Assembly (NCBI GenBank): GCA_029866005.1 | Contig: JARXAE010000015.1 | Span: 1 to 64,000, forward strand | Source: Fimbriimonas sp. | Lineage (GTDB): Bacteria; Armatimonadota; Fimbriimonadia; Fimbriimonadales; Fimbriimonadaceae | Reading direction: 5' to 3' | DNA length: 64,000 nucleotides | Part shown: positions 1 to 64,000 of the stretch, piece after piece | How the letters are laid out: the number at the start of each line of letters is the position of its first letter | How positions within the stretch are numbered: position 1 is the first letter of the stretch | The notes under the pieces: model-generated | Databases searched by the model: none | What the model saw: only the letters and a program-made list of their open reading frames with translations | What the model was told of the DNA's origin: nothing | Made by a program: the position numbers and the translations under genes

Positions 1-37
1 GGCTAGCCTGAAGTTAATTGTTATTGTGGGAGTTCAA

Positions 38-1714
38 ATGCAAAGAAAGTTCAATTCAATTCGCGCAGTATTAGGTGCTGCGCTCACCTTGTTCTCTGCG
101 CTGGCAACAGCGCAGAGTGCAGACATCAAGATGAATGTGTCTCTCAAAGATGCAGATCTTGTCACTGCGACGCGAATGATCACCGAGAAAACCGGTGTTC
201 AGTTCTACTTCACGGGGACGAAGCAGTTTAGTCGAGTCACGACGACGCTGAAGGATCAAACCGCTGATGATGTTATTCGTTACATCTGCGATGCTGCAGG
301 TGCTTATGTCACAAAAGACGCGAACGGTGTTTACAAGATTAGTGCCGATAAGCCAGCTCCGACGGTTGTTCCAGTCGAGAATCGAGCTTCGGCAAGCATT
401 ATCAAAAAGATCAAACTTCTTCACCAAGGGGCAGATGATATTTTCACTCAAGTAGTGATGGGCAAAGTTCTCGATCCGCTCACGAAGCACCGAGATCTCG
501 GTCGAGCATTCGAAATGGCACGAAGAGTTGTTGCTCCAGCATCGCAAGTTGGTTCGGCTGCAACTTCCTTCTTTGATTCGGCTCAAAAGGTAAATCAGTA
601 CCGACCAGCTCCAACTCCTTTCGATCAAGTATCCAATCAGGCAGGCGGTGATGGCGGTGTAGGTGGTTCCTCGATCTCCTTGCCGGGTACTGATGCTTAC
701 CAGATCGGCGGCATGGGCGGCGGCATGGCCGGCGGTGGCATGGGAGGCGGCATGGGTGGACAAGGCGGCGGCCTTGGCGGGCAAGGTGGCGGTCTTGGTG
801 GACAAGGCGGCGGTCTTGGTGGTCAGGGCGGCGGTACGCAGCTCACACCAGGGCAAGGTCTAGTTCCTTCAACCATCGACTTTATTACCTACGATCCGAC
901 CGACAACAGTTTGATCGTTCGCGGAACCAGTGAAGACGACATCAACCAGCTCGCAAACACAATTGCGCAGTTTGACGTTGCACCTAAGCAGGTCAGCATC
1001 AAAGTTGAGTTCATCACCACTACAGAAAACGTTGACCAGTCCCTTGGATACAGCATTCAGTACACCCGAGGCGCACTGATCGCTGGAATGAACCAAACTG
1101 AATTCCAGAGAGGTTCTGACCCAGTGTTCTTCACCTACGCATCTGGAGACGCTGTCTTCCGACTGCGAACTCGACTCTCGAACGGTTACGGACGAGTTGT
1201 TACCGCTCCGGTTATCCGAACTGTCAACAACACTCCTGCAACCGTCTTCGCAAGCACGACTGACTATATCCTTAGCTCGGTTACGACGGCGAACGGCGTC
1301 GGTGGAGTGAACACGTTCACGACACCACAGCCAATCCAAATCGGAACGGCTCTATCGGTAACTCCTCGAATCAACGGAGACGGAACTATCTCAATGGGTC
1401 TTGCTCCTACTGTCTCGACGATTACTGGAACACGATCGATCGCGATCTCCGCAACCCAGAACCAAGAAGTTCCGATCTTCACGACTCAGGCGGTCACTGC
1501 CGTCATCATCGTGAAAGATGGAGACACCATTGTTCTTGGTGGATTGAATACTGACTCAACGAACACGCTCGTAAACCGAGTGCCGGTTCTCAGCGATCTC
1601 CCGATCGTTGGTCAGTTCTTCCGACGAACGCAGAAACAGAAGACGTCGAGCGAACTCTTGATCTTCGTTACTCCGAAGATCATTGACGATCTCGATAACG
1701 GATTCAACCCCTAA
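38..1714 (+). CDS. pilQ: Secretin, PilQ family (type IV pilus / type II-like)
   Basis: Outer-membrane secretin, the ring through which type IV pili or secreted proteins pass; 558 residues. A signal peptide (basic QRKF, then a hydrophobic run, likely cut after ATA) is followed by an STN/N0-like domain (about 30-85), a Gly-rich stretch (about 224-270), an N-domain (about 275-325) and the C-terminal secretin core ending in VPVLSDLPIVGQFF and SSELLIFVTPKII, typical of the family. A GTG at 26 is in frame, but GGGAG at 28-32 is correctly spaced for ATG 38, so I use the ATG. The pilQ-aroK-aroB order also occurs in gammaproteobacterial pil clusters, which favours a pilus role; a type II secretin cannot be excluded. 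Confidence 0.88.
   Translation: MQRKFNSIRAVLGAALTLFSALATAQSADIKMNVSLKDADLVTATRMITEKTGVQFYFTGTKQFSRVTTTLKDQTADDVIRYICDAAGAYVTKDANGVYKISADKPAPTVVPVENRASASIIKKIKLLHQGADDIFTQVVMGKVLDPLTKHRDLGRAFEMARRVVAPASQVGSAATSFFDSAQKVNQYRPAPTPFDQVSNQAGGDGGVGGSSISLPGTDAYQIGGMGGGMAGGGMGGGMGGQGGGLGGQGGGLGGQGGGLGGQGGGTQLTPGQGLVPSTIDFITYDPTDNSLIVRGTSEDDINQLANTIAQFDVAPKQVSIKVEFITTTENVDQSLGYSIQYTRGALIAGMNQTEFQRGSDPVFFTYASGDAVFRLRTRLSNGYGRVVTAPVIRTVNNTPATVFASTTDYILSSVTTANGVGGVNTFTTPQPIQIGTALSVTPRINGDGTISMGLAPTVSTITGTRSIAISATQNQEVPIFTTQAVTAVIIVKDGDTIVLGGLNTDSTNTLVNRVPVLSDLPIVGQFFRRTQKQKTSSELLIFVTPKIIDDLDNGFNP
758..838 (+). repeat. In-frame Gly-rich 21-nt tandem repeat in the secretin gene
   Basis: Four near-identical 21-nt units encode GQGGGLG-type repeats, directly after a GGMGGGM-type stretch that begins near 708. 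The insert lies between the N-terminal domains and the last N-domain of the secretin. It is probably a flexible linker, and replication slippage could change its length. Confidence 0.85.
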
Positions 1715-1736
1715 ACCTAAACTCCCATGAAACGAA

Positions 1737-1768
1737 GGGTGGCGAACCGTGAGGTCGCCACCCTTTTT
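1737..1768 (+). terminator. Rho-independent terminator after pilQ
   Basis: A perfect 9-bp stem, GGGTGGCGA (1737-1745) with TCGCCACCC (1755-1763), closes a 9-nt loop and is followed by TTTTT (1764-1768). It ends the pilQ transcript 11 nt before aroK, so aroK-aroB expression needs read-through or a promoter inside this short gap. Confidence 0.9.
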
Positions 1769-1779
1769 CAATTCAAAGC

Positions 1780-2286
1780 ATGAAGGCGTGGATTCTAGTT
1801 GGAATGATGGGAGCGGGCAAGAGCACCGTTGGGAAACGGCTTGCTGAGATGTCTCAGCGAGAATTCATTGATACAGATCAACTAATCGTAAACCGTCTCG
1901 GAAAGAGCATCGATAAGATCTTTGAACAGTACGGCGAACAGACTTTTCGAGACCACGAGACCAGCATCATTAAGTCCCTGCAGTCTGGTGCCGTTGTCGT
2001 TTCGACTGGTGGTGGTTCCATTCTCAGAAGTGAAAATTTAGAGGCACTGAGGTTGATTGGCATCACGGTGTATCTCAGGGTTCCCAAAGAACAGCTCATA
2101 GAGAGGCTAAAAATCAGCCGAAAGAAACGTCCATTACTTCAGCGTGATGACTGGGAAGACGCATTCGGAGCTCTCTTCGATCAAAGAGCAGCAGTATATG
2201 AACAATGCGATATCATCGTGGACATTGACAACGCGTCTCTTGATGAATCAGCCGAACGGCTTTACAAGGAGCTGATCAATGAATGA
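1780..2286 (+). CDS. aroK: Shikimate kinase
   Basis: Phosphorylates shikimate to shikimate 3-phosphate with ATP (chorismate pathway, cytosol). The 168 residues are normal for AroK. Visible features are the Walker A loop GMMGAGKST (about 8-16), the shikimate-binding FIDTDQ (about 29-34), the FRDHE arginine, the GGG turn (STGGGS) and the lid SRKKRPLL. Its end overlaps aroB by 8 nt, so the two are translationally coupled. It starts 11 nt after the pilQ terminator. Confidence 0.96.
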   Translation: MKAWILVGMMGAGKSTVGKRLAEMSQREFIDTDQLIVNRLGKSIDKIFEQYGEQTFRDHETSIIKSLQSGAVVVSTGGGSILRSENLEALRLIGITVYLRVPKEQLIERLKISRKKRPLLQRDDWEDAFGALFDQRAAVYEQCDIIVDIDNASLDESAERLYKELINE

Positions 2287-3286
2287 TATCGAAGTCAAGT
2301 TAAAGGCGGCGACGACGACGATTTGCTTCAAGCAGTACGTTTCCTTACCAGGAGACGTTGTTGTCACTGATTCGAACTTAGCTTCAAAGCTGAGTGAATT
2401 TCAACCAATTATTGTCCCCGCCGGGGAGAAGTCTAAAAACCTCACTGAATACGCAGCAGTCCTTGATCAACTCGCTCAACGAGGGGCGAAGCGCAAATCT
2501 CGACTCGTCGCAATCGGAGGAGGAGTCGTTGGCGACCTTGCTGGATTCGCAGCAGCTACGTATATGCGTGGCATTCCCTTCGTCCAAGTTCCTACAACTC
2601 TCCTTTCAATGGTCGATAGCTCTGTTGGCGGCAAAGTGGGAGTGGATACTGAGCTTGGGAAGAACCTTGTCGGAGCGTTCTATCCGGCCCAACAGGTCTA
2701 TGTCGATGCAGCATGGCTCAAGACCTTGGAGAGAAGGCAATGGCAATCCGGAATGGCTGAAGTGTTGAAATACGGCTTCATCATGAGCGAGGAGTTTGCA
2801 GTCTCTCTTGAAAACAATCCGATGCTTGATAGTTCAGATTTACGCGCGAATGAGACGATACGAGCTTGTATCGAGCTTAAGCGCAAAGTTGTAGAAGCGG
2901 ACGAATTCGAGACCACAGGTTATCGAGCGATACTGAATTTTGGACACACGGTTGGTCACGCGATCGAGAAGCTCACTCACTACGAAACCTATACGCACGG
3001 TGAGGCTATCTCGGTGGGTATGGTCATCGAAGCAAAAATTGGGGAGAAACTAGGAATCACCCCAACCGGACTGAGTAGCAGACTGACCAACACTTTGAAA
3101 GCGCACGGACTACCAGTGAACTCTCCTACTACCGCAGATGTTGAAAACATAATACAATCAATGCGAGGAGATAAGAAGTCGGTGCAAGGAGAACTGTCGA
3201 TGAGCTTACTGACCGGATTGGGTGAATGCAAGCTGATACAAGACATCGCTGAGTCTGACGTCAGGGAGGTGCTCAGTGAAAGTTGA
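2279..3286 (+). CDS. aroB: 3-Dehydroquinate synthase
   Basis: Converts DAHP to 3-dehydroquinate using NAD+ and a divalent metal, the second step of the shikimate pathway. At 335 residues it is slightly shorter than the usual 350-360. The NAD-binding segment is AIGGGVVGDLAGF, followed by VPTTLLSMVDSSVGGK; metal ligands lie in NFGHTVGHAIE and YTHGEAISVGM. It overlaps aroK by 8 nt and the following small gene by 11 nt. Confidence 0.96.
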   Translation: MNDIEVKLKAATTTICFKQYVSLPGDVVVTDSNLASKLSEFQPIIVPAGEKSKNLTEYAAVLDQLAQRGAKRKSRLVAIGGGVVGDLAGFAAATYMRGIPFVQVPTTLLSMVDSSVGGKVGVDTELGKNLVGAFYPAQQVYVDAAWLKTLERRQWQSGMAEVLKYGFIMSEEFAVSLENNPMLDSSDLRANETIRACIELKRKVVEADEFETTGYRAILNFGHTVGHAIEKLTHYETYTHGEAISVGMVIEAKIGEKLGITPTGLSSRLTNTLKAHGLPVNSPTTADVENIIQSMRGDKKSVQGELSMSLLTGLGECKLIQDIAESDVREVLSES

Positions 3287-3491
3287 TCGCTATCGACCAC
3301 TTTTCGCGATCCTACTGATCTTCATCTTGGTACTCACCAACCTGTCTCATCTTCTGGCGTATTCGACCGGCAGGGTTGCCGAATACTCTGCGAAGTGGGA
3401 TTCTCCTCAAATCAACCTTTTGAATCTGACGCTACTTGGATTGCTTGTGGCATTGGCGTTGATGAAGACGGGACCTGAGGAAGAGACATGA
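3276..3491 (+). CDS. Small two-span membrane protein, unknown family
   Basis: A 71-residue protein with two hydrophobic segments (about 8-28 and 48-64), a short loop between them and an acidic tail ending GPEEET. I do not recognise a family. The GTG start lies inside the end of aroB and is backed by a strong ribosome binding site, AGGGAGG at 3263-3269, six bases upstream. The stop overlaps the start of the PASTA protein (ATGA), so this is a real coupled gene rather than a chance frame. It may be a partner of the downstream membrane pseudokinase. Confidence 0.75.
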   Translation: MKVDRYRPLFAILLIFILVLTNLSHLLAYSTGRVAEYSAKWDSPQINLLNLTLLGLLVALALMKTGPEEET

Positions 3492-5293
3492 TCGGTGAAA
3501 CGCTTGGTCTGAGATACGAAATCCAAGCAAAAGTTGTCGAGGGTCCGATATTCAACATGTATGCGGCCCGAGACCGCCTGAGCGGGCGAAGCGTTGGAAT
3601 TCGGGAAATCAATACGCCATTCAATGGTGAAGAGGCATTCATTCGAGCGCTTGTTGACCAAGTGCCAAAGCTGATGGTGAGTCATCCCGCTCTTGAAAAC
3701 ATCCAAGAAATCATCGAGGAGAATGGTCAACACTATCTCATCTCCGAAATGCCAAAGGGATCTCTCTTAAGAGATCGAATTAAGCGATTTGCGCCGTTTA
3801 CCGTGCCCGTGGCACTCGCAACCGTCCAGGCGATTGGCGAGGCTCTAGACGCCCTCCACCAGTCGGGAATTGCTCACGGAGACGTTGGACCCCATAACAT
3901 CATTGCGACGCACGACGGTAGTGCAAAACTACAGCTTGCTGGGATCTGGCAGACGTATCCGCTCAGTCGCACCGCTGGAGCAGCCGTGCTCCCCCAAATG
4001 GCTCCTTACCTCGCTCCTGAAGTCTGCACAGGAGCGAAGCCTAATCCACTATCGGACCTGTACAGTCTCGGAATCATTCTCTATGAGTTGCTGGTCGGGT
4101 CAACACCCTTTCAAGGCGAAAATTCCACCGCGACAACAATGCGACACATCAGTAGTCCTGTACCGAGCCTGAGAGGCATCAACGCAGCTATCCCGGTTGC
4201 TGTTGAGCAACTCACAAACAAGCTACTTGCGAAACAGCCTGAGAACAGGATTCAGTCTGCCCACGAACTTGTTGTCGAACTGCGTCAGATCAATGATCAA
4301 CTTCGATTCGGAAGATCTCCAACGGTGAAGAAGCCGCTGCAATCAACGGAAACGCCGGTGATTGAGCTTGCTAAGCCTACGACGTCTACTCCATCCGAAA
4401 AGAAACAACCACGGCCTAAGGCGAAAGAAACGTCCAACGAGTCCGGAGGCGATAAACCAGAACGATTGAAGAAGGATCGTGACGTACCAGGGTGGATGCT
4501 CGGTCTACTTGCCCTCATGATTCTCGGAGCAGCCGGAATGGTCACGGCTTTCGTCGTTGATCTCGCTCAGAAGCCGAGAGAAGTGAAAACCCCAAACATC
4601 CGCGGAGTCAGTGTAGGAGAAGCCCGTGAACAGGTGCGAAAACTGAAGCTGAACATCCGAGTTTCGGCAAAGGAGCCAAATGAGCGACTCGAGCCAGATC
4701 ACATCATCAGCACTCGGCCGGGTCCCGGCCAGATGATCCGAGAGGGAGGAACCATTGATCTGACCGTCAGTTCCGGCTCTCGGCGTGTCAAGATTCCAAG
4801 CCTTCTGAACATGACGGCCGATGAAGCAAAGATTGCTCTGGGGGCTATGAATCTGGAGTTAGAGGGGCGCCCTTCGCGAATCACTATTAGGAAGAACGAA
4901 GCGGTCCCCGGGGCGATTATCAAGCAACTTCCAGAGGCAGGGACTGACGTCAGCCGATTCAGTAAGGTTCGAATCTGGATCGCAGCTTACTCCGACAACC
5001 CGCTGGGTTCACTTCCGGGAGAAAGCGATAGCCAAGACGGAGCGATTGCACGTAGCTTCAAATTCTCTCATACCGTGACGGGAGCGGTTGGCGAAGTTCG
5101 CGTCAACATCGAGATGACCGACGAAGCAGGAACCACAGAAGTTCATAATGATTTCTACTCAAACGGAGATGAGATCACCGTCAATAAGATCGGGTACGGT
5201 TCCAAAGCAACGTTCAAGGTTTACTATAATGGCATCCTGAAGGTGACGACCGACGTGGAGCCAAAGTTGACCGGTTCAACGCCAAAACCATGA
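3488..5293 (+). CDS. PASTA-domain Ser/Thr kinase-like membrane protein, probable pseudokinase
   Basis: 601 residues: cytoplasmic kinase-like domain (about 8-270), Lys/Pro-rich linker, one transmembrane helix (about 335-358), two extracytoplasmic PASTA domains (about 364-429 and 433-500) and a C-terminal beta-rich region. PASTA domains bind peptidoglycan or its fragments in PknB/PrkC. The catalytic residues are degraded: the ATP-binding Lys position reads VGIR (R39), HRDxKPxN reads HGDVGPHN (catalytic-loop Lys replaced by G134), DFG reads LAG (L150), and there is no clear Gly-rich loop. The APE motif and the D132/N137 pair remain. It probably senses the wall without phosphorylating. It overlaps both neighbours by 4 nt. 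Confidence 0.88.
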   Translation: MIGETLGLRYEIQAKVVEGPIFNMYAARDRLSGRSVGIREINTPFNGEEAFIRALVDQVPKLMVSHPALENIQEIIEENGQHYLISEMPKGSLLRDRIKRFAPFTVPVALATVQAIGEALDALHQSGIAHGDVGPHNIIATHDGSAKLQLAGIWQTYPLSRTAGAAVLPQMAPYLAPEVCTGAKPNPLSDLYSLGIILYELLVGSTPFQGENSTATTMRHISSPVPSLRGINAAIPVAVEQLTNKLLAKQPENRIQSAHELVVELRQINDQLRFGRSPTVKKPLQSTETPVIELAKPTTSTPSEKKQPRPKAKETSNESGGDKPERLKKDRDVPGWMLGLLALMILGAAGMVTAFVVDLAQKPREVKTPNIRGVSVGEAREQVRKLKLNIRVSAKEPNERLEPDHIISTRPGPGQMIREGGTIDLTVSSGSRRVKIPSLLNMTADEAKIALGAMNLELEGRPSRITIRKNEAVPGAIIKQLPEAGTDVSRFSKVRIWIAAYSDNPLGSLPGESDSQDGAIARSFKFSHTVTGAVGEVRVNIEMTDEAGTTEVHNDFYSNGDEITVNKIGYGSKATFKVYYNGILKVTTDVEPKLTGSTPKP

Positions 5294-5940
5294 ATTACGA
5301 ACTTGCGCCCTCCATTCTTAGTTTCGACCTGACGTCCCTTTCGACTTCGGTTCCAAAGCTGATGGCATCCGGGGCGCATATCGTGCACCTCGATGTCATG
5401 GACGGTCAGTTTGTGCCGCCAATCACTTTCGGCGATGCCCTCGCCGCAAATCTGCGCAAGCACACGAATGCGCCGATGGAGGCGCATCTTATGACGCTCA
5501 CTCCTGAGCGCCACTTCGATTCATTCATCAAGGCAGGTTGCAAACGGATCATCTTTCACGCGGAGGCTACTGTTCATGCTCATCGGCTCATACAGAGCCT
5601 GAAATCGCAGGGGATCGAGGCAGGCATTGCGATCAATCCCGGCACTCCGGTATCCGCGCTTGATGCCGTTTTGGATGATTTGGACATGGTTCTTGTCATG
5701 ACCGTTAACCCTGGCTGGGGCGGCCAGTCATTCATCCCTAGCACGATGCCGAAGATCAGGTGGATCAGAGAGAGAAGGCCCGAAATGGATATCCAAGTCG
5801 ACGGCGGCATAGACCCGTCGACCCTGCCCCAGGTGATCGAAGCAGGCGCGAATAGCTTCGTAGTGGGCAGCTACCTGCTCCGAGCTCCGAGCCTTGAGGA
5901 GGGAGTGCAATCAATCGTAAGTGGCTTCCCCTCAAAGTAG
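5290..5940 (+). CDS. rpe: Ribulose-phosphate 3-epimerase
   Basis: Interconverts ribulose 5-phosphate and xylulose 5-phosphate (pentose phosphate pathway, Calvin-type cycles). The 216-residue TIM barrel shows APSILSFD, the metal-binding HLDVMDGQFVPP, EAHLM, VMTVNPGWGGQSF and IQVDGGI, all typical of Rpe. The ATG overlaps the stop of the PASTA protein (ATGA). Ribulose 5-phosphate is a riboflavin precursor, which may explain its place ahead of ribD. Confidence 0.96.
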   Translation: MNYELAPSILSFDLTSLSTSVPKLMASGAHIVHLDVMDGQFVPPITFGDALAANLRKHTNAPMEAHLMTLTPERHFDSFIKAGCKRIIFHAEATVHAHRLIQSLKSQGIEAGIAINPGTPVSALDAVLDDLDMVLVMTVNPGWGGQSFIPSTMPKIRWIRERRPEMDIQVDGGIDPSTLPQVIEAGANSFVVGSYLLRAPSLEEGVQSIVSGFPSK

Positions 5941-5954
5941 TCGTTACCGCGTCA

Positions 5955-6227
5955 ATGGTCGTCGGCTTACTGCTGGCCGCCAGTTGGCCATGGACACTCC
6001 GCAAGATTCCTGACGCGAAAGCGACGATCGAAACAAAACTCGACTTCCTCCAAACCGGGGGAGTGCTGGTCTTTGCAACGCTGGCTTGCCTCGTCACCGC
6101 CTCGATCGGAGCCGTCATTCTGGCCCGGGCAGCGCGAGAAGAGTACCGAGAGGAACTTAACGAGAACCTCAAAGACCTTGTCACAGAGACTCAGGAGGCG
6201 ATCAAACGGAAAAATGAGCAAGCATGA
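5955..6227 (+). CDS. Small membrane protein with cytoplasmic coiled tail, unknown
   Basis: A 90-residue protein: a hydrophobic N-terminus (about 1-15), a second membrane segment (about 35-58) and a charged helical tail rich in Glu, Lys and Arg (about 60-90) that could form a coiled coil. I do not recognise a family. It lies between rpe and ribD and overlaps the ribD start by 14 nt. ATG 5955 has no clear ribosome binding site. The frame is open back to 5898, but I see no better start codon. Confidence 0.6.
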   Translation: MVVGLLLAASWPWTLRKIPDAKATIETKLDFLQTGGVLVFATLACLVTASIGAVILARAAREEYREELNENLKDLVTETQEAIKRKNEQA

Positions 6228-7287
6228 AAAGTGGATGCAAGAAGCGCTCATCCAGGCGCGGGTGAGCACCTCGGGATTCTCTGCTCCTAACCCTCACGTT
6301 GGTTGCGTTATTGTTAAACAAGACGAAATAGTCGGATCAGGACACTCCGACCCCGCCGGTGGCGCACATGCAGAGATTAATGCTCTGAGGCTTGCTGGAG
6401 AATCCGCACAAGGAGCCTCTGTGTATGTGACTTTGGAGCCCTGTAACCACCATGGTCGGACTAGCCCCTGTTCCCAAGCCCTGATCGACGCAGGCGTCAG
6501 AGAAGTCTTTTATGCCGCGCCAGATCCTAGTCCGGTAGCTTGTGGTGGGGCTCAGGCGCTTTCCGGAGCCGGAATCAAGGTGGTGGGAGGCTTGATGAAA
6601 GTCGAGGCAAGGGAAGTACATCGGCAGTTCCTCTACTCCATCCACACCGGTCGCCCGTTTGTGACTGTTAAGGCGGGGATATCTCTTGACGGAAGAATCG
6701 CCTTACCATCCGGAGAGTCTCAATGGATTACCAGCGAAACGGCTCGCAACAAGGTCCAGCTACTCCGCGCTGAGCGAGGTTGCGTTCTCATTGGCGGACG
6801 CACCGCTCTTGTCGATCAAGCTCGACTTACGGTCCGAGAGCTATCGGCGGTAAAACAGCCCACCAGGGTTGTCATCGACTCCCATGGAACCCTCCCGGAA
6901 ACGCTTCCAGTGTTTGACGAAGAGGCACCCAGTATTCGATTTACTCCACAACCAAAGTGGGCCAATGATAGACCGATTTCCGCGATCCCCGACATGCTAG
7001 GTGTGCTCAAACAGGAAAGGATCAATGGTGTTCTCGTAGAAGGCGGGGCGAAAACCATTTCACGATTTATTCAAGCCGGGGTAGTCGACGAAATTATTTT
7101 GTACGTTGCTCCGATTATCCTCGGAGCGGGTCCAAGTTGGACAAGCGAGTTGGGAGTCGATACCCTCGCCAATGCCCCCAGATTTGTTCTGGCTAATTCC
7201 CGAACATTGGATGAAGGCTTGATTCACGCTAATCAAGAAATAACACTCTATTCGCGGAACCTTTCAGATTTCATAACGTCAGAATAG
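6214..7287 (+). CDS. ribD: Bifunctional pyrimidine deaminase/reductase RibD
   Basis: Deaminates and then reduces the pyrimidine intermediate after GTP cyclohydrolase II in riboflavin synthesis. In 357 residues the N-terminal zinc deaminase has HAEINAL and PCNHHGRTSPC; the C-terminal RibD reductase has VKAGISLDGRIALPSGES and VLVEGGAKTISRF. The frame extends upstream to 6073, but ATG 6214 (MSKHEKWM) gives the normal deaminase N-terminus. AGGAGG lies at 6193-6198. No FMN riboswitch is visible upstream, and other rib genes are not in this window. Confidence 0.95.
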   Translation: MSKHEKWMQEALIQARVSTSGFSAPNPHVGCVIVKQDEIVGSGHSDPAGGAHAEINALRLAGESAQGASVYVTLEPCNHHGRTSPCSQALIDAGVREVFYAAPDPSPVACGGAQALSGAGIKVVGGLMKVEAREVHRQFLYSIHTGRPFVTVKAGISLDGRIALPSGESQWITSETARNKVQLLRAERGCVLIGGRTALVDQARLTVRELSAVKQPTRVVIDSHGTLPETLPVFDEEAPSIRFTPQPKWANDRPISAIPDMLGVLKQERINGVLVEGGAKTISRFIQAGVVDEIILYVAPIILGAGPSWTSELGVDTLANAPRFVLANSRTLDEGLIHANQEITLYSRNLSDFITSE

Positions 7288-7367
7288 GTGTCGGTCGAGA
7301 GATCGATAGTGAACTCCAAGCACTGAATAGCGAAAGCCACTGTAAGGTAGCTTTCATCCCTCCCCAA

Positions 7368-7407
7368 GCCCCGCGCCTGTCTCCCCCATTGGCCGGGGCA
7401 ACTTTTT
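7368..7407 (+). terminator. Probable terminator after ribD
   Basis: GCCCCG (7368-7373) pairs with CGGGGC (7394-7399), extended by GCC/GGC across a one-base bulge, then AAC and TTTTT (7403-7407). The loop is 13 nt, long for a terminator, so confidence is moderate. The segment between the ribD stop and this hairpin shows nothing else. Confidence 0.6.
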
Positions 7408-7410
7408 AGG

Positions 7411-7416
7411 TAAGGT
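7411..7416 (+). promoter_or_regulatory. -10-like box TAAGGT close to the FKBP start
   Basis: TAAGGT ends 7 nt before ATG 7424, and no Shine-Dalgarno sequence is present. This spacing would make the transcript nearly leaderless. The box overlaps the end of the upstream terminator region. Confidence 0.35.
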
Positions 7417-7423
7417 ATCGGAA

Positions 7424-8128
7424 ATGTTATCTGTCGCGCTTTTTCTCGCCCTCCAACAAGGTACGACTCCTCCACCTGTGAAAGAAGAGAAGACAATCCG
7501 AGTGATCCAAAACTTCGATGTCGTGGACATGGAGTACACGGGCCGACTTACAAACGGTACGGTGTTCGACTCAAGCGTTGGCAAAGCGCCTTTTCGTTTT
7601 CAAGTCGGCGTTGGAGCAGTTATTAAGGGCTGGGACTCGGGGGTCCTCGGCCTCAGTGAGGGACAATCCAAGAAACTCATCATCCCTCCTGATCAAGGCT
7701 ATGGTGCACAAGGGGCTGGGGACGTTATTCCGCCAAACTCAACGTTAGATTTTGACATCAAGGTCATCCGCATTATTCCCGCCGCCGTAGTCGAAGTTGT
7801 TAAAGAAGGAACCGGGGAGGCACTCACCATGAAGAAGGGCGTCGAAGCCAAGATTCGTTTGAGCTTGAAAGATGGCAAACTGCTCACTCCGGAGAAGGAT
7901 GAGCCAGTCATCCTCTCACTTTCCCCCCAGCTCCCTTATGGCATCAACCAAGCCATCAGCGGAATCAAGGCGGGAGAGAAACGCAAAGTGACGATCAACA
8001 GCGATCTAATGTACGGCGACAAGGGCGTACCGAATCGAGATACTCCGACCGGAAAGGCTGGATCAGTCATCCCCGGCAAAGCGACGCTTGTGCTCGAAGT
8101 CGAAGCGATCCGACTGGTTAACGTCTAA
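7424..8128 (+). CDS. FKBP-type peptidyl-prolyl isomerase, two FKBP-like halves
   Basis: 234 residues with a very short hydrophobic leader (LSVALFLAL), so probably exported. The first half (about 25-120) is a good FKBP domain: VDMEYTGRL, GTVFDSS, FQVGVGAVIKGWDSGVLGL, GQSKKLIIPP and GYGAQGAGDVIPPNSTL. The second half (about 125-234) looks like a diverged FKBP copy that keeps GEKRKVTINSDLMYG and VIPGKATLVLEVEAI but has lost the clear active-site core. Expected to speed proline isomerisation in envelope proteins. It ends in a 4-nt CTAA overlap with the convergent RAYT-like gene. Confidence 0.88.
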   Translation: MLSVALFLALQQGTTPPPVKEEKTIRVIQNFDVVDMEYTGRLTNGTVFDSSVGKAPFRFQVGVGAVIKGWDSGVLGLSEGQSKKLIIPPDQGYGAQGAGDVIPPNSTLDFDIKVIRIIPAAVVEVVKEGTGEALTMKKGVEAKIRLSLKDGKLLTPEKDEPVILSLSPQLPYGINQAISGIKAGEKRKVTINSDLMYGDKGVPNRDTPTGKAGSVIPGKATLVLEVEAIRLVNV

Positions 8129-8595
8129 GGCGCGTCGGGAACATAAAGCGGGGAATACTCGCCAGGTTCTTGTACGAGTTCGGCGGTAACCGGAGACTCG
8201 AGAATTGTTGTCCACAGATCCTCAAACTCACCATCATCCCGGATGATGCGGTCAAAGCTTTCGGTGTAAAACGGCGGGAATCGCTCTTCGGACTTCTTGA
8301 TGATGTCCTTGCCCGCCTTTACTTTTGCCTTCTCAACGATATCGCTGAGTTCCCAAGGCACTCCTTCCGACTTTTCGCTGACGCGAAAAATGATCTCCGT
8401 CTGCTCCGGTAAAACGCATGCAATCACCAAGTCCCACTTTCGCCCGTCCGGACGCCGAAGGTGGTACAAGACTCGATCGCACTCCCAAATCGATAACGGT
8501 CGGCGGTGTCGAAAGGTCACGTAGTAGACGACGTTATCCGCACGCCAGTGCGGCAACCGGCCACGCCAGATGTGAAAGTTCGCCCATTTAGACAT
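8125..8595 (-). CDS. RAYT-family (REP-associated transposase-like) protein lacking catalytic residues
   Basis: 156 residues that follow the Y1/RAYT transposase plan: RGRLPHW near the start, VVYYVTFR, then ESFDRIIRDD and SPVTAELVQEPGEY near the end, where active members have FDRLVRDEEE and NPVKAGLVARPEDW. The HUH motif (PNHxH) reads PEQTE, so both metal-binding His are gone (Q65, E67). The nucleophilic Tyr of YIxxNPV is T130. It should therefore not nick DNA; a domesticated DNA- or RNA-binding role is possible. It overlaps the upstream AlkC-like gene by 8 nt and shares the PII operon. No flanking REP hairpins or terminal repeats are visible. Confidence 0.8.
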   Translation of the reverse strand: MSKWANFHIWRGRLPHWRADNVVYYVTFRHRRPLSIWECDRVLYHLRRPDGRKWDLVIACVLPEQTEIIFRVSEKSEGVPWELSDIVEKAKVKAGKDIIKKSEERFPPFYTESFDRIIRDDGEFEDLWTTILESPVTAELVQEPGEYSPLYVPDAP

Positions 8596-9343
8596 ACTTA
8601 CTCGCCTTCTTAACGATGGCGTGGGTGGCGTCGCTGTCCGATTCGGTCAGCCATCGGTCGAGAGTCTCGCGAACAAAGTATGGGCGGTCCTTTGCAACGT
8701 CGTTCAGCCAGTTACCCACTGAGTCTTGGACATACTTTGAGGGATCGCTCTTCAGCTTGTCCAAAATCACAAGTCCTGGTGTCGGATTCTCCCGAAGTTC
8801 CATGATGTGCTTCGACCAAACTCCCCTTGGCCGAGTGGACTCAGAAGCAAACCGCCTAATGTTTTCATCCGGATCCTGAGTCCAGTCCTGCAGGAGAACA
8901 AAGGCCTCTTCTAATGACTCATGGATGTACGGTCGAACCGCTAGCCACGCCCACTCCCGGACCCCAAAATGTTTGTCCGCCGCGAACGGGCGAATCATCT
9001 CCAGCCTCTCGGCAAGCGATATCGATGGTATTGCCCCAACGGCAAAGCAAGCCCATCCGCGGGGGGTATCCACCGCTGAAGTCGCTGCCATTCCAAGCTC
9101 CTGTGGACGATCGGCTAGCACCTCACCAATCAGGCGCATCCGAGCAACAATCCCATCCGCATCGCGCAGATCGTGTTGCAACCCGGGCGACATCAATGAA
9201 GGGATCAATGCCCGTATGAGCGTCGATTGGTTCATCGCCAGCGCCTCCGAGAGGGTCTTCGTCTCCTCGCGACCTTTGTTGAGCCGATCCAGAATGTGTG
9301 GAGGGATCGCGGTTCGGCTTGGGTATCCCTTCCGTTCTGTCAT
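8588..9343 (-). CDS. DNA alkylation repair protein, AlkC/AlkD-like HEAT-repeat family
   Basis: 251 residues, all-helical with HEAT-like repeats. RRFASESTRPRGVW and LKSDPSKYVQDSVGNWLNDVAKD closely follow the AlkC motif region; AlkC/AlkD enzymes excise N3- and N7-alkylated purines. The ATG at 9343 lies one base after the PII stop. An in-frame extension to 9397 would run into the PII gene and lacks a ribosome binding site. AlkC versus AlkD cannot be settled by eye, nor can activity. It overlaps the RAYT-like gene by 8 nt. Confidence 0.75.
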   Translation of the reverse strand: MTERKGYPSRTAIPPHILDRLNKGREETKTLSEALAMNQSTLIRALIPSLMSPGLQHDLRDADGIVARMRLIGEVLADRPQELGMAATSAVDTPRGWACFAVGAIPSISLAERLEMIRPFAADKHFGVREWAWLAVRPYIHESLEEAFVLLQDWTQDPDENIRRFASESTRPRGVWSKHIMELRENPTPGLVILDKLKSDPSKYVQDSVGNWLNDVAKDRPYFVRETLDRWLTESDSDATHAIVKKASKYV

Positions 9344-9344
9344 A

Positions 9345-9686
9345 TCAAGAAAGCGCGGCGTCTCCCCGTTCGCCGGTCCTAATCCTGATCGCCTCAACCA
9401 CCTCGGTCACAAAAATCTTTCCGTCGCCAATTTCGCCGGTTTGGGTCGCGGCAACAATGGCCTCGATCCCACGCTCTAAGTCAGAGTCTTTCACGACAAC
9501 CATCACTCGCATCTTGGATAAAAGGTTTACCGGTGGTCTAATGCCCTGGAACTGCTCTGTACGTCCCATCTGGTGACCGTAGCCTCGGACTTGCTCGCAG
9601 GTCATCCCTTGGATGCCCGCGTCGTCTAGTGCTTGCTTCACCGCGTCTAGCTTTCCAACCTGAATATATGCCTCGATTTGTTTCAT
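9345..9686 (-). CDS. PII signal-transduction protein without the uridylylation tyrosine
   Basis: A 113-residue GlnB/GlnK-type protein that normally senses 2-oxoglutarate and ATP/ADP. The core is clear: KQIEAYIQVGKLDAVKQAL, GMTCEQVRGYG, AATQTGEIGDGKIFV and IRIRTGERGDAA. The T-loop reads HQMGRTEQFQGIRPPVN: Tyr51 is Pro and Tyr46 is Phe, so GlnD-type uridylylation at 51 is not possible, and position 49 is Ile rather than the phosphorylatable Ser of cyanobacteria. Gln39 and Lys58, used for 2-oxoglutarate binding, remain. No amtB, glnA or glnD lies nearby. It leads the operon with the AlkC-like and RAYT-like genes. Confidence 0.9.
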   Translation of the reverse strand: MKQIEAYIQVGKLDAVKQALDDAGIQGMTCEQVRGYGHQMGRTEQFQGIRPPVNLLSKMRVMVVVKDSDLERGIEAIVAATQTGEIGDGKIFVTEVVEAIRIRTGERGDAALS

Positions 9687-9710
9687 GTCTTCCGTGACCT
9701 TCCTAGTTCA

Positions 9711-9716
9711 ATTATA
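9711..9716 (-). promoter_or_regulatory. -10 box TATAAT for the PII operon
   Basis: A perfect TATAAT on the minus strand 24 nt before the PII ATG, followed by an AGGAAGG ribosome binding site. No good -35 hexamer is visible 16-18 nt upstream, so an activator may be needed. Confidence 0.5.
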
Positions 9717-9753
9717 ACGCTCCGAAGAACCTGAGTGAGTCGTCTATAGATGT

Positions 9754-11001
9754 GTGGGTCAATTTGCCGCTCGGCGCACCCTATTGATTGGCATTTGTCT
9801 GGCGATTGTGCTGGCGACACTTTCATTATTTCTCACCAGGAATCTGCTGGTTGCCGGGCTCTTGGTGGTAGCGGTATCGGTCTTCGCCTTCCTCTGCGAC
9901 GACCAGGAGCGTCTGCTTCAAGGTGACATGTCATCACAAGCGGATGAGTTCGACCGGACAACGTCGGCCGCACTCGAACAAAAGGCGAATGTCGACGCCT
10001 TCGCCGATGGTCTCGACGCTGGGATCTTCGTTTGTGACGACCGCGCTCATATTAGCTATGCAAATTCGTTTGCCCAGCAGCTGTTTGGATTCGAAAACCC
10101 GCAGGGACGCTCGATCTTAGCGGTCACGCTCTCAGTAGAACTCGAACAACTTGTTCTCCGTGCTGATGAGGATGAAGAGCGAGTCGAAGCCGAACTTTCT
10201 TTCAGTTTTCCTCAGGAGCGGATCTGCCGTGCAAGTGCTTGGCGAGCGCCATCTGGCCTTGGTCGCACCTATTTAGCGCTTGTTGATATCACCGACATCC
10301 GCCGCCTCGAACGTATCAGAAGGGACTTTGTCGCGAACGTCTCACACGAGCTAAGAACCCCGATGACGATCATCCGTTCGTTTAGCGAAACGATGCTTGA
10401 TGACGATGATCCTGAGTTGCGAGAGAAATATTTGACGAGAATCATCAACGAAGTAGATCGCCTGACAAGTATCACTCACGATCTTCTAGTTCTAAGCACC
10501 GCAGAATCCAGTCTGGTTCGCAAGGGCCCCTGCGACATCGGCGAAATCCTGCGGTACGCCCATAATCTCCTCGAGCCAAGAGCCAATGAGAAGGGTCTAT
10601 CCCTGACCCGTGAAGCTCCAGACTCCTTCTTTATCGAAGCCAACAGCTCCCAAATCACCCAAGTCATTGTCAACTTAGTCGAGAATGCGATTAAGTACAC
10701 CAATGAAGGTGGCGTCATGGTCAAGTTTCAGGAAGAACCCGGAGGAGTCAAGATTGACTTCACCGATACCGGAATGGGAATTGCAACCGAGCACTTGCCC
10801 CGGCTATTCGAGCGTTTTTACCGCGTTGATAAAGGCCGCAGTCGCCATCATGGCGGCACTGGACTGGGTCTCAGTATTGTCAAGCACATCGTTGAAGCCC
10901 ACGGAGGGCGAATCGCAGTTGACTCATCCCTCAACCAGGGTTCGACGTTCACGATTCAGCTTCCGATCGGCGATGTCGTCTCCGAGGCAGAGTCCGCCTA
11001 A
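9754..11001 (+). CDS. Sensor histidine kinase, PhoR-like, orphan
   Basis: 415 residues: two adjacent N-terminal membrane helices (about 9-27 and 30-48), a PAS-like sensor (about 80-180), HisKA dimerisation domain with the phospho-acceptor in NVSHELRTP, and HATPase_c with VENAIKYTNEGG (N box), DTGMGI (G1), RLFERFYRVD and GGTGLGLSIVKHI. Phosphorylates a partner response regulator, but none is adjacent. Start is GTG 9754; no ATG is available in frame nearby. The promoter region is shared with the divergent PII operon. Confidence 0.92.
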   Translation: MGQFAARRTLLIGICLAIVLATLSLFLTRNLLVAGLLVVAVSVFAFLCDDQERLLQGDMSSQADEFDRTTSAALEQKANVDAFADGLDAGIFVCDDRAHISYANSFAQQLFGFENPQGRSILAVTLSVELEQLVLRADEDEERVEAELSFSFPQERICRASAWRAPSGLGRTYLALVDITDIRRLERIRRDFVANVSHELRTPMTIIRSFSETMLDDDDPELREKYLTRIINEVDRLTSITHDLLVLSTAESSLVRKGPCDIGEILRYAHNLLEPRANEKGLSLTREAPDSFFIEANSSQITQVIVNLVENAIKYTNEGGVMVKFQEEPGGVKIDFTDTGMGIATEHLPRLFERFYRVDKGRSRHHGGTGLGLSIVKHIVEAHGGRIAVDSSLNQGSTFTIQLPIGDVVSEAESA

Positions 11002-11026
11002 CTTCCAACCTGGGGTCCGGATGCGG

Positions 11027-11032
11027 TACCTT
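11027..11032 (+). promoter_or_regulatory. -10-like box TACCTT before the dehydrogenase-ABC operon
   Basis: TACCTT ends 11 nt before ATG 11044, and no Shine-Dalgarno sequence lies between. This would give a nearly leaderless mRNA. Confidence 0.35.
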
Positions 11033-11043
11033 AACACCTAGTA

Positions 11044-11904
11044 ATGGCGCGAATTGGCTTTGTTGGTTTGGGAGTCATGGGGGCGCCGATGGCGGGGCAT
11101 CTTTTGTCCGCCGGACACACCGTTGCCGTTTGGAATCGAACGCAAGGCAAGGCTGACGCGTTGGTTGAGAAAGGTGCCAAACTTGCCCCCAATCTTGCCT
11201 CACTTGCGGAATCTTGCGACGTGATCATCTCTTGTGTTGGTCGCAGTGAAGATGTTGAGCAGGTCGTCATCGCAATGGCCGACTGTGCGTCGGAAGGAAC
11301 GCTTTTCATTGATCAAAGCACTATCGAGCCTGCGATGGCGGTCTCCCTCGCAAGCCGACTGAAGGAGAAGGGACTCCGATTTGTTGATGCTCCGGTCACC
11401 GGTGGCTCGATGGGTGCCCAGAACGGGACCCTTACGATTTTCTGTGGTGGCTCCGAAGCGGACGTCGAAGAAGCCATCGAGGTGATGAAACCGTATACCA
11501 AGCGTGCCGAGCGTGTTGGAGATGTAGGAGCTGGGCAGATGATGAAGCTCGCCAACCAAGTTGCCGTCGGCGGAGCACTGGTTGGACTCTGCGAAAGCCT
11601 CGCATTCGCCGCTAAAGCTGGTCTGGATGTCAACCAAGCCCACAGCATGATCGGCGGTGGAGCCGGAGGGAGCTGGGCCTTCCAGAACTACGGTCCCAAA
11701 CTCCTCGCCGCCGACTGGTCACCTGGTTTCAGCGTAAAAAACCAAACGAAGGACTTTGGCTACTGTGAGTCCGCGGCAGCCGACCTTGGTGTTGAAATTC
11801 CGATGACCGCCCTCGTCAATCAACTTCTAAAGCGCCTGGCTGACGTGGGTAGGGAAGAGGACACCACCGCGGCCCTCTACGACGTCTATCTCGATCGCCT
11901 ATGA
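11044..11904 (+). CDS. NAD(P)-dependent beta-hydroxyacid dehydrogenase (3-hydroxyisobutyrate dehydrogenase family)
   Basis: 286 residues with the Rossmann start GFVGLGVMGAPMAGHLL, substrate-binding DAPVTGGSMGAQNGTLTI and the catalytic-lysine segment GAGQMMKLANQVAVGG. Members oxidise beta-hydroxyacids such as 3-hydroxyisobutyrate, tartronate semialdehyde or succinic semialdehyde; the substrate here is not evident. Its stop overlaps the ABC ATPase start (ATGA), an unusual coupling that suggests a link to the transported compound or simple co-regulation. Confidence 0.9.
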   Translation: MARIGFVGLGVMGAPMAGHLLSAGHTVAVWNRTQGKADALVEKGAKLAPNLASLAESCDVIISCVGRSEDVEQVVIAMADCASEGTLFIDQSTIEPAMAVSLASRLKEKGLRFVDAPVTGGSMGAQNGTLTIFCGGSEADVEEAIEVMKPYTKRAERVGDVGAGQMMKLANQVAVGGALVGLCESLAFAAKAGLDVNQAHSMIGGGAGGSWAFQNYGPKLLAADWSPGFSVKNQTKDFGYCESAAADLGVEIPMTALVNQLLKRLADVGREEDTTAALYDVYLDRL

Positions 11905-13388
11905 ATCTTGCCGTCGAAATGAGCCAGATCAGCAAGCGGTACGGTGACGTACAGGCTCTGGACTCGGTTTCGTTACGAGTAGAAAAGGGAACCATTCATG
12001 CCCTCGTGGGTGAGAACGGAGCCGGAAAGACCACTTTGATGAAAGCGCTTTACGGGGCGATGTCTGCAGATTCAGGTTCGGTCAGCATCAATGGAGAGCC
12101 AGTCACCTTAAAGACAAGCCGGGAAGCCATTGCGAAGGGAATCGGCATGGTCAGCCAGCACTACGGCATCATCGGTGAATTGACCAACCTTGAGAACCTC
12201 ATTCTCGGAGCCGAGAACGGTTCCATTCTCACTCCCGTCCAAAACCAACAGCGAGCCCAGGACCTTGCGGAGAGGATGGGATTTCAGTTCGACTGGAATG
12301 CCGAGAGCTCAACGCTGAGTCCAGCCGGGGGGCAGAAGCTCGAGATTCTCAAGCTCCTCTGGCGGAACTCGCAAATCATGATCCTGGATGAGCCCACCGC
12401 CATGCTCTCCCCCCAAGATAGCGACGCTCTTTACGCGAGTCTCAAACAACTTGCACAGCAAGGCACGACTATCATTGTGGTCACGCACCGCCTTCCCGAA
12501 GTCTTCGAGCACTGCAAGCGCGTTACCGTTGTACGGGGCGGACGCCATATCGCCGATCATGAGGTTACCGAAGTCTCAGCAAACCAGCTTGCTGAGGAGA
12601 TCGTCGGTGGAAGCGTGATCGAACGCCCCACACCTGTTTCAAACTCCCAACCAACGGATAGTCTCGAAGTACGAGACCTCGAGGTCAAAGGCGACAAAGG
12701 ACAAATCGCCGTAAAGAGCATCTCGTTTGCACTGAAGAAGGGCCAGCTTGTAGGGATCGCCGGAGTGGATGGCAACGGTCAGCGCGAACTCTTCCACGCC
12801 ATCATTGGCCACGCAAAACCCCTCTCGGGAATCCTTACCGTGGAGGGAAGCGACTGGACTCAAACCAGCATTGCGGACAGGATCATCGCTGGACTTCGGG
12901 TCATTCCTGAAGACCGTCACCATGAAGGAGTTATCGAAGACTGGAGTCTCTTCGAGAACGCATCCCTTGGGCTCCAAAGGCTCCCAGAATTCAGCGATAT
13001 CTCAGCGGGTCAGCAAGAACTTGGGCCCACGATGGCTGAGAAGTTCAGCACCAAGCATGGTGGGCTCAATCAGCCCATGAGCAGTCTAAGTGGTGGGAAC
13101 CAGCAGCGCTTCGTCGCCGGGCGCGCTCTACAGGTTGCCCCGAACCTTATCCTCGCCTTCCAGCCAGCACGTGGTCTCGATCTCAACAGTACGACGAAGG
13201 TGTACCAAGAAATCCGTCGTCGATGCGACGAAGGTGCGACGGCAATCATCGTCAGCTTCGACCTCGATGAGCTACTTGACTTTTGCGACCGAATCCTCGT
13301 GATGAATCATGGCGAGATGTTCGAACCGAAGCCCGAGGAAGCCCGTGACCGCGCCGCCATTGGTCGGCTGATGGTAGGTGCAGGATGA
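11901..13388 (+). CDS. Nucleoside/simple-sugar-type ABC transporter ATPase, double domain
   Basis: 495 residues with two fused ABC domains, as in YufO/NupO and RbsA-type transporters. Domain 1 has an intact Walker A (GENGAGKTT) and Walker B (IMILDEPTAML) but a weak signature (LSPAGGQK). Domain 2 has a degenerate Walker A (GVDGNGQREL), a good signature (LSGGNQQRFVAGRAL) and a changed Walker B (LILAFQPARGLD). This asymmetry is normal for the family. It drives import through the two permeases that follow and overlaps both neighbours by 4 nt. Confidence 0.93.
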   Translation: MNLAVEMSQISKRYGDVQALDSVSLRVEKGTIHALVGENGAGKTTLMKALYGAMSADSGSVSINGEPVTLKTSREAIAKGIGMVSQHYGIIGELTNLENLILGAENGSILTPVQNQQRAQDLAERMGFQFDWNAESSTLSPAGGQKLEILKLLWRNSQIMILDEPTAMLSPQDSDALYASLKQLAQQGTTIIVVTHRLPEVFEHCKRVTVVRGGRHIADHEVTEVSANQLAEEIVGGSVIERPTPVSNSQPTDSLEVRDLEVKGDKGQIAVKSISFALKKGQLVGIAGVDGNGQRELFHAIIGHAKPLSGILTVEGSDWTQTSIADRIIAGLRVIPEDRHHEGVIEDWSLFENASLGLQRLPEFSDISAGQQELGPTMAEKFSTKHGGLNQPMSSLSGGNQQRFVAGRALQVAPNLILAFQPARGLDLNSTTKVYQEIRRRCDEGATAIIVSFDLDELLDFCDRILVMNHGEMFEPKPEEARDRAAIGRLMVGAG

Positions 13389-14377
13389 AAGTTCTCGGTC
13401 TGATCGCTGGAGGAATCATCCTTTTCATAGCATCCTTGCTCGTTGCTGGGGCTAATCCAGTCACTGCCGTCAGCCAATTGATCACCGGCTCTGTCGGCTC
13501 AGCTTCAGCCGTTAGCGGAACCATCCGTGAGATGACTCCACTTCTGATCCTCGGGGTGTCTGTCTTCCTCGCACTCAAAGCTGGCTTGTTCAATATCGGT
13601 GCCGAAGGTCAATTCGTCATCGGCTCCTGCTTCTCCGCTGCTACCATGCTCGCCATCGGCGGTCCACTTGGGGTCGTCGTCGGAGTCTTGATCGGAGCGA
13701 TTGCTGGCGGCCTGTGGGCACTTCCCGCGGGCTATGTCAAAGCCTTTCGGAACGGGCATGAGGTCATCACGACGATCATGCTCAATAACATCGCGATCAA
13801 CCTCACCAAGTGGCTCGCGAGCGGACCTTTCAAAGGTGAGAAGGCCGTCAGCGCATCTACCGCGACACTACCTATTCAATCTCAACTCACACCTCTCATC
13901 AAGGTCGGACAGTTTGAGCTCCCTCAAGCCGTCGTCGTCGGAATCCTACTCACGCTTGGCGTGGGATATTGGCTGTCCAAAACGACAAGTGGATACGAGC
14001 TGAGAGCCGTTGGCGCAAACCCCACCGCCGCCGAGTTCGCAGGAGTCAAAACCAAGCAGGTCACCGTTAAAGCGATGTTCCTAAGCGGAGCCATCGCGGG
14101 GATCGCAGGGGCTCTCCAGATCGCCCAGTTTGAGCACCGCTTTTATGACGGCAGTAGCATCGGATACGGATTCGACGCTCTCGGAGTCGCTCTCCTGGCG
14201 GGAGGGAATGCCTTTGGACTGTTTGCTAGCAGCTTCATCTTCGGAGCCCTCAATAAGGGCGGAACCAGCCTCATGGGACTCGGGATCGACAAAGGTATCA
14301 CGACGATGGTGCTGGCCATCGTTATCATCATTTTCGCCGCGGTAAAGTACCGACAGAAGGGAGGCCAGCATGATTGA
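13385..14377 (+). CDS. ABC transporter permease, YufP-like (nucleoside/BMP family)
   Basis: 330 residues and about eight to nine membrane helices. LFNIGAEGQFVIG is the family signature in the first third, and VGANPTAAEFAGVKTKQ is the cytoplasmic coupling loop, followed by GAIAGIAGALQ. The N-terminal segment is a signal-anchor helix. It pairs with the next permease as a heterodimer. Start ATG overlaps the ATPase stop (ATGA). Confidence 0.92.
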   Translation: MKVLGLIAGGIILFIASLLVAGANPVTAVSQLITGSVGSASAVSGTIREMTPLLILGVSVFLALKAGLFNIGAEGQFVIGSCFSAATMLAIGGPLGVVVGVLIGAIAGGLWALPAGYVKAFRNGHEVITTIMLNNIAINLTKWLASGPFKGEKAVSASTATLPIQSQLTPLIKVGQFELPQAVVVGILLTLGVGYWLSKTTSGYELRAVGANPTAAEFAGVKTKQVTVKAMFLSGAIAGIAGALQIAQFEHRFYDGSSIGYGFDALGVALLAGGNAFGLFASSFIFGALNKGGTSLMGLGIDKGITTMVLAIVIIIFAAVKYRQKGGQHD

Positions 14378-15191
14378 TCTATTCAAACAGTGCGTGACGA
14401 TGTCCATCCCACTCGTACTGATCGCTCTTGCCGGGTTCTTCAGCGAGCGAGGCGGAGTCATCAATATAGGCCTCGAAGGAAAAACTCTCCTTGCCTGCTT
14501 CTTCTCAGTCGCCTTCAGTTCAAAATTTGGCCCGATTCCTGGGCTAGCCCTGACAATCGTCGCCACGAGCCTGGTCTCGTTGATTCATTGGCTGCTCACC
14601 CAGGTTTACCGGATGGATCACATCATTAGCGGAATGGCGATTAACCTCCTCGCCGCTGGTGCGACTAGTTTCTTCAAGTTCAAATTCGCTGCCGATGGTC
14701 TCGAAGACGCTGCCGTTCCACCGAAGATGCTGCTTTACGCCTTGGGTATTGTCGCTCCTGCCGCCATTTGGTGGATGAGCAACAAAACTCGCTTCGGTCT
14801 CCAGCACCGCAGTGCAGGGAGCGACCCCGACAAAGCTCGTCTTCTCGGAATCAACCCGCAGAACATCCGCTTCTCTGCACTCATCGGAACCGGAGTCCTT
14901 TGCGCCCTGGCTGGTTCGCTGCTCATCGCGGAAACTCCCCAGTTCACCGATGGGATGACCTCGGGTCGAGGCTACATTGCCCTCGCTGCCCTGATTCTAG
15001 GTGGCTGGCGACCCGTCAACGCTGCCCTCGCCTGCCTCCTCTTTGGAGCTGCGAGCGCACTCCAGATTCAGTACAACGGTCAATACATTCCATCCGAAGC
15101 CTGGAAGAGTCTGCCGTACCTCGTCACCCTATTCGCCATCGCCGGTTTCTTAGGTAGGAACCGAACTCCCGCTGGACTCGGTAAACCCTGA
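14370..15191 (+). CDS. ABC transporter permease, YufQ-like (nucleoside/BMP family)
   Basis: 273 residues and about seven to eight membrane helices. GVINIGLEGKTLLACF is the family motif, with HIISGMAINLLAAG and SAGSDPDKARLLGINPQ as the coupling loop. It is slightly short for the family. It overlaps the first permease by 8 nt. The substrate-binding lipoprotein (BmpA type) that these systems need is not in this window. Confidence 0.92.
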   Translation: MIDLFKQCVTMSIPLVLIALAGFFSERGGVINIGLEGKTLLACFFSVAFSSKFGPIPGLALTIVATSLVSLIHWLLTQVYRMDHIISGMAINLLAAGATSFFKFKFAADGLEDAAVPPKMLLYALGIVAPAAIWWMSNKTRFGLQHRSAGSDPDKARLLGINPQNIRFSALIGTGVLCALAGSLLIAETPQFTDGMTSGRGYIALAALILGGWRPVNAALACLLFGAASALQIQYNGQYIPSEAWKSLPYLVTLFAIAGFLGRNRTPAGLGKP

Positions 15192-15193
15192 TC

Positions 15194-16306
15194 ATGATCC
15201 CGACATTCCTCCTCGCCGCTCACGCTGATCCAAACGCTGTGCTGAAGCAAGTGATTGCAAAGCACATTGGTCAGACTAGCGCTGCAGTCTTCGTCCGCGA
15301 GGGGAACAGCAAGGCGCTTCCGATCAAGGTCTCCTTCTCCCCGAAGGGAGGTCGAGCCTGGCTTCCTAACCAGACGATCGTCGAGTCAAATTCCACTAGA
15401 ATGCGATTTTACGACGACATCTTCGGTCAAGTCGCGTCGTCTGAGGCACGGACGGTAGCCCACCCTGAACGGGACTTGATTTCCGCTTCCGTTGTCCACC
15501 GGGGCGCCATGGCGTTCTTGATTGATGACGCGATAAAGAAAGAGTTTCTAGCAGATATCGCAAAGCTCTCAGGATGGAAGCTCTCAGGCCGAACTCTGAA
15601 GACTACAGACAAGCGAAAGGGGACAACTGCGATACAGTTTGACACCCAGAACCGTATCACCCGAGTCACGGTATCGGTCAACAAGAAGAACATCCTGGAT
15701 AACATGTTCGAGTACGTCACAGACGTCAAAGTCCCCCAAATTCCGACGACCGCAAAAGTCAGGGCAGCTCTGCAGGCGCGGCCTCAGATTCCTATCTCTA
15801 CCGGCCCTGGCGCCCTCAACACCACCTTCGCAGTTTGGCGGTCCATGTCTCGTTTAGGCACTACAACCATCAGTCAGAAGACCGATTCAGCATCGTACCA
15901 AACCTCGGTCGCACCCGGCCGGATTTCTGAATCGGGCGGAGCTAGACCTTGGAGCTACGCCGATCGCAAACTCACTTTCGACGGAACTTCGAAAACGGTG
16001 TCAACTGCCATGGCACTCGACAACCTCAAATCAAAAGGAATCTATGTGTCCCCGCTCACTCGCTACCTGATGAACGGACAGATCCCATTCCTAGATATCT
16101 TCGATCGTTCAAACAAGATCGTGGACGGTTCCTCGATTGCAGTTGATGGGAAGATGGCGCGAATACTTAAGATCGAGCGGACTGGAAACAGACTCCGGGT
16201 CTATGCCGATGCCAAGACGAATCGCATCGTGCTCGTCGCGAACGAGACAAAGGATTCGAGAGGCAATTGGGTCACCACTTCTCGGCTCAAGCTTTCGTAC
16301 CGCTAA
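15194..16306 (+). CDS. Exported protein of unknown function, possibly LolA/LolB-like fold
   Basis: 370 residues with a short hydrophobic start (MIPTFLLAAHA) that may be a minimal signal peptide. The body is rich in Ser, Thr, Arg and Lys, with alternating beta-type segments and no motif I recognise. Two similar-sized halves (around 1-200 and 210-370) hint at two LolA-like barrel domains, but this is a guess. It starts 2 nt after the permease stop, so it is in the transporter operon, and ends in a CTAA overlap with the convergent S41 protease. Confidence 0.65.
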   Translation: MIPTFLLAAHADPNAVLKQVIAKHIGQTSAAVFVREGNSKALPIKVSFSPKGGRAWLPNQTIVESNSTRMRFYDDIFGQVASSEARTVAHPERDLISASVVHRGAMAFLIDDAIKKEFLADIAKLSGWKLSGRTLKTTDKRKGTTAIQFDTQNRITRVTVSVNKKNILDNMFEYVTDVKVPQIPTTAKVRAALQARPQIPISTGPGALNTTFAVWRSMSRLGTTTISQKTDSASYQTSVAPGRISESGGARPWSYADRKLTFDGTSKTVSTAMALDNLKSKGIYVSPLTRYLMNGQIPFLDIFDRSNKIVDGSSIAVDGKMARILKIERTGNRLRVYADAKTNRIVLVANETKDSRGNWVTTSRLKLSYR

Positions 16307-17604
16307 CCGCCGCGCTCTTTTCGAAGGCGAATCCGTTCAAAAATGGAGAGAGCTACATCGATCGCTTTGTCCGGCTGTCCTGGCAGGATAATCGGAGGGC
16401 CCTCGATCAAGACGTCTGGCACAATTGGATTCGACTCGAGTCGCACTCCTGTGCTCGTAACATAGTCTGCGATGGGCAACTGGACAAAAAAGCCTTGAGC
16501 GATAGGATTGTAGGTAGAAAACAGAACCGCACCCGCTGACTTCTGACCGACCACGTTCAGCTGGCCGATTTTCGGATCATACTCTTCAGTTCCATTTTCC
16601 GTGACGACCTTCCCATACTGCTCTCTGAGTGAAGCGGTGAGAATCTCACTTGCGCTTCCCGTTCCGCCGTTGATCAAGATCACCACATTCCCGCGAAATC
16701 CCTTTGCTTGTTCAACGGCGGTCAACTGAATTGAGGCAAACGGAATCAACTCTTTCAGGTCTGATGGATCGCGTTTCTTCTCCGATTTGAACTTTGTCAT
16801 GGTTGCTCGATTAAGCATTGAGCCCATGCGAACATCTGGATCCATAAAATATCCAGCTAGGTGGAAAAGGTTGACGACTGCCCCACCGCCATTAAGCCGG
16901 AGATCGACGATGAGATTGTCCGCTTTCATTGCTTCGGTCATGAGCGAGTCAATGAGCTTAGGATCGTAGGCACGGTCAAACGTGTGAACTGTGAGGAGCG
17001 CAGTTCGCGGTGCAATCTCTTTGATGGTGTCCTTGATAACCGTTGAAACTAATCGACGGGTGATCGTGAAATCGAACTTCTTCCCACTTGGCTTTTGGAC
17101 TCGCAGCTTAATCACCGTGCCCTCATCGCCAACCATGATCGTCTTTTCGTCAACTTTCTTTCCGTCGACCTCAATGATCACATCGCCAACTTCAAGTCCA
17201 GCTTTAGACGCCGGGCTATCCTCAACCACACGAGTAATGAGCCTTCCCCCTTCGGTCGGTACGCTTGTGATTCCAATCCCGGTCGTCTTTCCCGTCGTCC
17301 GCTGGTTCATATCCTTCGGAGTCGCAAGCAAAATGTGGCTAAAGCCAAACTTGCGGAGGGCAATATTGACCGAGTTACGAAACTCCTCGTCGTTCTTAGC
17401 CTCATCAATCTTTGGCTTTTCGGCGGCAAGGAAATCTCGGAATTTCTTGAAATCCACACCCGGAACAAATGCTAATTGCTCAATCTTCGCCGTCAGCGAT
17501 TCCAGCACTTCCGCGCGTGCCTCAGGCTTTTTGTCAATCGTCTGAGCAAACGATGCACTCGCTAAAACAAGCAGCGCGATGGGAAGGGTGCGGGAGAATT
17601 TCAT
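16303..17604 (-). CDS. S41-family C-terminal processing protease with PDZ domain
   Basis: 433 residues: signal peptide (KFSRTLPIALLVLASASFA), an N-terminal helical region, a PDZ domain (about 105-185; GIGITSVPTEGG, GLEVGDVIIEVDGKKV) and the S41 core with NLIVDLRLNGGG, the nucleophile Ser in NGGTGSASEIL and the base Lys in VGQKSAGAVLF. Cleaves unfolded or tail-marked proteins in the periplasm. A TTG at 17628 is in frame, but ATG 17604 begins the signal peptide. Downstream of the ClpS-like genes on the same strand. Confidence 0.92.
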   Translation of the reverse strand: MKFSRTLPIALLVLASASFAQTIDKKPEARAEVLESLTAKIEQLAFVPGVDFKKFRDFLAAEKPKIDEAKNDEEFRNSVNIALRKFGFSHILLATPKDMNQRTTGKTTGIGITSVPTEGGRLITRVVEDSPASKAGLEVGDVIIEVDGKKVDEKTIMVGDEGTVIKLRVQKPSGKKFDFTITRRLVSTVIKDTIKEIAPRTALLTVHTFDRAYDPKLIDSLMTEAMKADNLIVDLRLNGGGAVVNLFHLAGYFMDPDVRMGSMLNRATMTKFKSEKKRDPSDLKELIPFASIQLTAVEQAKGFRGNVVILINGGTGSASEILTASLREQYGKVVTENGTEEYDPKIGQLNVVGQKSAGAVLFSTYNPIAQGFFVQLPIADYVTSTGVRLESNPIVPDVLIEGPPIILPGQPDKAIDVALSIFERIRLRKERGG

Positions 17605-17640
17605 AACGATTTGTAATGCTTTACGCAAATTCAGACGTGA

Positions 17641-17925
17641 TTACTCAGCAATCACTTCGACTTTTATGCCGATTTGTCGAATGATTTGCGCCACGTCCTC
17701 ACACTCTTCCTTACCAGCGTTATGGACAACCGACTTCCCGAGGTGATCCACCTCCCAGGTTTCGATGTATGCTTCCTCCTCGTTGCAGTGCGTGGCGATC
17801 ATAAGGATCATCATCACCTCATCGTAGGTGTTCTGCTCGTTGTTGTAAACCACAACAATCCAGCTTTCCGTCTGGGTTTCGCTGCCGCCCGCAAGGTCTG
17901 GCCTTGTGATCGTCTGGGTCGCCAT
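17641..17925 (-). CDS. ClpS-like adaptor, paralogue 1 (diverged pocket)
   Basis: A 94-residue protein with the ClpS fold pattern: SWIVVVYNNEQNTYDEVMMILM, then a conserved helix and the C-terminal segment CEDVAQIIRQIGIKVEV. ClpS delivers N-degron substrates to ClpAP/ClpCP. Pocket residues differ from E. coli ClpS: the NDD trio reads N28-N29-E30, TP is NT, and the pocket His (H66) is D60. Substrate choice may therefore be altered or lost. ATG 17925 lies 2 nt after the stop of paralogue 2. Confidence 0.85.
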   Translation of the reverse strand: MATQTITRPDLAGGSETQTESWIVVVYNNEQNTYDEVMMILMIATHCNEEEAYIETWEVDHLGKSVVHNAGKEECEDVAQIIRQIGIKVEVIAE

Positions 17926-17927
17926 TC

Positions 17928-18212
17928 TCAGTCGACCCACTCCGGGCAAACGGTGGTCTTGACGCCGATGGCTCCCACAACCTGGGCCACTCGCTCACAC
18001 TCTGCCTGGGTGTCAAAGTGAATGGGTGCCTTTCCGTAGTGGTGGGCTTCCCAAGTCTCGATTTCGGCTTCCTCGACGCCGCATTCGGTGGCGGCCATGA
18101 CCGTCAGGAGCACAAGATCGTAGGGCGTGTGATCGTTGTTATGGATCACCGCCATGTATCGACCTGCATATCCGGTCTCATCTTTCTGCTGCTCAAAAAC
18201 TGTTTGACTCAT
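17928..18212 (-). CDS. clpS: ClpS-like adaptor, paralogue 2 (pocket largely kept)
   Basis: A 94-residue ClpS family protein: YMAVIHNNDHTPYDLVLLTVM keeps N25, D27 and the TP turn, and EAHHYGK keeps His at the pocket position (H57). The end is CERVAQVVGAIGVKTTV. It should bind N-terminal degrons for a ClpA/ClpC unfoldase; no clp unfoldase is in the window. Start ATG overlaps the stop of the YfhO-like gene by 4 nt. Confidence 0.88.
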   Translation of the reverse strand: MSQTVFEQQKDETGYAGRYMAVIHNNDHTPYDLVLLTVMAATECGVEEAEIETWEAHHYGKAPIHFDTQAECERVAQVVGAIGVKTTVCPEWVD

Positions 18213-20425
18213 TTCGTCTTTCGGAACACGATCACTAGGCTTGCCAACGTCGCCAAAACCGCTAGCCCAAGGTAAATCGCCTTCGGGCCAGGGTAGCGAA
18301 GCACCACCCGCGTCGTTCCTTCCTTACATTGTACAAAACGAAACCCTTCTGCGTTCGTAATTTCGCACCCCGGGGTGTCAGAACTCATTCCGTCAATATA
18401 GCGGTCGTCAATTTGGCTACCAATGCCGTTGGCCCCGAGCTGGATTACTTGGTGATCGTAGGCGTCTTCTATGATTTCTCCACCAAACTCGATCCGGTTT
18501 CCGCCTTTTGCATCTTCCGAGGGCCACTTCTCGCCTGCGGTTCTATTGGTCAAGAGCACACCAGACAAACCACCAAAGCCCCCAAAGCCTCCGGAGTCTC
18601 CCTTTTGGGGTCTGTAAAGCATCATATTCCCATTTTCAGGTGGAGCCGGCTCAGCACCTACCGCATCCTTCAGCCGGTTTACAAACCGCCCATCCAGGAT
18701 CGAGTCGTATCCGAACAGATCATGAACCCTCGCCACCGTCGCCAAGTTCGGCGGCCAAAACGCCTGCGGTGTCTTGGCGATGTTCCAAGCCTTCGACTCA
18801 AACGCCACCCGCTCCTGCGCAGGGACGTCTAACTTCGGCAACTCCACCGGCTTCCCGCTGAGCGGGAACTGCCACGCGGCAGTCACCAGGACTCCCAACC
18901 CGACCGCGATCAGGGATCGTTGCTTGAGTACCAGCGCAATCACCGCCGCCCCGGCCAGGGCTGTCAATGCCACCAGAGGAAGCTGGCTCTGAGTGCAGAA
19001 CGGAATATACCTTTCCAGATTCACCACGCCTAGGCTGGTTCCCGCGATATTCATCCCGTTGAATCCGATAGCCAACATTAGAACCGGAATCGCGGCCAGC
19101 CCGAACCACTTCTTGTCCACTTTTTCCGGCAGCCGATCAAACCCAAACCCCGCCAGTGCACAAACTCCTAACACGATAAGGACCAGCGACCGACCAGGCG
19201 ACCCTGTCGCGCTCCAGCCCGGGAAGTAGAAGAACAGCAATCGATTCACTGGTGTGCCAAACGCCAGTAGGAGGCCAAGCAGAGCCAGCGAAAATGGAAT
19301 TGCCTGGAACCCAATACCCCCCACTCGTTGGGCAGCCGGTGAGTCTCCAGACGAACCGGTGGGGTTGCTGGAATCTCCTGAGACACTTTTGCGAGCAAAG
19401 ACCCCAACTAAAGCCAGCACCAAAATCACCGGTGAAACCCAAAGCGCACACTCTGCTGGATTCGATCCGATCTTGGCATACATCGGCCAATAGGCATTCG
19501 GCAACCCAGAATCACCCAGAACCGAATTGTCAGCCGAGGGATCACCAAGTAGTCGTGGGTGAACCACAGACAGAGCCTCAAACGGCTTCAAAGCCCCCGC
19601 TACATAAGCCGAATACCCCTCTTCCGAAGGAATGTTCTTACGGTGCGAATTCGCCGAGTTTGCCAAAACCAGCGAAACCTGGGGCCAAGCGATCAACGCT
19701 CCAACCACAATTCCCAGCAGTCCAACCAAAACCCGCCGATCAGAAATCGTACCAACCAACCCGGCAAGCACCACCGCCATCAAGCCGTAAGCTGCAAACT
19801 GAAGATGTCCCGCCAAGAGCATCATCCCGACCGCCAGTCCGACCTCAGCGATCCGACGAGCCCCGGAAGCCGCCACAAGCCCTGCCAGAGCCCAAGGAAT
19901 CCACGCCACCGTCGTCGGCACGCTCGCCAGCGGAGCCCAGGCGATCATAAACTGCGACATCGCAAACCCAACGCCCGCTACCACCGATCCGGTTTCTGAG
20001 ACCCGCAAGCGTCGGAGCCAAACAAATACACCGAGCCCAGCCAAGAATCCATGCAGGACACCAAGCAGAAGCATCTTGAAAGGCACTGAGCCCGGTACGA
20101 ACGCAAAGAGAATGTGGAGCGGGTAGAAAGCTCCGCTCTGCGAGTTTCCCGCCAAAGGCTGACCAGCAAGCTGATATGGATTAACCAACGGCATTTGCCC
20201 CTGTCGCCAGGCGTCAAAAACAATGTCGCGCCACGGCCAGAACTGGAGCACGCCATCCGCCTGCAAAACGTCCCAGCCGTACGAGGGAGCCGAACCGCCC
20301 ACCATCGCCTGAATATGCTCTGTTGGTCCCAACTGCCTTCCGCCGATCAGCGCAGGCAGAAACGGAAGCAATGCCGCCAGAAACAGCAACAGGACGGGAA
20401 GTCGAGCTGACTTACCAGAGGTCAT
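18209..20425 (-). CDS. Large polytopic membrane protein, YfhO/glycosyltransferase-C-like
   Basis: 738 residues with about a dozen membrane helices over the first two thirds, a soluble region (about 540-700) and a final helix before the basic tail. The N-terminal part (FLPALIGGRQLGP, then QFWPWRDIVF and NPYQLAGQPLAGNSQSG) matches the YfhO/GT-C pattern, in which an acidic or Gln-rich first loop handles a lipid-linked sugar. In Gram-positive bacteria YfhO adds sugars to teichoic acids; here the substrate is unknown. It is translationally coupled to clpS paralogue 2 (4-nt overlap). Confidence 0.8.
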   Translation of the reverse strand: MTSGKSARLPVLLLFLAALLPFLPALIGGRQLGPTEHIQAMVGGSAPSYGWDVLQADGVLQFWPWRDIVFDAWRQGQMPLVNPYQLAGQPLAGNSQSGAFYPLHILFAFVPGSVPFKMLLLGVLHGFLAGLGVFVWLRRLRVSETGSVVAGVGFAMSQFMIAWAPLASVPTTVAWIPWALAGLVAASGARRIAEVGLAVGMMLLAGHLQFAAYGLMAVVLAGLVGTISDRRVLVGLLGIVVGALIAWPQVSLVLANSANSHRKNIPSEEGYSAYVAGALKPFEALSVVHPRLLGDPSADNSVLGDSGLPNAYWPMYAKIGSNPAECALWVSPVILVLALVGVFARKSVSGDSSNPTGSSGDSPAAQRVGGIGFQAIPFSLALLGLLLAFGTPVNRLLFFYFPGWSATGSPGRSLVLIVLGVCALAGFGFDRLPEKVDKKWFGLAAIPVLMLAIGFNGMNIAGTSLGVVNLERYIPFCTQSQLPLVALTALAGAAVIALVLKQRSLIAVGLGVLVTAAWQFPLSGKPVELPKLDVPAQERVAFESKAWNIAKTPQAFWPPNLATVARVHDLFGYDSILDGRFVNRLKDAVGAEPAPPENGNMMLYRPQKGDSGGFGGFGGLSGVLLTNRTAGEKWPSEDAKGGNRIEFGGEIIEDAYDHQVIQLGANGIGSQIDDRYIDGMSSDTPGCEITNAEGFRFVQCKEGTTRVVLRYPGPKAIYLGLAVLATLASLVIVFRKTK

Positions 20426-20488
20426 GGAATAAGTTTGGCTCAGTCAAGCGACTGAAGCGCAAACCGAGAACCGAAAACCTTCAACCGA

Positions 20489-20833
20489 TCAGCAATAAAT
20501 CGCTTGTTGTTTTGCCTTTTCGTGGTTCGGGTTGACGCTCAAGATGAACTTGAGGTGGCTACAAGCCCCCTCGTAATCGCCTAACATCATCATCGTCATC
20601 GCGAAGTCGTAGCGCACTTCGAGGTTCTGGGGGAATTGTTTGGCAAGTGCCTCAAGAGCCGCCAACGAACCATCAAAGTCTCCTTCAAAACCCACGATAA
20701 GAGCTAGTTGGTGCCGCGCATTGACATGATTTGGATCAACGGCCAATACACGACCGAGGGTCGCTTTGGCGTCCCCATAGTTTCCTTCGCATCTCTGCTC
20801 GAAACCCTTTTGGTAAAGATCCTCAATGTTCAT
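20489..20833 (-). CDS. Small TPR-repeat protein
   Basis: A 114-residue soluble protein made of about three tetratricopeptide repeats: GNYGDAKATLGRVLAVDPNH, GDFDGSLAALEALAKQFPQN and GDYEGACSHLKFILSVNPNH, each with the G/Y-A-P spacing. A protein-protein interaction scaffold with no evident catalytic role. It has its own strong sigma-70 promoter just upstream and is followed after 63 nt by the YfhO-like gene. Confidence 0.85.
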   Translation of the reverse strand: MNIEDLYQKGFEQRCEGNYGDAKATLGRVLAVDPNHVNARHQLALIVGFEGDFDGSLAALEALAKQFPQNLEVRYDFAMTMMMLGDYEGACSHLKFILSVNPNHEKAKQQAIYC

Positions 20834-20853
20834 GAAATCTGATATGTCCGGCG

Positions 20854-20883
20854 ATTATACAGAAATAATAGTGGCACTGTAAA
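20854..20883 (-). promoter_or_regulatory. Sigma-70-type promoter of the TPR gene
   Basis: On the minus strand, -35 TTTACA (20878-20883) and -10 TATAAT (20854-20859) are separated by 18 nt. It is the best housekeeping promoter match I see in the window. The predicted mRNA start lies about 14 nt before ATG 20833. Confidence 0.8.
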
Positions 20884-20906
20884 GCGTACGGTCCCGTATT
20901 CTTCGC

Positions 20907-22868
20907 TCAAATCGTCCCGGGTTCTAACCTCGGAGGCGTCTTTGCTGGGGTCGACGACTTCTCAGCTTCTTTCACTTCGGTGGCAATCGGTGGCTCATCG
21001 ACGTGCTTGAGAGCGGGCAACTCGCGTCCTTCCATCACTGCAACAAACTCTTCGCGATCCAACGTCTCGCGGTCAAGCAGGGCGGCGACAACTGCATCCA
21101 GTTGTGTCTTGTGGGACGTAAGGATTTCAATCGCTCTTGCTCGGCACCGATCGACAATTGCATGAACTTCTTCATCAACCGCCTTCGCGACATCCTCTGA
21201 GTAGTTGCGCTCTTCGTAGTAGTCTCGCCCAAGGAACGGATTCTCTTTCGAAGTTCCAATCGCCAAGGTCCCAAGCTTTTCGCTCATGCCGTACTTCGTC
21301 ACCATTGCTCGCGCAATAGCCGTGACGCGCTGAAGATCGTTCGACGCCCCAGTCCATACTCGACCGAAGGCAATCTCCTCAGCAACTCGACCGCCCAAGA
21401 GGGAAGTGATGTCATCCAAAAGCTCTTCTTTCGAGACGAGATATTTGTCCTGATCAGGCAAGTGCCAGGTACTACCCAAAGACATACCGCGCGGAAGAAT
21501 TGTGACCTTGTGGACGTTGTCAGAGTGCTCAAGAATTTCGCCAATCACCGCGTGTCCGGCCTCGTGGAAAGCGATAACTTTACGCTCCTCCTCGTCCATG
21601 ATTCGGCTCTTGCGCTGAGGTCCTGCGATGACACGGTCCAATGCTTCCTCAAGGTCGCGCATGCTGATCTTGGTTCGGTTATGCCGGGCGGCAAGGAGGG
21701 CGCCTTCGTTCAGGGTGTTCGCCAAATCCGCACCGGTAAAACCGGGAGTTCGGCGCGAAAGTGTTTCGATGTCAACATCGCTGTCCAAAGGCTTACCTTT
21801 GGAGTGGATATTTAAGATCGCCTTTCGACCAACCTGATCCGGAGCGTCGACAACGATTTGACGATCAAATCGACCTGGACGAAGCAGCGCCGGATCGAGA
21901 ACGTCCGGGCGGTTTGTCGCCGCGATCATGATAACCCCTGAGTTAGGATCAAAGCCGTCCATCTCAACCAGAAGCTGGTTCAGGGTCTGCTCTCGCTCGT
22001 CGTGTCCGCCGCCCATTCCGGCGCCGCGCTGGCGACCAACTGCGTCGATCTCGTCAACAAAGATCAACGACGGTCGGTGAGCCTTGGCTGTCTCGAAAAG
22101 GTCTCGGACGCGGGCTGCACCCACACCAACGAACATTTCAACGAAGTCGGAACCTGAGATGTGGAAGAACGGGACTCCGGCCTCGCCGGCGATTGCCCGA
22201 GCAAGGTGGGTCTTACCGACACCTGGAGGGCCTGTCAGGAGGATTCCCTTCGGAATCTTGGCACCGAGCGCCGCGTACTTCTTGGTGTTCTTCAGAAAGT
22301 CAACAACTTCAAAAAGCTCTTGTTTTGCTTCGTCAATTCCCGCAACGTCGTCAAAGGTGACCTTGGGTCCACTTTCGCCCACTCGGCGAGCTTTACTCTT
22401 GCCAAAGCTCATGGCTTGATTACCGTTCTGCTGCGCTGCGCGGAAGACGAGGAAGTAGAACATTAGCCCAACGAGGAGCATCGGAGCCAGGAAGGAAAGA
22501 AGCCCGATGAGTGCGTTTCCGGCCGCATTCTCCTCGTACTTGACCTGCATCATGGCCTTGCCTTCTGACTGCAGTCGCTTGTTTGTGCTTGCAATCTCTT
22601 CTCGGGTCTCTCGAGCCGACTCGGAGTTAGCTTCAGTGACCGCGTACTCGAAGTCTTCCCCTTTGGAATCCTTACCCGAGATCGTTCGGCCTCGCCACAC
22701 GATTTCGGCTATCTCGCCTTTACTCAACTTATCGCTGAACTTGACATTGTCCCAGGTCTCAGTCTTTCCGGCAAGCTTCAAATTGTTCGGATTTGCCACC
22801 ATCATCACAAGGAGTGACACTACGATCAGTGACACCACGGCGAATAGGGCATTACGGTTATTTCTCAA
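20907..22868 (-). CDS. ftsH: ATP-dependent zinc metalloprotease FtsH
   Basis: Membrane-anchored AAA+ protease that degrades damaged or surplus membrane and regulatory proteins. 653 residues: first membrane helix about 8-25, extracytoplasmic domain, second helix about 121-143, Walker A GPPGVGKT (213-220), Walker B FVDEID, arginine-finger region RPGRFDR, zinc site HEAGH (435-439) and third ligand Asp near 510 (GASNDL). The start is TTG 22868, backed by GGAG five bases upstream. It lies 42 nt after tilS on the same strand, as in many bacteria (tilS-ftsH). Confidence 0.97.
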
Positions 22869-22910
22869 TGTTTCTCCAACAGATGTAAGCAGAACTACGC
22901 TGTTTTAGCC

Positions 22911-24350
22911 TCAGTCGTTGCTCGGCTCGGACGAACCGATTATCGGTTCAAACTCAAGCACCAACACCCGCTCACACTCGGGTTCCTTATCTATTCTGTG
23001 CGATAAACACACTCCTGGTGCCCAAATTGGACCCACAAAGTCACAGATAATTGGCAATCTTGACCGGGCGGCTTTGGTTAATTTGGTCTCCGAAAGTAGG
23101 TCGCTCAGCTTCCGCGTGCCATCAAATCCTAGAGGCTGCATCGAGTCGCCAGGTTGAGTAGAGCGGAAATAAAGTTCGCCTTGAGTCTTAGCTATGCTGA
23201 GTTCGACGCGCAAGGCTCCTCGCTCGTTCCTCCTTTCTGACCTCGGAGCGTGCTGAGCGGTGATTTTCCATCCAAACTCCTCACTCTCGGTCTCACCGGG
23301 ACAGGTGAGCTTGAACCGAAATGGCTCGGTTGGTTGTAACTGCCGGAAATGAAGCAACCGATCATTCCACTCCGCGACAACGACGCCTCCTTCTGCCGTG
23401 ACCGAACCAGGGCTTCCGGACGCGAACCCAGACACGATCGCCTCTGTCTGATCAAAATCAATCGAAGCACCCAGCGCCGAAACCGCTAATCGACAAGCTC
23501 GCTTAAACAAAACTGGTGGGAGTGAACCCATCGCCACCCGATCGAACGCCACTTCGGCATCGCGAGTCAGAAATCCGAGGTCGCCGTTGAGAGACACCTC
23601 CGCTCGCTCCAGTGCACTCGCTGCCGCTCCGTTTAAAAACTGATCTTCCTCACCGATGATTGATGCGCATCTCAGAATCGCTGCCTCGTAGCCCGGATTG
23701 ACCAACTCAAACTCTGGAGAAATACGGTGCCGGATTCGCGCCCGCGAAAAATCCATCGATTCATTTGCAGGGTCGTTATGAAACCAGAGGCCATTCTGTT
23801 GGCAATAAGCCAGTGTTTCTTGTCGAGAAAACGGAAGCAGTGGACGAATGAGGCCATTTCGAGAAGCGTCGATCCCCGTCAGCCCACTCGGTCCCGTTCC
23901 CCTCACTAGGTTAAACAAGATTGTCTCGACAGAATCCGTCCCCGTATGCGCCGTCGCAATCATGTCGCACTCAAGCCGCCGAGCTGCCTGATTTAGAAAG
24001 TTGTACCGAGCCATCCGCCCCGCTTCTTCGAGCCCAATTTTGAGTTCCCGAGACATCCGAGGAACATCCGCCCGACCGCTAACGAACGGCACGTCCAAAG
24101 ACTGGCAGAACGCCTCGCAAAGCGCCATTTCCTTGTCTGCCTCCACTCGCTGACCATGGTGCAAATGCGCGGCCACAAAGTCAATTTTCAGCAGAGAAAG
24201 TAGATGAACTAAGCATGTGCTATCAGCCCCACCGCTGTAGCCCACCAGGACACGATTTGAGTCGCCAAGCACCCCTGAGGCCAAAAGATGATCTCGGAAC
24301 CGATCCTGCACACTCAAAGCGTACCTGCCGACCAAACTTCGACTTAGCAC
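22911..24350 (-). CDS. tilS: tRNA(Ile)-lysidine synthase
   Basis: Attaches lysine to C34 of tRNA-Ile(CAU), changing its decoding from AUG to AUA. 479 residues: PP-loop VGYSGGADSTCLVHLL, HLHHGQR, IATAHTGTDSVETILFNLVRGTG and PLLPFSRQETLAYC, then a C-terminal TilS domain with STQPGDSMQPLGFDGTRKLSDLL. GTG 24350 is the first start; GTG 24313 would give a more usual short N-terminus and leave 50 nt to the divergent photolyase gene. I keep the longer form but the choice is open. Confidence 0.95.
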   Translation of the reverse strand: MLSRSLVGRYALSVQDRFRDHLLASGVLGDSNRVLVGYSGGADSTCLVHLLSLLKIDFVAAHLHHGQRVEADKEMALCEAFCQSLDVPFVSGRADVPRMSRELKIGLEEAGRMARYNFLNQAARRLECDMIATAHTGTDSVETILFNLVRGTGPSGLTGIDASRNGLIRPLLPFSRQETLAYCQQNGLWFHNDPANESMDFSRARIRHRISPEFELVNPGYEAAILRCASIIGEEDQFLNGAAASALERAEVSLNGDLGFLTRDAEVAFDRVAMGSLPPVLFKRACRLAVSALGASIDFDQTEAIVSGFASGSPGSVTAEGGVVVAEWNDRLLHFRQLQPTEPFRFKLTCPGETESEEFGWKITAQHAPRSERRNERGALRVELSIAKTQGELYFRSTQPGDSMQPLGFDGTRKLSDLLSETKLTKAARSRLPIICDFVGPIWAPGVCLSHRIDKEPECERVLVLEFEPIIGSSEPSND

Positions 24351-24363
24351 GTAGAAGACGTTG

Positions 24364-25737
24364 ATGAAACGCGCAATTTGCTGGATTCGACGCGACCTGC
24401 GCCTTACCGATCATCGTGCCCTTCATCAAGCTACCGAGGCTGCCGAAGGTGTAGCTGTTGTTTTCATCTTCGACCCTGCCATCCTCGACCCCCTAGACCG
24501 AGATGATACGCGAGTCAACTTTATTCATCAATCCCTGTTCGAGATCGACGAGAAGCTGAAACAGAGAGGCTCAACCCTCATTGTTCGCCACGGAAATCCA
24601 GTTGATCTGATTCCCCAACTCGCTCGCGAGCTCAATGCCGAGGCCGTCTTCACTGCCCACGATCTCGAACCCGCCGCCCTCGAGCGTGACCGCCAAGTTC
24701 GCCAGAAGCTCATTGAGCAGGGCACCGAATTTCGAACTTGTAAGGATCATCTCGTTCGCCAGAAGAGCGAAGTACTCAACCAATCGAACCTGCCCTTCAG
24801 GGTTTACACCCCGTACAGCAAGGTTTGGAAAGCGGTTCTCGATCCAACCAAGGATCTCGTTGAGTACACCCCTGATCTGTCGAAGCTAATCTCGACAGCG
24901 GAGCTGGCCAACGTTCTCCGATCTTGGACAATCCAAGACATCGGATTCCAGCCCAAAGACCCCTGGCTCAAAGCGGGAGAGGATGCCGCCAAAGATCGCC
25001 TCGCAACGTTTTTGCCCAAGATCGATGCCTACGGGGACCAACGAGACTTCCCCGCAACCGAGGGAACCAGCTATCTCTCTGTCGACCTTCGATTCGGAAC
25101 AATCTCCAACCGAGAACTGTTCCGCCAGGCTCTCTCTCGGGACTCGAAGGGAGCCGAAAAGTGGCTCAACGAGCTCATCTGGCGCGAGTTCTATGCCGAC
25201 GTACTTGCCAACAATCCTCAAATTGTCCACACGACGTTCAATCCCATATACAAGGATCTCGAATGGCCGGGTACTGATGAGCACTTCGAACTATGGAAAG
25301 CGGGGCAAACGGGCTATCCCATCGTCGATGCCGCCATGCGGTGCTTCAAAGAAACCGGCTGGATGCACAACCGCCTCCGCATGATCGTCGCCTCCTTCCT
25401 CACCAAAGATCTGCTGGTGGACTACAAGAAGGGTGAGGCTTACTTTGCTTCCAAACTTCTTGATTTTGAGTTAGCAAGCAACTCCGGTGGCTGGCAATGG
25501 GCATCATCGGTTGGGGTGGACGCGCAGCCTTACTTTAGAATCTTCAATCCCTACCTTCAGAGCGTCAAATTTGACTCAGAAGGCGAGTTTATCAAACGTT
25601 GGGTACCTGAACTGGCCGAAGTGTCCGGGGAGAACCTGCATCGTGGTGAATCCGAAAACTACGTCAAGCCGATCGTCGATCACTTCGTGCAGAAGGACCT
25701 CGCGGTTCGTCTGCTGAGCACCAAAACGGAATCTTGA
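24364..25737 (+). CDS. phr: Deoxyribodipyrimidine photolyase (class I CPD-type)
   Basis: Uses blue light and FAD to split UV-induced pyrimidine dimers. 457 residues: N-terminal Rossmann-like antenna domain (CWIRRDLRLTDHRAL) and C-terminal FAD domain with EGTSYLSVDLRFGTIS, WLNELIWREFYADVL, GYPIVDAAMRCFKETGWMHN and the tryptophan-rich ASNSGGWQWASSVGVDAQPYFRIFNP. TTG 24361 is directly upstream in frame; ATG 24364 is the likelier start. Divergent from tilS with a very short shared upstream region. Confidence 0.95.
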   Translation: MKRAICWIRRDLRLTDHRALHQATEAAEGVAVVFIFDPAILDPLDRDDTRVNFIHQSLFEIDEKLKQRGSTLIVRHGNPVDLIPQLARELNAEAVFTAHDLEPAALERDRQVRQKLIEQGTEFRTCKDHLVRQKSEVLNQSNLPFRVYTPYSKVWKAVLDPTKDLVEYTPDLSKLISTAELANVLRSWTIQDIGFQPKDPWLKAGEDAAKDRLATFLPKIDAYGDQRDFPATEGTSYLSVDLRFGTISNRELFRQALSRDSKGAEKWLNELIWREFYADVLANNPQIVHTTFNPIYKDLEWPGTDEHFELWKAGQTGYPIVDAAMRCFKETGWMHNRLRMIVASFLTKDLLVDYKKGEAYFASKLLDFELASNSGGWQWASSVGVDAQPYFRIFNPYLQSVKFDSEGEFIKRWVPELAEVSGENLHRGESENYVKPIVDHFVQKDLAVRLLSTKTES

Positions 25738-25781
25738 CGTAGGAACCAAACGGGTTCAAGAGGCATCTGCCTGGTACCCTT

Positions 25782-26726
25782 ATGGCAACAAATATGGTTC
25801 ATAACGTGCTCATCATCGGCTCCGGTCCCGCCGGTTACACCGCCGCTCTTTACGCCGGTCGCGCTGACCTCAGTCCGGTCGTCATCGCTGGTTCACAACC
25901 AGGCGGACAGCTCACTATCACGACCGATGTCGAGAACTACCCCGGCTTCCCCGATGGCATCATGGGACCAGAGATGATGGAGCTTTTCAAGAAGCAAGCT
26001 GAGCGATTTGGCACTGAAGTCATCCACGAGCACGTTGACCGGGTCGACTTCTCCCAACGCCCATTCCGTGCCTGGGTTGGCGAAAAGGAGTACCAAGCCA
26101 AGAGCATTATTATCAGCACTGGTGCCAGCGCAAAGTGGTTGGGTCTTGAGTCTGAAGTCACCTTTGGCGGTTACGGAGTTAGCGCGTGTGCAACTTGCGA
26201 TGGCTTCTTCTTCCGAGGCAAAACGGTCGCGGTCGTGGGCGGCGGAGATACCGCAATGGAAGAAGCCGATTACCTGACCAAGCACGCGGCAAAGGTGTAC
26301 TTGATCCACCGCCGAGACGAATTCCGGGCGAGCAAAATCATGCAGGATCGAGTTCTTGCGAACCCGAAGGTTGAGGTGATCTACAACACTGCGCTTGACG
26401 AAATCCTCGGGCAGACAGAACCATTCCCCAAGGTCAACGCAGTGCGCCTCAAGAATACTGTGACTGGGGAACTCAGCAACCTGGACCTAGATGGAGTGTT
26501 TATCGCGATCGGCCACAAGCCGAACAGCGACCTGTTTAAGGGGGTTTTGGACATGGATGAGACTGGCTACCTTCTCGTCCAGCCTGGAACTACTCGAACG
26601 AATATCGAAGGTGTGTTTGCCGCCGGAGACATCAGCGACTCAACGTACCGCCAGGCAATTACTGCTGCTGGATCTGGATGCATGGCAGCGATTGATGCCG
26701 AGCGCTGGCTCTCCCATAATCACTAA
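25782..26726 (+). CDS. trxB: Thioredoxin reductase
   Basis: FAD enzyme passing electrons from NADPH to thioredoxin. 314 residues: FAD-binding GSGPAGYTAALYAGRA, redox-active CATC in SACATCDGFFF (about 135-138), NADPH-binding VGGGDTAMEEA and C-terminal GVFAAGDISDSTYRQAITAAGSGCMAA. ATG 25782 follows a TACCCT box by one base; a second ATG at 25794 (MVHNVLIIG) would match the usual N-terminus and a leaderless mRNA, so the start may be there. The FmdB-like gene follows with no gap. Confidence 0.96.
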   Translation: MATNMVHNVLIIGSGPAGYTAALYAGRADLSPVVIAGSQPGGQLTITTDVENYPGFPDGIMGPEMMELFKKQAERFGTEVIHEHVDRVDFSQRPFRAWVGEKEYQAKSIIISTGASAKWLGLESEVTFGGYGVSACATCDGFFFRGKTVAVVGGGDTAMEEADYLTKHAAKVYLIHRRDEFRASKIMQDRVLANPKVEVIYNTALDEILGQTEPFPKVNAVRLKNTVTGELSNLDLDGVFIAIGHKPNSDLFKGVLDMDETGYLLVQPGTTRTNIEGVFAAGDISDSTYRQAITAAGSGCMAAIDAERWLSHNH

Positions 26727-27047
26727 GTGCCAATTTTTGAGTACCGATGTCTGGACTGTGGGCGCAAGTACCGCGCCCTCGTCGGCATGACGGCAGACGC
26801 TGCAGTTGAGTGCGAGCACTGTAAGAGTCCGCGTGGCGAGAAACTCGTCAGTCGCCCTGGAAAGTTCCGAAGGGAGGATGATCGTATTGACGAAATCGCC
26901 GACCGCCTCGAACACTTTGGCGACCCCGAATCCACAGCCGAAATGCGTGATCTTGTTCGAGAACTCGGTCGGGCTGCGGACGACGACGTCGCCGACGACA
27001 TGGAAGAGATGCTCGAAGCTGACCTAGAAGGCAAGCTAGAGGATTAG
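26727..27047 (+). CDS. FmdB-family zinc-ribbon protein
   Basis: A 106-residue protein whose start (PIFEYRCLDCGRKY, then CEHCKS) is the FmdB/CxxC zinc-ribbon domain of putative regulatory proteins. The rest is a highly acidic helical tail (EEMLEADLEGKLED). The GTG start follows the trxB stop directly, so the two are coupled. Its stop shares a TTAG overlap with the convergent desulfhydrase gene. Function of the family is poorly defined. Confidence 0.85.
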   Translation: MPIFEYRCLDCGRKYRALVGMTADAAVECEHCKSPRGEKLVSRPGKFRREDDRIDEIADRLEHFGDPESTAEMRDLVRELGRAADDDVADDMEEMLEADLEGKLED

Positions 27048-28012
27048 GGAAGCGCAAACAGTGCTGGGGTCCCGCCCGTGTGCCAGAAGCAAACCTTCTG
27101 ACCAGCTAGCTCCCCACTCCGAGCCATCTCCAACAAGCCGTGAAATGCCTTACCGGTGTAGATCGGATCGAGATAGATCCCCTCCCGCTGGGCCGCGACC
27201 CGAATCGCGTCCATTGAACCCTCGGAGGGCACGCCGTAACCTGGTCCTACAAAGCGCAAATCGTAAGTGAAGTCGTCAACGGTCAACCCCCGGTCCAGGC
27301 CGGTCATCTGATCCAACTGTCGAGCAAGCTCCACGAACTCCAAAACCATCTCTGGTTCCGGGTCGCACGCAACCCCGTGGTACCGGGTAGGGGAGCCGTG
27401 AAACGCGTAGGTTAATCCCGTTTGGGTCGAACCTGACGATGAAGCCGAGACGACAACATCGAAAGTCTCGGTCAACTCCGAAGCTGCTTCATAGAAGGCA
27501 TAGGCACCTTGCGGTGAGGAGCCCCCAATCGGAATTTCAAAGACTTTCCGCCCCAGACTTTCTTGTTCGAGGCGTAGTGCCGTCGAAGCTGCCATGAGGA
27601 CATCCCACTTGTCGTTCGGAATCAGTCGCATCTCGGCCCCGGCAAACTCGTCCAATAGCAAGTTTCCGCCGCTTGTCTGAAGACCTCCGACGGCTGGCTC
27701 AAATTCGTAGGGCAACTGCATCACGACCGCAATGAATCGAATCCCGAGCATGGCACAGCCCGTTGCGAGTTGTCGAATAAAGTTCGATTGCGCCGAACCA
27801 CAGGTCACAATCGTGTCGTAACCACGGGCGACCGCTTCGCCCAAAAGGTATTCCAGCTTGCGACCCTTATTGCCACCAAAGGCAAAACCAGTAAGGTCGT
27901 CTCGTTTGATCCAAAGATCTATTCCCAATTCCTCCGAGAGCCGCGGAAGCGGGTGGAGCGGGGTGGGGGTAATGATTAAATTTTGCTTCGGGAGGGCAAC
28001 AGTTGTAGCCAC
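27044..28012 (-). CDS. PLP-dependent D-cysteine desulfhydrase / ACC deaminase family enzyme
   Basis: 322 residues, tryptophan-synthase-beta fold. IKRDDLTGFAFGGNKGRKLEYLL carries the PLP lysine, followed by TCGSAQSNFIRQLA and, near the end, FWHTGGTPALFALP. In this family D-cysteine desulfhydrase (DcyD) and ACC deaminase are hard to separate by eye. The GGTP end and the general pattern favour DcyD-type cleavage of D-cysteine to pyruvate, sulfide and ammonia. The start is GTG 28012. Convergent with FmdB (4-nt overlap). Confidence 0.85.
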   Translation of the reverse strand: MATTVALPKQNLIITPTPLHPLPRLSEELGIDLWIKRDDLTGFAFGGNKGRKLEYLLGEAVARGYDTIVTCGSAQSNFIRQLATGCAMLGIRFIAVVMQLPYEFEPAVGGLQTSGGNLLLDEFAGAEMRLIPNDKWDVLMAASTALRLEQESLGRKVFEIPIGGSSPQGAYAFYEAASELTETFDVVVSASSSGSTQTGLTYAFHGSPTRYHGVACDPEPEMVLEFVELARQLDQMTGLDRGLTVDDFTYDLRFVGPGYGVPSEGSMDAIRVAAQREGIYLDPIYTGKAFHGLLEMARSGELAGQKVCFWHTGGTPALFALP

Positions 28013-28031
28013 GCCAATATTGTGACAGACG

Positions 28032-28062
28032 AATAAACAAAAACTCCCCCGAATGGGGGAGT
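28032..28062 (-). terminator. Rho-independent terminator after the E2 gene
   Basis: On the minus strand, ACTCCCCC and GGGGGAGT (28043-28062) form a perfect 8-bp stem with a 4-nt loop, followed by TTTTGTTTATT. It ends the E2 transcript about 45 nt after its stop and before the desulfhydrase start. Confidence 0.88.
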
Positions 28063-28106
28063 CGGTAAGCGGAGCGAACCAGTGGGGCAGTTGTAACTAC
28101 CGAAAA

Positions 28107-29357
28107 CTAGCTCAGAAGCCGAGTCGGATTCTCAAGATAACCTTTGATTAGGTTGATAAAGCGAGCGCCAACCGCACCATCCGCAACTCGGTGGTCGAAC
28201 GATCCGGTGATGTTCATTCGGTGTCGAATCTCGACCTCGTCGTCATCTCCGACAACGACTTTCTTGCGAACCGATGCAATCGCCACGATCGCCGCATTAG
28301 GCTGATTCACAATCGCGAGGAACGTGTCAACGTCCAGCATTCCCATGTTCGAAATGCTGAAGGTCGATCCCGTGAGCTCGTCCATCGAAAGCTTATTGCT
28401 CTTGGCCTTAAACGCCAAATCCTTAACCTCTGACGAGAGTTGTCGAATCGGCTTCAAATTCGCATTCTTCACAACTGGAACGGTCAGTCCGTCCTCGAGC
28501 GCTACCGCGATGCCGATGTGAACGCCACCGTGTTGAAGCAAATGGTCGCCCTGGAAGACGCTATTCACTTGCGGCATATCCTGCAACGCAAGTGCGGAAG
28601 CCTTGACGACAAAGTCGTTGATCGAAACGTTTCCGCTGTCCTCGGCCTTGAACATCTCGCGAAGCTGCATGATCCTCTCAACGTCAACTTCAACCGTGAC
28701 GTAGAAGTGCGGAACCTGCTGCTTGCTCTCTTGGGTCCGCTTCGCCGTGATCTGGCGAATCTTATTGAGCTTGAACACGGTGTCTTCTGCTGTCGCCGCA
28801 ACCGCAGCAAATGCTGGAGCCGCCTTAACCGGTGCTACCGTAGCTACAGGTGCCTTAGCTCCACTGCCCGCAGCAACGACATCCTTCTGCACAATCCGTC
28901 CCGAAGGTCCGGTTCCCGCAACTGAAGCCAAATCGACGCCCAGTTCCGCAGCGATCTTTTTCGCTAACGGAGAAGCTTTCACTCTTTCGTTAGAAACTGG
29001 AGCCGGAGCCGAGGCTGAAGCCTCTGGAGCAGAAGCTGCAATCGGAGCTGATTCTCCAGCCGGAGCCGAAGCCGCCGGAGCCGAACCGCCGCCTGATCCC
29101 CATCCGGCCGGGACAGTCTCGCCGTCCTTCAAAATAATCGCGATCGGAACGCCAACCGGAACCGTAGCCCCTGCTGCCAAGAGAATTCCCGTAAAGGTTC
29201 CCGAACCAGGAGCCTCAAGCTCCATCACGGCCTTGTCGGTCTGGATATTACCAATGACCTGCCCCGACTTCACCTTGTCCCCGTCCTTAACGGTCCACTC
29301 GACAAGGGTCCCTTCTTCCATTCCGTCGCCCATCTTAGGCATGATCACTTCGGTCAT
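28107..29357 (-). CDS. pdhC: 2-Oxo acid dehydrogenase E2 component (dihydrolipoamide acyltransferase)
   Basis: Core acyltransferase of a pyruvate or related dehydrogenase complex. 416 residues: one lipoyl domain (about 1-78, lipoylated Lys in QTDKAVMELE), an Ala/Pro/Glu-rich swinging linker (about 85-125), the E3-binding domain (KASPLAKKIAAELGVDLASVAGTGPSGRIVQKDV) and the catalytic domain with NDFVVKASALALQ and the active-site His in GSFDHRVADGAVGARF. E1 and E3 genes are not adjacent. Whether pyruvate or a branched-chain oxo acid is the substrate is not settled here. Confidence 0.93.
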   Translation of the reverse strand: MTEVIMPKMGDGMEEGTLVEWTVKDGDKVKSGQVIGNIQTDKAVMELEAPGSGTFTGILLAAGATVPVGVPIAIILKDGETVPAGWGSGGGSAPAASAPAGESAPIAASAPEASASAPAPVSNERVKASPLAKKIAAELGVDLASVAGTGPSGRIVQKDVVAAGSGAKAPVATVAPVKAAPAFAAVAATAEDTVFKLNKIRQITAKRTQESKQQVPHFYVTVEVDVERIMQLREMFKAEDSGNVSINDFVVKASALALQDMPQVNSVFQGDHLLQHGGVHIGIAVALEDGLTVPVVKNANLKPIRQLSSEVKDLAFKAKSNKLSMDELTGSTFSISNMGMLDVDTFLAIVNQPNAAIVAIASVRKKVVVGDDDEVEIRHRMNITGSFDHRVADGAVGARFINLIKGYLENPTRLLS

Positions 29358-29571
29358 ATCGTGTCTTCCAAACCCAATCGGGTTCTACGAAAGATTACCT
29401 TGGACAGTGGCTGAGGAATGTGTAATACCGGTTCATCGTTCCGCCGGATTTGCACACTTCCTTAAATGACCTTGAGTCGTGACTTTTTACATCCCAAATG
29501 AAAAGTCATGCGGTTTTGAGTCGCAACGAGAGCAGCTCAGCTGTGTCGCTAAATTGAGCAACTCTAGATTC

Positions 29572-30600
29572 TTAGGACTTAGCCCACTTCTGAGCTTCAA
29601 ACGCCAACGCGGCTCCGCCGAGCATCCCCGCGTCCTCAACCTGCTCGGCAAGCCGAATCTCACAATCCCGGAAAAGGGAAGTGATCGCGTTGGATCTAGC
29701 GGACTGGAAAATCGGATCAAGCAGCCACTTGCCCGCCTTCGAAACCTGCCCACCGATCGCAACGATATCTGGAGCGAAGATGTTGATATAGTTCGCTACT
29801 CCAACCCCCAAAATGGTCCCGACTTCGCGGAAGGTCTCAATCGCCACCTCGTCCCCAGCCTCGCAAGCCTCAAAAATCATCCGAGGAGTAATCGAAGAGG
29901 GATTTCCCTCCGACAGCTCAGTCAGAGCCGATGCCCGCCCACGAATGATCTTGAACTGTGCTCGCCGAACAATCGCGTCCCGCTGGCAATAAGCCTCAAC
30001 CGTCCCGTAAGTCCCGGCGTTACAATCCAAGCCGTCCATGTTGACAATGATGTGCCCCAGCTCAGCACCGCCTTTGTTTCCACCGACCAAAACCAAAGGT
30101 CCGCGAGCATCGCCCAAAACGGCATCCGGGGAGAGAATGACGCCACCGCCGATTCCGGTTCCCATCGTCACCATCACAAACGACTTCGCCGCGCCCTTCC
30201 CGCAGCCATACCGATATTCGCCTAATGCCGCCATATTGGCGTCGTTATCCATAAAGATCGGAATGTCGATGTGCTTCGAAAGTGGAGCCCGAACCGGAAC
30301 GTCGAACCAACTCTCGAACACTCCATCGACCTCCTGGCCAAAGTTCGGTGCCCATCGAACGATCCCCGCAGCATTATCGATATGCCCCGGAATCGCGAGT
30401 CCAACCGCCTCTGGCTTCGACTCTGCCGCCCCCATCGCCTGGCGAATCGTGCCGGCTAACGCATCAAAGATCGCCTCAGTTCCCTTTTGGGCATGCGATG
30501 GGTTCTCAAACTGCTTACCCGCCGGAGATCCATCCTCGTAAAAGGCTCCCGCCCGAACGTTCGTTCCCCCGAGATCAACGCCAATTACGCACCTAGACAC
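29572..30600 (-). CDS. ROK-family sugar kinase (glucokinase-like) with incomplete zinc motif
   Basis: 342 residues, ATP-dependent kinase of glucose-like sugars. IGVDLGGTNVRAG is the phosphate-binding start, D120 in MDNDANMAALGE the catalytic base, and GTGIGGGVI the second nucleotide loop. The ROK zinc motif keeps His183 and Cys193, but the next two Cys are Ala195 and Thr200 (DCNAGTYGTVEAYC). No upstream helix-turn-helix, so an enzyme rather than a NagC-type repressor. The frame is open further upstream into moxR territory; GTG 30600 gives the normal N-terminus. Confidence 0.88.
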   Translation of the reverse strand: MSRCVIGVDLGGTNVRAGAFYEDGSPAGKQFENPSHAQKGTEAIFDALAGTIRQAMGAAESKPEAVGLAIPGHIDNAAGIVRWAPNFGQEVDGVFESWFDVPVRAPLSKHIDIPIFMDNDANMAALGEYRYGCGKGAAKSFVMVTMGTGIGGGVILSPDAVLGDARGPLVLVGGNKGGAELGHIIVNMDGLDCNAGTYGTVEAYCQRDAIVRRAQFKIIRGRASALTELSEGNPSSITPRMIFEACEAGDEVAIETFREVGTILGVGVANYINIFAPDIVAIGGQVSKAGKWLLDPIFQSARSNAITSLFRDCEIRLAEQVEDAGMLGGAALAFEAQKWAKS

Positions 30601-30607
30601 AATCAAA

Positions 30608-30613
30608 AGTTTA
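30608..30613 (-). promoter_or_regulatory. -10-like box TAAACT close to the ROK kinase start
   Basis: On the minus strand TAAACT ends 7 nt before GTG 30600 with no Shine-Dalgarno between. It fits the leaderless pattern seen at other operon heads in the window. Confidence 0.35.
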
Positions 30614-30712
30614 GCATCCGTGTAACCGCGCAATCGTTTGATCAGTCTATGTAAGAATTGTTGAACTAACTTCCCCACAAAAGCGTAGGGTTTAGATACA
30701 GTTTGGGGAGAT

Positions 30713-31663
30713 ATGGCAAGCGCAAGGATAGGAGACTTCTCGCGACGAATCGTCAGCGAAATTGAGAAAGCCGTTGTCGGCAAAAGGGAAGCTGTAGAAA
30801 TGGCGACCGTGACCCTACTTTGTGAAGGTCACTTACTGATCGAAGACGTCCCAGGAGTGGGTAAAACTACCCTGGCTAAAGCCATGGCTCGTACCATTGG
30901 CGGAGAATTTCGCCGCGTCCAATTCACTCCAGACCTTCTTCCCGCAGATATCACTGGAAGCTCAATCTACAACCAAAAGGAAGCCGAGTTCGAGTTCCGC
31001 GCTGGACCGCTGTTTGCGAACGTCGTGCTGGCCGACGAAATCAACCGAGCAACTCCAAAGACTCAGTCCGCCCTGCTGGAAGCCATGGAGGAGGGCCAGG
31101 TTTCGTCCGACGGCGAAACCAGAATGCTCCCGAGACCGTTTTTCGTCATTGCGACCCAAAACTCAGTCGAAATGACCGGGACCTATCCCCTTCCCGAGGC
31201 CCAACTTGACCGCTTCTTCTCTCGCATCTCACTCGGCTATCCTGACCGCGATGCGGAGCGAGCTGTTCTCAGTGCGCAACAGAGCGCCAGCCCGATCGAC
31301 ACCGTCACTGCAGTGATCACCTTGGACGATCTCAAAGCCATCCAAGCTGAGATCCGACAGACGTTTGTTCACGATATGATCAAAGACTACATCGTTGACA
31401 TCGTCCGCGCCACCCGAAACAGCAACCAGCTACTACTCGGCGCATCACCTCGGGCTACCCTGCACCTCATGCGAGCTGCTCAAGCTAAGGCATCGATCCA
31501 GGGCGCGGATTCGGTTCGACCCGACAATGTGAAGCAAGTCGCTCCCTACGTTCTGGGTCACCGGGTTCTCGCTCGCGCTGAACTGAGAGCGAAGGGAATG
31601 GACTCGTATGACGTTGTAAAGCAAGTCGTCGATTCGGTCACCGCGCCGTTCCCGGTGGGATAG
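30713..31663 (+). CDS. MoxR-family AAA+ ATPase
   Basis: 316 residues: Walker A EDVPGVGKTTLAKAMA (about 44-59), Walker B VVLADEINRATPKTQSALLEAMEE, sensor 1 FVIATQNSVEMTGTYPLPEAQLDRF, and the C-terminal AAA lid. MoxR proteins act as chaperones, often with DUF58 and transglutaminase partners as here. GGGGAG at 30705-30710 is a ribosome binding site; a TTCCCCA at 30671-30677 could pair with it. It is followed after 4 nt by the DUF58 gene. Confidence 0.93.
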   Translation: MASARIGDFSRRIVSEIEKAVVGKREAVEMATVTLLCEGHLLIEDVPGVGKTTLAKAMARTIGGEFRRVQFTPDLLPADITGSSIYNQKEAEFEFRAGPLFANVVLADEINRATPKTQSALLEAMEEGQVSSDGETRMLPRPFFVIATQNSVEMTGTYPLPEAQLDRFFSRISLGYPDRDAERAVLSAQQSASPIDTVTAVITLDDLKAIQAEIRQTFVHDMIKDYIVDIVRATRNSNQLLLGASPRATLHLMRAAQAKASIQGADSVRPDNVKQVAPYVLGHRVLARAELRAKGMDSYDVVKQVVDSVTAPFPVG

Positions 31664-31667
31664 AACA

Positions 31668-32846
31668 ATGCGTCGCGTCGCTGGCCGAGCCCTTAGTGTC
31701 GCATCGTTGTTTCTCGGTCTCGTCGCCGTTCTCATCAACGCGCCCGCGTTGTTTTACATGAGCTTCGCCCTCATTGCGACCCTAGCCGCTTGCCACATTC
31801 AGAGCAACTTGGCCACGAAGGCGCTCCGCATCGATCGGATCGCTCCGAAAAGTGTGCATGTGGGCGAACTCGTCACGGTTGAGATCGTGCTTTGGAGTGA
31901 CCGTAAGATCAAGCGACCGCTGGTCACGGTCGACGACAACCTCCCACCCCGTCTCTACCCTGGTGGCGTCGGCCCGAGCCTGCCTGTCGCCCCTGCATTC
32001 GATCTGCCAGTACGCACGATGTACCAGTTCACTCCTCTCAAACGGGGACGGTTCCGTTGGAAGAACTTGAAAGTCACCGCGACGGATGCGTTGGGACTTA
32101 CGACCAAGACAGTCGAGTATCCCACTGAGCAAACCGAAATCGTCGTGGTTCCACTTCCTATTCCGGTTTCGATTGAGTTGCCCAGTTCCGCGGGCTGGGG
32201 AATCAATGAAGCAATATCTGGTCAGGCAGCAGGTGCTGGCATCGAGCCCCGAGGAATTCGGCAATATGCCTACGGCGACTCCCTTCGCCACGTCCATTGG
32301 CGCACAAGTGCCCGGACCGGCGTGTTGCAAGTGAAAGAGTTTCAAGCGGGCTCTCAGGGTGCAGCAAGCTTTGTCATTCAACGTTCGAGCAACACCGATG
32401 TCGGCAAGGGCAACGTCTCCACACTAGATGCGATCTGTGGGCACTCCCTGTTCATCGCGGAGCAAATGCTTCGACAGGGAGTTAGTGTGACGTTCCCCCT
32501 TATGGAGGAAGAACGTGGGAAAAAGGGAGAAGCCGAGCGCAAAGAGGAAGTCGCTTTGCTGTTAGGAACTCTGATTGCAGATTCTCCAGCGACACTTGGG
32601 GCTGACTTGCTGGAAGCCGCCTCGCTGTTGGAGAGTGGCGCAACACTGTACGTTTTCACTTCGGTCGATGATGGCTCGCTTGTATCGGCACTTCAACGCC
32701 TTCGCGGACGAGTCAGCGTTGTTGTTCTGGTCTACGAAGCCGCCGCCTACGATCCCAAGCGACTCGCGGACTCTGCGGCTCTGTTCAGCGAGGCATACCG
32801 TCAAGCTGGCGCTCACGTCGTGCTGATGCCGGAGGTTGCAGGATGA
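31668..32846 (+). CDS. DUF58 membrane protein
   Basis: 392 residues: two N-terminal membrane helices (about 9-45), a beta-rich domain (about 55-190), then the DUF58 motif IEPRGIRQYAYGDSLRHVHWRTSARTG (about 197-223) and a VWA-like C-terminal domain. This is the standard partner of MoxR and transglutaminase genes; the molecular role is unknown. It overlaps the transglutaminase gene by 4 nt. Confidence 0.9.
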   Translation: MRRVAGRALSVASLFLGLVAVLINAPALFYMSFALIATLAACHIQSNLATKALRIDRIAPKSVHVGELVTVEIVLWSDRKIKRPLVTVDDNLPPRLYPGGVGPSLPVAPAFDLPVRTMYQFTPLKRGRFRWKNLKVTATDALGLTTKTVEYPTEQTEIVVVPLPIPVSIELPSSAGWGINEAISGQAAGAGIEPRGIRQYAYGDSLRHVHWRTSARTGVLQVKEFQAGSQGAASFVIQRSSNTDVGKGNVSTLDAICGHSLFIAEQMLRQGVSVTFPLMEEERGKKGEAERKEEVALLLGTLIADSPATLGADLLEAASLLESGATLYVFTSVDDGSLVSALQRLRGRVSVVVLVYEAAAYDPKRLADSAALFSEAYRQAGAHVVLMPEVAG

Positions 32847-34945
32847 GGAAGAACTGGTGGACGGATACTAGCGCCGCAAACTTCGTCGATTATGTGATTA
32901 GTTGGCTGGCGTCCTCCCTTGCGGCATGGTCTTGTGGTCAAGCGGTTGGTTCCGATACAGTCTCAATTCTTGGACTCGGAATCGTCACCGTCGGCAGCCT
33001 ACTCAGCTTCCTCGCCCGGTCCATTGGATCTGAAAAGAAATGGACCGGGCTGGCCGGACCGCTATACTGCGTCGCGGCCTGGGCGGCATTTCTTGGGGTT
33101 CGGTTTATCAATGGTGCAGTTTTCGAAGAAGGCACATTTCCAATGGAACTCTTGCCATCAAGCTGGCTCTATTGGATGATCTTGTTTGGAACTTTTTTCC
33201 TTTGGCGCGATGGAACCCTCATCTTCCACCTTGTTCCTGCCCTGGCGATGTTCGGTTTCGTCGGTTGCTACGATACGTTTCGTCCAGTCGTCGTGCTGTT
33301 CTTCATCTTCTTGGTGTGTTTCGCCATCATGTTTGCCCGGGCGCATGCAAGAGAAATGCAAACGAGGGCACTGCAGTCGGGCTACTTCATGCACACATCT
33401 CAATCAAGACTGTCGTCGATGGATCAGTCTGAAGTGTTGCGGGATGGACCCTGGCGATGGGCGGCCGGTGCCGAGTGGGCACTTGGCTCCGCGCTCGTGA
33501 TTGTCCTGCTCTCCGCCGTAGGGGCGCCGGTGATTCAGGCAGGAGCGAAGCCTATCGCAGGGTTTATTTCAGTTCGCCAACCCACCATTCGGAATGCGGC
33601 AAATCGTCTGACCTCTGCCGCAGCGGTCAGCCAAGATACTGCCCGTGTTGGCACTGGCGCGGTGAATTTGTCTAACCGCCCCTACTTCGAAATCAAAGGT
33701 GACGTTCCTGAATACATGAGGGTCGGAACGTTTAACCGGTGGACCGGTCAACAGTGGCAGCGGGTTAACTCAACTTCTCCTACGGAAGTCTTCAATACGA
33801 CGACAGGAAAAACTCTTAATAAGACGGATCCGTCGTTGGTGCAAAGGTTTAAGACTCCGAATCAAGCTCCAGGAATCCCGCCAAGCGAGTATCGATCCCA
33901 GTTCATTGAAATCACGTCGCTGATTCCAACTTCAGAGATTCCTCAAGCCGGCAACAGTCCTGTCGCCCAGCACCCTCGTGGCGTTTCGCCGACGGTCGAC
34001 GGGGTCGCGATTGCAGCATCCATTAGCCTCTATTCCGGCAGTGTTCGGTTCGATCGGGTTGAGCCGAAGGAGGGAGCAAATGCTCCGAAGAGGATCCCTG
34101 GATCGATGTTAGAGTACATTTCGAAAGAGAACCTTCCACCGCTTCTGGTACTCAAGGCGAAAGAGGTTACCCAGGGGAAGAAGAACGATTTCGAACGGAT
34201 GGAGAGCATCCGAAAGGCCGTTAGTCGCCTGATCAAGTACAACACCAAGGTCGATCCAACCCCGGCGGGGAAAGACCCTGCAGAGTACGCGTGCTTCGAG
34301 ACTCGGGAAGGGTATTGTGATGTGTTTGCGACCTCAGTGGTGCAAATGGCGAGAGCGGTGGGGATACCCTGCCGGTACACGATCGGCTATCTCCCAGGAC
34401 CCGAAAATGTTAACTCCGTGGGTACCCAAATTCTGCTTGAGTCAGATCGGCACGCTTGGGCAGAAGCGTTCTTCGACGGTATCGGTTGGGTTCCTTTTGA
34501 TGCGACGATCGGAGCAGATGTAGTTCCTGGTGGCGATCGACGAAACAGCGAAAACTCTGGTCTCAGCTTTATTCAGATCCTCGGCTGGACTCTCAACGGA
34601 CTTATAGTGATTGCCATTGCCGCTGGAGCTTTTGCGATGTACAAGGCGAAAACTGCTCCGCGAACCGCTGAGGTTGTTCGCGCCGAGATGGATCGTGCTT
34701 ACCTTGTGTTTGTCAGCAATATCTGGCGGTACACGGGCCAGCGAAGGTTATTGAGTGAAACCACGAACGAGTATCTCGAGAGGGTGAGCGGAAAACTTGG
34801 TGAGCACCGCCCACTTGCAGTGGAGTTGGCGAACGAATTCACAAACAGAATGTTCTATCGAACTGCGCCATCCGACGAACAGGTGGCGAAGCTTCAGGCT
34901 GACGTGGCACACTTTGCTAAGCAACTTCGCGCGGCAAAGAAATGA
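32843..34945 (+). CDS. Membrane transglutaminase-like protein (TgpA type)
   Basis: 700 residues: about six N-terminal membrane helices (about 15-175, and one near 210-235), an extracytoplasmic region, a transglutaminase core and a C-terminal helix near 575-600 followed by a cytoplasmic tail. The catalytic triad is visible: Cys in REGYCDVFATSVVQMAR, His in SDRHAWAEAFF and Asp in GWVPFDATIG. Could crosslink, hydrolyse or modify envelope proteins. Last gene of the moxR set, but coupled by ATGA overlap to holA. Confidence 0.9.
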   Translation: MRKNWWTDTSAANFVDYVISWLASSLAAWSCGQAVGSDTVSILGLGIVTVGSLLSFLARSIGSEKKWTGLAGPLYCVAAWAAFLGVRFINGAVFEEGTFPMELLPSSWLYWMILFGTFFLWRDGTLIFHLVPALAMFGFVGCYDTFRPVVVLFFIFLVCFAIMFARAHAREMQTRALQSGYFMHTSQSRLSSMDQSEVLRDGPWRWAAGAEWALGSALVIVLLSAVGAPVIQAGAKPIAGFISVRQPTIRNAANRLTSAAAVSQDTARVGTGAVNLSNRPYFEIKGDVPEYMRVGTFNRWTGQQWQRVNSTSPTEVFNTTTGKTLNKTDPSLVQRFKTPNQAPGIPPSEYRSQFIEITSLIPTSEIPQAGNSPVAQHPRGVSPTVDGVAIAASISLYSGSVRFDRVEPKEGANAPKRIPGSMLEYISKENLPPLLVLKAKEVTQGKKNDFERMESIRKAVSRLIKYNTKVDPTPAGKDPAEYACFETREGYCDVFATSVVQMARAVGIPCRYTIGYLPGPENVNSVGTQILLESDRHAWAEAFFDGIGWVPFDATIGADVVPGGDRRNSENSGLSFIQILGWTLNGLIVIAIAAGAFAMYKAKTAPRTAEVVRAEMDRAYLVFVSNIWRYTGQRRLLSETTNEYLERVSGKLGEHRPLAVELANEFTNRMFYRTAPSDEQVAKLQADVAHFAKQLRAAKK

Positions 34946-36003
34946 GTTTTAACATCCAGAAAGCCCTCCAAAACCGCGTGATCGGAATATCCGGCGGTGA
35001 AGAGTTGCTCATTCGCCGAGCGATTAACGACCTCATTGCCGGTGCGGGACTGGAAAAAGACGATTACGACCTTCAGCACCTCAGCGGTGACGCAAACCCT
35101 CCGAGTGACTGGCTGGGTTCAGTCGGAACAATCCCATTCCTAGCGCCCCGCCGAATCGTGGTTGTGAAAAACGCGACCAAAGCCAAGCCCGAAGATATCT
35201 CAGGGGATAGCCTGAAGGCTCTCCCGGAAACTTCCTTACTGATTCTTGTGTTGGATGAAGATTCAACCGGCGACGAGCGAAAAGGCGGAACCAAGAAGAA
35301 GACGTTTGAGAAAGTCATCACCCAGGCTGGCGGTGCGGTTTTTAGCTTTGAACTTGACCCCAAAAAAGCAAAGGAGGACATTCGCTCCGAAGTTGCCAAG
35401 CGGGGAAAAACGATCCATCCCCAGGCCCTTGAACTTTTGACGGAGATGGTCGGCGGGAGCGTGAGTCGGGCTTACGAAGAACTCGACAAGCTTGTCTTAT
35501 TCGCGGCGCATGATCAGATTTCGGAAGGTGATGTCAGGAGCATCGTCGTTGCGTCGCGCGAGTGGAACATTTGGCGAATGATCGACACCATGATCCAAGG
35601 TGATATTCCTGAATGCCTGCGACAACTTAAGATCATCCTCTCGAATAAAGGCAAAGTTGAAGATGTCGCTTTCGGACAGTTGTTTCCACTCGTCAGCCGC
35701 CAACTTCGTTTGCTTTACCAGGGCCGCCTGTGCCTTGATGCAGGAGTCACTCCTGACCGTCCGGGAGAGTTGATCAATAGCTTTCCGCACAAGCCGAATA
35801 TCACTAGCATCTCTGATTACCAGCGCAACTCCGTGATGCGTGCTTCCCGCAACCTGAGCCTCACTCAAATTGGGAAAGCCATGCAACACCTCTCTGAGGC
35901 GGATGCCCGGTTGAAGGGAATGGGCGCATCCTTTAGCGGAATGGATACCATTGAGCGACTTGTTTTTGATTTAGCCAGCACACTTAACCCGAAAAGGGCA
36001 TAG
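34942..36003 (+). CDS. holA: DNA polymerase III delta subunit
   Basis: Opens the sliding clamp as part of the clamp loader. 353 residues with the HolA pattern: GISGGEELLIRRAINDL near the start, FLAPRRIVVVKNATKAK, LLILVLDE, then the helical collar domain with GGSVSRAYEELDKLVLF, WNIWRMIDTMIQGD and FGQLFPLVSRQLRLLYQ. No Walker A is expected. Start overlaps the transglutaminase stop (ATGA). Confidence 0.92.
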   Translation: MSFNIQKALQNRVIGISGGEELLIRRAINDLIAGAGLEKDDYDLQHLSGDANPPSDWLGSVGTIPFLAPRRIVVVKNATKAKPEDISGDSLKALPETSLLILVLDEDSTGDERKGGTKKKTFEKVITQAGGAVFSFELDPKKAKEDIRSEVAKRGKTIHPQALELLTEMVGGSVSRAYEELDKLVLFAAHDQISEGDVRSIVVASREWNIWRMIDTMIQGDIPECLRQLKIILSNKGKVEDVAFGQLFPLVSRQLRLLYQGRLCLDAGVTPDRPGELINSFPHKPNITSISDYQRNSVMRASRNLSLTQIGKAMQHLSEADARLKGMGASFSGMDTIERLVFDLASTLNPKRA

Positions 36004-36016
36004 AATAAAGGAAGCG

Positions 36017-36535
36017 ATGTCAGAGCATATCGATGGCAACCCAGGAGACGATCTTGGCAAAGACGATCTCACGAGCCCTCCGCAGTTCTTTGCGGAGCAG
36101 GTCTTTGATCAGCCGGATATCCCAGAAATCACTGAGCCGATTGAGGTTCAGATCGAAGGTCTCTATGAGACCGAGATCAATCGCTCTCCACACCAATACA
36201 TCGTTCTGACCGACGGCGAGATTCGCTTGCCGATCAGCATTGGAACGCCCGAAGCAAAGGCGATTCTTGACGCTCTTGAGCTCGAGGTTCCGGATCGCCC
36301 GATGACCCACGATCTGCTTCGAAACGTGATCGACCGCCTTGGAGCAACTGTTGAGCGAGTTGTGATCGACGATCTTTGGCGAGACATTTACTACGCAAAG
36401 ATCTATCTTCTTCGTGGGCTCGAAGAGTTCATGATCGATGCTCGCCCTTCGGATGCAATCGCGGTGGCAGCTCGATTCGCAGCTCCAATTTTTGTTCAAT
36501 CAAAGATTCTGGAAGTCGCTGGCAAGGAAGCTTAA
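36017..36535 (+). CDS. Bifunctional nuclease (BFN/DUF151) domain protein
   Basis: 172 residues: an acidic N-terminal tail (about 1-40), then the BFN domain with VLTDGEIRLPISIGTPEAKAI, RPMTHDLLRNVIDRLGATVERVVI and DARPSDAIAVAARFAAPIFV. The DARPSDAIAVA block is the family hallmark. Members have reported RNase/DNase activity or act in stress responses. AGGAAG precedes ATG 36017. It lies between holA and ligA. Confidence 0.92.
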   Translation: MSEHIDGNPGDDLGKDDLTSPPQFFAEQVFDQPDIPEITEPIEVQIEGLYETEINRSPHQYIVLTDGEIRLPISIGTPEAKAILDALELEVPDRPMTHDLLRNVIDRLGATVERVVIDDLWRDIYYAKIYLLRGLEEFMIDARPSDAIAVAARFAAPIFVQSKILEVAGKEA

Positions 36536-36539
36536 TCGG

Positions 36540-38549
<2,010 letters not shown>

Positions 38550-38672
38550 AAGCTGATAGGTGAACTTTCAGGATGTTTGTAAACCAATTTTTTGGAAATT
38601 CGCTCAGATGACGGCTCTGGCTCAGAGTCAGTACACTCTCTTGAAGTGGTTTCATCCGACACAGCCGAACCA

Positions 38673-39536
38673 ATGAACAAGTTCTCGGTGCAGATTTCTG
38701 ATGGACCGCTTGACCTTGACCGAATTGCGCGGAGCGGGCAGATGTTTCGCTGGGTCAAGCGGGGGGAAGTTTGGGCGATCTATGACGGTGATCATCTCCA
38801 CTCGGTTGAACAAGACGGGGAAGTCTTGCTGGTGCAGTCCAATCAGACCGTAGATGTGTTTCGAAGCCTACTTCGACTCGATGAGAATCATGCTGAAAAG
38901 CTCAAAGAAATCATCCGATGCGGTCCCGAACTTGAATCGTGCCTTGATCATCTCAGCGGAATGCGAATGATGCGCCCGGCTTGCGCTCATGAGACCCTGT
39001 TCAGCTTCCTTTGCTCGGCGAACAATCATATTTCACGGATTACAGCAATGGTTTGGAAACTCACGGGTTCGGGGACTCCTCCGACTGCAAACGATGCAGT
39101 CCCGTTTCTTTTGTTGGATCAAATCGCCTCACTCAGTGAGGCAGAACTCCGACAACAAGGCTTCGGTTATCGAGCAAAAACGATTCCAAAAGTCGCACAA
39201 GCCCTAACCACGTCCTTTGAAGACCTGAAAGTGGGCAGCTATGAAGATGCCCGCGCCGGTCTGCTCGCCCTATCGGGCATCGGTCCGAAGCTCGCGGACT
39301 GCATTTGTCTGTTCGCTTTTGACCATCAGGAAGCGGTCCCAATCGATACGCACATCTGGCAACAGCTCACCAAAATCTACTATCCCGATTGGCAAGGAAC
39401 GGCCCTCACGAAGGCAAAATATGACTATGCGGCGGAGGCATTCCGAGACCGCTTTGGGAGCCTTGCAGGGGCCGCCCATCAGTTTCTTTTCGTCGAAAAT
39501 ATGACGAGTTATCGAAAGAAAAATCTGAAAACGTGA
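38673..39536 (+). CDS. 8-Oxoguanine DNA glycosylase, OGG1 type
   Basis: Removes 8-oxoguanine and nicks the strand. 287 residues: N-terminal OGG domain (SGQMFRWVKRGEVWAI), FLCSANNHISRI, and the helix-hairpin-helix GPD core LALSGIGPKLADCICLFAFD with catalytic Lys206 and Asp225 (AVPIDTHIW). The core is closer to eukaryotic OGG1 (GVGTKVADC, VPVDVHMW) than to AlkA or MutM. A TTG at 38592 is in frame, but ATG 38673 gives the usual N-terminus. It lies 123 nt after ligA, same strand. Confidence 0.9.
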   Translation: MNKFSVQISDGPLDLDRIARSGQMFRWVKRGEVWAIYDGDHLHSVEQDGEVLLVQSNQTVDVFRSLLRLDENHAEKLKEIIRCGPELESCLDHLSGMRMMRPACAHETLFSFLCSANNHISRITAMVWKLTGSGTPPTANDAVPFLLLDQIASLSEAELRQQGFGYRAKTIPKVAQALTTSFEDLKVGSYEDARAGLLALSGIGPKLADCICLFAFDHQEAVPIDTHIWQQLTKIYYPDWQGTALTKAKYDYAAEAFRDRFGSLAGAAHQFLFVENMTSYRKKNLKT

Positions 39537-39652
39537 CCTTTTTGTTATTTCCTGTCTACGCAAATTCCAGGTTCAACCCAACCTGAACCCCCTGCTAAAG
39601 ACTGAAACCAAGTGTGCCAAAATAATTATGTAATCGTCGTTTTGTCCGTATT

Positions 39653-39710
39653 GGGGTCGATTCCCCACCGGACCCCGTTGAATGGAAGTCATGCTGTAGG
39701 AGGTGACCCC
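39653..39710 (+). promoter_or_regulatory. Leader RNA with two alternative helices, one covering the ribosome binding site
   Basis: GGGGTCGATTCC (39653-39664) can pair with GGAGGTGACCCC (39699-39710) at 11 of 12 positions (two G-U wobbles, one mismatch), which hides the strong AGGAGGTGA ribosome binding site (39698-39706). Its GGGGTC part can instead pair with a second GACCCC at 39671-39676, freeing the site. The two helices exclude each other. I recognise no known riboswitch consensus; the rest of the 176-nt gap shows only a weak possible -10 near 39627. Confidence 0.5.
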
Positions 39711-39712
39711 GA

Positions 39713-40357
39713 ATGCACAACTCACCACAAAGGGTTAGTTTATTGCTGGTCGGTTTGGTAGGCGTAATGTTCGCTTACGCAGGCCAACCGAAAGAGGAAG
39801 GAATTCAAACGATCTCGGAGACGAAGTCTCTGAAATCGGATACGGTGTACGAGTTCAGCCGTTTAGTAGGACTCGGGCGTATTGTCAAAGTACGCGATGG
39901 TAAAGATGGATCTATCACGAAAGTCTTCAAGCTCTTGAAGAAAGAAGGAAAGATCGTCGGGAAGGAGTTGATCCGAGAAGAGAAGATCGACGCCGTTCCC
40001 ACCACATATCGACTTGGGAATGGTGGCTATAATGCCAGCCGTGCCGGCGGAACATTTAAGGCTAAGAAGGTGCTTACAATGCGCGCTTCGGCTTATGATC
40101 CAGGCCCGCACTCAAACGGAAAGTGGGCAGGAAAAACCACGCTCGGCGTTCGGCCGACCTTCGGCATTGTCGCCGTTGATCCACGAACAATTCCGCTTGG
40201 TTCGATCTTGTTTATTGAAGGTTACGGATTTGGTTACGCTGCCGACACCGGAAGCGCGATTCGTGGAAACCGAATCGACCTCTGTATGAACTCGGTATCC
40301 CAGTGCTACCAGTTCGGACGCAAGACCGTGAAGGTTCACGTACTCGGCAAAAAGTGA
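39713..40357 (+). CDS. G5 / 3D-domain cell-wall protein
   Basis: 214 residues: signal peptide (SLLLVGLVGVMFAYA), a G5-like domain (about 30-90: DTVYEFSRLVGLG, KLLKKEGKIVGKELI) and a C-terminal 3D domain (about 120-212) with MRASAYDPG, FGIVAVDPRTIPLGSILFI, YAADTGSAIRGNRIDL, whose Asp residues mark the MltA-like lytic transglycosylase core. This architecture is shared with YabE and Rpf-like wall hydrolases. A near-perfect ribosome binding site precedes ATG 39713. Ends in a GTGA overlap with rsmA, as yabE lies close to ksgA in Firmicutes. Confidence 0.9.
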   Translation: MHNSPQRVSLLLVGLVGVMFAYAGQPKEEGIQTISETKSLKSDTVYEFSRLVGLGRIVKVRDGKDGSITKVFKLLKKEGKIVGKELIREEKIDAVPTTYRLGNGGYNASRAGGTFKAKKVLTMRASAYDPGPHSNGKWAGKTTLGVRPTFGIVAVDPRTIPLGSILFIEGYGFGYAADTGSAIRGNRIDLCMNSVSQCYQFGRKTVKVHVLGKK

Positions 40358-41199
40358 ATCTCGCCGATCGTGGCGAGCTTGTTGGCTTCCTTCGGAAGCA
40401 TGGCATCGGTGCCGATAAGAGTTTGGGGCAGCACTTTCTGTGCGCCCCAAGCGTCGTTAAGGGCATCGTAGATGCGGCGGGTGTCTATAAGACCTGCCTT
40501 GAAGTAGGCCCTGGACCGGGAATCCTCACTTCCTTTCTGGCGAAAAAAGCCGACCAAATGTACGCTGTCGAGTTCGATGAGCGTATGATTGCGCTCCTCA
40601 AAGATTCGTCTCCGACGTGCCAAGTAACTCATGGAGACGCCCTGAAAGTCGATTTGAGGGCACTTCTCGCAGATTCTCCTCAGCCGAGAGCCCTGGTCTC
40701 GAACATGCCTTACTACATCACGGGCCCGTTGCTGGAGCGGTTTGCGGGGATTCGGGACATGATTGATGTCGCGGTTCTCATGATGCAGAGAGAGGTTGGC
40801 ATCAAGATCGTCGCCCAGCCAGGAGAGCGTGAGCGTGGTGCTCTCAGTGTGATGCTTCAGACCCAGTTTGAAATCAGTAGAGTTTTGAAAGTTCCGCCGG
40901 GAGCGTTTGTGCCTCCTCCCAAGGTTGAGTCGGTCGTTCTGAAATTGATTCCACGCTACGTGGAGCTTCCCAGCACATTCGAGCGAGTTGTACGGGCTGG
41001 ACATAGCCAGCCCAGGAAGACTCTTATCAACTGTCTCGCGGCCACATTTCGCCAAGATCGTCTCGTGATCCAACAAGCGACTGAGGAAGCTGGGCTCACA
41101 GAAAATTCCCGGGGATTCGAACTCACTGAGGATCAATGGGTCAAACTGTCGGAAGTCATCGAGCGGCAGTCATGGATCGAGTCAGTAGCCAAACCATAA
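40354..41199 (+). CDS. rsmA: 16S rRNA dimethyladenosine transferase (KsgA/RsmA)
   Basis: Dimethylates A1518 and A1519 of 16S rRNA with SAM. 281 residues: KSLGQHFLCAPSVVKGIV, SAM motif LEVGPGPGILT, acidic AVEFDERMIALL, and the catalytic NMPYYITGPLLERF, followed by GALSVMLQTQFEI and PPGAFVPPPKVESVVLKLIP. GTG 40354 overlaps the stop of the 3D gene (GTGA); a longer upstream frame to 40303 only reads through that gene. Confidence 0.95.
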   Translation: MNLADRGELVGFLRKHGIGADKSLGQHFLCAPSVVKGIVDAAGVYKTCLEVGPGPGILTSFLAKKADQMYAVEFDERMIALLKDSSPTCQVTHGDALKVDLRALLADSPQPRALVSNMPYYITGPLLERFAGIRDMIDVAVLMMQREVGIKIVAQPGERERGALSVMLQTQFEISRVLKVPPGAFVPPPKVESVVLKLIPRYVELPSTFERVVRAGHSQPRKTLINCLAATFRQDRLVIQQATEEAGLTENSRGFELTEDQWVKLSEVIERQSWIESVAKP

Positions 41200-42128
41200 A
41201 AGCTAAAGCTCTTGATCTTGGATTTACAACTGTCGGTATCGCACCTGCCACCCCTATTCCTGAGGCGCTTACAACTTATCGTTATTGGCTTGAGAGCGGA
41301 TTTCAGGCGGACATGGGTTATCTCGAAGAACACGAAGTTCTCAAGCAGAATCCCCAGAGCCTGCTCGAAGGTGCTCAATCGGTGATTGCGGTAACCCTAA
41401 ACTACTACCAAGACCCAACCCAATCCCCAATCGAGTCTGCAGGAAAGATCGCACGCTACGCCCTGGGTCGCGACTACCACAAAGTCTTGCGTTCAAAGCT
41501 GAACCGACTGGGGAGGGAAGTCCAACGCGAGAATCCGGAGAGCAAGGTTCGAGCCTGTGTGGACTCAGCCCCCATCCTTGACCGAGCATATGCGAGCCTA
41601 GCCGGTTTGGGTTGGTTTGGTAAGAACACGATGCTGATCGACTCAAAGCGGGGAAGTTGGTTTTTCATTGGGCTATTGTTGACCACAGTTCCTTACGTGA
41701 CCGATGAACTGAGCGTAGGCGGCTGCGGGACCTGCCGTAAGTGCATCGATGCCTGTCCAACGGGGGCAATCAAGCTCCTCGGCGGTAAGTATCAAGTTGA
41801 TTCAAGAAGCTGTATCAGCTATCAAACCATCGAAAACAAGAGAGATCTCTCGGTTGACACTCACGGTTGGGCGTTTGGGTGCGATATCTGCCAAGAGGTT
41901 TGTCCGTTCAACCAGCCCAGGGAGTCTCAACCTCTTCGAGGGATTGAGACGCAGGAACCGGATTTTCGACTGCCTTTGGCCGCGAAGCTGAGGGCAGAAA
42001 TGTCCGAGGGGCAGTGGGACCTAGCTACCCAGGGCTCACCCATTCGGCGGGCCGGCTACAAAGGCTGGGTTAGAAACCAAAAGGGCTTCGCCTCAGAACT
42101 CGACAAGGACGCTAAAAATCCCGACTAA
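41172..42128 (+). CDS. queG: Epoxyqueuosine reductase
   Basis: Last step of queuosine synthesis in tRNA, cobalamin- and [4Fe-4S]-dependent. 318 residues: GFTTVGIAPATPIPE, YALGRDYHKVLRSKL, VDSAPILDRAYASLAGLGWFGKNTMLI and two ferredoxin-type clusters (GGCGTCRKCIDACPTGAI and CDICQEVCPFN). ATG 41172 is chosen; the gene overlaps rsmA by 28 nt. At 318 residues it is the short form without C-terminal HEAT repeats. Ends in CTAA overlap with convergent glgA. Confidence 0.94.
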   Translation: MDRVSSQTIKAKALDLGFTTVGIAPATPIPEALTTYRYWLESGFQADMGYLEEHEVLKQNPQSLLEGAQSVIAVTLNYYQDPTQSPIESAGKIARYALGRDYHKVLRSKLNRLGREVQRENPESKVRACVDSAPILDRAYASLAGLGWFGKNTMLIDSKRGSWFFIGLLLTTVPYVTDELSVGGCGTCRKCIDACPTGAIKLLGGKYQVDSRSCISYQTIENKRDLSVDTHGWAFGCDICQEVCPFNQPRESQPLRGIETQEPDFRLPLAAKLRAEMSEGQWDLATQGSPIRRAGYKGWVRNQKGFASELDKDAKNPD

Positions 42129-43570
42129 CGCATCACGTGACCGGCCCGGGTGCGCACGGCTTGCGAATACAGCTCAACATACTTGGCAGCCGAAGCATCC
42201 CATCCCCAGTCCGCTTCCATCCCATGTCGTTGCATCTCCACCCAACGTGGTTTGTCGCCAAATACATCGACGGCTCTGCGGCATGCGGCGGTGAGTTCGG
42301 AGACCGACTTGTGGCCAAACGTAAAGCCGTTGAGACAGTCAAAGACTGAGTCCATTAATCCGCCGGTCAGGCGTACGACTGGGACGGTTCCGTAGCGCAT
42401 CGCAATCATTTGACCCAAGCCGCAAGGTTCGAAGGCCGACGGCATGAGGAAGGCATCCGAGCCGGCGTAGACACGCTGAGCCAAAGAAGGGTCGAAAACG
42501 TTCAAGAGCCTGAACTGCCCTGGATAGCGGTGTTGCAATGCCTCATAGCCGCGCACAATGGCTGGCTCGCCCAGGCCTTGGACAACAAGCTGTGCGCCCA
42601 TGTCGAAAAGTTCGGGTGCAGCATCAAGCAAGATATCGAAGCCTTTTTGTGAACTCAGGCGGGAGACCATCCCGAAGACCGGGGCGGAATCCTGGAAGGG
42701 AAGTCCCACTTCTTCGAGCAGTGCTCGGCGGCAGGTAGATTTTCCAAACAGATCTGCGGCAGAGAATGCCGCAGCGATGTCGGGGTCGTTCGAGGGGTCG
42801 AATACGGAAGTATCGATTCCGTTGAGAATCCCCGAGAGTCTGCCATTGTCGGCGAGGAATTGAGTCATCCCTTCTAGAGCGCATCCGTACTCGCGAGTTT
42901 GGATCTGCGCTGCGTAAGTTGGCGAAACGGTGTTGACCTTCTCGGCGAATGACATGCCTGCCTTCAAGAAATTCACCCTGCCCCAAGCCTCGACCTGGTG
43001 GTAGTTGAAGAGGTGGTGCGGGAGGTTGAGCCAATCAAGGGCGTCGATATCAAACTCGCCTTGGTACGCGAGATTATGAATCGTAAATACCGAAGCGGTG
43101 TTTGCCCACTTCGCTTCACCTCGCTCGCGGAGGAGGACGGGTACAAATCCTGTGTGCCAGTCATTGGCATGAAGCACCTCAGGAATCCAGCCCAGTTCCT
43201 CGCAGGCACGGAATACCGCGGCGGCAAAGAATGCGTGAAGATCGCCGCCCGGTTGGTACAGAGTGGAAGAATCTACCGCGTTTGAGAACCAGCGATCGCA
43301 TCCGATGAAGTAATGCAGAACTCCGTCGTGCTCGTACTCCCACAGCGACGCGCTTTGCGTCCACTCTTGGTTCATTTTGACTTCAAAGCGAGCTTTGATC
43401 TGTTTGAGTGACCAGCGAGGATCGGTCTCGATCATCTTGTAGAGCGGCATAATGACGCGGCAATCGACGCCTTGTTTGACCAGTGCCTTTGGTAATCCGC
43501 CTGCAACGTCGGCAAGACCGCCCACCTTTGCGAACGGTGCAACTTCTGCCGAAATGAATAAAACCCTCAT
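42125..43570 (-). CDS. glgA: Glycogen (starch) synthase, GT5
   Basis: Extends alpha-1,4-glucan from ADP-glucose. 481 residues: N-terminal FISAEVAPFAKVGGLADVAGGLPKAL with the KVGGL substrate loop, HANDWHTGFVPVLLRE, NTVSPTYAAQIQT, GILNGIDTSVFDP, GMVSRLSSQKGFDIL and MPSAFEPCGLGQMIAMRYGTVPVVR carrying the catalytic Glu. No other glg genes in the window. Convergent with queG. Confidence 0.95.
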   Translation of the reverse strand: MRVLFISAEVAPFAKVGGLADVAGGLPKALVKQGVDCRVIMPLYKMIETDPRWSLKQIKARFEVKMNQEWTQSASLWEYEHDGVLHYFIGCDRWFSNAVDSSTLYQPGGDLHAFFAAAVFRACEELGWIPEVLHANDWHTGFVPVLLRERGEAKWANTASVFTIHNLAYQGEFDIDALDWLNLPHHLFNYHQVEAWGRVNFLKAGMSFAEKVNTVSPTYAAQIQTREYGCALEGMTQFLADNGRLSGILNGIDTSVFDPSNDPDIAAAFSAADLFGKSTCRRALLEEVGLPFQDSAPVFGMVSRLSSQKGFDILLDAAPELFDMGAQLVVQGLGEPAIVRGYEALQHRYPGQFRLLNVFDPSLAQRVYAGSDAFLMPSAFEPCGLGQMIAMRYGTVPVVRLTGGLMDSVFDCLNGFTFGHKSVSELTAACRRAVDVFGDKPRWVEMQRHGMEADWGWDASAAKYVELYSQAVRTRAGHVMR

Positions 43571-43708
43571 CCAATCATTCTCAGGCTTACTGACCTGACC
43601 CCTGCCCGTTCTGTTCCACGGGGCCCAAAGCTCGGGGCTTGGTGGTTATACCTGCTTCACGTTGTCCTGATTTCATACAACTCTGGTTCGTGGATTGCGA
43701 TGAGGCTT

Positions 43709-43714
43709 CATAAT
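43709..43714 (+). promoter_or_regulatory. -10-like box CATAAT before the metal ATPase
   Basis: CATAAT (five of six matches to TATAAT) ends 9 nt before ATG 43724, with no Shine-Dalgarno between. No good -35 hexamer was seen. The rest of the 43571-43723 gap shows no gene or operator I can support. Confidence 0.4.
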
Positions 43715-43723
43715 TGCGTTTAG

Positions 43724-45625
43724 ATGAGCTTCTTCGCATCGCGCCAAATTCAACTTGCCATTGGCGCATTGCTCTTCCTTCTACTCAGCTTCATCCCCGG
43801 TTACGGCTGGTTGGCCTACATTTCGATACTTTTAGGGGCTATTGAGTCCGTGCCGGCTGCTTGGGAGACTATCAGAGCGAAAAAGCTTGATGTTGAGTTC
43901 TTAATGATCTTGGCGGCTGTGGGGGCGATAGCACTCGGACGACCCGGCGAAGCAGCGGTTCTTCTCTTTCTTTTCTCTTTGAGCAAAGCGCTTGAGGACC
44001 TTACGATGGCGAAGACGAAAGGGGCGATTGATGCTCTGGTCCGCTTGCGTCCGGCTACGGCGATTGCGATTCGAAACGGTGCTCAGATCGAAATTCCGGT
44101 CGAGGAGATCGTTCTAGGTGACGAGTTGCTACTTCCCGCGTTTCTCACTGCGGCGGTGGATGGCGAGGTGACGGACGGAGTTGGGAGCATCGATACGTCG
44201 GCTCTCACCGGTGAATCCATCCCAGTTTCGGTAAGACCAGGGGAAAAGGTTTTGGCGGGGGCTCGCAATCTTGAATTTGGGCTTAAGTACCGAGCTACAT
44301 CTACGATTCAGAATTCCACTCTCCAAAAGGTCGTGGATCTCGTTGCAGAGGCTCAGAACAACCAGGCAAGCGGGGAACGGGTCAGTAAGTGGTTTGGAGA
44401 GAAGTACACGTGGTTTGTTTTGATCGCGAGTTTGGCGGTTTTTCTGTTCCGACTGTTCGTGTTGAAACTGCCGCTTCGCGAGGCAAGCTACCAGTCGTTG
44501 ACGCTTCTTGTCGCCTTAAGCCCCTGTGCGCTCGTGATTAGCGTTCCGGCGGCGACGTTGAGTGCTATGACTTGGGCGGCACGTCACGGGCTCCTGATTC
44601 GGGGCGGTGAGATGATCGAACGAATGGGGCAGGTAACTGCATTTACATTTGATAAAACGGGAACTCTTACTGCGGGGCGACCAGAGCTGACAGAAATCTG
44701 CCTTTGCGATGTTGAGTGCAACGGGAGTGAGATTTGCTGGGGAGGGAACGGCGAGTTTTCGGCAGAGGCCGCCGAAATCCTGGCTTATGCCGCTTCCGCC
44801 GAGGCGCAGAGTGAGCATCCGGTCGGTCATGCCGTTCGCCGCTCAGTTCCAGCGGGAATCTTAATCCCGGTTGCCGAAACGATCGAAGTCATTCCTGGCG
44901 AGGGTATTCGGGCGATGATTGATGGTAAGCGAGTTCTCATTGGCCAGCTGTCGCTAATTGAGCAAGCGGGTCTGAAACCGACCGACGACTTCCGAGAGCA
45001 TTTCGCGGAAATTCAGGCGCGAGGTTGGACGGTTGCGGCTTTGGCAGTTGACGGAAAGATGGCAGCACTTGGATTCAAGGATGGTCTGAAAAAGGGTGCC
45101 GTTGAGACGCTTGAGAAACTCAGACAGCAAGGGATCACAAGTATGACCATGCTGACTGGGGATCATCCTCGCACCGCAGAGGCGATTGCCAAAGAGGTTG
45201 GACTGAAAGATTTCCACGCCGCCCTGATGCCCGGAGATAAGTTGGCGATCATCGACAAACTCAGCAAAGATCACATGGTCGCGATGGTTGGTGATGGAAT
45301 CAACGATGCACCTGCGTTGACTCAGGCTTATGTTGGCATCGCTATGGGAGGACTAGGGAGTGATATTGCGCTGAACGCTGCAGACATAGTCCTGATGAAC
45401 GACCGTATCGAAGCCTTGCCAGAGCTCATCGCTTTGGGGCGCCGGACGAACCGCGTCGTGCTCTCCAACCTCATTGTCGGTGGGGGAGTGATCGCGTGTC
45501 TGACCGTAACGTCGCTTGCGGGGCTTCTCCCGCTTCCTATCGCGGTGGTTGGACACGAGGGTTCAACCCTGCTGGTCATTCTCAACGGATTGAGGCTGCT
45601 ACGAGGACCGTTCGCAAAGATTTAA
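43724..45625 (+). CDS. P1B-type heavy-metal ATPase, subgroup P1B-4 (CoaT-like)
   Basis: Exports a transition metal (Co, Fe or Zn in known P1B-4 pumps). 633 residues with no N-terminal metal-binding domain. The metal-site motif is SPC (ALSPCALVISVPAA) rather than CPC, and the last helices carry GHEGSTLLVILNGLRLLR; SPC plus HEGxT define P1B-4. Actuator TGES (ALTGESIPV), phosphorylation site FDKTGTLTAG, and hinge MVGDGINDAPAL are intact. No metal regulator lies beside it. Confidence 0.92.
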   Translation: MSFFASRQIQLAIGALLFLLLSFIPGYGWLAYISILLGAIESVPAAWETIRAKKLDVEFLMILAAVGAIALGRPGEAAVLLFLFSLSKALEDLTMAKTKGAIDALVRLRPATAIAIRNGAQIEIPVEEIVLGDELLLPAFLTAAVDGEVTDGVGSIDTSALTGESIPVSVRPGEKVLAGARNLEFGLKYRATSTIQNSTLQKVVDLVAEAQNNQASGERVSKWFGEKYTWFVLIASLAVFLFRLFVLKLPLREASYQSLTLLVALSPCALVISVPAATLSAMTWAARHGLLIRGGEMIERMGQVTAFTFDKTGTLTAGRPELTEICLCDVECNGSEICWGGNGEFSAEAAEILAYAASAEAQSEHPVGHAVRRSVPAGILIPVAETIEVIPGEGIRAMIDGKRVLIGQLSLIEQAGLKPTDDFREHFAEIQARGWTVAALAVDGKMAALGFKDGLKKGAVETLEKLRQQGITSMTMLTGDHPRTAEAIAKEVGLKDFHAALMPGDKLAIIDKLSKDHMVAMVGDGINDAPALTQAYVGIAMGGLGSDIALNAADIVLMNDRIEALPELIALGRRTNRVVLSNLIVGGGVIACLTVTSLAGLLPLPIAVVGHEGSTLLVILNGLRLLRGPFAKI

Positions 45626-46260
45626 TCAGCGAACTTGATCTCAAGTCGGGGGCGAACTGCTCGCTCCTTGTTGTCACGGGAAAAGACCTTGTACATCCCT
45701 TTCATGCCTTGCTCGCTGGCGTCGTATTTTGAGGTCAGCGCCACAAAAAGAGTGTCGGTGAGCTTGGCAAAATCCTCAGCAAATGCTGATTTTTCGCCTA
45801 GCAAGTTGATCCGAATTTCAAACGTATCGTCGGCGGTTGTTGTTTTGATGACACCTGAACCGTAGAGTGACTTTGGCGAAGGACTGATATCACCAGCCAT
45901 TTCAAAGGCCCAAGTTTTTTCGGCAAACTTGCCTACGAGTGGTCGGACTTCCAGGGGCCAATCCTTTGCCGCCGGGTCAACGGCTGGTTTTCCCGAGGGA
46001 GTCAGGATCATCTCGGCTGAGACAAGCTTTTTGTCCTTCGGTAAACTGCTCACGTCGAACTTCAGGTAGCCGTAGCTGAATGATTCGAGATCGCCTGCGG
46101 AGGCTGCCACAGCGCGACCGCCGTTTCCAAAGATTCTCAGCGCCGAATCTCCACCCGGGTCACTGGCGTGCGAGTACACCCAGACGTCCTCGCTCGCCTC
46201 TATGGTCTCTGCAAGTACTGGACGATTGAGAAGCGCTGCGAAAAGAAGCGTAGAAACCAT
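45622..46260 (-). CDS. Exported DNRLRE (CBM96-like) domain protein
   Basis: 212 residues: short signal peptide (STLLFAALLNRPVLA), then a single beta-sandwich domain starting with ASEDVWVYSH, LRIFGNGG, YGYLKFDVSSLP and KLVSAEMILTP, ending RPRLEIKF. This is the DNRLRE pattern, a domain found in wall- and carbohydrate-associated proteins. No catalytic residues evident; may bind surface polysaccharide. TATGAT ends 6 nt before the ATG. Convergent with the metal ATPase (TTAA overlap). Confidence 0.8.
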   Translation of the reverse strand: MVSTLLFAALLNRPVLAETIEASEDVWVYSHASDPGGDSALRIFGNGGRAVAASAGDLESFSYGYLKFDVSSLPKDKKLVSAEMILTPSGKPAVDPAAKDWPLEVRPLVGKFAEKTWAFEMAGDISPSPKSLYGSGVIKTTTADDTFEIRINLLGEKSAFAEDFAKLTDTLFVALTSKYDASEQGMKGMYKVFSRDNKERAVRPRLEIKFAD

Positions 46261-46266
46261 AACTCA

Positions 46267-46272
46267 ATCATA
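46267..46272 (-). promoter_or_regulatory. -10-like box TATGAT before the DNRLRE gene
   Basis: On the minus strand TATGAT (five of six to TATAAT) ends 6 nt before ATG 46260 with no Shine-Dalgarno, consistent with a leaderless mRNA. Confidence 0.4.
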
Positions 46273-46308
46273 CTTAACGCTTGAGGCAACGAAAAGTTAG
46301 TCGTCAAC

Positions 46309-48639
46309 ATGCGCGAAATTAGAGCACTACGAATCCTTGAGTTTCCGGCGATCAGAGATCGTCTGGCTTCGCAGTGCCAAACCGCACTGAGCCGTTCTAA
46401 CGCACTTGAATTGACCCCTGATTTCGACGAGCCAAAAGTCTGGAAGCTTCTGGATCAAACGAGGGAAGCCTACGACCTTCTCGGAACCGCCCCACCCCCT
46501 TCGCTCTATGGCGTGGCAGATTGTCGCGATTCCCTCAAGCGAGCAGCTAAAGGTGGAATGCTTGGTGGTCAGGAGCTGCACCAGATCGGAACTGCACTTG
46601 GTGCGATTCGAGCAATGAAGGATCACCTGGAGCATCAGGAGAAGCCAAATCTAAAGGACATTTCCATCGGCCTTTGCCCGGAGCAAAAGGTCGAGCAGGA
46701 ACTCCTTTACTGCCTTGATGGCGACGGAACGATTGTCGACGACGCAACCCCCACGCTTGCCAACATCCGGAGTCGAAAGAAAGGTGCGCACGCTCGAATC
46801 ATCGAACGAATCACCTCCTACACGACTGGACGATTGCGCGAGTACCTCAGTGATCCGATCTACACCGTCCGCGAAGGTCGCTACGTGGTTCCGGTCAAAG
46901 CGGAACACAAAGGCAAGATAAAAGGCATCGTCCACGATAGCAGCGCGACGGGGTCGACATTCTTCATCGAACCTGATGATGTCATTGCCGCCACCAATCA
47001 GGCTAGGCAGATCGATGCCGAAGAGCGGGAGGAGGAGAAGGCAATCCTCACCATGCTGAGCCGCAAAGTTGCCCATATTGCTGAGGCGACCAGCGGATCT
47101 CTTGTTCACCTCGCCGAACTCGATCTGATCTTCTCTAAGGCTCGACTTGCTGCGGAAATGAAAGCCGCGTTGCCAATTCGAAAGGGTGGGAACTTCATTC
47201 GGATTCAAGGCGGCAAGCATCCGTTACTTGATCCCATGAAGGTCGTTCCGCTGGATATCCAGGTGGGACAGGGTAACAGCGTACTGATCACTGGTCCCAA
47301 TACTGGAGGGAAGACCGTGAGCATCAAGACGGTGGGACTTTTCGTGGCAATGCTCCAATGTGGAATGTTGCCACCGGCTCTTCACGTTGAGTTTGGTCAT
47401 TTCACCCAACTGTGGGCTGATATCGGTGACGAGCAGTCCATCGAGCAGTCCTTGTCGACGTTTAGCGGACACCTTAAAAACATCGCGTCGGCGCTCAACA
47501 ATCTCCAACCCGGAGCTCTCGTCTTGCTAGATGAGGCAGGCGCAGGAACCGACCCCGCCGAAGGCGCGGCACTCGCCCGAGCAATTCTGGAGGAATTTGC
47601 CTTGAGGGGCGCGACCCTTCTCGCAAGCACCCACTATGGCGAGCTCAAGGCGTTTGCCTTTGAGGCGGAAGGCTTCCAGAACGCGAGTATGGAGTTCGAC
47701 CAAAAGTCGCTTCGCCCGACGTATCGGCTCATCCTCGGGGCAGCAGGTGCGAGCCAGGCCTTGAAGATCGCCGAGAAATACGGCATCGCCCCACACATCG
47801 TCGAACGCGCTAAGGCTGGTCTCAGCGAGCAAGCTCAGGACATTGCCGCCATGTTGCAGCAACTGGAGAATAGCCAAAAGCAAGCGCGTGCCGCCCAGAG
47901 TGAGGCTGACCGCCGAGCCGCCGAACTCAAGGAGCTTGAAGCAAAAGCCGAGAGGAAGCTCAAAGAAGCTGAGGACATTCGGAAACGGGCCAATGAGCGC
48001 GCCCATGATGCAATCGAATCCACGCTGCGCGAGATTCGGATCCAAAGCGATGACATTTTCGACCGCCTGAAAAAGTACGGTGGAAACCCGGAAGCGACCC
48101 AACGGGCGAAGAAGGACCTACAAGCCCTCGACTCCCTCGGAAAAGATCTGAGCAAAAAGTTCAAAAGTGAGCCAAAGCCGACGACCACTCAGGCCCAGCT
48201 CAAAAAGGGCGATACCGTCCAAGTCCTCGGCTTCCAACAAAACGGAATACTCCTCGACGAGCCGACTGGAAGGGAAGTCCAGGTGCAAATCGGCGCGATC
48301 AGGATGAAGGTGGACATCCGAAAGCTCATCCCGGTCGAAAACCCGAAGCCCAAAGCAACTTCAAGAGGGAAGGTCAATATTGAAAAGACCTTCAACGTCA
48401 CTACGGAGATCACGCTTCGGAACCAACGAGCCGAAGAAGCGATCAGAATTCTTGAAAAGTTTATCGACGAAGCAATACTTGGAAACGCGCCGTTCGTGCG
48501 GATCGTCCATGGAAAGGGCGAAGGCATCCTTCGACAGATTACGCAGGACTACTTGAAGCAACATCGAGATGTGAAGAGCTACCGCGACGGCGACCCGACA
48601 GAGGGTGGTCAGGGGGTGACGATTGCCAACTTCGCTTGA
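46309..48639 (+). CDS. mutS2: MutS2 family ATPase with Smr endonuclease domain
   Basis: 776 residues: N-terminal lever/clamp helices, the MutS2 signature REGRYVVPVKAEHKGKI and DSSATGSTFFIEP, ATPase with Walker A ITGPNTGGKTVSIK, DEAGAGTDPAEGAALA (Walker B) and STHYGEL, a long coiled coil (about 510-590), a KOW-like segment (KKGDTVQVLGF) and the C-terminal Smr domain with VHGKGEGILR. MutS2 acts on recombination intermediates or on collided ribosomes. It overlaps cdd by 17 nt. Confidence 0.95.
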   Translation: MREIRALRILEFPAIRDRLASQCQTALSRSNALELTPDFDEPKVWKLLDQTREAYDLLGTAPPPSLYGVADCRDSLKRAAKGGMLGGQELHQIGTALGAIRAMKDHLEHQEKPNLKDISIGLCPEQKVEQELLYCLDGDGTIVDDATPTLANIRSRKKGAHARIIERITSYTTGRLREYLSDPIYTVREGRYVVPVKAEHKGKIKGIVHDSSATGSTFFIEPDDVIAATNQARQIDAEEREEEKAILTMLSRKVAHIAEATSGSLVHLAELDLIFSKARLAAEMKAALPIRKGGNFIRIQGGKHPLLDPMKVVPLDIQVGQGNSVLITGPNTGGKTVSIKTVGLFVAMLQCGMLPPALHVEFGHFTQLWADIGDEQSIEQSLSTFSGHLKNIASALNNLQPGALVLLDEAGAGTDPAEGAALARAILEEFALRGATLLASTHYGELKAFAFEAEGFQNASMEFDQKSLRPTYRLILGAAGASQALKIAEKYGIAPHIVERAKAGLSEQAQDIAAMLQQLENSQKQARAAQSEADRRAAELKELEAKAERKLKEAEDIRKRANERAHDAIESTLREIRIQSDDIFDRLKKYGGNPEATQRAKKDLQALDSLGKDLSKKFKSEPKPTTTQAQLKKGDTVQVLGFQQNGILLDEPTGREVQVQIGAIRMKVDIRKLIPVENPKPKATSRGKVNIEKTFNVTTEITLRNQRAEEAIRILEKFIDEAILGNAPFVRIVHGKGEGILRQITQDYLKQHRDVKSYRDGDPTEGGQGVTIANFA

Positions 48640-49024
48640 AATGCTTTCCCTTGCAGAGCAGGCGTCCAATAGGGCTTATGCTCCCTACAGCAACTACTCC
48701 GTTGGAGTGGCCATCTTGACCGAGAATGGGGAGGTGTTTCAAGGCGCAAATATTGAGAACATCTCGTACGGGGCTACGATTTGTGCCGAGCGAACCGCCA
48801 TCGCTAACATGAGAACGGGAGGCGATCACAGAATCCATACCGTAGCTGTCCACACGCCCGACCATGGCTGGCCTTGCGGAATCTGCCTCCAGACGATTGC
48901 AGAGTTTGCAATCGACGCAGATTCAACTAGAATTGTCGTACCATCAGAGAACGGTTTTATTGAGAGATCGTTGAGAGAGCTGGCTCCCTACTTGTGGTCC
49001 AGCGCTTTGGTTAAGAAGAAATGA
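48623..49024 (+). CDS. cdd: Cytidine deaminase
   Basis: Deaminates cytidine and deoxycytidine to uridine forms (pyrimidine salvage). 133 residues: AYAPYSNYSVGVAIL, GANIENISYGATICAERTAIAN and the zinc Cys pair in WPCGICLQTIAEF. TTG 48623 has AGGGGGTGA just upstream and gives a usual N-terminal length; ATG 48641 is the alternative. The stop overlaps the next lipoprotein gene (ATGA). It fits with the nucleoside-type ABC importer at 11.9-15.2 kb. Confidence 0.93.
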   Translation: MPTSLEMLSLAEQASNRAYAPYSNYSVGVAILTENGEVFQGANIENISYGATICAERTAIANMRTGGDHRIHTVAVHTPDHGWPCGICLQTIAEFAIDADSTRIVVPSENGFIERSLRELAPYLWSSALVKKK

Positions 49025-49791
49025 GCACTATCATCCGCGTCCTGTTTGCGCTTCTATGCGTTGTCCTCCTCGCCTGTGGCGGCGGCGGCGGCACAACTGG
49101 TGGTGGAACCGGCGGAGTTGGACCATTCAGCTCGATTCGCCTCGAAGCCCACCTCGACGGAACCACGACAATCATTGACCCAACCAATATCTTCGTTGGT
49201 GAAAAGGTCAAGTTTAAGTTGACCGCCATTGATGGTGGCGTTGTTGGGAACCCGCGGATCACGTTGAATGTGACTAACTGGTCCATGACTGGCACTCCCG
49301 GAGGAACGCTCGCCTCAAACGGCTTATACTCTGGTTCAGCAACGGCATCTTCCAGCACCGGAACCGCGACTGCCAGCGCCGAGGGCTTGACCTTTACTAC
49401 CGGAGTTCGGGTCGTCCAACCGCAAGCTGTGATCACCGGGCGAATACGTCTGACGACCGGTCAGGGCGTTAGCAAGCTACAGATACAGGCTTTGGACGTT
49501 TCCGCAAACATTGTCGCAACCGGGCTCTCGGGGGCGGATGGCGTCATCCGTATGAGCCTTCCTACGAATGCGACGAAATTTAATGTCGACTTCTCCATCG
49601 CCGACCCGACCTTCCTTTACTACATCCGGCAGTTCGTTTACAGTGGGAAAAACTACTCACCAGGCGTAGCGGGATGCGTTGCCCCGCTGCCAACACTGAC
49701 GAATTTGGTGACGACGCCGCTTGCTTCAGACGTTGCGATTTATCAAGCATCACCGACTTTTCCTCCCCCTCCTCCCGACGGTTGTTCATAA
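49021..49791 (+). CDS. Lipoprotein with Ig/CNA-B-like domains, paralogue A
   Basis: 256 residues: lipoprotein signal with lipobox LLAC, then a Gly/Thr-rich spacer (GGGGGTTGGGTGG), a beta-rich region and a carboxypeptidase-regulatory-like domain (VITGRIRLTTGQGVSKLQIQAL, ADGVIRMSLP). It ends in a Pro-rich tail with a terminal Cys-Ser. Same plan and length class as the next gene (NWSMTGTPGGTL versus NWRTSDTSNTFGTI). Function unknown; probably surface exposed. Coupled to cdd by ATGA overlap. Confidence 0.75.
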   Translation: MSTIIRVLFALLCVVLLACGGGGGTTGGGTGGVGPFSSIRLEAHLDGTTTIIDPTNIFVGEKVKFKLTAIDGGVVGNPRITLNVTNWSMTGTPGGTLASNGLYSGSATASSSTGTATASAEGLTFTTGVRVVQPQAVITGRIRLTTGQGVSKLQIQALDVSANIVATGLSGADGVIRMSLPTNATKFNVDFSIADPTFLYYIRQFVYSGKNYSPGVAGCVAPLPTLTNLVTTPLASDVAIYQASPTFPPPPPDGCS

Positions 49792-49844
49792 AAGTTGCCA
49801 TAACCCTTACACAAAGTGTCAGGGACTTGGCATAATAAGCCTCA

Positions 49845-50762
49845 ATGAAGCATTTACGCTCATTCGGCGCATGTATGTGCGGACTCCTGCTCTTGGCTTG
49901 TGCAGGAACGACTCCGACGACGACCGGTACCACGGGCGGCGGAGGCGTCACGATCGCGACGACTCCAAAAGTCGAGATGATTTACTCGCCTGGTCTAGGT
50001 TCGACGGCGACACTTCCCGTTTTTGGCGATCCGCTGAACATCCGCACGGGTGAGCAGGTTCGATTCCAAATGGTCGGATACACATCAGCTGGCGATCGAG
50101 TTATTCTCGGTGCCACTAACTGGCGAACCTCAGATACCTCGAACACCTTCGGAACGATTTCCAACACGGGTGTGTACGACGCGGCATCTCGCCAAACTCC
50201 ATCGGCGCTTCTTGTGTCCGGAACCTACAACGGCGTCGAATACTCGACCGAGTACGCGATCAAAGGTCGGGAGACGCGGGTTACGGGTAGCGTCCTCCAC
50301 CAGGGAACAGGGTTGCCAGTGCCAGGTGTCTATCTTTACTTCTATGATGTGAACGGAGCCTATGTTGGAATTGCCCAGTCGACCTACGATGGATCGTTCC
50401 GCGCAGCTCTTCCGCGTCTTGCCCAGCGATTCCAGATCGTAAACGATAGTCTCTCGGCTTCCTTCTTCAGGTTGATTCAGTTCAACTCGAACGCAGCCTT
50501 GACTACGGTTCGGCCTAGCTATCTGGATAACCGAAACTCATCAGGAGTTCCAGTTGCTCAAAGCATTAGCACTGCGGGTACCCAGTATCGATTGACCGGC
50601 GTTTCGCAACCTTGCAAGCCGCTGTTTTCAACCACAACCAGCTTGACTGCCTCGGATTACTATCTCAGCAATCCAGTTTTGGTAGTGCCCACCACGGCCC
50701 TCAACTCTCTTGGCGGTCCGCTTGATCCTCTGCTGGTTGCCGAGGGTTGCTCAGTCCCCTAG
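49845..50762 (+). CDS. Lipoprotein with Ig/CNA-B-like domains, paralogue B
   Basis: 305 residues: lipobox LLLAC, a Thr/Gly-rich spacer (TPTTTGTTGGGG), a beta domain with LNIRTGEQVRFQMVGYTSAGD and NTGVYDAASRQ, then a carboxypeptidase-regulatory-like domain (VTGSVLHQGTGLPVPGVYLYFYD, TYDGSFRAALP). It ends VAEGCSVP, like paralogue A's terminal Cys. The tandem arrangement suggests duplication. No function recognised. Followed by a strong terminator. Confidence 0.75.
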   Translation: MKHLRSFGACMCGLLLLACAGTTPTTTGTTGGGGVTIATTPKVEMIYSPGLGSTATLPVFGDPLNIRTGEQVRFQMVGYTSAGDRVILGATNWRTSDTSNTFGTISNTGVYDAASRQTPSALLVSGTYNGVEYSTEYAIKGRETRVTGSVLHQGTGLPVPGVYLYFYDVNGAYVGIAQSTYDGSFRAALPRLAQRFQIVNDSLSASFFRLIQFNSNAALTTVRPSYLDNRNSSGVPVAQSISTAGTQYRLTGVSQPCKPLFSTTTSLTASDYYLSNPVLVVPTTALNSLGGPLDPLLVAEGCSVP

Positions 50763-50786
50763 TCGAAAGACTCAACATAAGCCAAG

Positions 50787-50825
50787 TACGAGACCGGAAG
50801 CACCTTCCGGTCTCGTATTGTTTTG
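50787..50825 (+). terminator. Strong rho-independent terminator after the lipoprotein pair
   Basis: A perfect 14-bp stem, TACGAGACCGGAAG (50787-50800) and its complement (50804-50817), closes a 3-nt loop and is followed by TTGTTTTG. It separates the lipoprotein genes from the cyclase-like gene. Confidence 0.92.
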
Positions 50826-50850
50826 AGTGGAGGAGTTGACCCCAGGCGAG

Positions 50851-50856
50851 TACAAT
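50851..50856 (+). promoter_or_regulatory. -10-like box TACAAT before the cyclase-like gene
   Basis: TACAAT (five of six to TATAAT) ends 6 nt before GTG 50863 and lies after the terminator. It supports GTG 50863 over GTG 50827 and a leaderless mRNA. Confidence 0.45.
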
Positions 50857-50862
50857 GAAGCC

Positions 50863-52137
50863 GTGCCCGAGCAGTTGCTTCCGGTGAACGCAGATCCGCG
50901 CGAACTCATGCGCGACCCGGTCGTGCTTCAAGCTATGCAACTGGCCGACCGGCTTCGGGAAGCCAAAGGTGAACCACTTGAGGCAGACGAGTATGAGGCA
51001 ATCGCAGAAGCAACCGGAGTTGCTCCTGAATATCTGAAGTTCCTTGAACAAGACAAGAGTGTTCGTAAAGCACGAAACTTCGCTGACAACCTTCGAGCTC
51101 AGTATTTTGCGTTAGAGAACGACACCCGTCGATATGTATCTGCTGGTGTGCTGGGGACTTTTACCGCGCTTTTCTGGCGGTTGGGGGAGAAGCTCGATGC
51201 TCTGACCTCAAACCCCGCACTCAACTCACAGTACGGAGTTTTCCAGACGCTCGCTTATCTGTTGATTGCGGGGGCGGTTTACAATTCGACGATTACGAAG
51301 ACTCAGAAAGCTGGAGCCGGATCGGGACTTATTTTTGGGGCAACGAGTTTCCTCATGAGTGCCGTGTTCGGACTGGTGTTCTTCATCGGAGATATGCACC
51401 ACACTCCTCCCCTGATCATTCTTTGGGCGGCTCTTTGGGCCGTTGTAGGAATCGCAGCTCATGCGGTAACCCATAAGAAGGGCAAGAATTCGACCCAAGC
51501 CACTAAAGGTGTTGAGGCTCGTCAAGAGCTACTCAAACAGCTCGTCGATCTTCAAGACCAACTTCGGCAGGGTTCTCAAAACATCACATTCCTCTCGCTG
51601 GATGTTGTGGGATCGACCAAGATGAAAATAGGCGCTGACAACCTATCGGTCGAATTCACATTTAACGAATATCACAAGTATGTTGAACGGGTCGTTGAGA
51701 AGTACGGTGGGCGAGTGCATTCGACGGCCGGCGATGGTGTCACCGTCGCATTTGACCACGCACAGAGCGCATTCAACGCTGCGAAGCAAATTCAGACCGG
51801 GATGGTGGAGTTTAATGCTCTGCGTAACAAACTCGGTGTTCCCCTCTCTTTGAGAGCGGGAATCCACACCGGGGAAGTCGTCGCACCTAAGAGCGGGGAT
51901 GTGACTTCGATTAACTTCGCAAGCGTCATCGATATTGCGGCCCACCTTCAGAAAGAGTCGCCAGTTGGTGGGGTTGCGGTGAGCGATGCCACGGTGAGCA
52001 CCATCTCGGGCGGATCTCAGGTGATTGGCACTGAGCGAGTTTGCGTCCACGACACTTGGGCAACGCTCTGGATGAGGAAGCGTGCCCTCGACAGCTTCCG
52101 CCTCAGCGAAACTTCTCCCTCAACATCACAGGCATAA
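50863..52137 (+). CDS. Membrane class III nucleotidyl cyclase-like protein with altered active site
   Basis: 424 residues from GTG 50863 (436 from GTG 50827). A soluble helical N-terminus with a helix-turn-helix-like stretch (EYEAIAEATGVAPEYLKFL), about three to four membrane helices (roughly 92-110, 128-144, 153-176, 183-202) and a class III cyclase domain (about 240-400). Both metal Asp are present (LSLDVVGST, D247; TAGDGVTVAF, D291). The adenine-specifying Lys position is S287 (RVHSTAGDG), and the transition-state Asn and Arg are D357 and H361 (VIDIAAHLQ). Activity or substrate may be changed. The next gene follows after 2 nt. Confidence 0.82.
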   Translation: MPEQLLPVNADPRELMRDPVVLQAMQLADRLREAKGEPLEADEYEAIAEATGVAPEYLKFLEQDKSVRKARNFADNLRAQYFALENDTRRYVSAGVLGTFTALFWRLGEKLDALTSNPALNSQYGVFQTLAYLLIAGAVYNSTITKTQKAGAGSGLIFGATSFLMSAVFGLVFFIGDMHHTPPLIILWAALWAVVGIAAHAVTHKKGKNSTQATKGVEARQELLKQLVDLQDQLRQGSQNITFLSLDVVGSTKMKIGADNLSVEFTFNEYHKYVERVVEKYGGRVHSTAGDGVTVAFDHAQSAFNAAKQIQTGMVEFNALRNKLGVPLSLRAGIHTGEVVAPKSGDVTSINFASVIDIAAHLQKESPVGGVAVSDATVSTISGGSQVIGTERVCVHDTWATLWMRKRALDSFRLSETSPSTSQA

Positions 52138-52139
52138 CC

Positions 52140-52931
52140 ATGTTCGGAATTGTCCAGCGCCGACTTCGCACCCTCGCAGAATATGAGGAAGCTTGGGTCA
52201 CACCCGTGGATGTCCCCAATTTCGTCCGGGAGTTGGGCGAACCAGGTTCTTTGAGCACCGAGAGTGGCTTCCAGGCTGCTGCACATTTTATCGCAGGTTC
52301 CCTCGAAAGGTCGGATTTCAAGCTATTCCGGAATGGTGGACTGCCTTTGCTTGAACGGCGCACTCCGCCACTCAGGGAGGAGATTCTCCTGAGGCTCGGT
52401 CCGAACGCTGTTCGGGGTGCCTATCTTCCTGTGTCGCTTGAACTTCACATTTGCCATGAAGGTCTGCGCGAAATCCGAGAACGATACTGGCTAGGAGCTG
52501 GTCGTCCACCGATGGTCCTTGTCAGCGGCAACATTGGTCTGACGCAGCAAATTCCGACATTTGACATCTGGAATGTTTTGACCGAAGATGCGCTTTCTGA
52601 GCTTCTCTTCACCATTAGGCAGGATGTCTTACCGTTCTTGGAACTTCTCGACGCACCCAATCAGCTCCGCAGGGCGATCTTCGATTTCGAAGCTCCGCTT
52701 TTCGATCACGCGACGGCGATCGAGTGGTTGCTCATTGAGTTTGGGCGTAAGGATGCGCGCGACTATGTTCGTGCGTTGATCGACAACGAGGATATTGCTG
52801 TTCGAGACTTCTGGTCTCACCACGATGCGGTCAAGTCAGAACTTGGTGCTGCCATCAAGACTGGCGAAACCGCGCGCAATCTCGCAGTGATCGCTGTTTC
52901 GCATGATCTGTTTCGGCGCTGGCTTTACTAG
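52140..52931 (+). CDS. Protein of unknown function, partner of the cyclase-like gene
   Basis: 263 residues, soluble, no signal peptide or membrane helix, mixed helix and strand: starts FGIVQRRLRTLAEYEEAWV, includes LPVSLELHICHEGLREIRERYWLG and a C-terminal helical region. I do not recognise a family. ATG 52140 lies 2 nt after the cyclase stop, so the pair is probably co-expressed. An in-frame extension to 52041 would only read through the cyclase end. Confidence 0.7.
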   Translation: MFGIVQRRLRTLAEYEEAWVTPVDVPNFVRELGEPGSLSTESGFQAAAHFIAGSLERSDFKLFRNGGLPLLERRTPPLREEILLRLGPNAVRGAYLPVSLELHICHEGLREIRERYWLGAGRPPMVLVSGNIGLTQQIPTFDIWNVLTEDALSELLFTIRQDVLPFLELLDAPNQLRRAIFDFEAPLFDHATAIEWLLIEFGRKDARDYVRALIDNEDIAVRDFWSHHDAVKSELGAAIKTGETARNLAVIAVSHDLFRRWLY

Positions 52932-52983
52932 TTATTCGGTAGGTAAAGCTAACTGTTCGAGGCGGTGATGAAGCACACGCAGA

Positions 52984-53035
52984 CTAGATTCGATCTAGAT
53001 CAGGAGCGAAAACCGGTAAACTAGAGTTTCTACCG
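52984..53035 (+). promoter_or_regulatory. Two hairpins in the rng leader
   Basis: CTAGAT-TCG-ATCTAG (52984-52998) is a perfect 6-bp hairpin, followed by CGGTAAAC...GTTTCTACCG (53014-53035), an 8-bp stem with a TC bulge and TAGA loop. ATG of rng is 16 nt further on. In E. coli the rne leader hairpins allow the enzyme to cut its own mRNA; the same may hold here. No T-run follows, so these are not terminators. Confidence 0.4.
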
Positions 53036-53050
53036 CTTAGGACCAAACAA

Positions 53051-54865
53051 ATGGCCGCTCCCAAAAAAACACCCGTACGAGCTCCGCGCCGTCGGAAAAC
53101 TGATTTAGTCTCTTCCACCCCTACCAACAGCGCAGTACGCAGTAGCGAACTGATCGTTAACGTCGCTAACCGAGAAACACGCATCGCCCTCCTCGAAGAC
53201 GGGAAACTCATGGAGTTCCGAGTCGAGCGCGAAGAGCGCGTCGTCGGCTCAATCTTCAAGGGCATCGTTCAGAACGTGTTGCCCGGCATGGATGCCGCCT
53301 TCGTTGATATCGGTCTTGAGCGCAACGCCTACTTGAGCATTGCCGACGTTCTCCCTGAAGAGGGAAGTGATAACTCGCCCGCCGCTGTTCGCCGCTCCGA
53401 GCTTCGCCGTCGAAAGATCAAGGATCTACTTAAGCCTGGCCAGCAGATCATGGTTCAGGTGACCAAGGGTCCTCGAGGAACCAAAGGTGCCCGAGTTAGC
53501 ACGCGCATTTCTCTCCCCGGTCGTGCCGTCGTCTTGATGCCCGAAACCGGCAGCGTTGGAGTTAGCCGCAAAATCGAGGATCGAAGAGAGCGCGAGCGGC
53601 TAAAAAAGATCGGTGAAAAGATTTGTCCAGACGGATTCGGTCTCATTATGAGAACCGAGTGCGAAGGTCGCACCGAAGCGGAACTTCGAGCCGACGTTTT
53701 GTATCTCGTTCACGTTTGGGAAGAAGTGACCAAGGTCGCCAAGCGCGAGCGCGCTCCGGCCTGTGTCCACCGCGATCAGACGCTGTTGTTCCGAACCGTC
53801 CGAGACGTGTTTGGCGAGTCGATCACCAGAATGGTGATTGACGACCCAGACGAGTACGAGAAGGTTCACATCATCGCTAAAGCGGTTGCGCCTGCGATGG
53901 TCAGCAAGATTCAGCTTTACGATCGCGAAGAGCCGATTTTCGAGTTCCACGGAATCGAAAAGGAACTCGATCGCATCATGCAACACCAGGTTCCGCTCAA
54001 GAGCGGTGGCTACCTCGTCATCGACGAAATGGAAGCTCTCACCGCGATTGACGTCAATACTGGAAAACACGTTGGCGGATCGGGAGGCCTTTCGGACACC
54101 ATCTTGAAGACCAATATGGAAGCTTCGGATGAAATTCTCCGACAACTGAGACTGCGTGATATGGGCGGAATCATTGTCTGCGACTTCATCGACATGGAAG
54201 ATGCCGCCGCGAAGAAGCGCGTGATGGATCACTTCTCAGCCGGACTCGAGCGCGACCGGGCACGAACCCGACTTGGTAAGATTTCGTCTCTTGGTCTCCT
54301 CGAACTCACCCGAAAGCGCACTGGCGAATCTGTGACCCAAGAGATCACCGAAATCTGCCCGATGTGCCTTGGGGTTGGACGCATCGCCTCCAAGGAAACT
54401 CTCAGTTTGATGATCGAACGCGAGATGCGGAACCGGCGCGGTGAGCCGGGCAACGCCTTCTTTGTTGAGGCTCACCCTGCGGTCGTCGAAGCCTTGATCG
54501 GGCTTGATGGCGAAAGTGTCGAAGAGCTTGAGCATGAGATTCGGCGTGGGATTTACATTCGGGCAAACTTCGACTTCGAGTACGATGAGTACGAGATCAC
54601 CAGTGGAACCTTGGACGTATTCGATAAAGAACTGATGAACTACCGACGTTCGCAGGTTATCGAAGTGAACGTAAGAAGATCCGCGTTTGAGAACGTGAAT
54701 CGTTCCATTGGCTGGACAGATGACGGCTTCTTTATCGAGCTAATCAACGGCCAAGAGTCCATCGGACATCGGGCAAGGGTCGCTATTCACGACCTTCGTC
54801 GGTCTTTTGGCGTAGCGGATCTCATTCAGCCAGGTCATGCGAGCCCATCGCGAACCATTGCCTAG
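53051..54865 (+). CDS. rng: Ribonuclease E/G family endoribonuclease
   Basis: Processes rRNA and decays mRNA. 604 residues: a basic N-terminal tail (about 1-30), S1 domain (about 66-160; GSIFKGIVQNVLPGMDAAFVDIG, ERNAYL), 5-prime sensor and RNase H-like region, DNase I-like catalytic part with AIDVNTGKHVG and GGIIVCDFIDMED, whose Asp pair binds metal, and the zinc-link CPMCLGVG. It lacks the long C-terminal degradosome scaffold of E. coli RNase E, so RNase G is the better name. Confidence 0.94.
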   Translation: MAAPKKTPVRAPRRRKTDLVSSTPTNSAVRSSELIVNVANRETRIALLEDGKLMEFRVEREERVVGSIFKGIVQNVLPGMDAAFVDIGLERNAYLSIADVLPEEGSDNSPAAVRRSELRRRKIKDLLKPGQQIMVQVTKGPRGTKGARVSTRISLPGRAVVLMPETGSVGVSRKIEDRRERERLKKIGEKICPDGFGLIMRTECEGRTEAELRADVLYLVHVWEEVTKVAKRERAPACVHRDQTLLFRTVRDVFGESITRMVIDDPDEYEKVHIIAKAVAPAMVSKIQLYDREEPIFEFHGIEKELDRIMQHQVPLKSGGYLVIDEMEALTAIDVNTGKHVGGSGGLSDTILKTNMEASDEILRQLRLRDMGGIIVCDFIDMEDAAAKKRVMDHFSAGLERDRARTRLGKISSLGLLELTRKRTGESVTQEITEICPMCLGVGRIASKETLSLMIEREMRNRRGEPGNAFFVEAHPAVVEALIGLDGESVEELEHEIRRGIYIRANFDFEYDEYEITSGTLDVFDKELMNYRRSQVIEVNVRRSAFENVNRSIGWTDDGFFIELINGQESIGHRARVAIHDLRRSFGVADLIQPGHASPSRTIA

Positions 54866-54891
54866 TTTGACTTCGTCTTACTAAGCAAGCC

Positions 54892-55467
54892 ATGCGTTGG
54901 ATCACTACCGAAGAGCGCGAGAAGAGAAAACAGTACGCCGTGGGCTGTGGCGTACTGTTAGGGGCACTTGTGAGTGTCTCATCTCTTGTCGTTGGGTATG
55001 CACTCACAGCGTCAAGCGTTCACCGCGCCACTTACACGCGAGATCCGACGTCGGGAAAAGTTAACGACATTGGCGTTGGGGTGTATATCCCAATCGCCGT
55101 AGTTCTCTTCTTTGGCGGAATCCTGATTTGTATCGGCTCGCTTCTCTATGGCTATTTCCAAGACAAGAACAAGAATCAGGGTGCTCGGGTGGTTCGCCCC
55201 AATTCCGGAATCATTGCTCGATTTGCCATTGACAAGAATGGCATCCAGATTACTGACGAATCGTCATTTGAGTTTCAGGACAAACTGCGTTTTTACGTCC
55301 GGGTTTTGAGCCCTACGGAAGGTTCCCTGGAATATGAGTGCGCCGAACCCGTTTTCTACCAATGTGGAGAGGGAATGATCGGAGACATTGAGCTCATGGG
55401 CCGTTGGATCGGCGCGTTTCGCCCTTACACAGGCATGGATCAGACTCACGTCGGCGAGCGATTCTAG
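54892..55467 (+). CDS. Two-span membrane protein, unknown
   Basis: 191 residues: a charged start (RWITTEEREKRKQY), membrane helix 1 (about 16-40), an extracytoplasmic loop, membrane helix 2 (about 63-86) and a cytoplasmic or periplasmic C-terminal domain of about 100 residues with beta character. I do not recognise a family. It starts 26 nt after rng, same strand, and ends in a CTAG overlap with the convergent small gene. Confidence 0.75.
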   Translation: MRWITTEEREKRKQYAVGCGVLLGALVSVSSLVVGYALTASSVHRATYTRDPTSGKVNDIGVGVYIPIAVVLFFGGILICIGSLLYGYFQDKNKNQGARVVRPNSGIIARFAIDKNGIQITDESSFEFQDKLRFYVRVLSPTEGSLEYECAEPVFYQCGEGMIGDIELMGRWIGAFRPYTGMDQTHVGERF

Positions 55468-55691
55468 GCACTGAAGTCGATTCCGTCCGATTCGACAAAC
55501 TTCGTTGGCTCCAATGTCACCGATCCGGCACCGTCCTCATGAAGCTCAACGACATCTTCTTCTGGGGCGGACTCCTTTTCTGAGCCCCCCGAGCCACGCT
55601 TCCTATCCTTTGAGGCGGCGTCAACACGATGTCGAAAGTCATGTCCGAACGTTGAGTTGTACGTTCCGTGCACTTTTTCGACTTCGCCCAC
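55464..55691 (-). CDS. Small charged protein downstream of the FliA-type sigma factor, unknown
   Basis: 75 residues, highly charged and Gly/Ser-rich, probably disordered; no membrane segment or known motif. GTG 55691 lies 7 nt after the sigma factor stop, with AGGTAGGTG upstream as a likely ribosome binding site. Tight spacing and the 4-nt convergent stop overlap argue that it is real. Composition alone does not show a function; an anti-sigma factor such as FlgM is one guess, but no FlgM motif is visible. Confidence 0.55.
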   Translation of the reverse strand: MGEVEKVHGTYNSTFGHDFRHRVDAASKDRKRGSGGSEKESAPEEDVVELHEDGAGSVTLEPTKFVESDGIDFSA

Positions 55692-55698
55692 GCTACAC

Positions 55699-56478
55699 CT
55701 ACCTGACTCCGATCCCGCCTTCTTGCCGCATGAAGTTCCTTAGCCGATTCATTGCCTGCGTGTGCAGCTGATAAACCCGACTTTCGGAGACTCCAAGAAC
55801 CTTGCCGATTTCTTTAAAGGTCAACCCCTCAAAGTAGTACAAAGCGACAACGAGTCGCTCTCTTTCTGGAAGGTGATCGACGCCCTTTGTGAGAATGCGT
55901 CGAATCTCTTTGCCTTCGACCTCACCACCTGTGCTTGTGTTCTCATCGGCAAGAAGCTCGATGAAAGAGACATGGTCATCTCCGTCGGTGCTCCCAAGGA
56001 TGTCGTCCAGGGAGTACACGTTGGTGCGTCCCATTCGAACCATTAGCTCGCTCACTTCCTGTGAGCTGATTCCCATGGTTTCTGCAATCTCCTGGTCCGT
56101 CGCTGGGCGACCGAACTTGGTCTCAAGAGCCATCATCGTTCGGTCAAGGGCTTTAAGCTTTTCACGAATGGAACGCGGAACCCAGTCCTCGTCGCGGAGC
56201 ATTTCCAAAATTGCTCCTCGAATGAGGGCAATGGCGTACGTTTCGAACTTGACGTCTCGAGTTGGGTCGAATTGGTCGACGGATTTAATCAATCCGATTA
56301 CTCCAGATCCCACCAAGTCCTCACGGTCCAAACCGCCGGGAAGGGAAGTGACCAATCGTCCCGCAGTGATTTTCACCAGATACGAATAGTGATCAATGAT
56401 GTCGGCCCGGGAACCGGGATCCTTGAAAACCTTAAAGTCTTTCCAAGCCTTTTGAAGCTGTTCTGCACTGAGCGGCAT
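55699..56478 (-). CDS. fliA: RNA polymerase sigma factor, FliA/WhiG (sigma-28) family
   Basis: 259 residues: region 2 (YLVKITAGRLVTSLPGGLDREDLVGSGVIGLIKSVDQFDP), region 3 (VPRSIREKLKALDRTMMALETKFGRPATDQEIAE) and region 4 with the helix-turn-helix LTFKEIGKVLGVSESRVYQLHTQAMNRLR. Sigma-28 factors control flagella, chemotaxis or, as WhiG, development. No flagellar gene lies in this window. ATG 56478 (PLSAEQLQKAW) is chosen over the upstream in-frame start at 56568, which would overlap the preceding gene. Confidence 0.92.
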   Translation of the reverse strand: MPLSAEQLQKAWKDFKVFKDPGSRADIIDHYSYLVKITAGRLVTSLPGGLDREDLVGSGVIGLIKSVDQFDPTRDVKFETYAIALIRGAILEMLRDEDWVPRSIREKLKALDRTMMALETKFGRPATDQEIAETMGISSQEVSELMVRMGRTNVYSLDDILGSTDGDDHVSFIELLADENTSTGGEVEGKEIRRILTKGVDHLPERERLVVALYYFEGLTFKEIGKVLGVSESRVYQLHTQAMNRLRNFMRQEGGIGVR

Positions 56479-56503
56479 AGCGATTCCAATCCATGGCGGG
56501 GGC

Positions 56504-56746
56504 CTAAGCGGCCTTTGCCTGTTCTCCTTCCGTAGTTTCTGCGTCGGCATGCTCGCGAGGAGCACCACCTGGCATTACAGTTAGTTGTACCGGAACAGAC
56601 GTAATAGCCTGCCATAAAGCACCGCAACACCAACCAGAAACTAGAGCGACGACAGCTCTTTGCAGGCATAAGGTGGGTTCAACATTGCCAAAAATGCCCG
56701 CAAGAAGGGCTACAAACCCTGCGAGACAAGCAACTAACTTCGGCAT
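56504..56746 (-). CDS. Small membrane protein upstream of the sigma factor, unknown
   Basis: 80 residues (ATG 56746; another ATG lies three codons upstream at 56755). Two hydrophobic stretches (about 3-20 and 30-48) and a charged tail with GGAPREHADAETTEGEQAKAA. The stop is 25 nt before the sigma factor start, so probably one operon. I do not recognise a family. The 170-nt gap upstream, to the MBL gene stop at 56917, shows nothing I can support. Confidence 0.55.
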   Translation of the reverse strand: MPKLVACLAGFVALLAGIFGNVEPTLCLQRAVVALVSGWCCGALWQAITSVPVQLTVMPGGAPREHADAETTEGEQAKAA

Positions 56747-56916
56747 ATGGACCATCCTCGATGTCTATCGAGTTACTGTTAATAGTGCCAGTTTTCCATG
56801 TTGGCATTAGGGTCAAACCTCGTAAAGTTATCAGGTTTTGGAAGGAGAAAGCTGGAGGAGTTGGACAGTTGCTCGGCGGCTGGTCTCAGCAACCGCCTGG
56901 CTTAGCGAACTTCGGA

Positions 56917-57684
56917 CTAGAACTCGAGCCGCAATCCGTCGTAGGCCAGGCGAACATGATCTGGAAGCCCCTCTTCGTAGGAGTTGTGGTCGAATTCGTG
57001 GCTCAAGTGCGTTAGGTACGCCTTCTTGGGCCGAAGTTCTTCGATCACTGCCATCGTTGCTTCAAAGTGATAATGGTTCGGATGAGGCTCATGGCGCACG
57101 CAATCGATCACGAGGGTGTCGAGTCTCCAAAGCATCTCAATGGAAGTCGGCGGGATATGGTTCACATCGGTAATAAATGCAAAATCATTCACTCGAATTC
57201 CGGTGACAGGATACTTTCCGTGCATCACCTCGAACGTCCGCACTTCCAGCCCACCCACATGAATGACCTCGGGAACATCGCGTAAGTCGAACCGAGGAAC
57301 CCAGATTCCGGGAGGCGTGTCTATAAACGCGTACGGATAAATACGACGGATATCCTCTTGGTACCTCGGGATCGCATAGACCGGAACTGACTTCCCGCCG
57401 ACCACGCAAACAGAACGAAGATCATCCATTCCCATGACATGGTCGGCGTGGGTGTGCGTGATAAGAACCGCCTCTAAGTCGTAAACCTGTTCCCGAGTGA
57501 GTTGAAGACGCATCTCGGGTGCACAGTCGATCTGGAGGTTCCCGGAAGGCCCCATCAAAAGGCAAGAAGACCGTGTGCGGTGGTTCTTGGGATTACCAAG
57601 GAATTCGTCGGAGTACCTCACACCGATCATCGGCACGCCGTTGCTCGTGCCCGACCCAAGAATGACTGCCGTGCCGGAAGACAC
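56917..57684 (-). CDS. Metallo-beta-lactamase-fold hydrolase, PhnP-like
   Basis: 255 residues: GSGTSNGVPMIGV start, metal motif THTHADHVMGMDDLR, MHGKYPVTGIRV, FITDVNHIPP and late His residues (YLTHLSHEFDH). The pattern fits PhnP-like phosphodiesterases that open cyclic ribose phosphates; substrate is uncertain. GTG 57684 follows the upstream gene stop by one base, so the two are coupled. Confidence 0.88.
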   Translation of the reverse strand: MSSGTAVILGSGTSNGVPMIGVRYSDEFLGNPKNHRTRSSCLLMGPSGNLQIDCAPEMRLQLTREQVYDLEAVLITHTHADHVMGMDDLRSVCVVGGKSVPVYAIPRYQEDIRRIYPYAFIDTPPGIWVPRFDLRDVPEVIHVGGLEVRTFEVMHGKYPVTGIRVNDFAFITDVNHIPPTSIEMLWRLDTLVIDCVRHEPHPNHYHFEATMAVIEELRPKKAYLTHLSHEFDHNSYEEGLPDHVRLAYDGLRLEF

Positions 57685-57685
57685 C

Positions 57686-58294
57686 TTAGATCTCTTCGGC
57701 CCGCTTCAGAACCTCGAACGCGACAAAAGCGCTCGGAATCTCGGTGTACTGCGAAATGCGCTCCAAGCAGCGTGCGAAGCTACGCTCGTTTACGTCGTCA
57801 AAGTTGGTTTGTTGTCGCCGAGCGTCGGCGACAATTGAGACCGCTGCATCAAAAAACCGACCGCGGTTCTGGGGCAAAGATCGGTTGGCAACTCCGGCGA
57901 ACTCGCGGCTGATCTTCTCGTAAACCGATTCCCAAGATGTCTTGGTCTCGAGCTCGGCCTTCATCTTGACCATGTCGGCTTCTTGCATGCGCCGTCGCTC
58001 GGCATCTCGCCGTTTGGTCAGGTCCCACTCGCTTTGCGTGGTGCCGTCGATGACTCGGAGTTTAATGGGCGAGCCAGAAGCTGCCGATGCTGTCTGCTCA
58101 ATGAGTCGAGAAGTGGCTGGCATCCGCAGGTGACCGCCTAGCTCTGACTGCCCAGGAGGGACGCCGACGACAAGAACACCGTCTTCTAAGGCAATGGGCA
58201 CCGCGGAAGAAAGAGCGGTCCAAACACCGATTCCGGTGACGCCCGCCTTTACCTGAGGAAGGATCTTTGGCCACAACTCCGCTACTTCTGCCAT
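57686..58294 (-). CDS. Protein of unknown function with a DnaA_N-like start
   Basis: 202 residues. The first 90 (ELWPKILPQVKAGVTGIGVWTAL, then LEDGVLVVGVPPGQSELGGHL) resemble the DnaA N-terminal or a KH-like fold that appears in several DNA- or partner-binding proteins; the rest is helical and charged (TSWESVYEKISREFAGVANRSLP). No catalytic motif. ATG 58294 is chosen; a TTG two codons upstream is possible. It sits one base before the MBL gene. Confidence 0.65.
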   Translation of the reverse strand: MAEVAELWPKILPQVKAGVTGIGVWTALSSAVPIALEDGVLVVGVPPGQSELGGHLRMPATSRLIEQTASAASGSPIKLRVIDGTTQSEWDLTKRRDAERRRMQEADMVKMKAELETKTSWESVYEKISREFAGVANRSLPQNRGRFFDAAVSIVADARRQQTNFDDVNERSFARCLERISQYTEIPSAFVAFEVLKRAEEI

Positions 58295-58369
58295 GAGCAA
58301 CCGGATTATAGCCCCTCAACAAGCAAAAATGCCGACCTCTAATCCGCAATCTCTAGCATTCTTCCGCGT

Positions 58370-58375
58370 TAGAAT
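58370..58375 (+). promoter_or_regulatory. -10-like box TAGAAT before the matrixin gene
   Basis: TAGAAT (five of six to TATAAT) ends 5 nt before ATG 58381, with no Shine-Dalgarno. It is one of the closest examples of the leaderless pattern in the window. Confidence 0.45.
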
Positions 58376-58380
58376 CAATC

Positions 58381-59043
58381 ATGCATTTTCAACGACCTGT
58401 TCTGTGGTTTCTGCCCTTCACGCTGATCTTAACCAGTTGTGCCGGACCAGGTTCGGCAGCCGACGCAATTTGCGGACCAGATTCGTTCACTCCTAACTAC
58501 GTTTCGAACGTCAATCTGAAGAAGTGGGCATCATTGCCAATCCGTGTCTACTTCTCAACCAACACTAACACGGGTGGCGTCAACATTGAGAATGAGACCC
58601 GCCAGGGCTTCGATGATTGGGAGACTGCACTTGGGCAGAATCTTTGGACTGAGGTGACGTCTGCCTCAACGGCAAACTTAGTGGTTCGGGTGCAATCAAG
58701 TGCACCTCAAAGCACACTTGCTGAAACAACGATCTACTTCTTCCAGGGCCAGAACATCATTACGCGCTCCGAAATGGTCATTTATACTTGGCCATCGCTC
58801 CCAACCGGAGGATATGCCGGGACAGGAACTCATGAACTTGGTCACGCTCTGGGGATCAATGGGCATTCCGACGTCATTGCAGACATCATGTATTTCACCG
58901 GAAACGCGACCGACTTGCTGACCCAAAGAGACCTTAACACCCTTCGCACCGCCTATTGTGGATTTGGAGTTTCAAGCAAGACGGTTCCGATGCCCGCAGG
59001 TACCCCGCTGATATCGCAGAAAATTACTTGTCCGGCTCCCTAA
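58381..59043 (+). CDS. Matrixin-like metalloprotease lipoprotein
   Basis: 220 residues: lipoprotein signal with lipobox LTSC, then a metzincin domain with the zinc site THELGHALGINGHS, that is HExxHxxGxxH, and a likely Met-turn in DIMYF shortly after. The upstream part has the WxDWxxALG-type start of matrixins. Expected to be a zinc endopeptidase tethered to the envelope. The Met-turn and prodomain are not obvious, so activity needs care. Confidence 0.82.
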   Translation: MHFQRPVLWFLPFTLILTSCAGPGSAADAICGPDSFTPNYVSNVNLKKWASLPIRVYFSTNTNTGGVNIENETRQGFDDWETALGQNLWTEVTSASTANLVVRVQSSAPQSTLAETTIYFFQGQNIITRSEMVIYTWPSLPTGGYAGTGTHELGHALGINGHSDVIADIMYFTGNATDLLTQRDLNTLRTAYCGFGVSSKTVPMPAGTPLISQKITCPAP

Positions 59044-59053
59044 TGTCTGCAAG

Positions 59054-59069
59054 TTGGCACGAATCCTGC
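59054..59069 (+). promoter_or_regulatory. Sigma-54-like -24/-12 promoter
   Basis: TTGGCACGAATCCTGC has GG (59056-59057) and GC (59068-59069) exactly 10 nt apart, and the TTGGCAC block matches the -24 consensus. Transcription would start near 59081, about 70 nt before ATG 59151. No rpoN or enhancer-binding protein is in the window, and no clear upstream activator site was found. Confidence 0.5.
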
Positions 59070-59150
59070 CTCAAGATTGTTAAACCTCTCGGCTGAACCT
59101 GGATTGAACCTGCCAGGTACCATGGTTCGACTGGTAATTTTACGAGGACA

Positions 59151-60176
59151 ATGAATTTGAAGAAACAAGAATTGGCGTTTGGGATAATGATCGGAGCGAT
59201 CGTGACTAGTGGACTGTTTGTCACCTCTGGTTGTAAAGGAAAGACTGCCGAAGTCATGGCAACGGTCAACGGAGAGCAGATCACACGGGAGGATTTCTAC
59301 ACCTATCTCGAGCATAAGCCTTCGGTGATGGTGCAAACCCCACAAGGCGCGGCTAGCGCGAACGTTGCGACCCCGCTTAACTTCCAATCTCTCAACGACC
59401 TCGTTAATCAAAAACTCCTTGAGCAGATGGCTAAGGATGAAGGTGTTTTTCCGACGGAGCAAGAGGTCAAGGACGAAATTAGCTTCCAGCAGACGAAGAA
59501 CCAAGGGTTTGTGAAGACACTTACTTCGCAGGGATACACGATGACTGAGATTCGCCGACAGCTTGCGCTTGAGCGGTGTCGATTTAAGCTCATCACCAAG
59601 GGAATCAAGATTAGCGACGCCCAAGTTGATAACTACATCAAGAACAATCCTCAGCAGTTCATGAATCCAAAGACGGTTGACCTGAGCTGGATCGTTGTTA
59701 AAGACGAAGCCACTCAGAAGGAAGTCGATTCAGCTGTCCGAGGCGGAGAGACGTTCTCAATCGTTGCCACTCGCTATAGTATCGCCAAAACCCCGGCCTA
59801 TCCAAGCAGACTTTATTCTCAATTCCCGGATCGACTCAAGCAGGTGGTCGATAAGCTACCTGAAGGAGGGGTGTCCGATTGGTTGGTCGACGGTAACAAC
59901 AAAGTCCGGTTTAAGATTGATAAGAAGACCGAGGCCTCCAAGATTGAGATCAAACCGTGGATGAAGGTCGAGATTTCTCGAGCTCTTGCCACCCAGAAGG
60001 GTTCAGTGGCAGTTGACCTTGACAAGAGGCTTCTATCCAAACGAAAGGATGCGCAGTTGGTAGTGAATGCAACCGGTCTGAAGGAGCAATTCGATAACAT
60101 CGCGAAGTCGCTTAAAGAGTCCGACGTTAAAACGAGCACAGGTGCCGGAGCTGCGGCCAACGCTCCTGCGAAGTAA
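59151..60176 (+). CDS. SurA/PrsA-like peptidyl-prolyl isomerase lipoprotein
   Basis: 341 residues: signal peptide with lipobox TSGC (about 24-28), a SurA-N-like helical domain with VNGEQITREDFYTYLE and LNDLVNQKLLEQMAKDEGVFPTEQEV, then a parvulin-like region (about 180-270; VDLSWIVVKDEATQKEVDSAV, GGVSDWLVDGNN) and a basic C-terminal helix. It should help fold exported proteins. GAGG precedes ATG 59151. Ends at a strong terminator. Confidence 0.85.
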   Translation: MNLKKQELAFGIMIGAIVTSGLFVTSGCKGKTAEVMATVNGEQITREDFYTYLEHKPSVMVQTPQGAASANVATPLNFQSLNDLVNQKLLEQMAKDEGVFPTEQEVKDEISFQQTKNQGFVKTLTSQGYTMTEIRRQLALERCRFKLITKGIKISDAQVDNYIKNNPQQFMNPKTVDLSWIVVKDEATQKEVDSAVRGGETFSIVATRYSIAKTPAYPSRLYSQFPDRLKQVVDKLPEGGVSDWLVDGNNKVRFKIDKKTEASKIEIKPWMKVEISRALATQKGSVAVDLDKRLLSKRKDAQLVVNATGLKEQFDNIAKSLKESDVKTSTGAGAAANAPAK

Positions 60177-60183
60177 CAAGGAA

Positions 60184-60223
60184 AAACGCCCTCAAGCAAT
60201 AAGCTTGAGGGCGTTTCTGTTTA
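60184..60223 (+). terminator. Rho-independent terminator after the SurA/PrsA-like gene
   Basis: AAACGCCCTCAAGC (60184-60197) pairs perfectly with GCTTGAGGGCGTTT (60203-60216) around a 5-nt loop, followed by CTGTTTAAAT. The flanking A and T runs may allow it to act in both directions, serving the convergent orphan at 60236 too. Confidence 0.88.
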
Positions 60224-60235
60224 AATGGAGTGAGA

Positions 60236-60538
60236 TCAGGCTGCGTGCGACGATGCACTCAGACCGTTGATCAGCATCTTGACATGCTCTGAGGAGATCT
60301 CCTCGGTTTTCACATATTCCTGAATCGCTGTTTCCATCTCTCCGAATCCGGGAGACATCCAGGTGCCGAGCGGATCGCTGCTCGAATCAAGCTTTGTTAG
60401 TGTAAGCCGAAGATCGCCACCGTCTGCGTATTGCAGGCCGTAGCGAACCAGGTCAGGAATGGAAGTGTAGACACCGTTTACTTTGCTGGTGCCGTCGGTG
60501 AAGACTTGCTCGCTCACCCAATAGAGTCGTCGAAACAT
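60236..60538 (-). CDS. Small protein of unknown function
   Basis: 100 residues from ATG 60538 (FRRLYWVSEQVF); the frame is open 13 codons further up. Mixed polar composition, no membrane segment or motif I recognise. It stands alone between convergent SurA/PrsA-like and divergent tsaE genes. The clean start and its own terminator support a real gene. Confidence 0.6.
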   Translation of the reverse strand: MFRRLYWVSEQVFTDGTSKVNGVYTSIPDLVRYGLQYADGGDLRLTLTKLDSSSDPLGTWMSPGFGEMETAIQEYVKTEEISSEHVKMLINGLSASSHAA

Positions 60539-60692
60539 CGTTGTTTTGTAGCTCCCGGCCGTTTTCAGACCTGTCAATATTTTGACGCCAAGATTGTGGG
60601 AATGTGCCCGTTTCTCAGCGAATTGCCTTAAGTATTGGCTAAAACTTTACAGATGGCAGGTCAAGGTGCCCATTTCTGGTAGGAATACATGG

Positions 60693-61130
60693 ATGCCGGT
60701 CGTCAGTCAAAATGAGGTGGTGTGCCAGATCTTTGTGCCGGATGAGGAAGCAATGCTCACGCTGGGTGAGCAGCTCGCAAAGGTTCTGCGCCAAGGCGAT
60801 CTGGTGCTTTTCGAAGGAAACTTAGGAGCAGGTAAGACAACCCTGATCCGAGGAATTCTCGCAGGGCTTGGTTGGAAGGAACCGGTGCGCTCTCCTACTT
60901 ACAACATCTTTTCCCCCTATGACACCGATCCTCCTGTGGTTCATGCGGATCTTTATCGTTTGGCGGACGCACGAGGAACGGGCATCGAGGATTATCTGGA
61001 TACTCACCTTTGCCTGATCGAATGGCCGGATGCTCTGGCTTCGCTGGTGCGCTTGGAAGAGTGTCCGAGAGTGCAAATCACGACCGAAGGTACCGGACGC
61101 CGGGTCACTCTGAGTAACATCATTCTATGA
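60693..61130 (+). CDS. tsaE: tRNA threonylcarbamoyladenosine synthesis ATPase TsaE
   Basis: Needed with TsaB and TsaD to make t6A37 in ANN-decoding tRNAs. 145 residues: VLFEGNLGAGKTTLIRGIL (Walker A), WKEPVRSPTYNIFSPY, VVHADLYRLAD and LCLIEWPD, all characteristic of the family. ATG 60693 is used; the frame is open back to 60582, but the extension has no TsaE similarity. Ends in ATGA overlap with the oxidoreductase gene. Confidence 0.93.
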   Translation: MPVVSQNEVVCQIFVPDEEAMLTLGEQLAKVLRQGDLVLFEGNLGAGKTTLIRGILAGLGWKEPVRSPTYNIFSPYDTDPPVVHADLYRLADARGTGIEDYLDTHLCLIEWPDALASLVRLEECPRVQITTEGTGRRVTLSNIIL

Positions 61131-62101
61131 TTCTTCGTGTCGGCCTCATCAGCGCCGCCCATGTCCACACTCCCAGCTACGCTCACAATTTTTCCGCTAA
61201 CCCGCGGGCCGAAATCGTGGGACTTTGGGACGATGATTTGACACGCGGCACTGAGTTCGCGGAAAAGCGCGCAATTCCGTTCTTTTCAGAACTCTCTGAA
61301 CTTTTGGCTGTCTGTGATGCGGTGGCGATCAGCAGTGAAAACACCAAACATCTCGCCCATATCGAAACTGCTGCCAACGCCGGTAAGCACATCATCTGCG
61401 AGAAGCCCGTCGTCGTTCGGCAGGCGGACTTTGATAAAGTGCGTGCGGCGGTAGAAGGCAACAACGTTAAGTTCATGACGGCTTTTCCTTGCCGGTTCTC
61501 TCCGGCATACCAGTCGCTCAAACAACGTGTTCGCAGTGGGGAACTTGGCGAAATCAAAGCAATCAACGCCACAAACCGCGGTCAATGCCCCAAGATGTGG
61601 TTCATTCAGCCCGAGTTGAGCGGCGGCGGAGCAATGATTGATCATGTCGTGCATGTGGCCGATCTACTACGCGATCTCCTGGGAGAGGAGCCCAATCGTG
61701 TCGAGGGTCAGATCGGCTCAAATGTTTACGGAGGTAAAGATTGGGATGACACCGCCATGGTGACCCTCGACTACCCAGGCGGAGTTTTTGCTACCCTGGA
61801 CAGTTCGTGGTCCCGTCCTTCTTCCTTTCGAACTTGGGGCGATGTGACTCTAAAGGTCGTCGGCACCGAGGGCGTTCTCAACGTTAACCTCTTCGACCAA
61901 TCTCTGCAGCATTACAAAAATGATCGTAGTAAGAGTTATGTTGATCAGGGGTACGGTAGCGATCTCGACGGTGCTATGATGGGTGCCTTCGTGGACGCCT
62001 GCCTTGACAACGCTGAAATCCCGGTGACCCTTGAAGATGGACTTGCCGCCGCACGAGTTTCGCTTCGAGCGTATGAGTCACTCGGACCCAAAGTCGCGTA
62101 G
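61127..62101 (+). CDS. Gfo/Idh/MocA-family oxidoreductase
   Basis: 324 residues, NAD(P)-binding Rossmann N-terminus (ILRVGLISAAHVHTPSYAHNF, lacking a strict GxGxxG) and the GFO C-terminal sheet. The catalytic-type motif EKPVVV (CEKPVVVRQADFDKV) and FMTAFPCRFSPAYQSL are present, with MIDHVVHVADLLRDLLG giving the usual His pair. Substrate likely a sugar or cyclitol; not determinable. Coupled to tsaE by 4 nt. Confidence 0.9.
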   Translation: MILRVGLISAAHVHTPSYAHNFSANPRAEIVGLWDDDLTRGTEFAEKRAIPFFSELSELLAVCDAVAISSENTKHLAHIETAANAGKHIICEKPVVVRQADFDKVRAAVEGNNVKFMTAFPCRFSPAYQSLKQRVRSGELGEIKAINATNRGQCPKMWFIQPELSGGGAMIDHVVHVADLLRDLLGEEPNRVEGQIGSNVYGGKDWDDTAMVTLDYPGGVFATLDSSWSRPSSFRTWGDVTLKVVGTEGVLNVNLFDQSLQHYKNDRSKSYVDQGYGSDLDGAMMGAFVDACLDNAEIPVTLEDGLAAARVSLRAYESLGPKVA

Positions 62102-62111
62102 AAAGCATTTC

Positions 62112-63356
62112 ATGACAATCCGAGTCGCTCACGATTTTAACTGCCCGTGGTGCTGGGTTGGGTTGTTTCATGCGCAACGATTGGAGCGCGAGTTCGGGGT
62201 GACCATCGAGTGGGTGGGTTATGAGCTGTTCCCGAAGGAGATGGAGTGGGACTACTCTTCGTGCCCGATTGAGCCGAAGAACAAGCCGAAAACTCCAGGC
62301 CGTTTCGCGATCCACGCTTTCGCCGAGGGGATTCCGGTTCCAAACGTTGACCGACCTTTTGAGCAGCGTACATACAATTCCCATCAAGCCGTCGAGTACG
62401 CCAAGACCGAAGGAGTTTCCAATCAACTCGTTGAGCGTCTGTACCGAGCGCACTGGGAGGAAGGGAAGGACATCAACGCCATCGATGTGTTGGAAAGGGA
62501 AGCCGCTGGACTCGTCCAAAACGTTTCTGAAATGCTTAAAGCAGTCGAAGACAATCGTTTTGATGACAAGGTTGTTGATTTCGATCAGCCAGCGTTCGAC
62601 TCCGGCGTCTACAACCTTCCCACCTTCTTTATCGGCGAGGAACGCCTTGCCGAGCAACCCTACCGAAAGATTAAAGCGGCTATGGAGAAGCTGATTCCAC
62701 CTGATCCGGCGGGACTTGTGTATCAAGACCTAGTTTTTGCTAATTGGCACGCAGATCGACCCTTCACCTTCATCAACATGGTCACGACCATTGATGGAAA
62801 AATCATCACTGGCGAGCGTGGCGAACCTGTGACAGACCTCGGATCGGCTAATGATCATAAAATCATGCGTCGTCTCGAGCAAAAAGCCGATGCTATTCTC
62901 AGCGGCGGAACCAGTGTGCGGGCTAGCGGCAACTGGAACCCCGAGACCGTCATCCGGATTGCGGTCACACGAAGTGGCGACCTCCCCTATGACCGCCCAT
63001 TCTTCACCCAAGGCAAGCCAATTGTGATGTACCCCGAAGGTTCTACACCTTCTATCCCCGAGAACATCAAGAGCATCGCATTCAAAGACTGGCCGGGTGC
63101 TCTCCGGAGGCTCAAGCAAGAGGGAGTTGAGATCATCAACGTTCTGGGCGGAAGTGACATCAACGCTCAACTCCTACAGGCCGAGCTGGTCGATGAGCTA
63201 TTCCTTACCCTTGCCCCGAAGATCAAACTTGGCGACCAAGTTCCCACGTACGCTGGTGGCAACCCGCTGCCGCGCGAAATGGTTCAGACATACAAACTCG
63301 AAGAGACCCACCAAATTGGCGACGAGCTGTTCCTTCGGTACACGAAGCCAAAATGA
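62112..63356 (+). CDS. Fusion of a FrnE/DsbA-like thioredoxin domain with a RibD C-terminal reductase domain
   Basis: 414 residues. The N-terminal half (about 1-200) is a DsbA/FrnE-like domain: VAHDFNCPWCWVGLFHAQRLE with redox Cys11 and Cys14, an inserted helical region, and NLPTFFIGEERLAEQPYRKIK. The C-terminal half (about 215-414) is a RibD_C/dihydrofolate-reductase-fold domain: FTFINMVTTIDGKIITGERG, ADAILSGGTSVRASGNWNP, INVLGGSDINAQLLQAELVDELFLT. A combined disulfide or isomerase plus NAD(P)H reductase role is likely, substrate unknown. No stop or frameshift separates the halves. ATG 62112 is chosen. Confidence 0.85.
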   Translation: MTIRVAHDFNCPWCWVGLFHAQRLEREFGVTIEWVGYELFPKEMEWDYSSCPIEPKNKPKTPGRFAIHAFAEGIPVPNVDRPFEQRTYNSHQAVEYAKTEGVSNQLVERLYRAHWEEGKDINAIDVLEREAAGLVQNVSEMLKAVEDNRFDDKVVDFDQPAFDSGVYNLPTFFIGEERLAEQPYRKIKAAMEKLIPPDPAGLVYQDLVFANWHADRPFTFINMVTTIDGKIITGERGEPVTDLGSANDHKIMRRLEQKADAILSGGTSVRASGNWNPETVIRIAVTRSGDLPYDRPFFTQGKPIVMYPEGSTPSIPENIKSIAFKDWPGALRRLKQEGVEIINVLGGSDINAQLLQAELVDELFLTLAPKIKLGDQVPTYAGGNPLPREMVQTYKLEETHQIGDELFLRYTKPK

Positions 63357-64000
63357 ATCCGCTCGCGCCCACGATGTTCCTTCGGCGCAACGCCGGAAAG
63401 ACGGTGCCGCTGGTGCTGGTCATCACGCTGGCGGTCATGCTCATCCAGAGCATCATTGCGCTCATCAATAGCATCCCGCTCAGTATTCAGACGATCTACC
63501 GGTACACAGATGCCTTTCTTGGGGTTTCTCCTCGCTTAGACCCTGAAAAGACTCCCGAGTTTGTCAAAATTCTCACCACAAACCCGCCTGCTGAGATTGA
63601 GAAGGTGATCCTGTGCCGCGGGAGTGGAGCTCAGGTTAAGAGCATCGTTGGAAAGTGGCCTTTTGCCGTCATGGCGATGGATCGTCCCGACATTGATTAC
63701 TATCTCAAGCGGCAGGGCGCAACTGGAATCACGGGGCGCTATCCAAAAGATGGCGAACCAGAGATGATCGTCAGCGAGCCCGTCGCCCGTAACCAGAACC
63801 TAAAAATCGGCGATATCTTTTTAAAGCCGGATGAAGCCGAGAACTTCTCTCGGATGCCAGTCAAGGTCGTCGGAATCATCAAAGCCGAACGCTGGCTAAT
63901 GCTCAGTAACAAGCAGTATTACGCTGACACCCAGCCCATCCCGATCGACTTTGCATTGGTATTCACCAAAGATCGAACAAAGCAAGGTGAGTACGATCGC
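63353..64000 (+). CDS. ABC transporter permease, MacB/FtsX-like, cut by the window end
   Basis: 216 codons are visible from ATG 63353 to the window edge with no stop. After a basic start comes a membrane helix (about 18-42: TVPLVLVITLAVMLIQSIIA), then a large extracytoplasmic MacB-like periplasmic core with MIVSEPVARNQNLKIGDIF, the usual signature of these permeases. The rest, with the three FtsX helices, lies beyond 64000. Start overlaps the fusion gene stop (ATGA). A cognate ATPase would be expected downstream. Confidence 0.85.
   Translation, partial: MNPLAPTMFLRRNAGKTVPLVLVITLAVMLIQSIIALINSIPLSIQTIYRYTDAFLGVSPRLDPEKTPEFVKILTTNPPAEIEKVILCRGSGAQVKSIVGKWPFAVMAMDRPDIDYYLKRQGATGITGRYPKDGEPEMIVSEPVARNQNLKIGDIFLKPDEAENFSRMPVKVVGIIKAERWLMLSNKQYYADTQPIPIDFALVFTKDRTKQGEYDR

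Follow-up and report, generated by a model that had tools for sequence, protein, structure and literature searches.

A candidate cis-regulatory RNA element over the ribosome binding site of the 3D-rsmA operon in an Armatimonadota-like family

RNA control of wall genes and the 3D-rsmA locus

In Actinobacteria, c-di-AMP riboswitches precede genes of the wall-hydrolase type (rpfA, nlpC), and the riboswitch of C. glutamicum probably acts at translation (PMC9960051). In B. subtilis, the yabE gene is under the antisense RNA S25 (PMC8464778). Taken together, these two cases make RNA control of such wall genes a recurring theme. The gene context rpfB/spsB(yabE)-ksgA has also been described (PMC1084345), and it matches the order 3D-rsmA of the locus analysed here.

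The window (the whole stretch of 64,000 nt that was analysed) lies in contig C15 of a genome of 2.81 Mb, and the closest named relative is an uncultured Armatimonadetes MAG (91% protein identity). The genes and signals of the locus are the following:

39713..40357, + strand: 3D/G5 wall-protein gene, yabE-like (Pfam 3D, E 3.4e-18; G5, E 2.9e-4, below cut-off)
40354..41199, + strand: rsmA/ksgA, start codon GTG (Pfam RrnaAD, E 2.7e-47)
39698..39706, + strand: Shine-Dalgarno (SD) sequence AGGAGGUGA, read from the sequence, 7 nt 5' of the ATG
39621..39626, + strand: candidate -10 box AATAAT, with similar letters at the same position in the related loci L002-L006

The product of the first gene has 214 amino acids, and its description as a G5/3D protein in the original prediction holds for the 3D domain, whereas the G5 match falls slightly under the Pfam cut-off. 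The stop codon of this gene overlaps the start of rsmA/ksgA (GTGA, 40354-40357), an overlap that is retained in most relatives, so that the element described below heads a coupled 3D-rsmA operon. The candidate -10 box, as we can only infer, would put the transcript start near 39632-39634; a promoter scan gave no hit. In many other relatives, a GGTATAAM box is found 33-54 nt upstream of the ATG of the 3D gene, and given this distance the element would begin at about the predicted mRNA start in genomes with short leaders. This box, seen at family loci L011-L080 in many genera, is accompanied by no obvious -35 box. About 50 nt upstream of the candidate promoter of the window there is an inverted repeat, GGTTCA..TGAACC (39570-39589); 26 of 64 family loci carry GGTTCAA/TTGAACC ahead of the 3D gene (chance alone would give about 2), and it is possibly an operator or another part of the promoter.

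It had been predicted that the leader holds no ydaO consensus, and the search agrees: no c-di-AMP riboswitch (RF00379) reached the gathering score anywhere in the window, none was found in 39450-39800 up to E 10, and this riboswitch is not the answer at the 3D gene. The class occurs in 74 of the 85 family genomes, and a match is present elsewhere in the same genome (L122:716-856, which is G000:C11:140715-140855; 88.6 bits). This copy lies about 230 nt upstream of a long gene that resembles an S9 prolyl-oligopeptidase-family protein.

The element resembles the ydaO/yuaA leader (RF00379) as a putative cis-regulatory RNA class placed before wall-hydrolase-type genes; unlike that 134-nt upstream aptamer, it covers some 60 nt that include the start codon. 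With yabE and S25 of B. subtilis it shares a G5/3D wall-protein gene, the spsB-ksgA context (PMC1084345) and, as proposed here, control at the level of RNA (PMC8464778). S25 is a long cis-antisense transcript (sigma M and X), whereas the element lies inside the mRNA leader. Another group of known systems is that of the small riboswitches and translational operators embedded in the ribosome binding site (RBS), such as SAM-III/SMK, preQ1 and the ribosomal-protein operators. The likeness lies in size, in the placement over the SD and start codon and in the invariant internal-loop bases; unlike these systems, the element extends to codon 9, and it gives no Rfam match in this comparison even at E 10.

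The conserved element at the start codon

A family motif, CGCAAGAGG-N(3-6)-CC(A/G)A-AUG-CG, straddles the start codon of the 3D gene, about 30 nt downstream of the segment on which the original prediction was centred. In the window, the element and its two arms (predicted pairs of the minimum-energy fold) are placed as follows:

39679..39742, + strand: conserved element over RBS, start codon and first codons (covariance model R1, E 0.0044)
39687..39694, + strand: predicted 5' arm of the element (AGU, CA, UGC)
39715..39722, + strand: predicted 3' arm of the element (GCA, CA, ACU), which starts with the G of the start codon

The core shared by the leaders of the family is made up of CGC/GC, AAGAGG, 3-6 variable bases, CC, RA, AUG and CG. 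Among 59 aligned starts, C stands at -4 in 51 and at -3 in 51, and directly 3' of the ATG there is a C in 57 and a G in 56. Of 85 family genomes, 31 carry the exact motif, as a single copy at the 3D gene (the sole departure is G011, with one extra match), and all 206 other genomes of the phylum are without it; some family members (g40, g4, g43) lack the motif. In many genera a conserved sequence thus keeps its position ahead of a single gene, the kind of distribution by which cis-regulatory RNAs are recognised, and a regulon was rejected because there is one site per genome. CsrA-type GGA sites were dropped because several genera carry AAGAGGCACAACC without GGA.

The window's own copy is degenerate, with GCUGUAGGAGG in place of GCAAGAGGAGG, and it is matched at E 0.0044 by model R1, from whose construction the window and its near relatives had been left out; when the whole genome was searched, the window leader (39679-39742) was the only match. 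R1 also recovers the 3D gene start in 12 further genomes outside the model, ten of them at E values no higher than 3.7e-4. Two more R1 matches, in G038 and G055 from other families of the order, lie away from the 3D gene and seem to be chance hits. The 3D leader L176, which belongs to one of these other families (G038:C64), has the letters CGCAAUAAGGAGGUGUCCCCAAUGCG, a related arrangement (CGCAAUAAGGAGG..CCAAUGCG) seen by eye only. Rfam 15 contains no family for the leaders of the window, L011, L034, L044, L053 and L055, and the best chance matches have E values of 3.3 and 4.6.

To evaluate the structure, 31 leaders were aligned without gaps and compared with shuffle controls that ignore phylogeny. 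The proposed helices are paired in 74.4% of cells, compared with 65.7 ± 1.4 in shuffles, and the covariation score of 0.202 (0.116 ± 0.017 in shuffles, reached by 0 of 500) exceeds all slid controls. Signs of covariation are seen in the outer helix and in the coding-region hairpin; the core helices contribute none because they are invariant, and RNAalifold alone returns only five core pairs. When the outer arms are re-dealt among lineages in a fixed register, which was picked after the data were seen, they match better within than between lineages (p 0.003; p 0.014 without repeated solutions; p 0.003 in the GGAGG-leader subset), and significance is lost once the register is left free (p about 0.1). 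Support for a structured outer helix is moderate, not decisive; constraint on the element as such is well supported. By itself the core is weak, with a consensus of -3.5 kcal/mol.

The constraint extends into the coding region. Across codons 2-9 of the genus set, 93.6% of codons are identical in pairwise comparison where the residue is shared, and the same measure is 42% at codons 10-40 and 37% for the rest of the gene. The series CGC AAC TGC TCA nnn nnn GTG AGT is near-fixed in the genus, and its free codons 6-7, whose residues vary freely, form the loop of UGCUCAC/GUGAGUA, with the serines fixed as TCA and AGT in such a way that UCAC pairs with GUGA. Relatives have hairpins written in other letters (L044, GCUCGC/GUGAGC; L053, UGCUC/GAGCA; L018, UGCCC/GGGUG), and in other family members unrelated residues replace MRNCS and the CGC..GCG core is kept. 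The coding hairpin (codons 4-9; L011 and other genus loci) can be extended to UGCUCAC/GUGAGUA by using the UGC that closes the outer helix (GCAG/CUGC), and since this UGC is common to both, the two structures could exclude each other.

The upstream hairpin in the lineage of the window

The original prediction proposed a two-way switch in which one upstream segment pairs either with the RBS or with a repeated GACCCC, and the features that bear on it are these:

39644..39673, + strand: predicted 5' leader hairpin P1, GUCCG/CGGAC with inner GGGG/CCCC (pairing probability 0.67-0.68)
39653..39664, + strand: 5' strand of the inner P1 helix, which may alternatively pair with the RBS (L001-L003 only)

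The letters proposed are indeed present at 39653-39664 (GGGGUCGAUUCC), 39671-39676 (GACCCC) and 39699-39710 (GGAGGUGACCCC), and 11 of 12 positions of the first and third segments can pair, two of them as G-U. Two mutually exclusive folds are predicted, as proposed, while the competitor had been misassigned: GGGGUC pairs with GACCCC at a probability of only 0.012, and the alternative is instead the local GGGG (39653-39656)/CCCC (39663-39666) hairpin within GUCCG (39644-39648)/CGGAC (39669-39673). With constrained energies of -36.1 kcal/mol for the local hairpin and -34.8 for the RBS-paired fold (-33.8 for the GACCCC alternative), there are two near-degenerate folds in silico, and the RBS pairing of 39653-39664 has a probability of about 0.3 in the window.

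The duplex between upstream segment and RBS reaches -19.7 kcal/mol in the window leader (L001), and dinucleotide shuffles are as good in 10 of 500 cases for the window, in 0 of 500 for L002 and in 1 of 500 for L003 (two relatives 91% identical to the window), so that this pairing is above chance in the lineage. The mean pairing of the SD with the leader is 0.77 in L002 and 0.73 in L003, where the RBS-paired fold is favoured. The whole window leader is not unusually stable against shuffles (z 0.07), and the single informative change among these closely similar sequences, U-G to C-G, lies in the hairpin loop of the other fold. In L004-L006 the RBS letters GACCCC are kept and GGGGTC is absent, with GUUUGUUUGA..UCAAAUGAAC or near variants as the upstream hairpin; L007 and L008 differ again. 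Pairing with the RBS is at shuffle level in L004, L005 and L006 (288, 419 and 243 of 500), and likewise in L007 and L008. Since GACCCC is kept and the upstream hairpin is replaced, a leader hairpin persists in these loci and the anti-RBS pairing does not. A tRNA remnant (GGGGTCGATTCCCC, T-arm-like) was dropped by eye because L004-L008 carry unrelated hairpins at this position.

Long leaders in the family have a hairpin of free sequence between the predicted start and the core (mean z -1.9, 16 leaders), and P1 is the same kind of part; its arm GGGGUCGAUUCC also matches the RBS in the lineage of the window, which is what the original prediction had seen. The idea of an RNA switch at the RBS is plausible as regards RNA-level control, and no known riboswitch accounts for it; the switch itself is not conserved past L001-L003 and is at best a three-species elaboration.

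Proposed role and rival explanations

The observed features are the conservation, the frozen codons, the single copy and the overlap with rsmA. The explanation that we judge a little likelier true than false is an RNA element, embedded in the RBS and acting in cis, that is conserved across one Armatimonadota-like family and controls translation from the 5' end of the 3D(yabE-like)-rsmA mRNA. A small hairpin would hold the SD and the start codon in its loop region; it would have a CGC/GCG closing stem, a conserved A-rich internal loop and GG/CC apical pairs, and the genus would add to it an outer helix (GCAG/CUGC type) and the hairpin within codons 4-9. The likeliest role of the element would be to control translation initiation of the 3D gene, and of rsmA via the stop-start overlap. 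Since the core hardly varies although it is weak (-3.5 kcal/mol), its stabilisation by a bound partner, either a protein or a small molecule, would be likelier than simple self-occlusion; translational control of this kind is also favoured by the single copy and by the placement over SD and AUG. Regulation by the element, its direction and its partner are what we infer. Individual lineages add a 5' hairpin of free sequence, one strand of which can double as an anti-RBS in the three-species lineage of the window.

Other readings have to be weighed against this one. The element could be an unregulated setting, in which a good SD and start context and the local structure fix a constant initiation rate and mRNA stability and respond to no trigger. 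The core does include the SD and the AUG, it is weak by itself, and the free-sequence 5' hairpins fit a stability role; on the other hand, a good SD needs neither an upstream CGCAA, nor CC at -4/-3, nor frozen synonymous codons, and the pattern is absent from other genes, which leaves such a setting unlikely, if still worth serious thought. A two-state switch, in which the opening and closing of P1 decides whether 39653-39664 masks the RBS, possibly driven by temperature, draws on folds only about 1.3 kcal/mol apart and on RBS pairing that exceeds chance in L001-L003 and is the preferred state in L002 and L003. The masking that a thermosensor would need is predicted in these three closely similar species only and is absent in L004-L008; this switch may have been added late to the conserved element and need not be the main device, and as the main explanation it seems rather doubtful.

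The 3D-rsmA operon makes feedback by RsmA attractive, since RsmA/KsgA would bind the leader and repress its own operon, with the 3D gene coupled to rsmA in translation. In E. coli, KsgA reportedly acts by feedback on its own mRNA, as van Gemen is said to have described in 1989. Mimicry of 16S rRNA by the leader was rejected, as the similarity is no better than that of shuffled leaders or other start sites, and rsmA adjoins the 3D gene also in genomes that lack the motif, which makes an autogenous operator improbable. Conservation at the level of DNA or protein (a transcription-factor site, or the unusual signal-peptide start MRNCS) is more improbable still: although no more than about 60 nt separate the conserved block from the predicted promoter and MR hardly varies, codon choice is frozen while residues 6-7 vary freely, the TCA/AGT serines keep their pairing, family members without MRNCS retain the CGC..GCG core, and the paired changes suggest RNA. 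As for the preferred cis-acting element, it is a long shot that it represents a new ligand-sensing RNA class of about 60 nt, restricted to one family, whose aptamer would enclose the SD, the start codon and the first codons and would be dedicated to coordinating remodelling of the wall by the 3D protein with the maturation of ribosomes by RsmA.

A motif at the start of one gene in many genera, together with frozen synonymous codons, is the typical look of known cis-regulatory RNAs, and here a candidate of this type without a match in Rfam heads the 3D-rsmA operon of the family. This operon ties the gene of an enzyme for ribosome maturation to that of a wall hydrolase-like protein, a pairing of 3D and ksgA-type genes that has been noted in Gram-positive bacteria, without explanation there. 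The element probably sets the amount of protein made from the 3D gene and rsmA, and it offers a concrete, testable handle on the question of whether they share one control.
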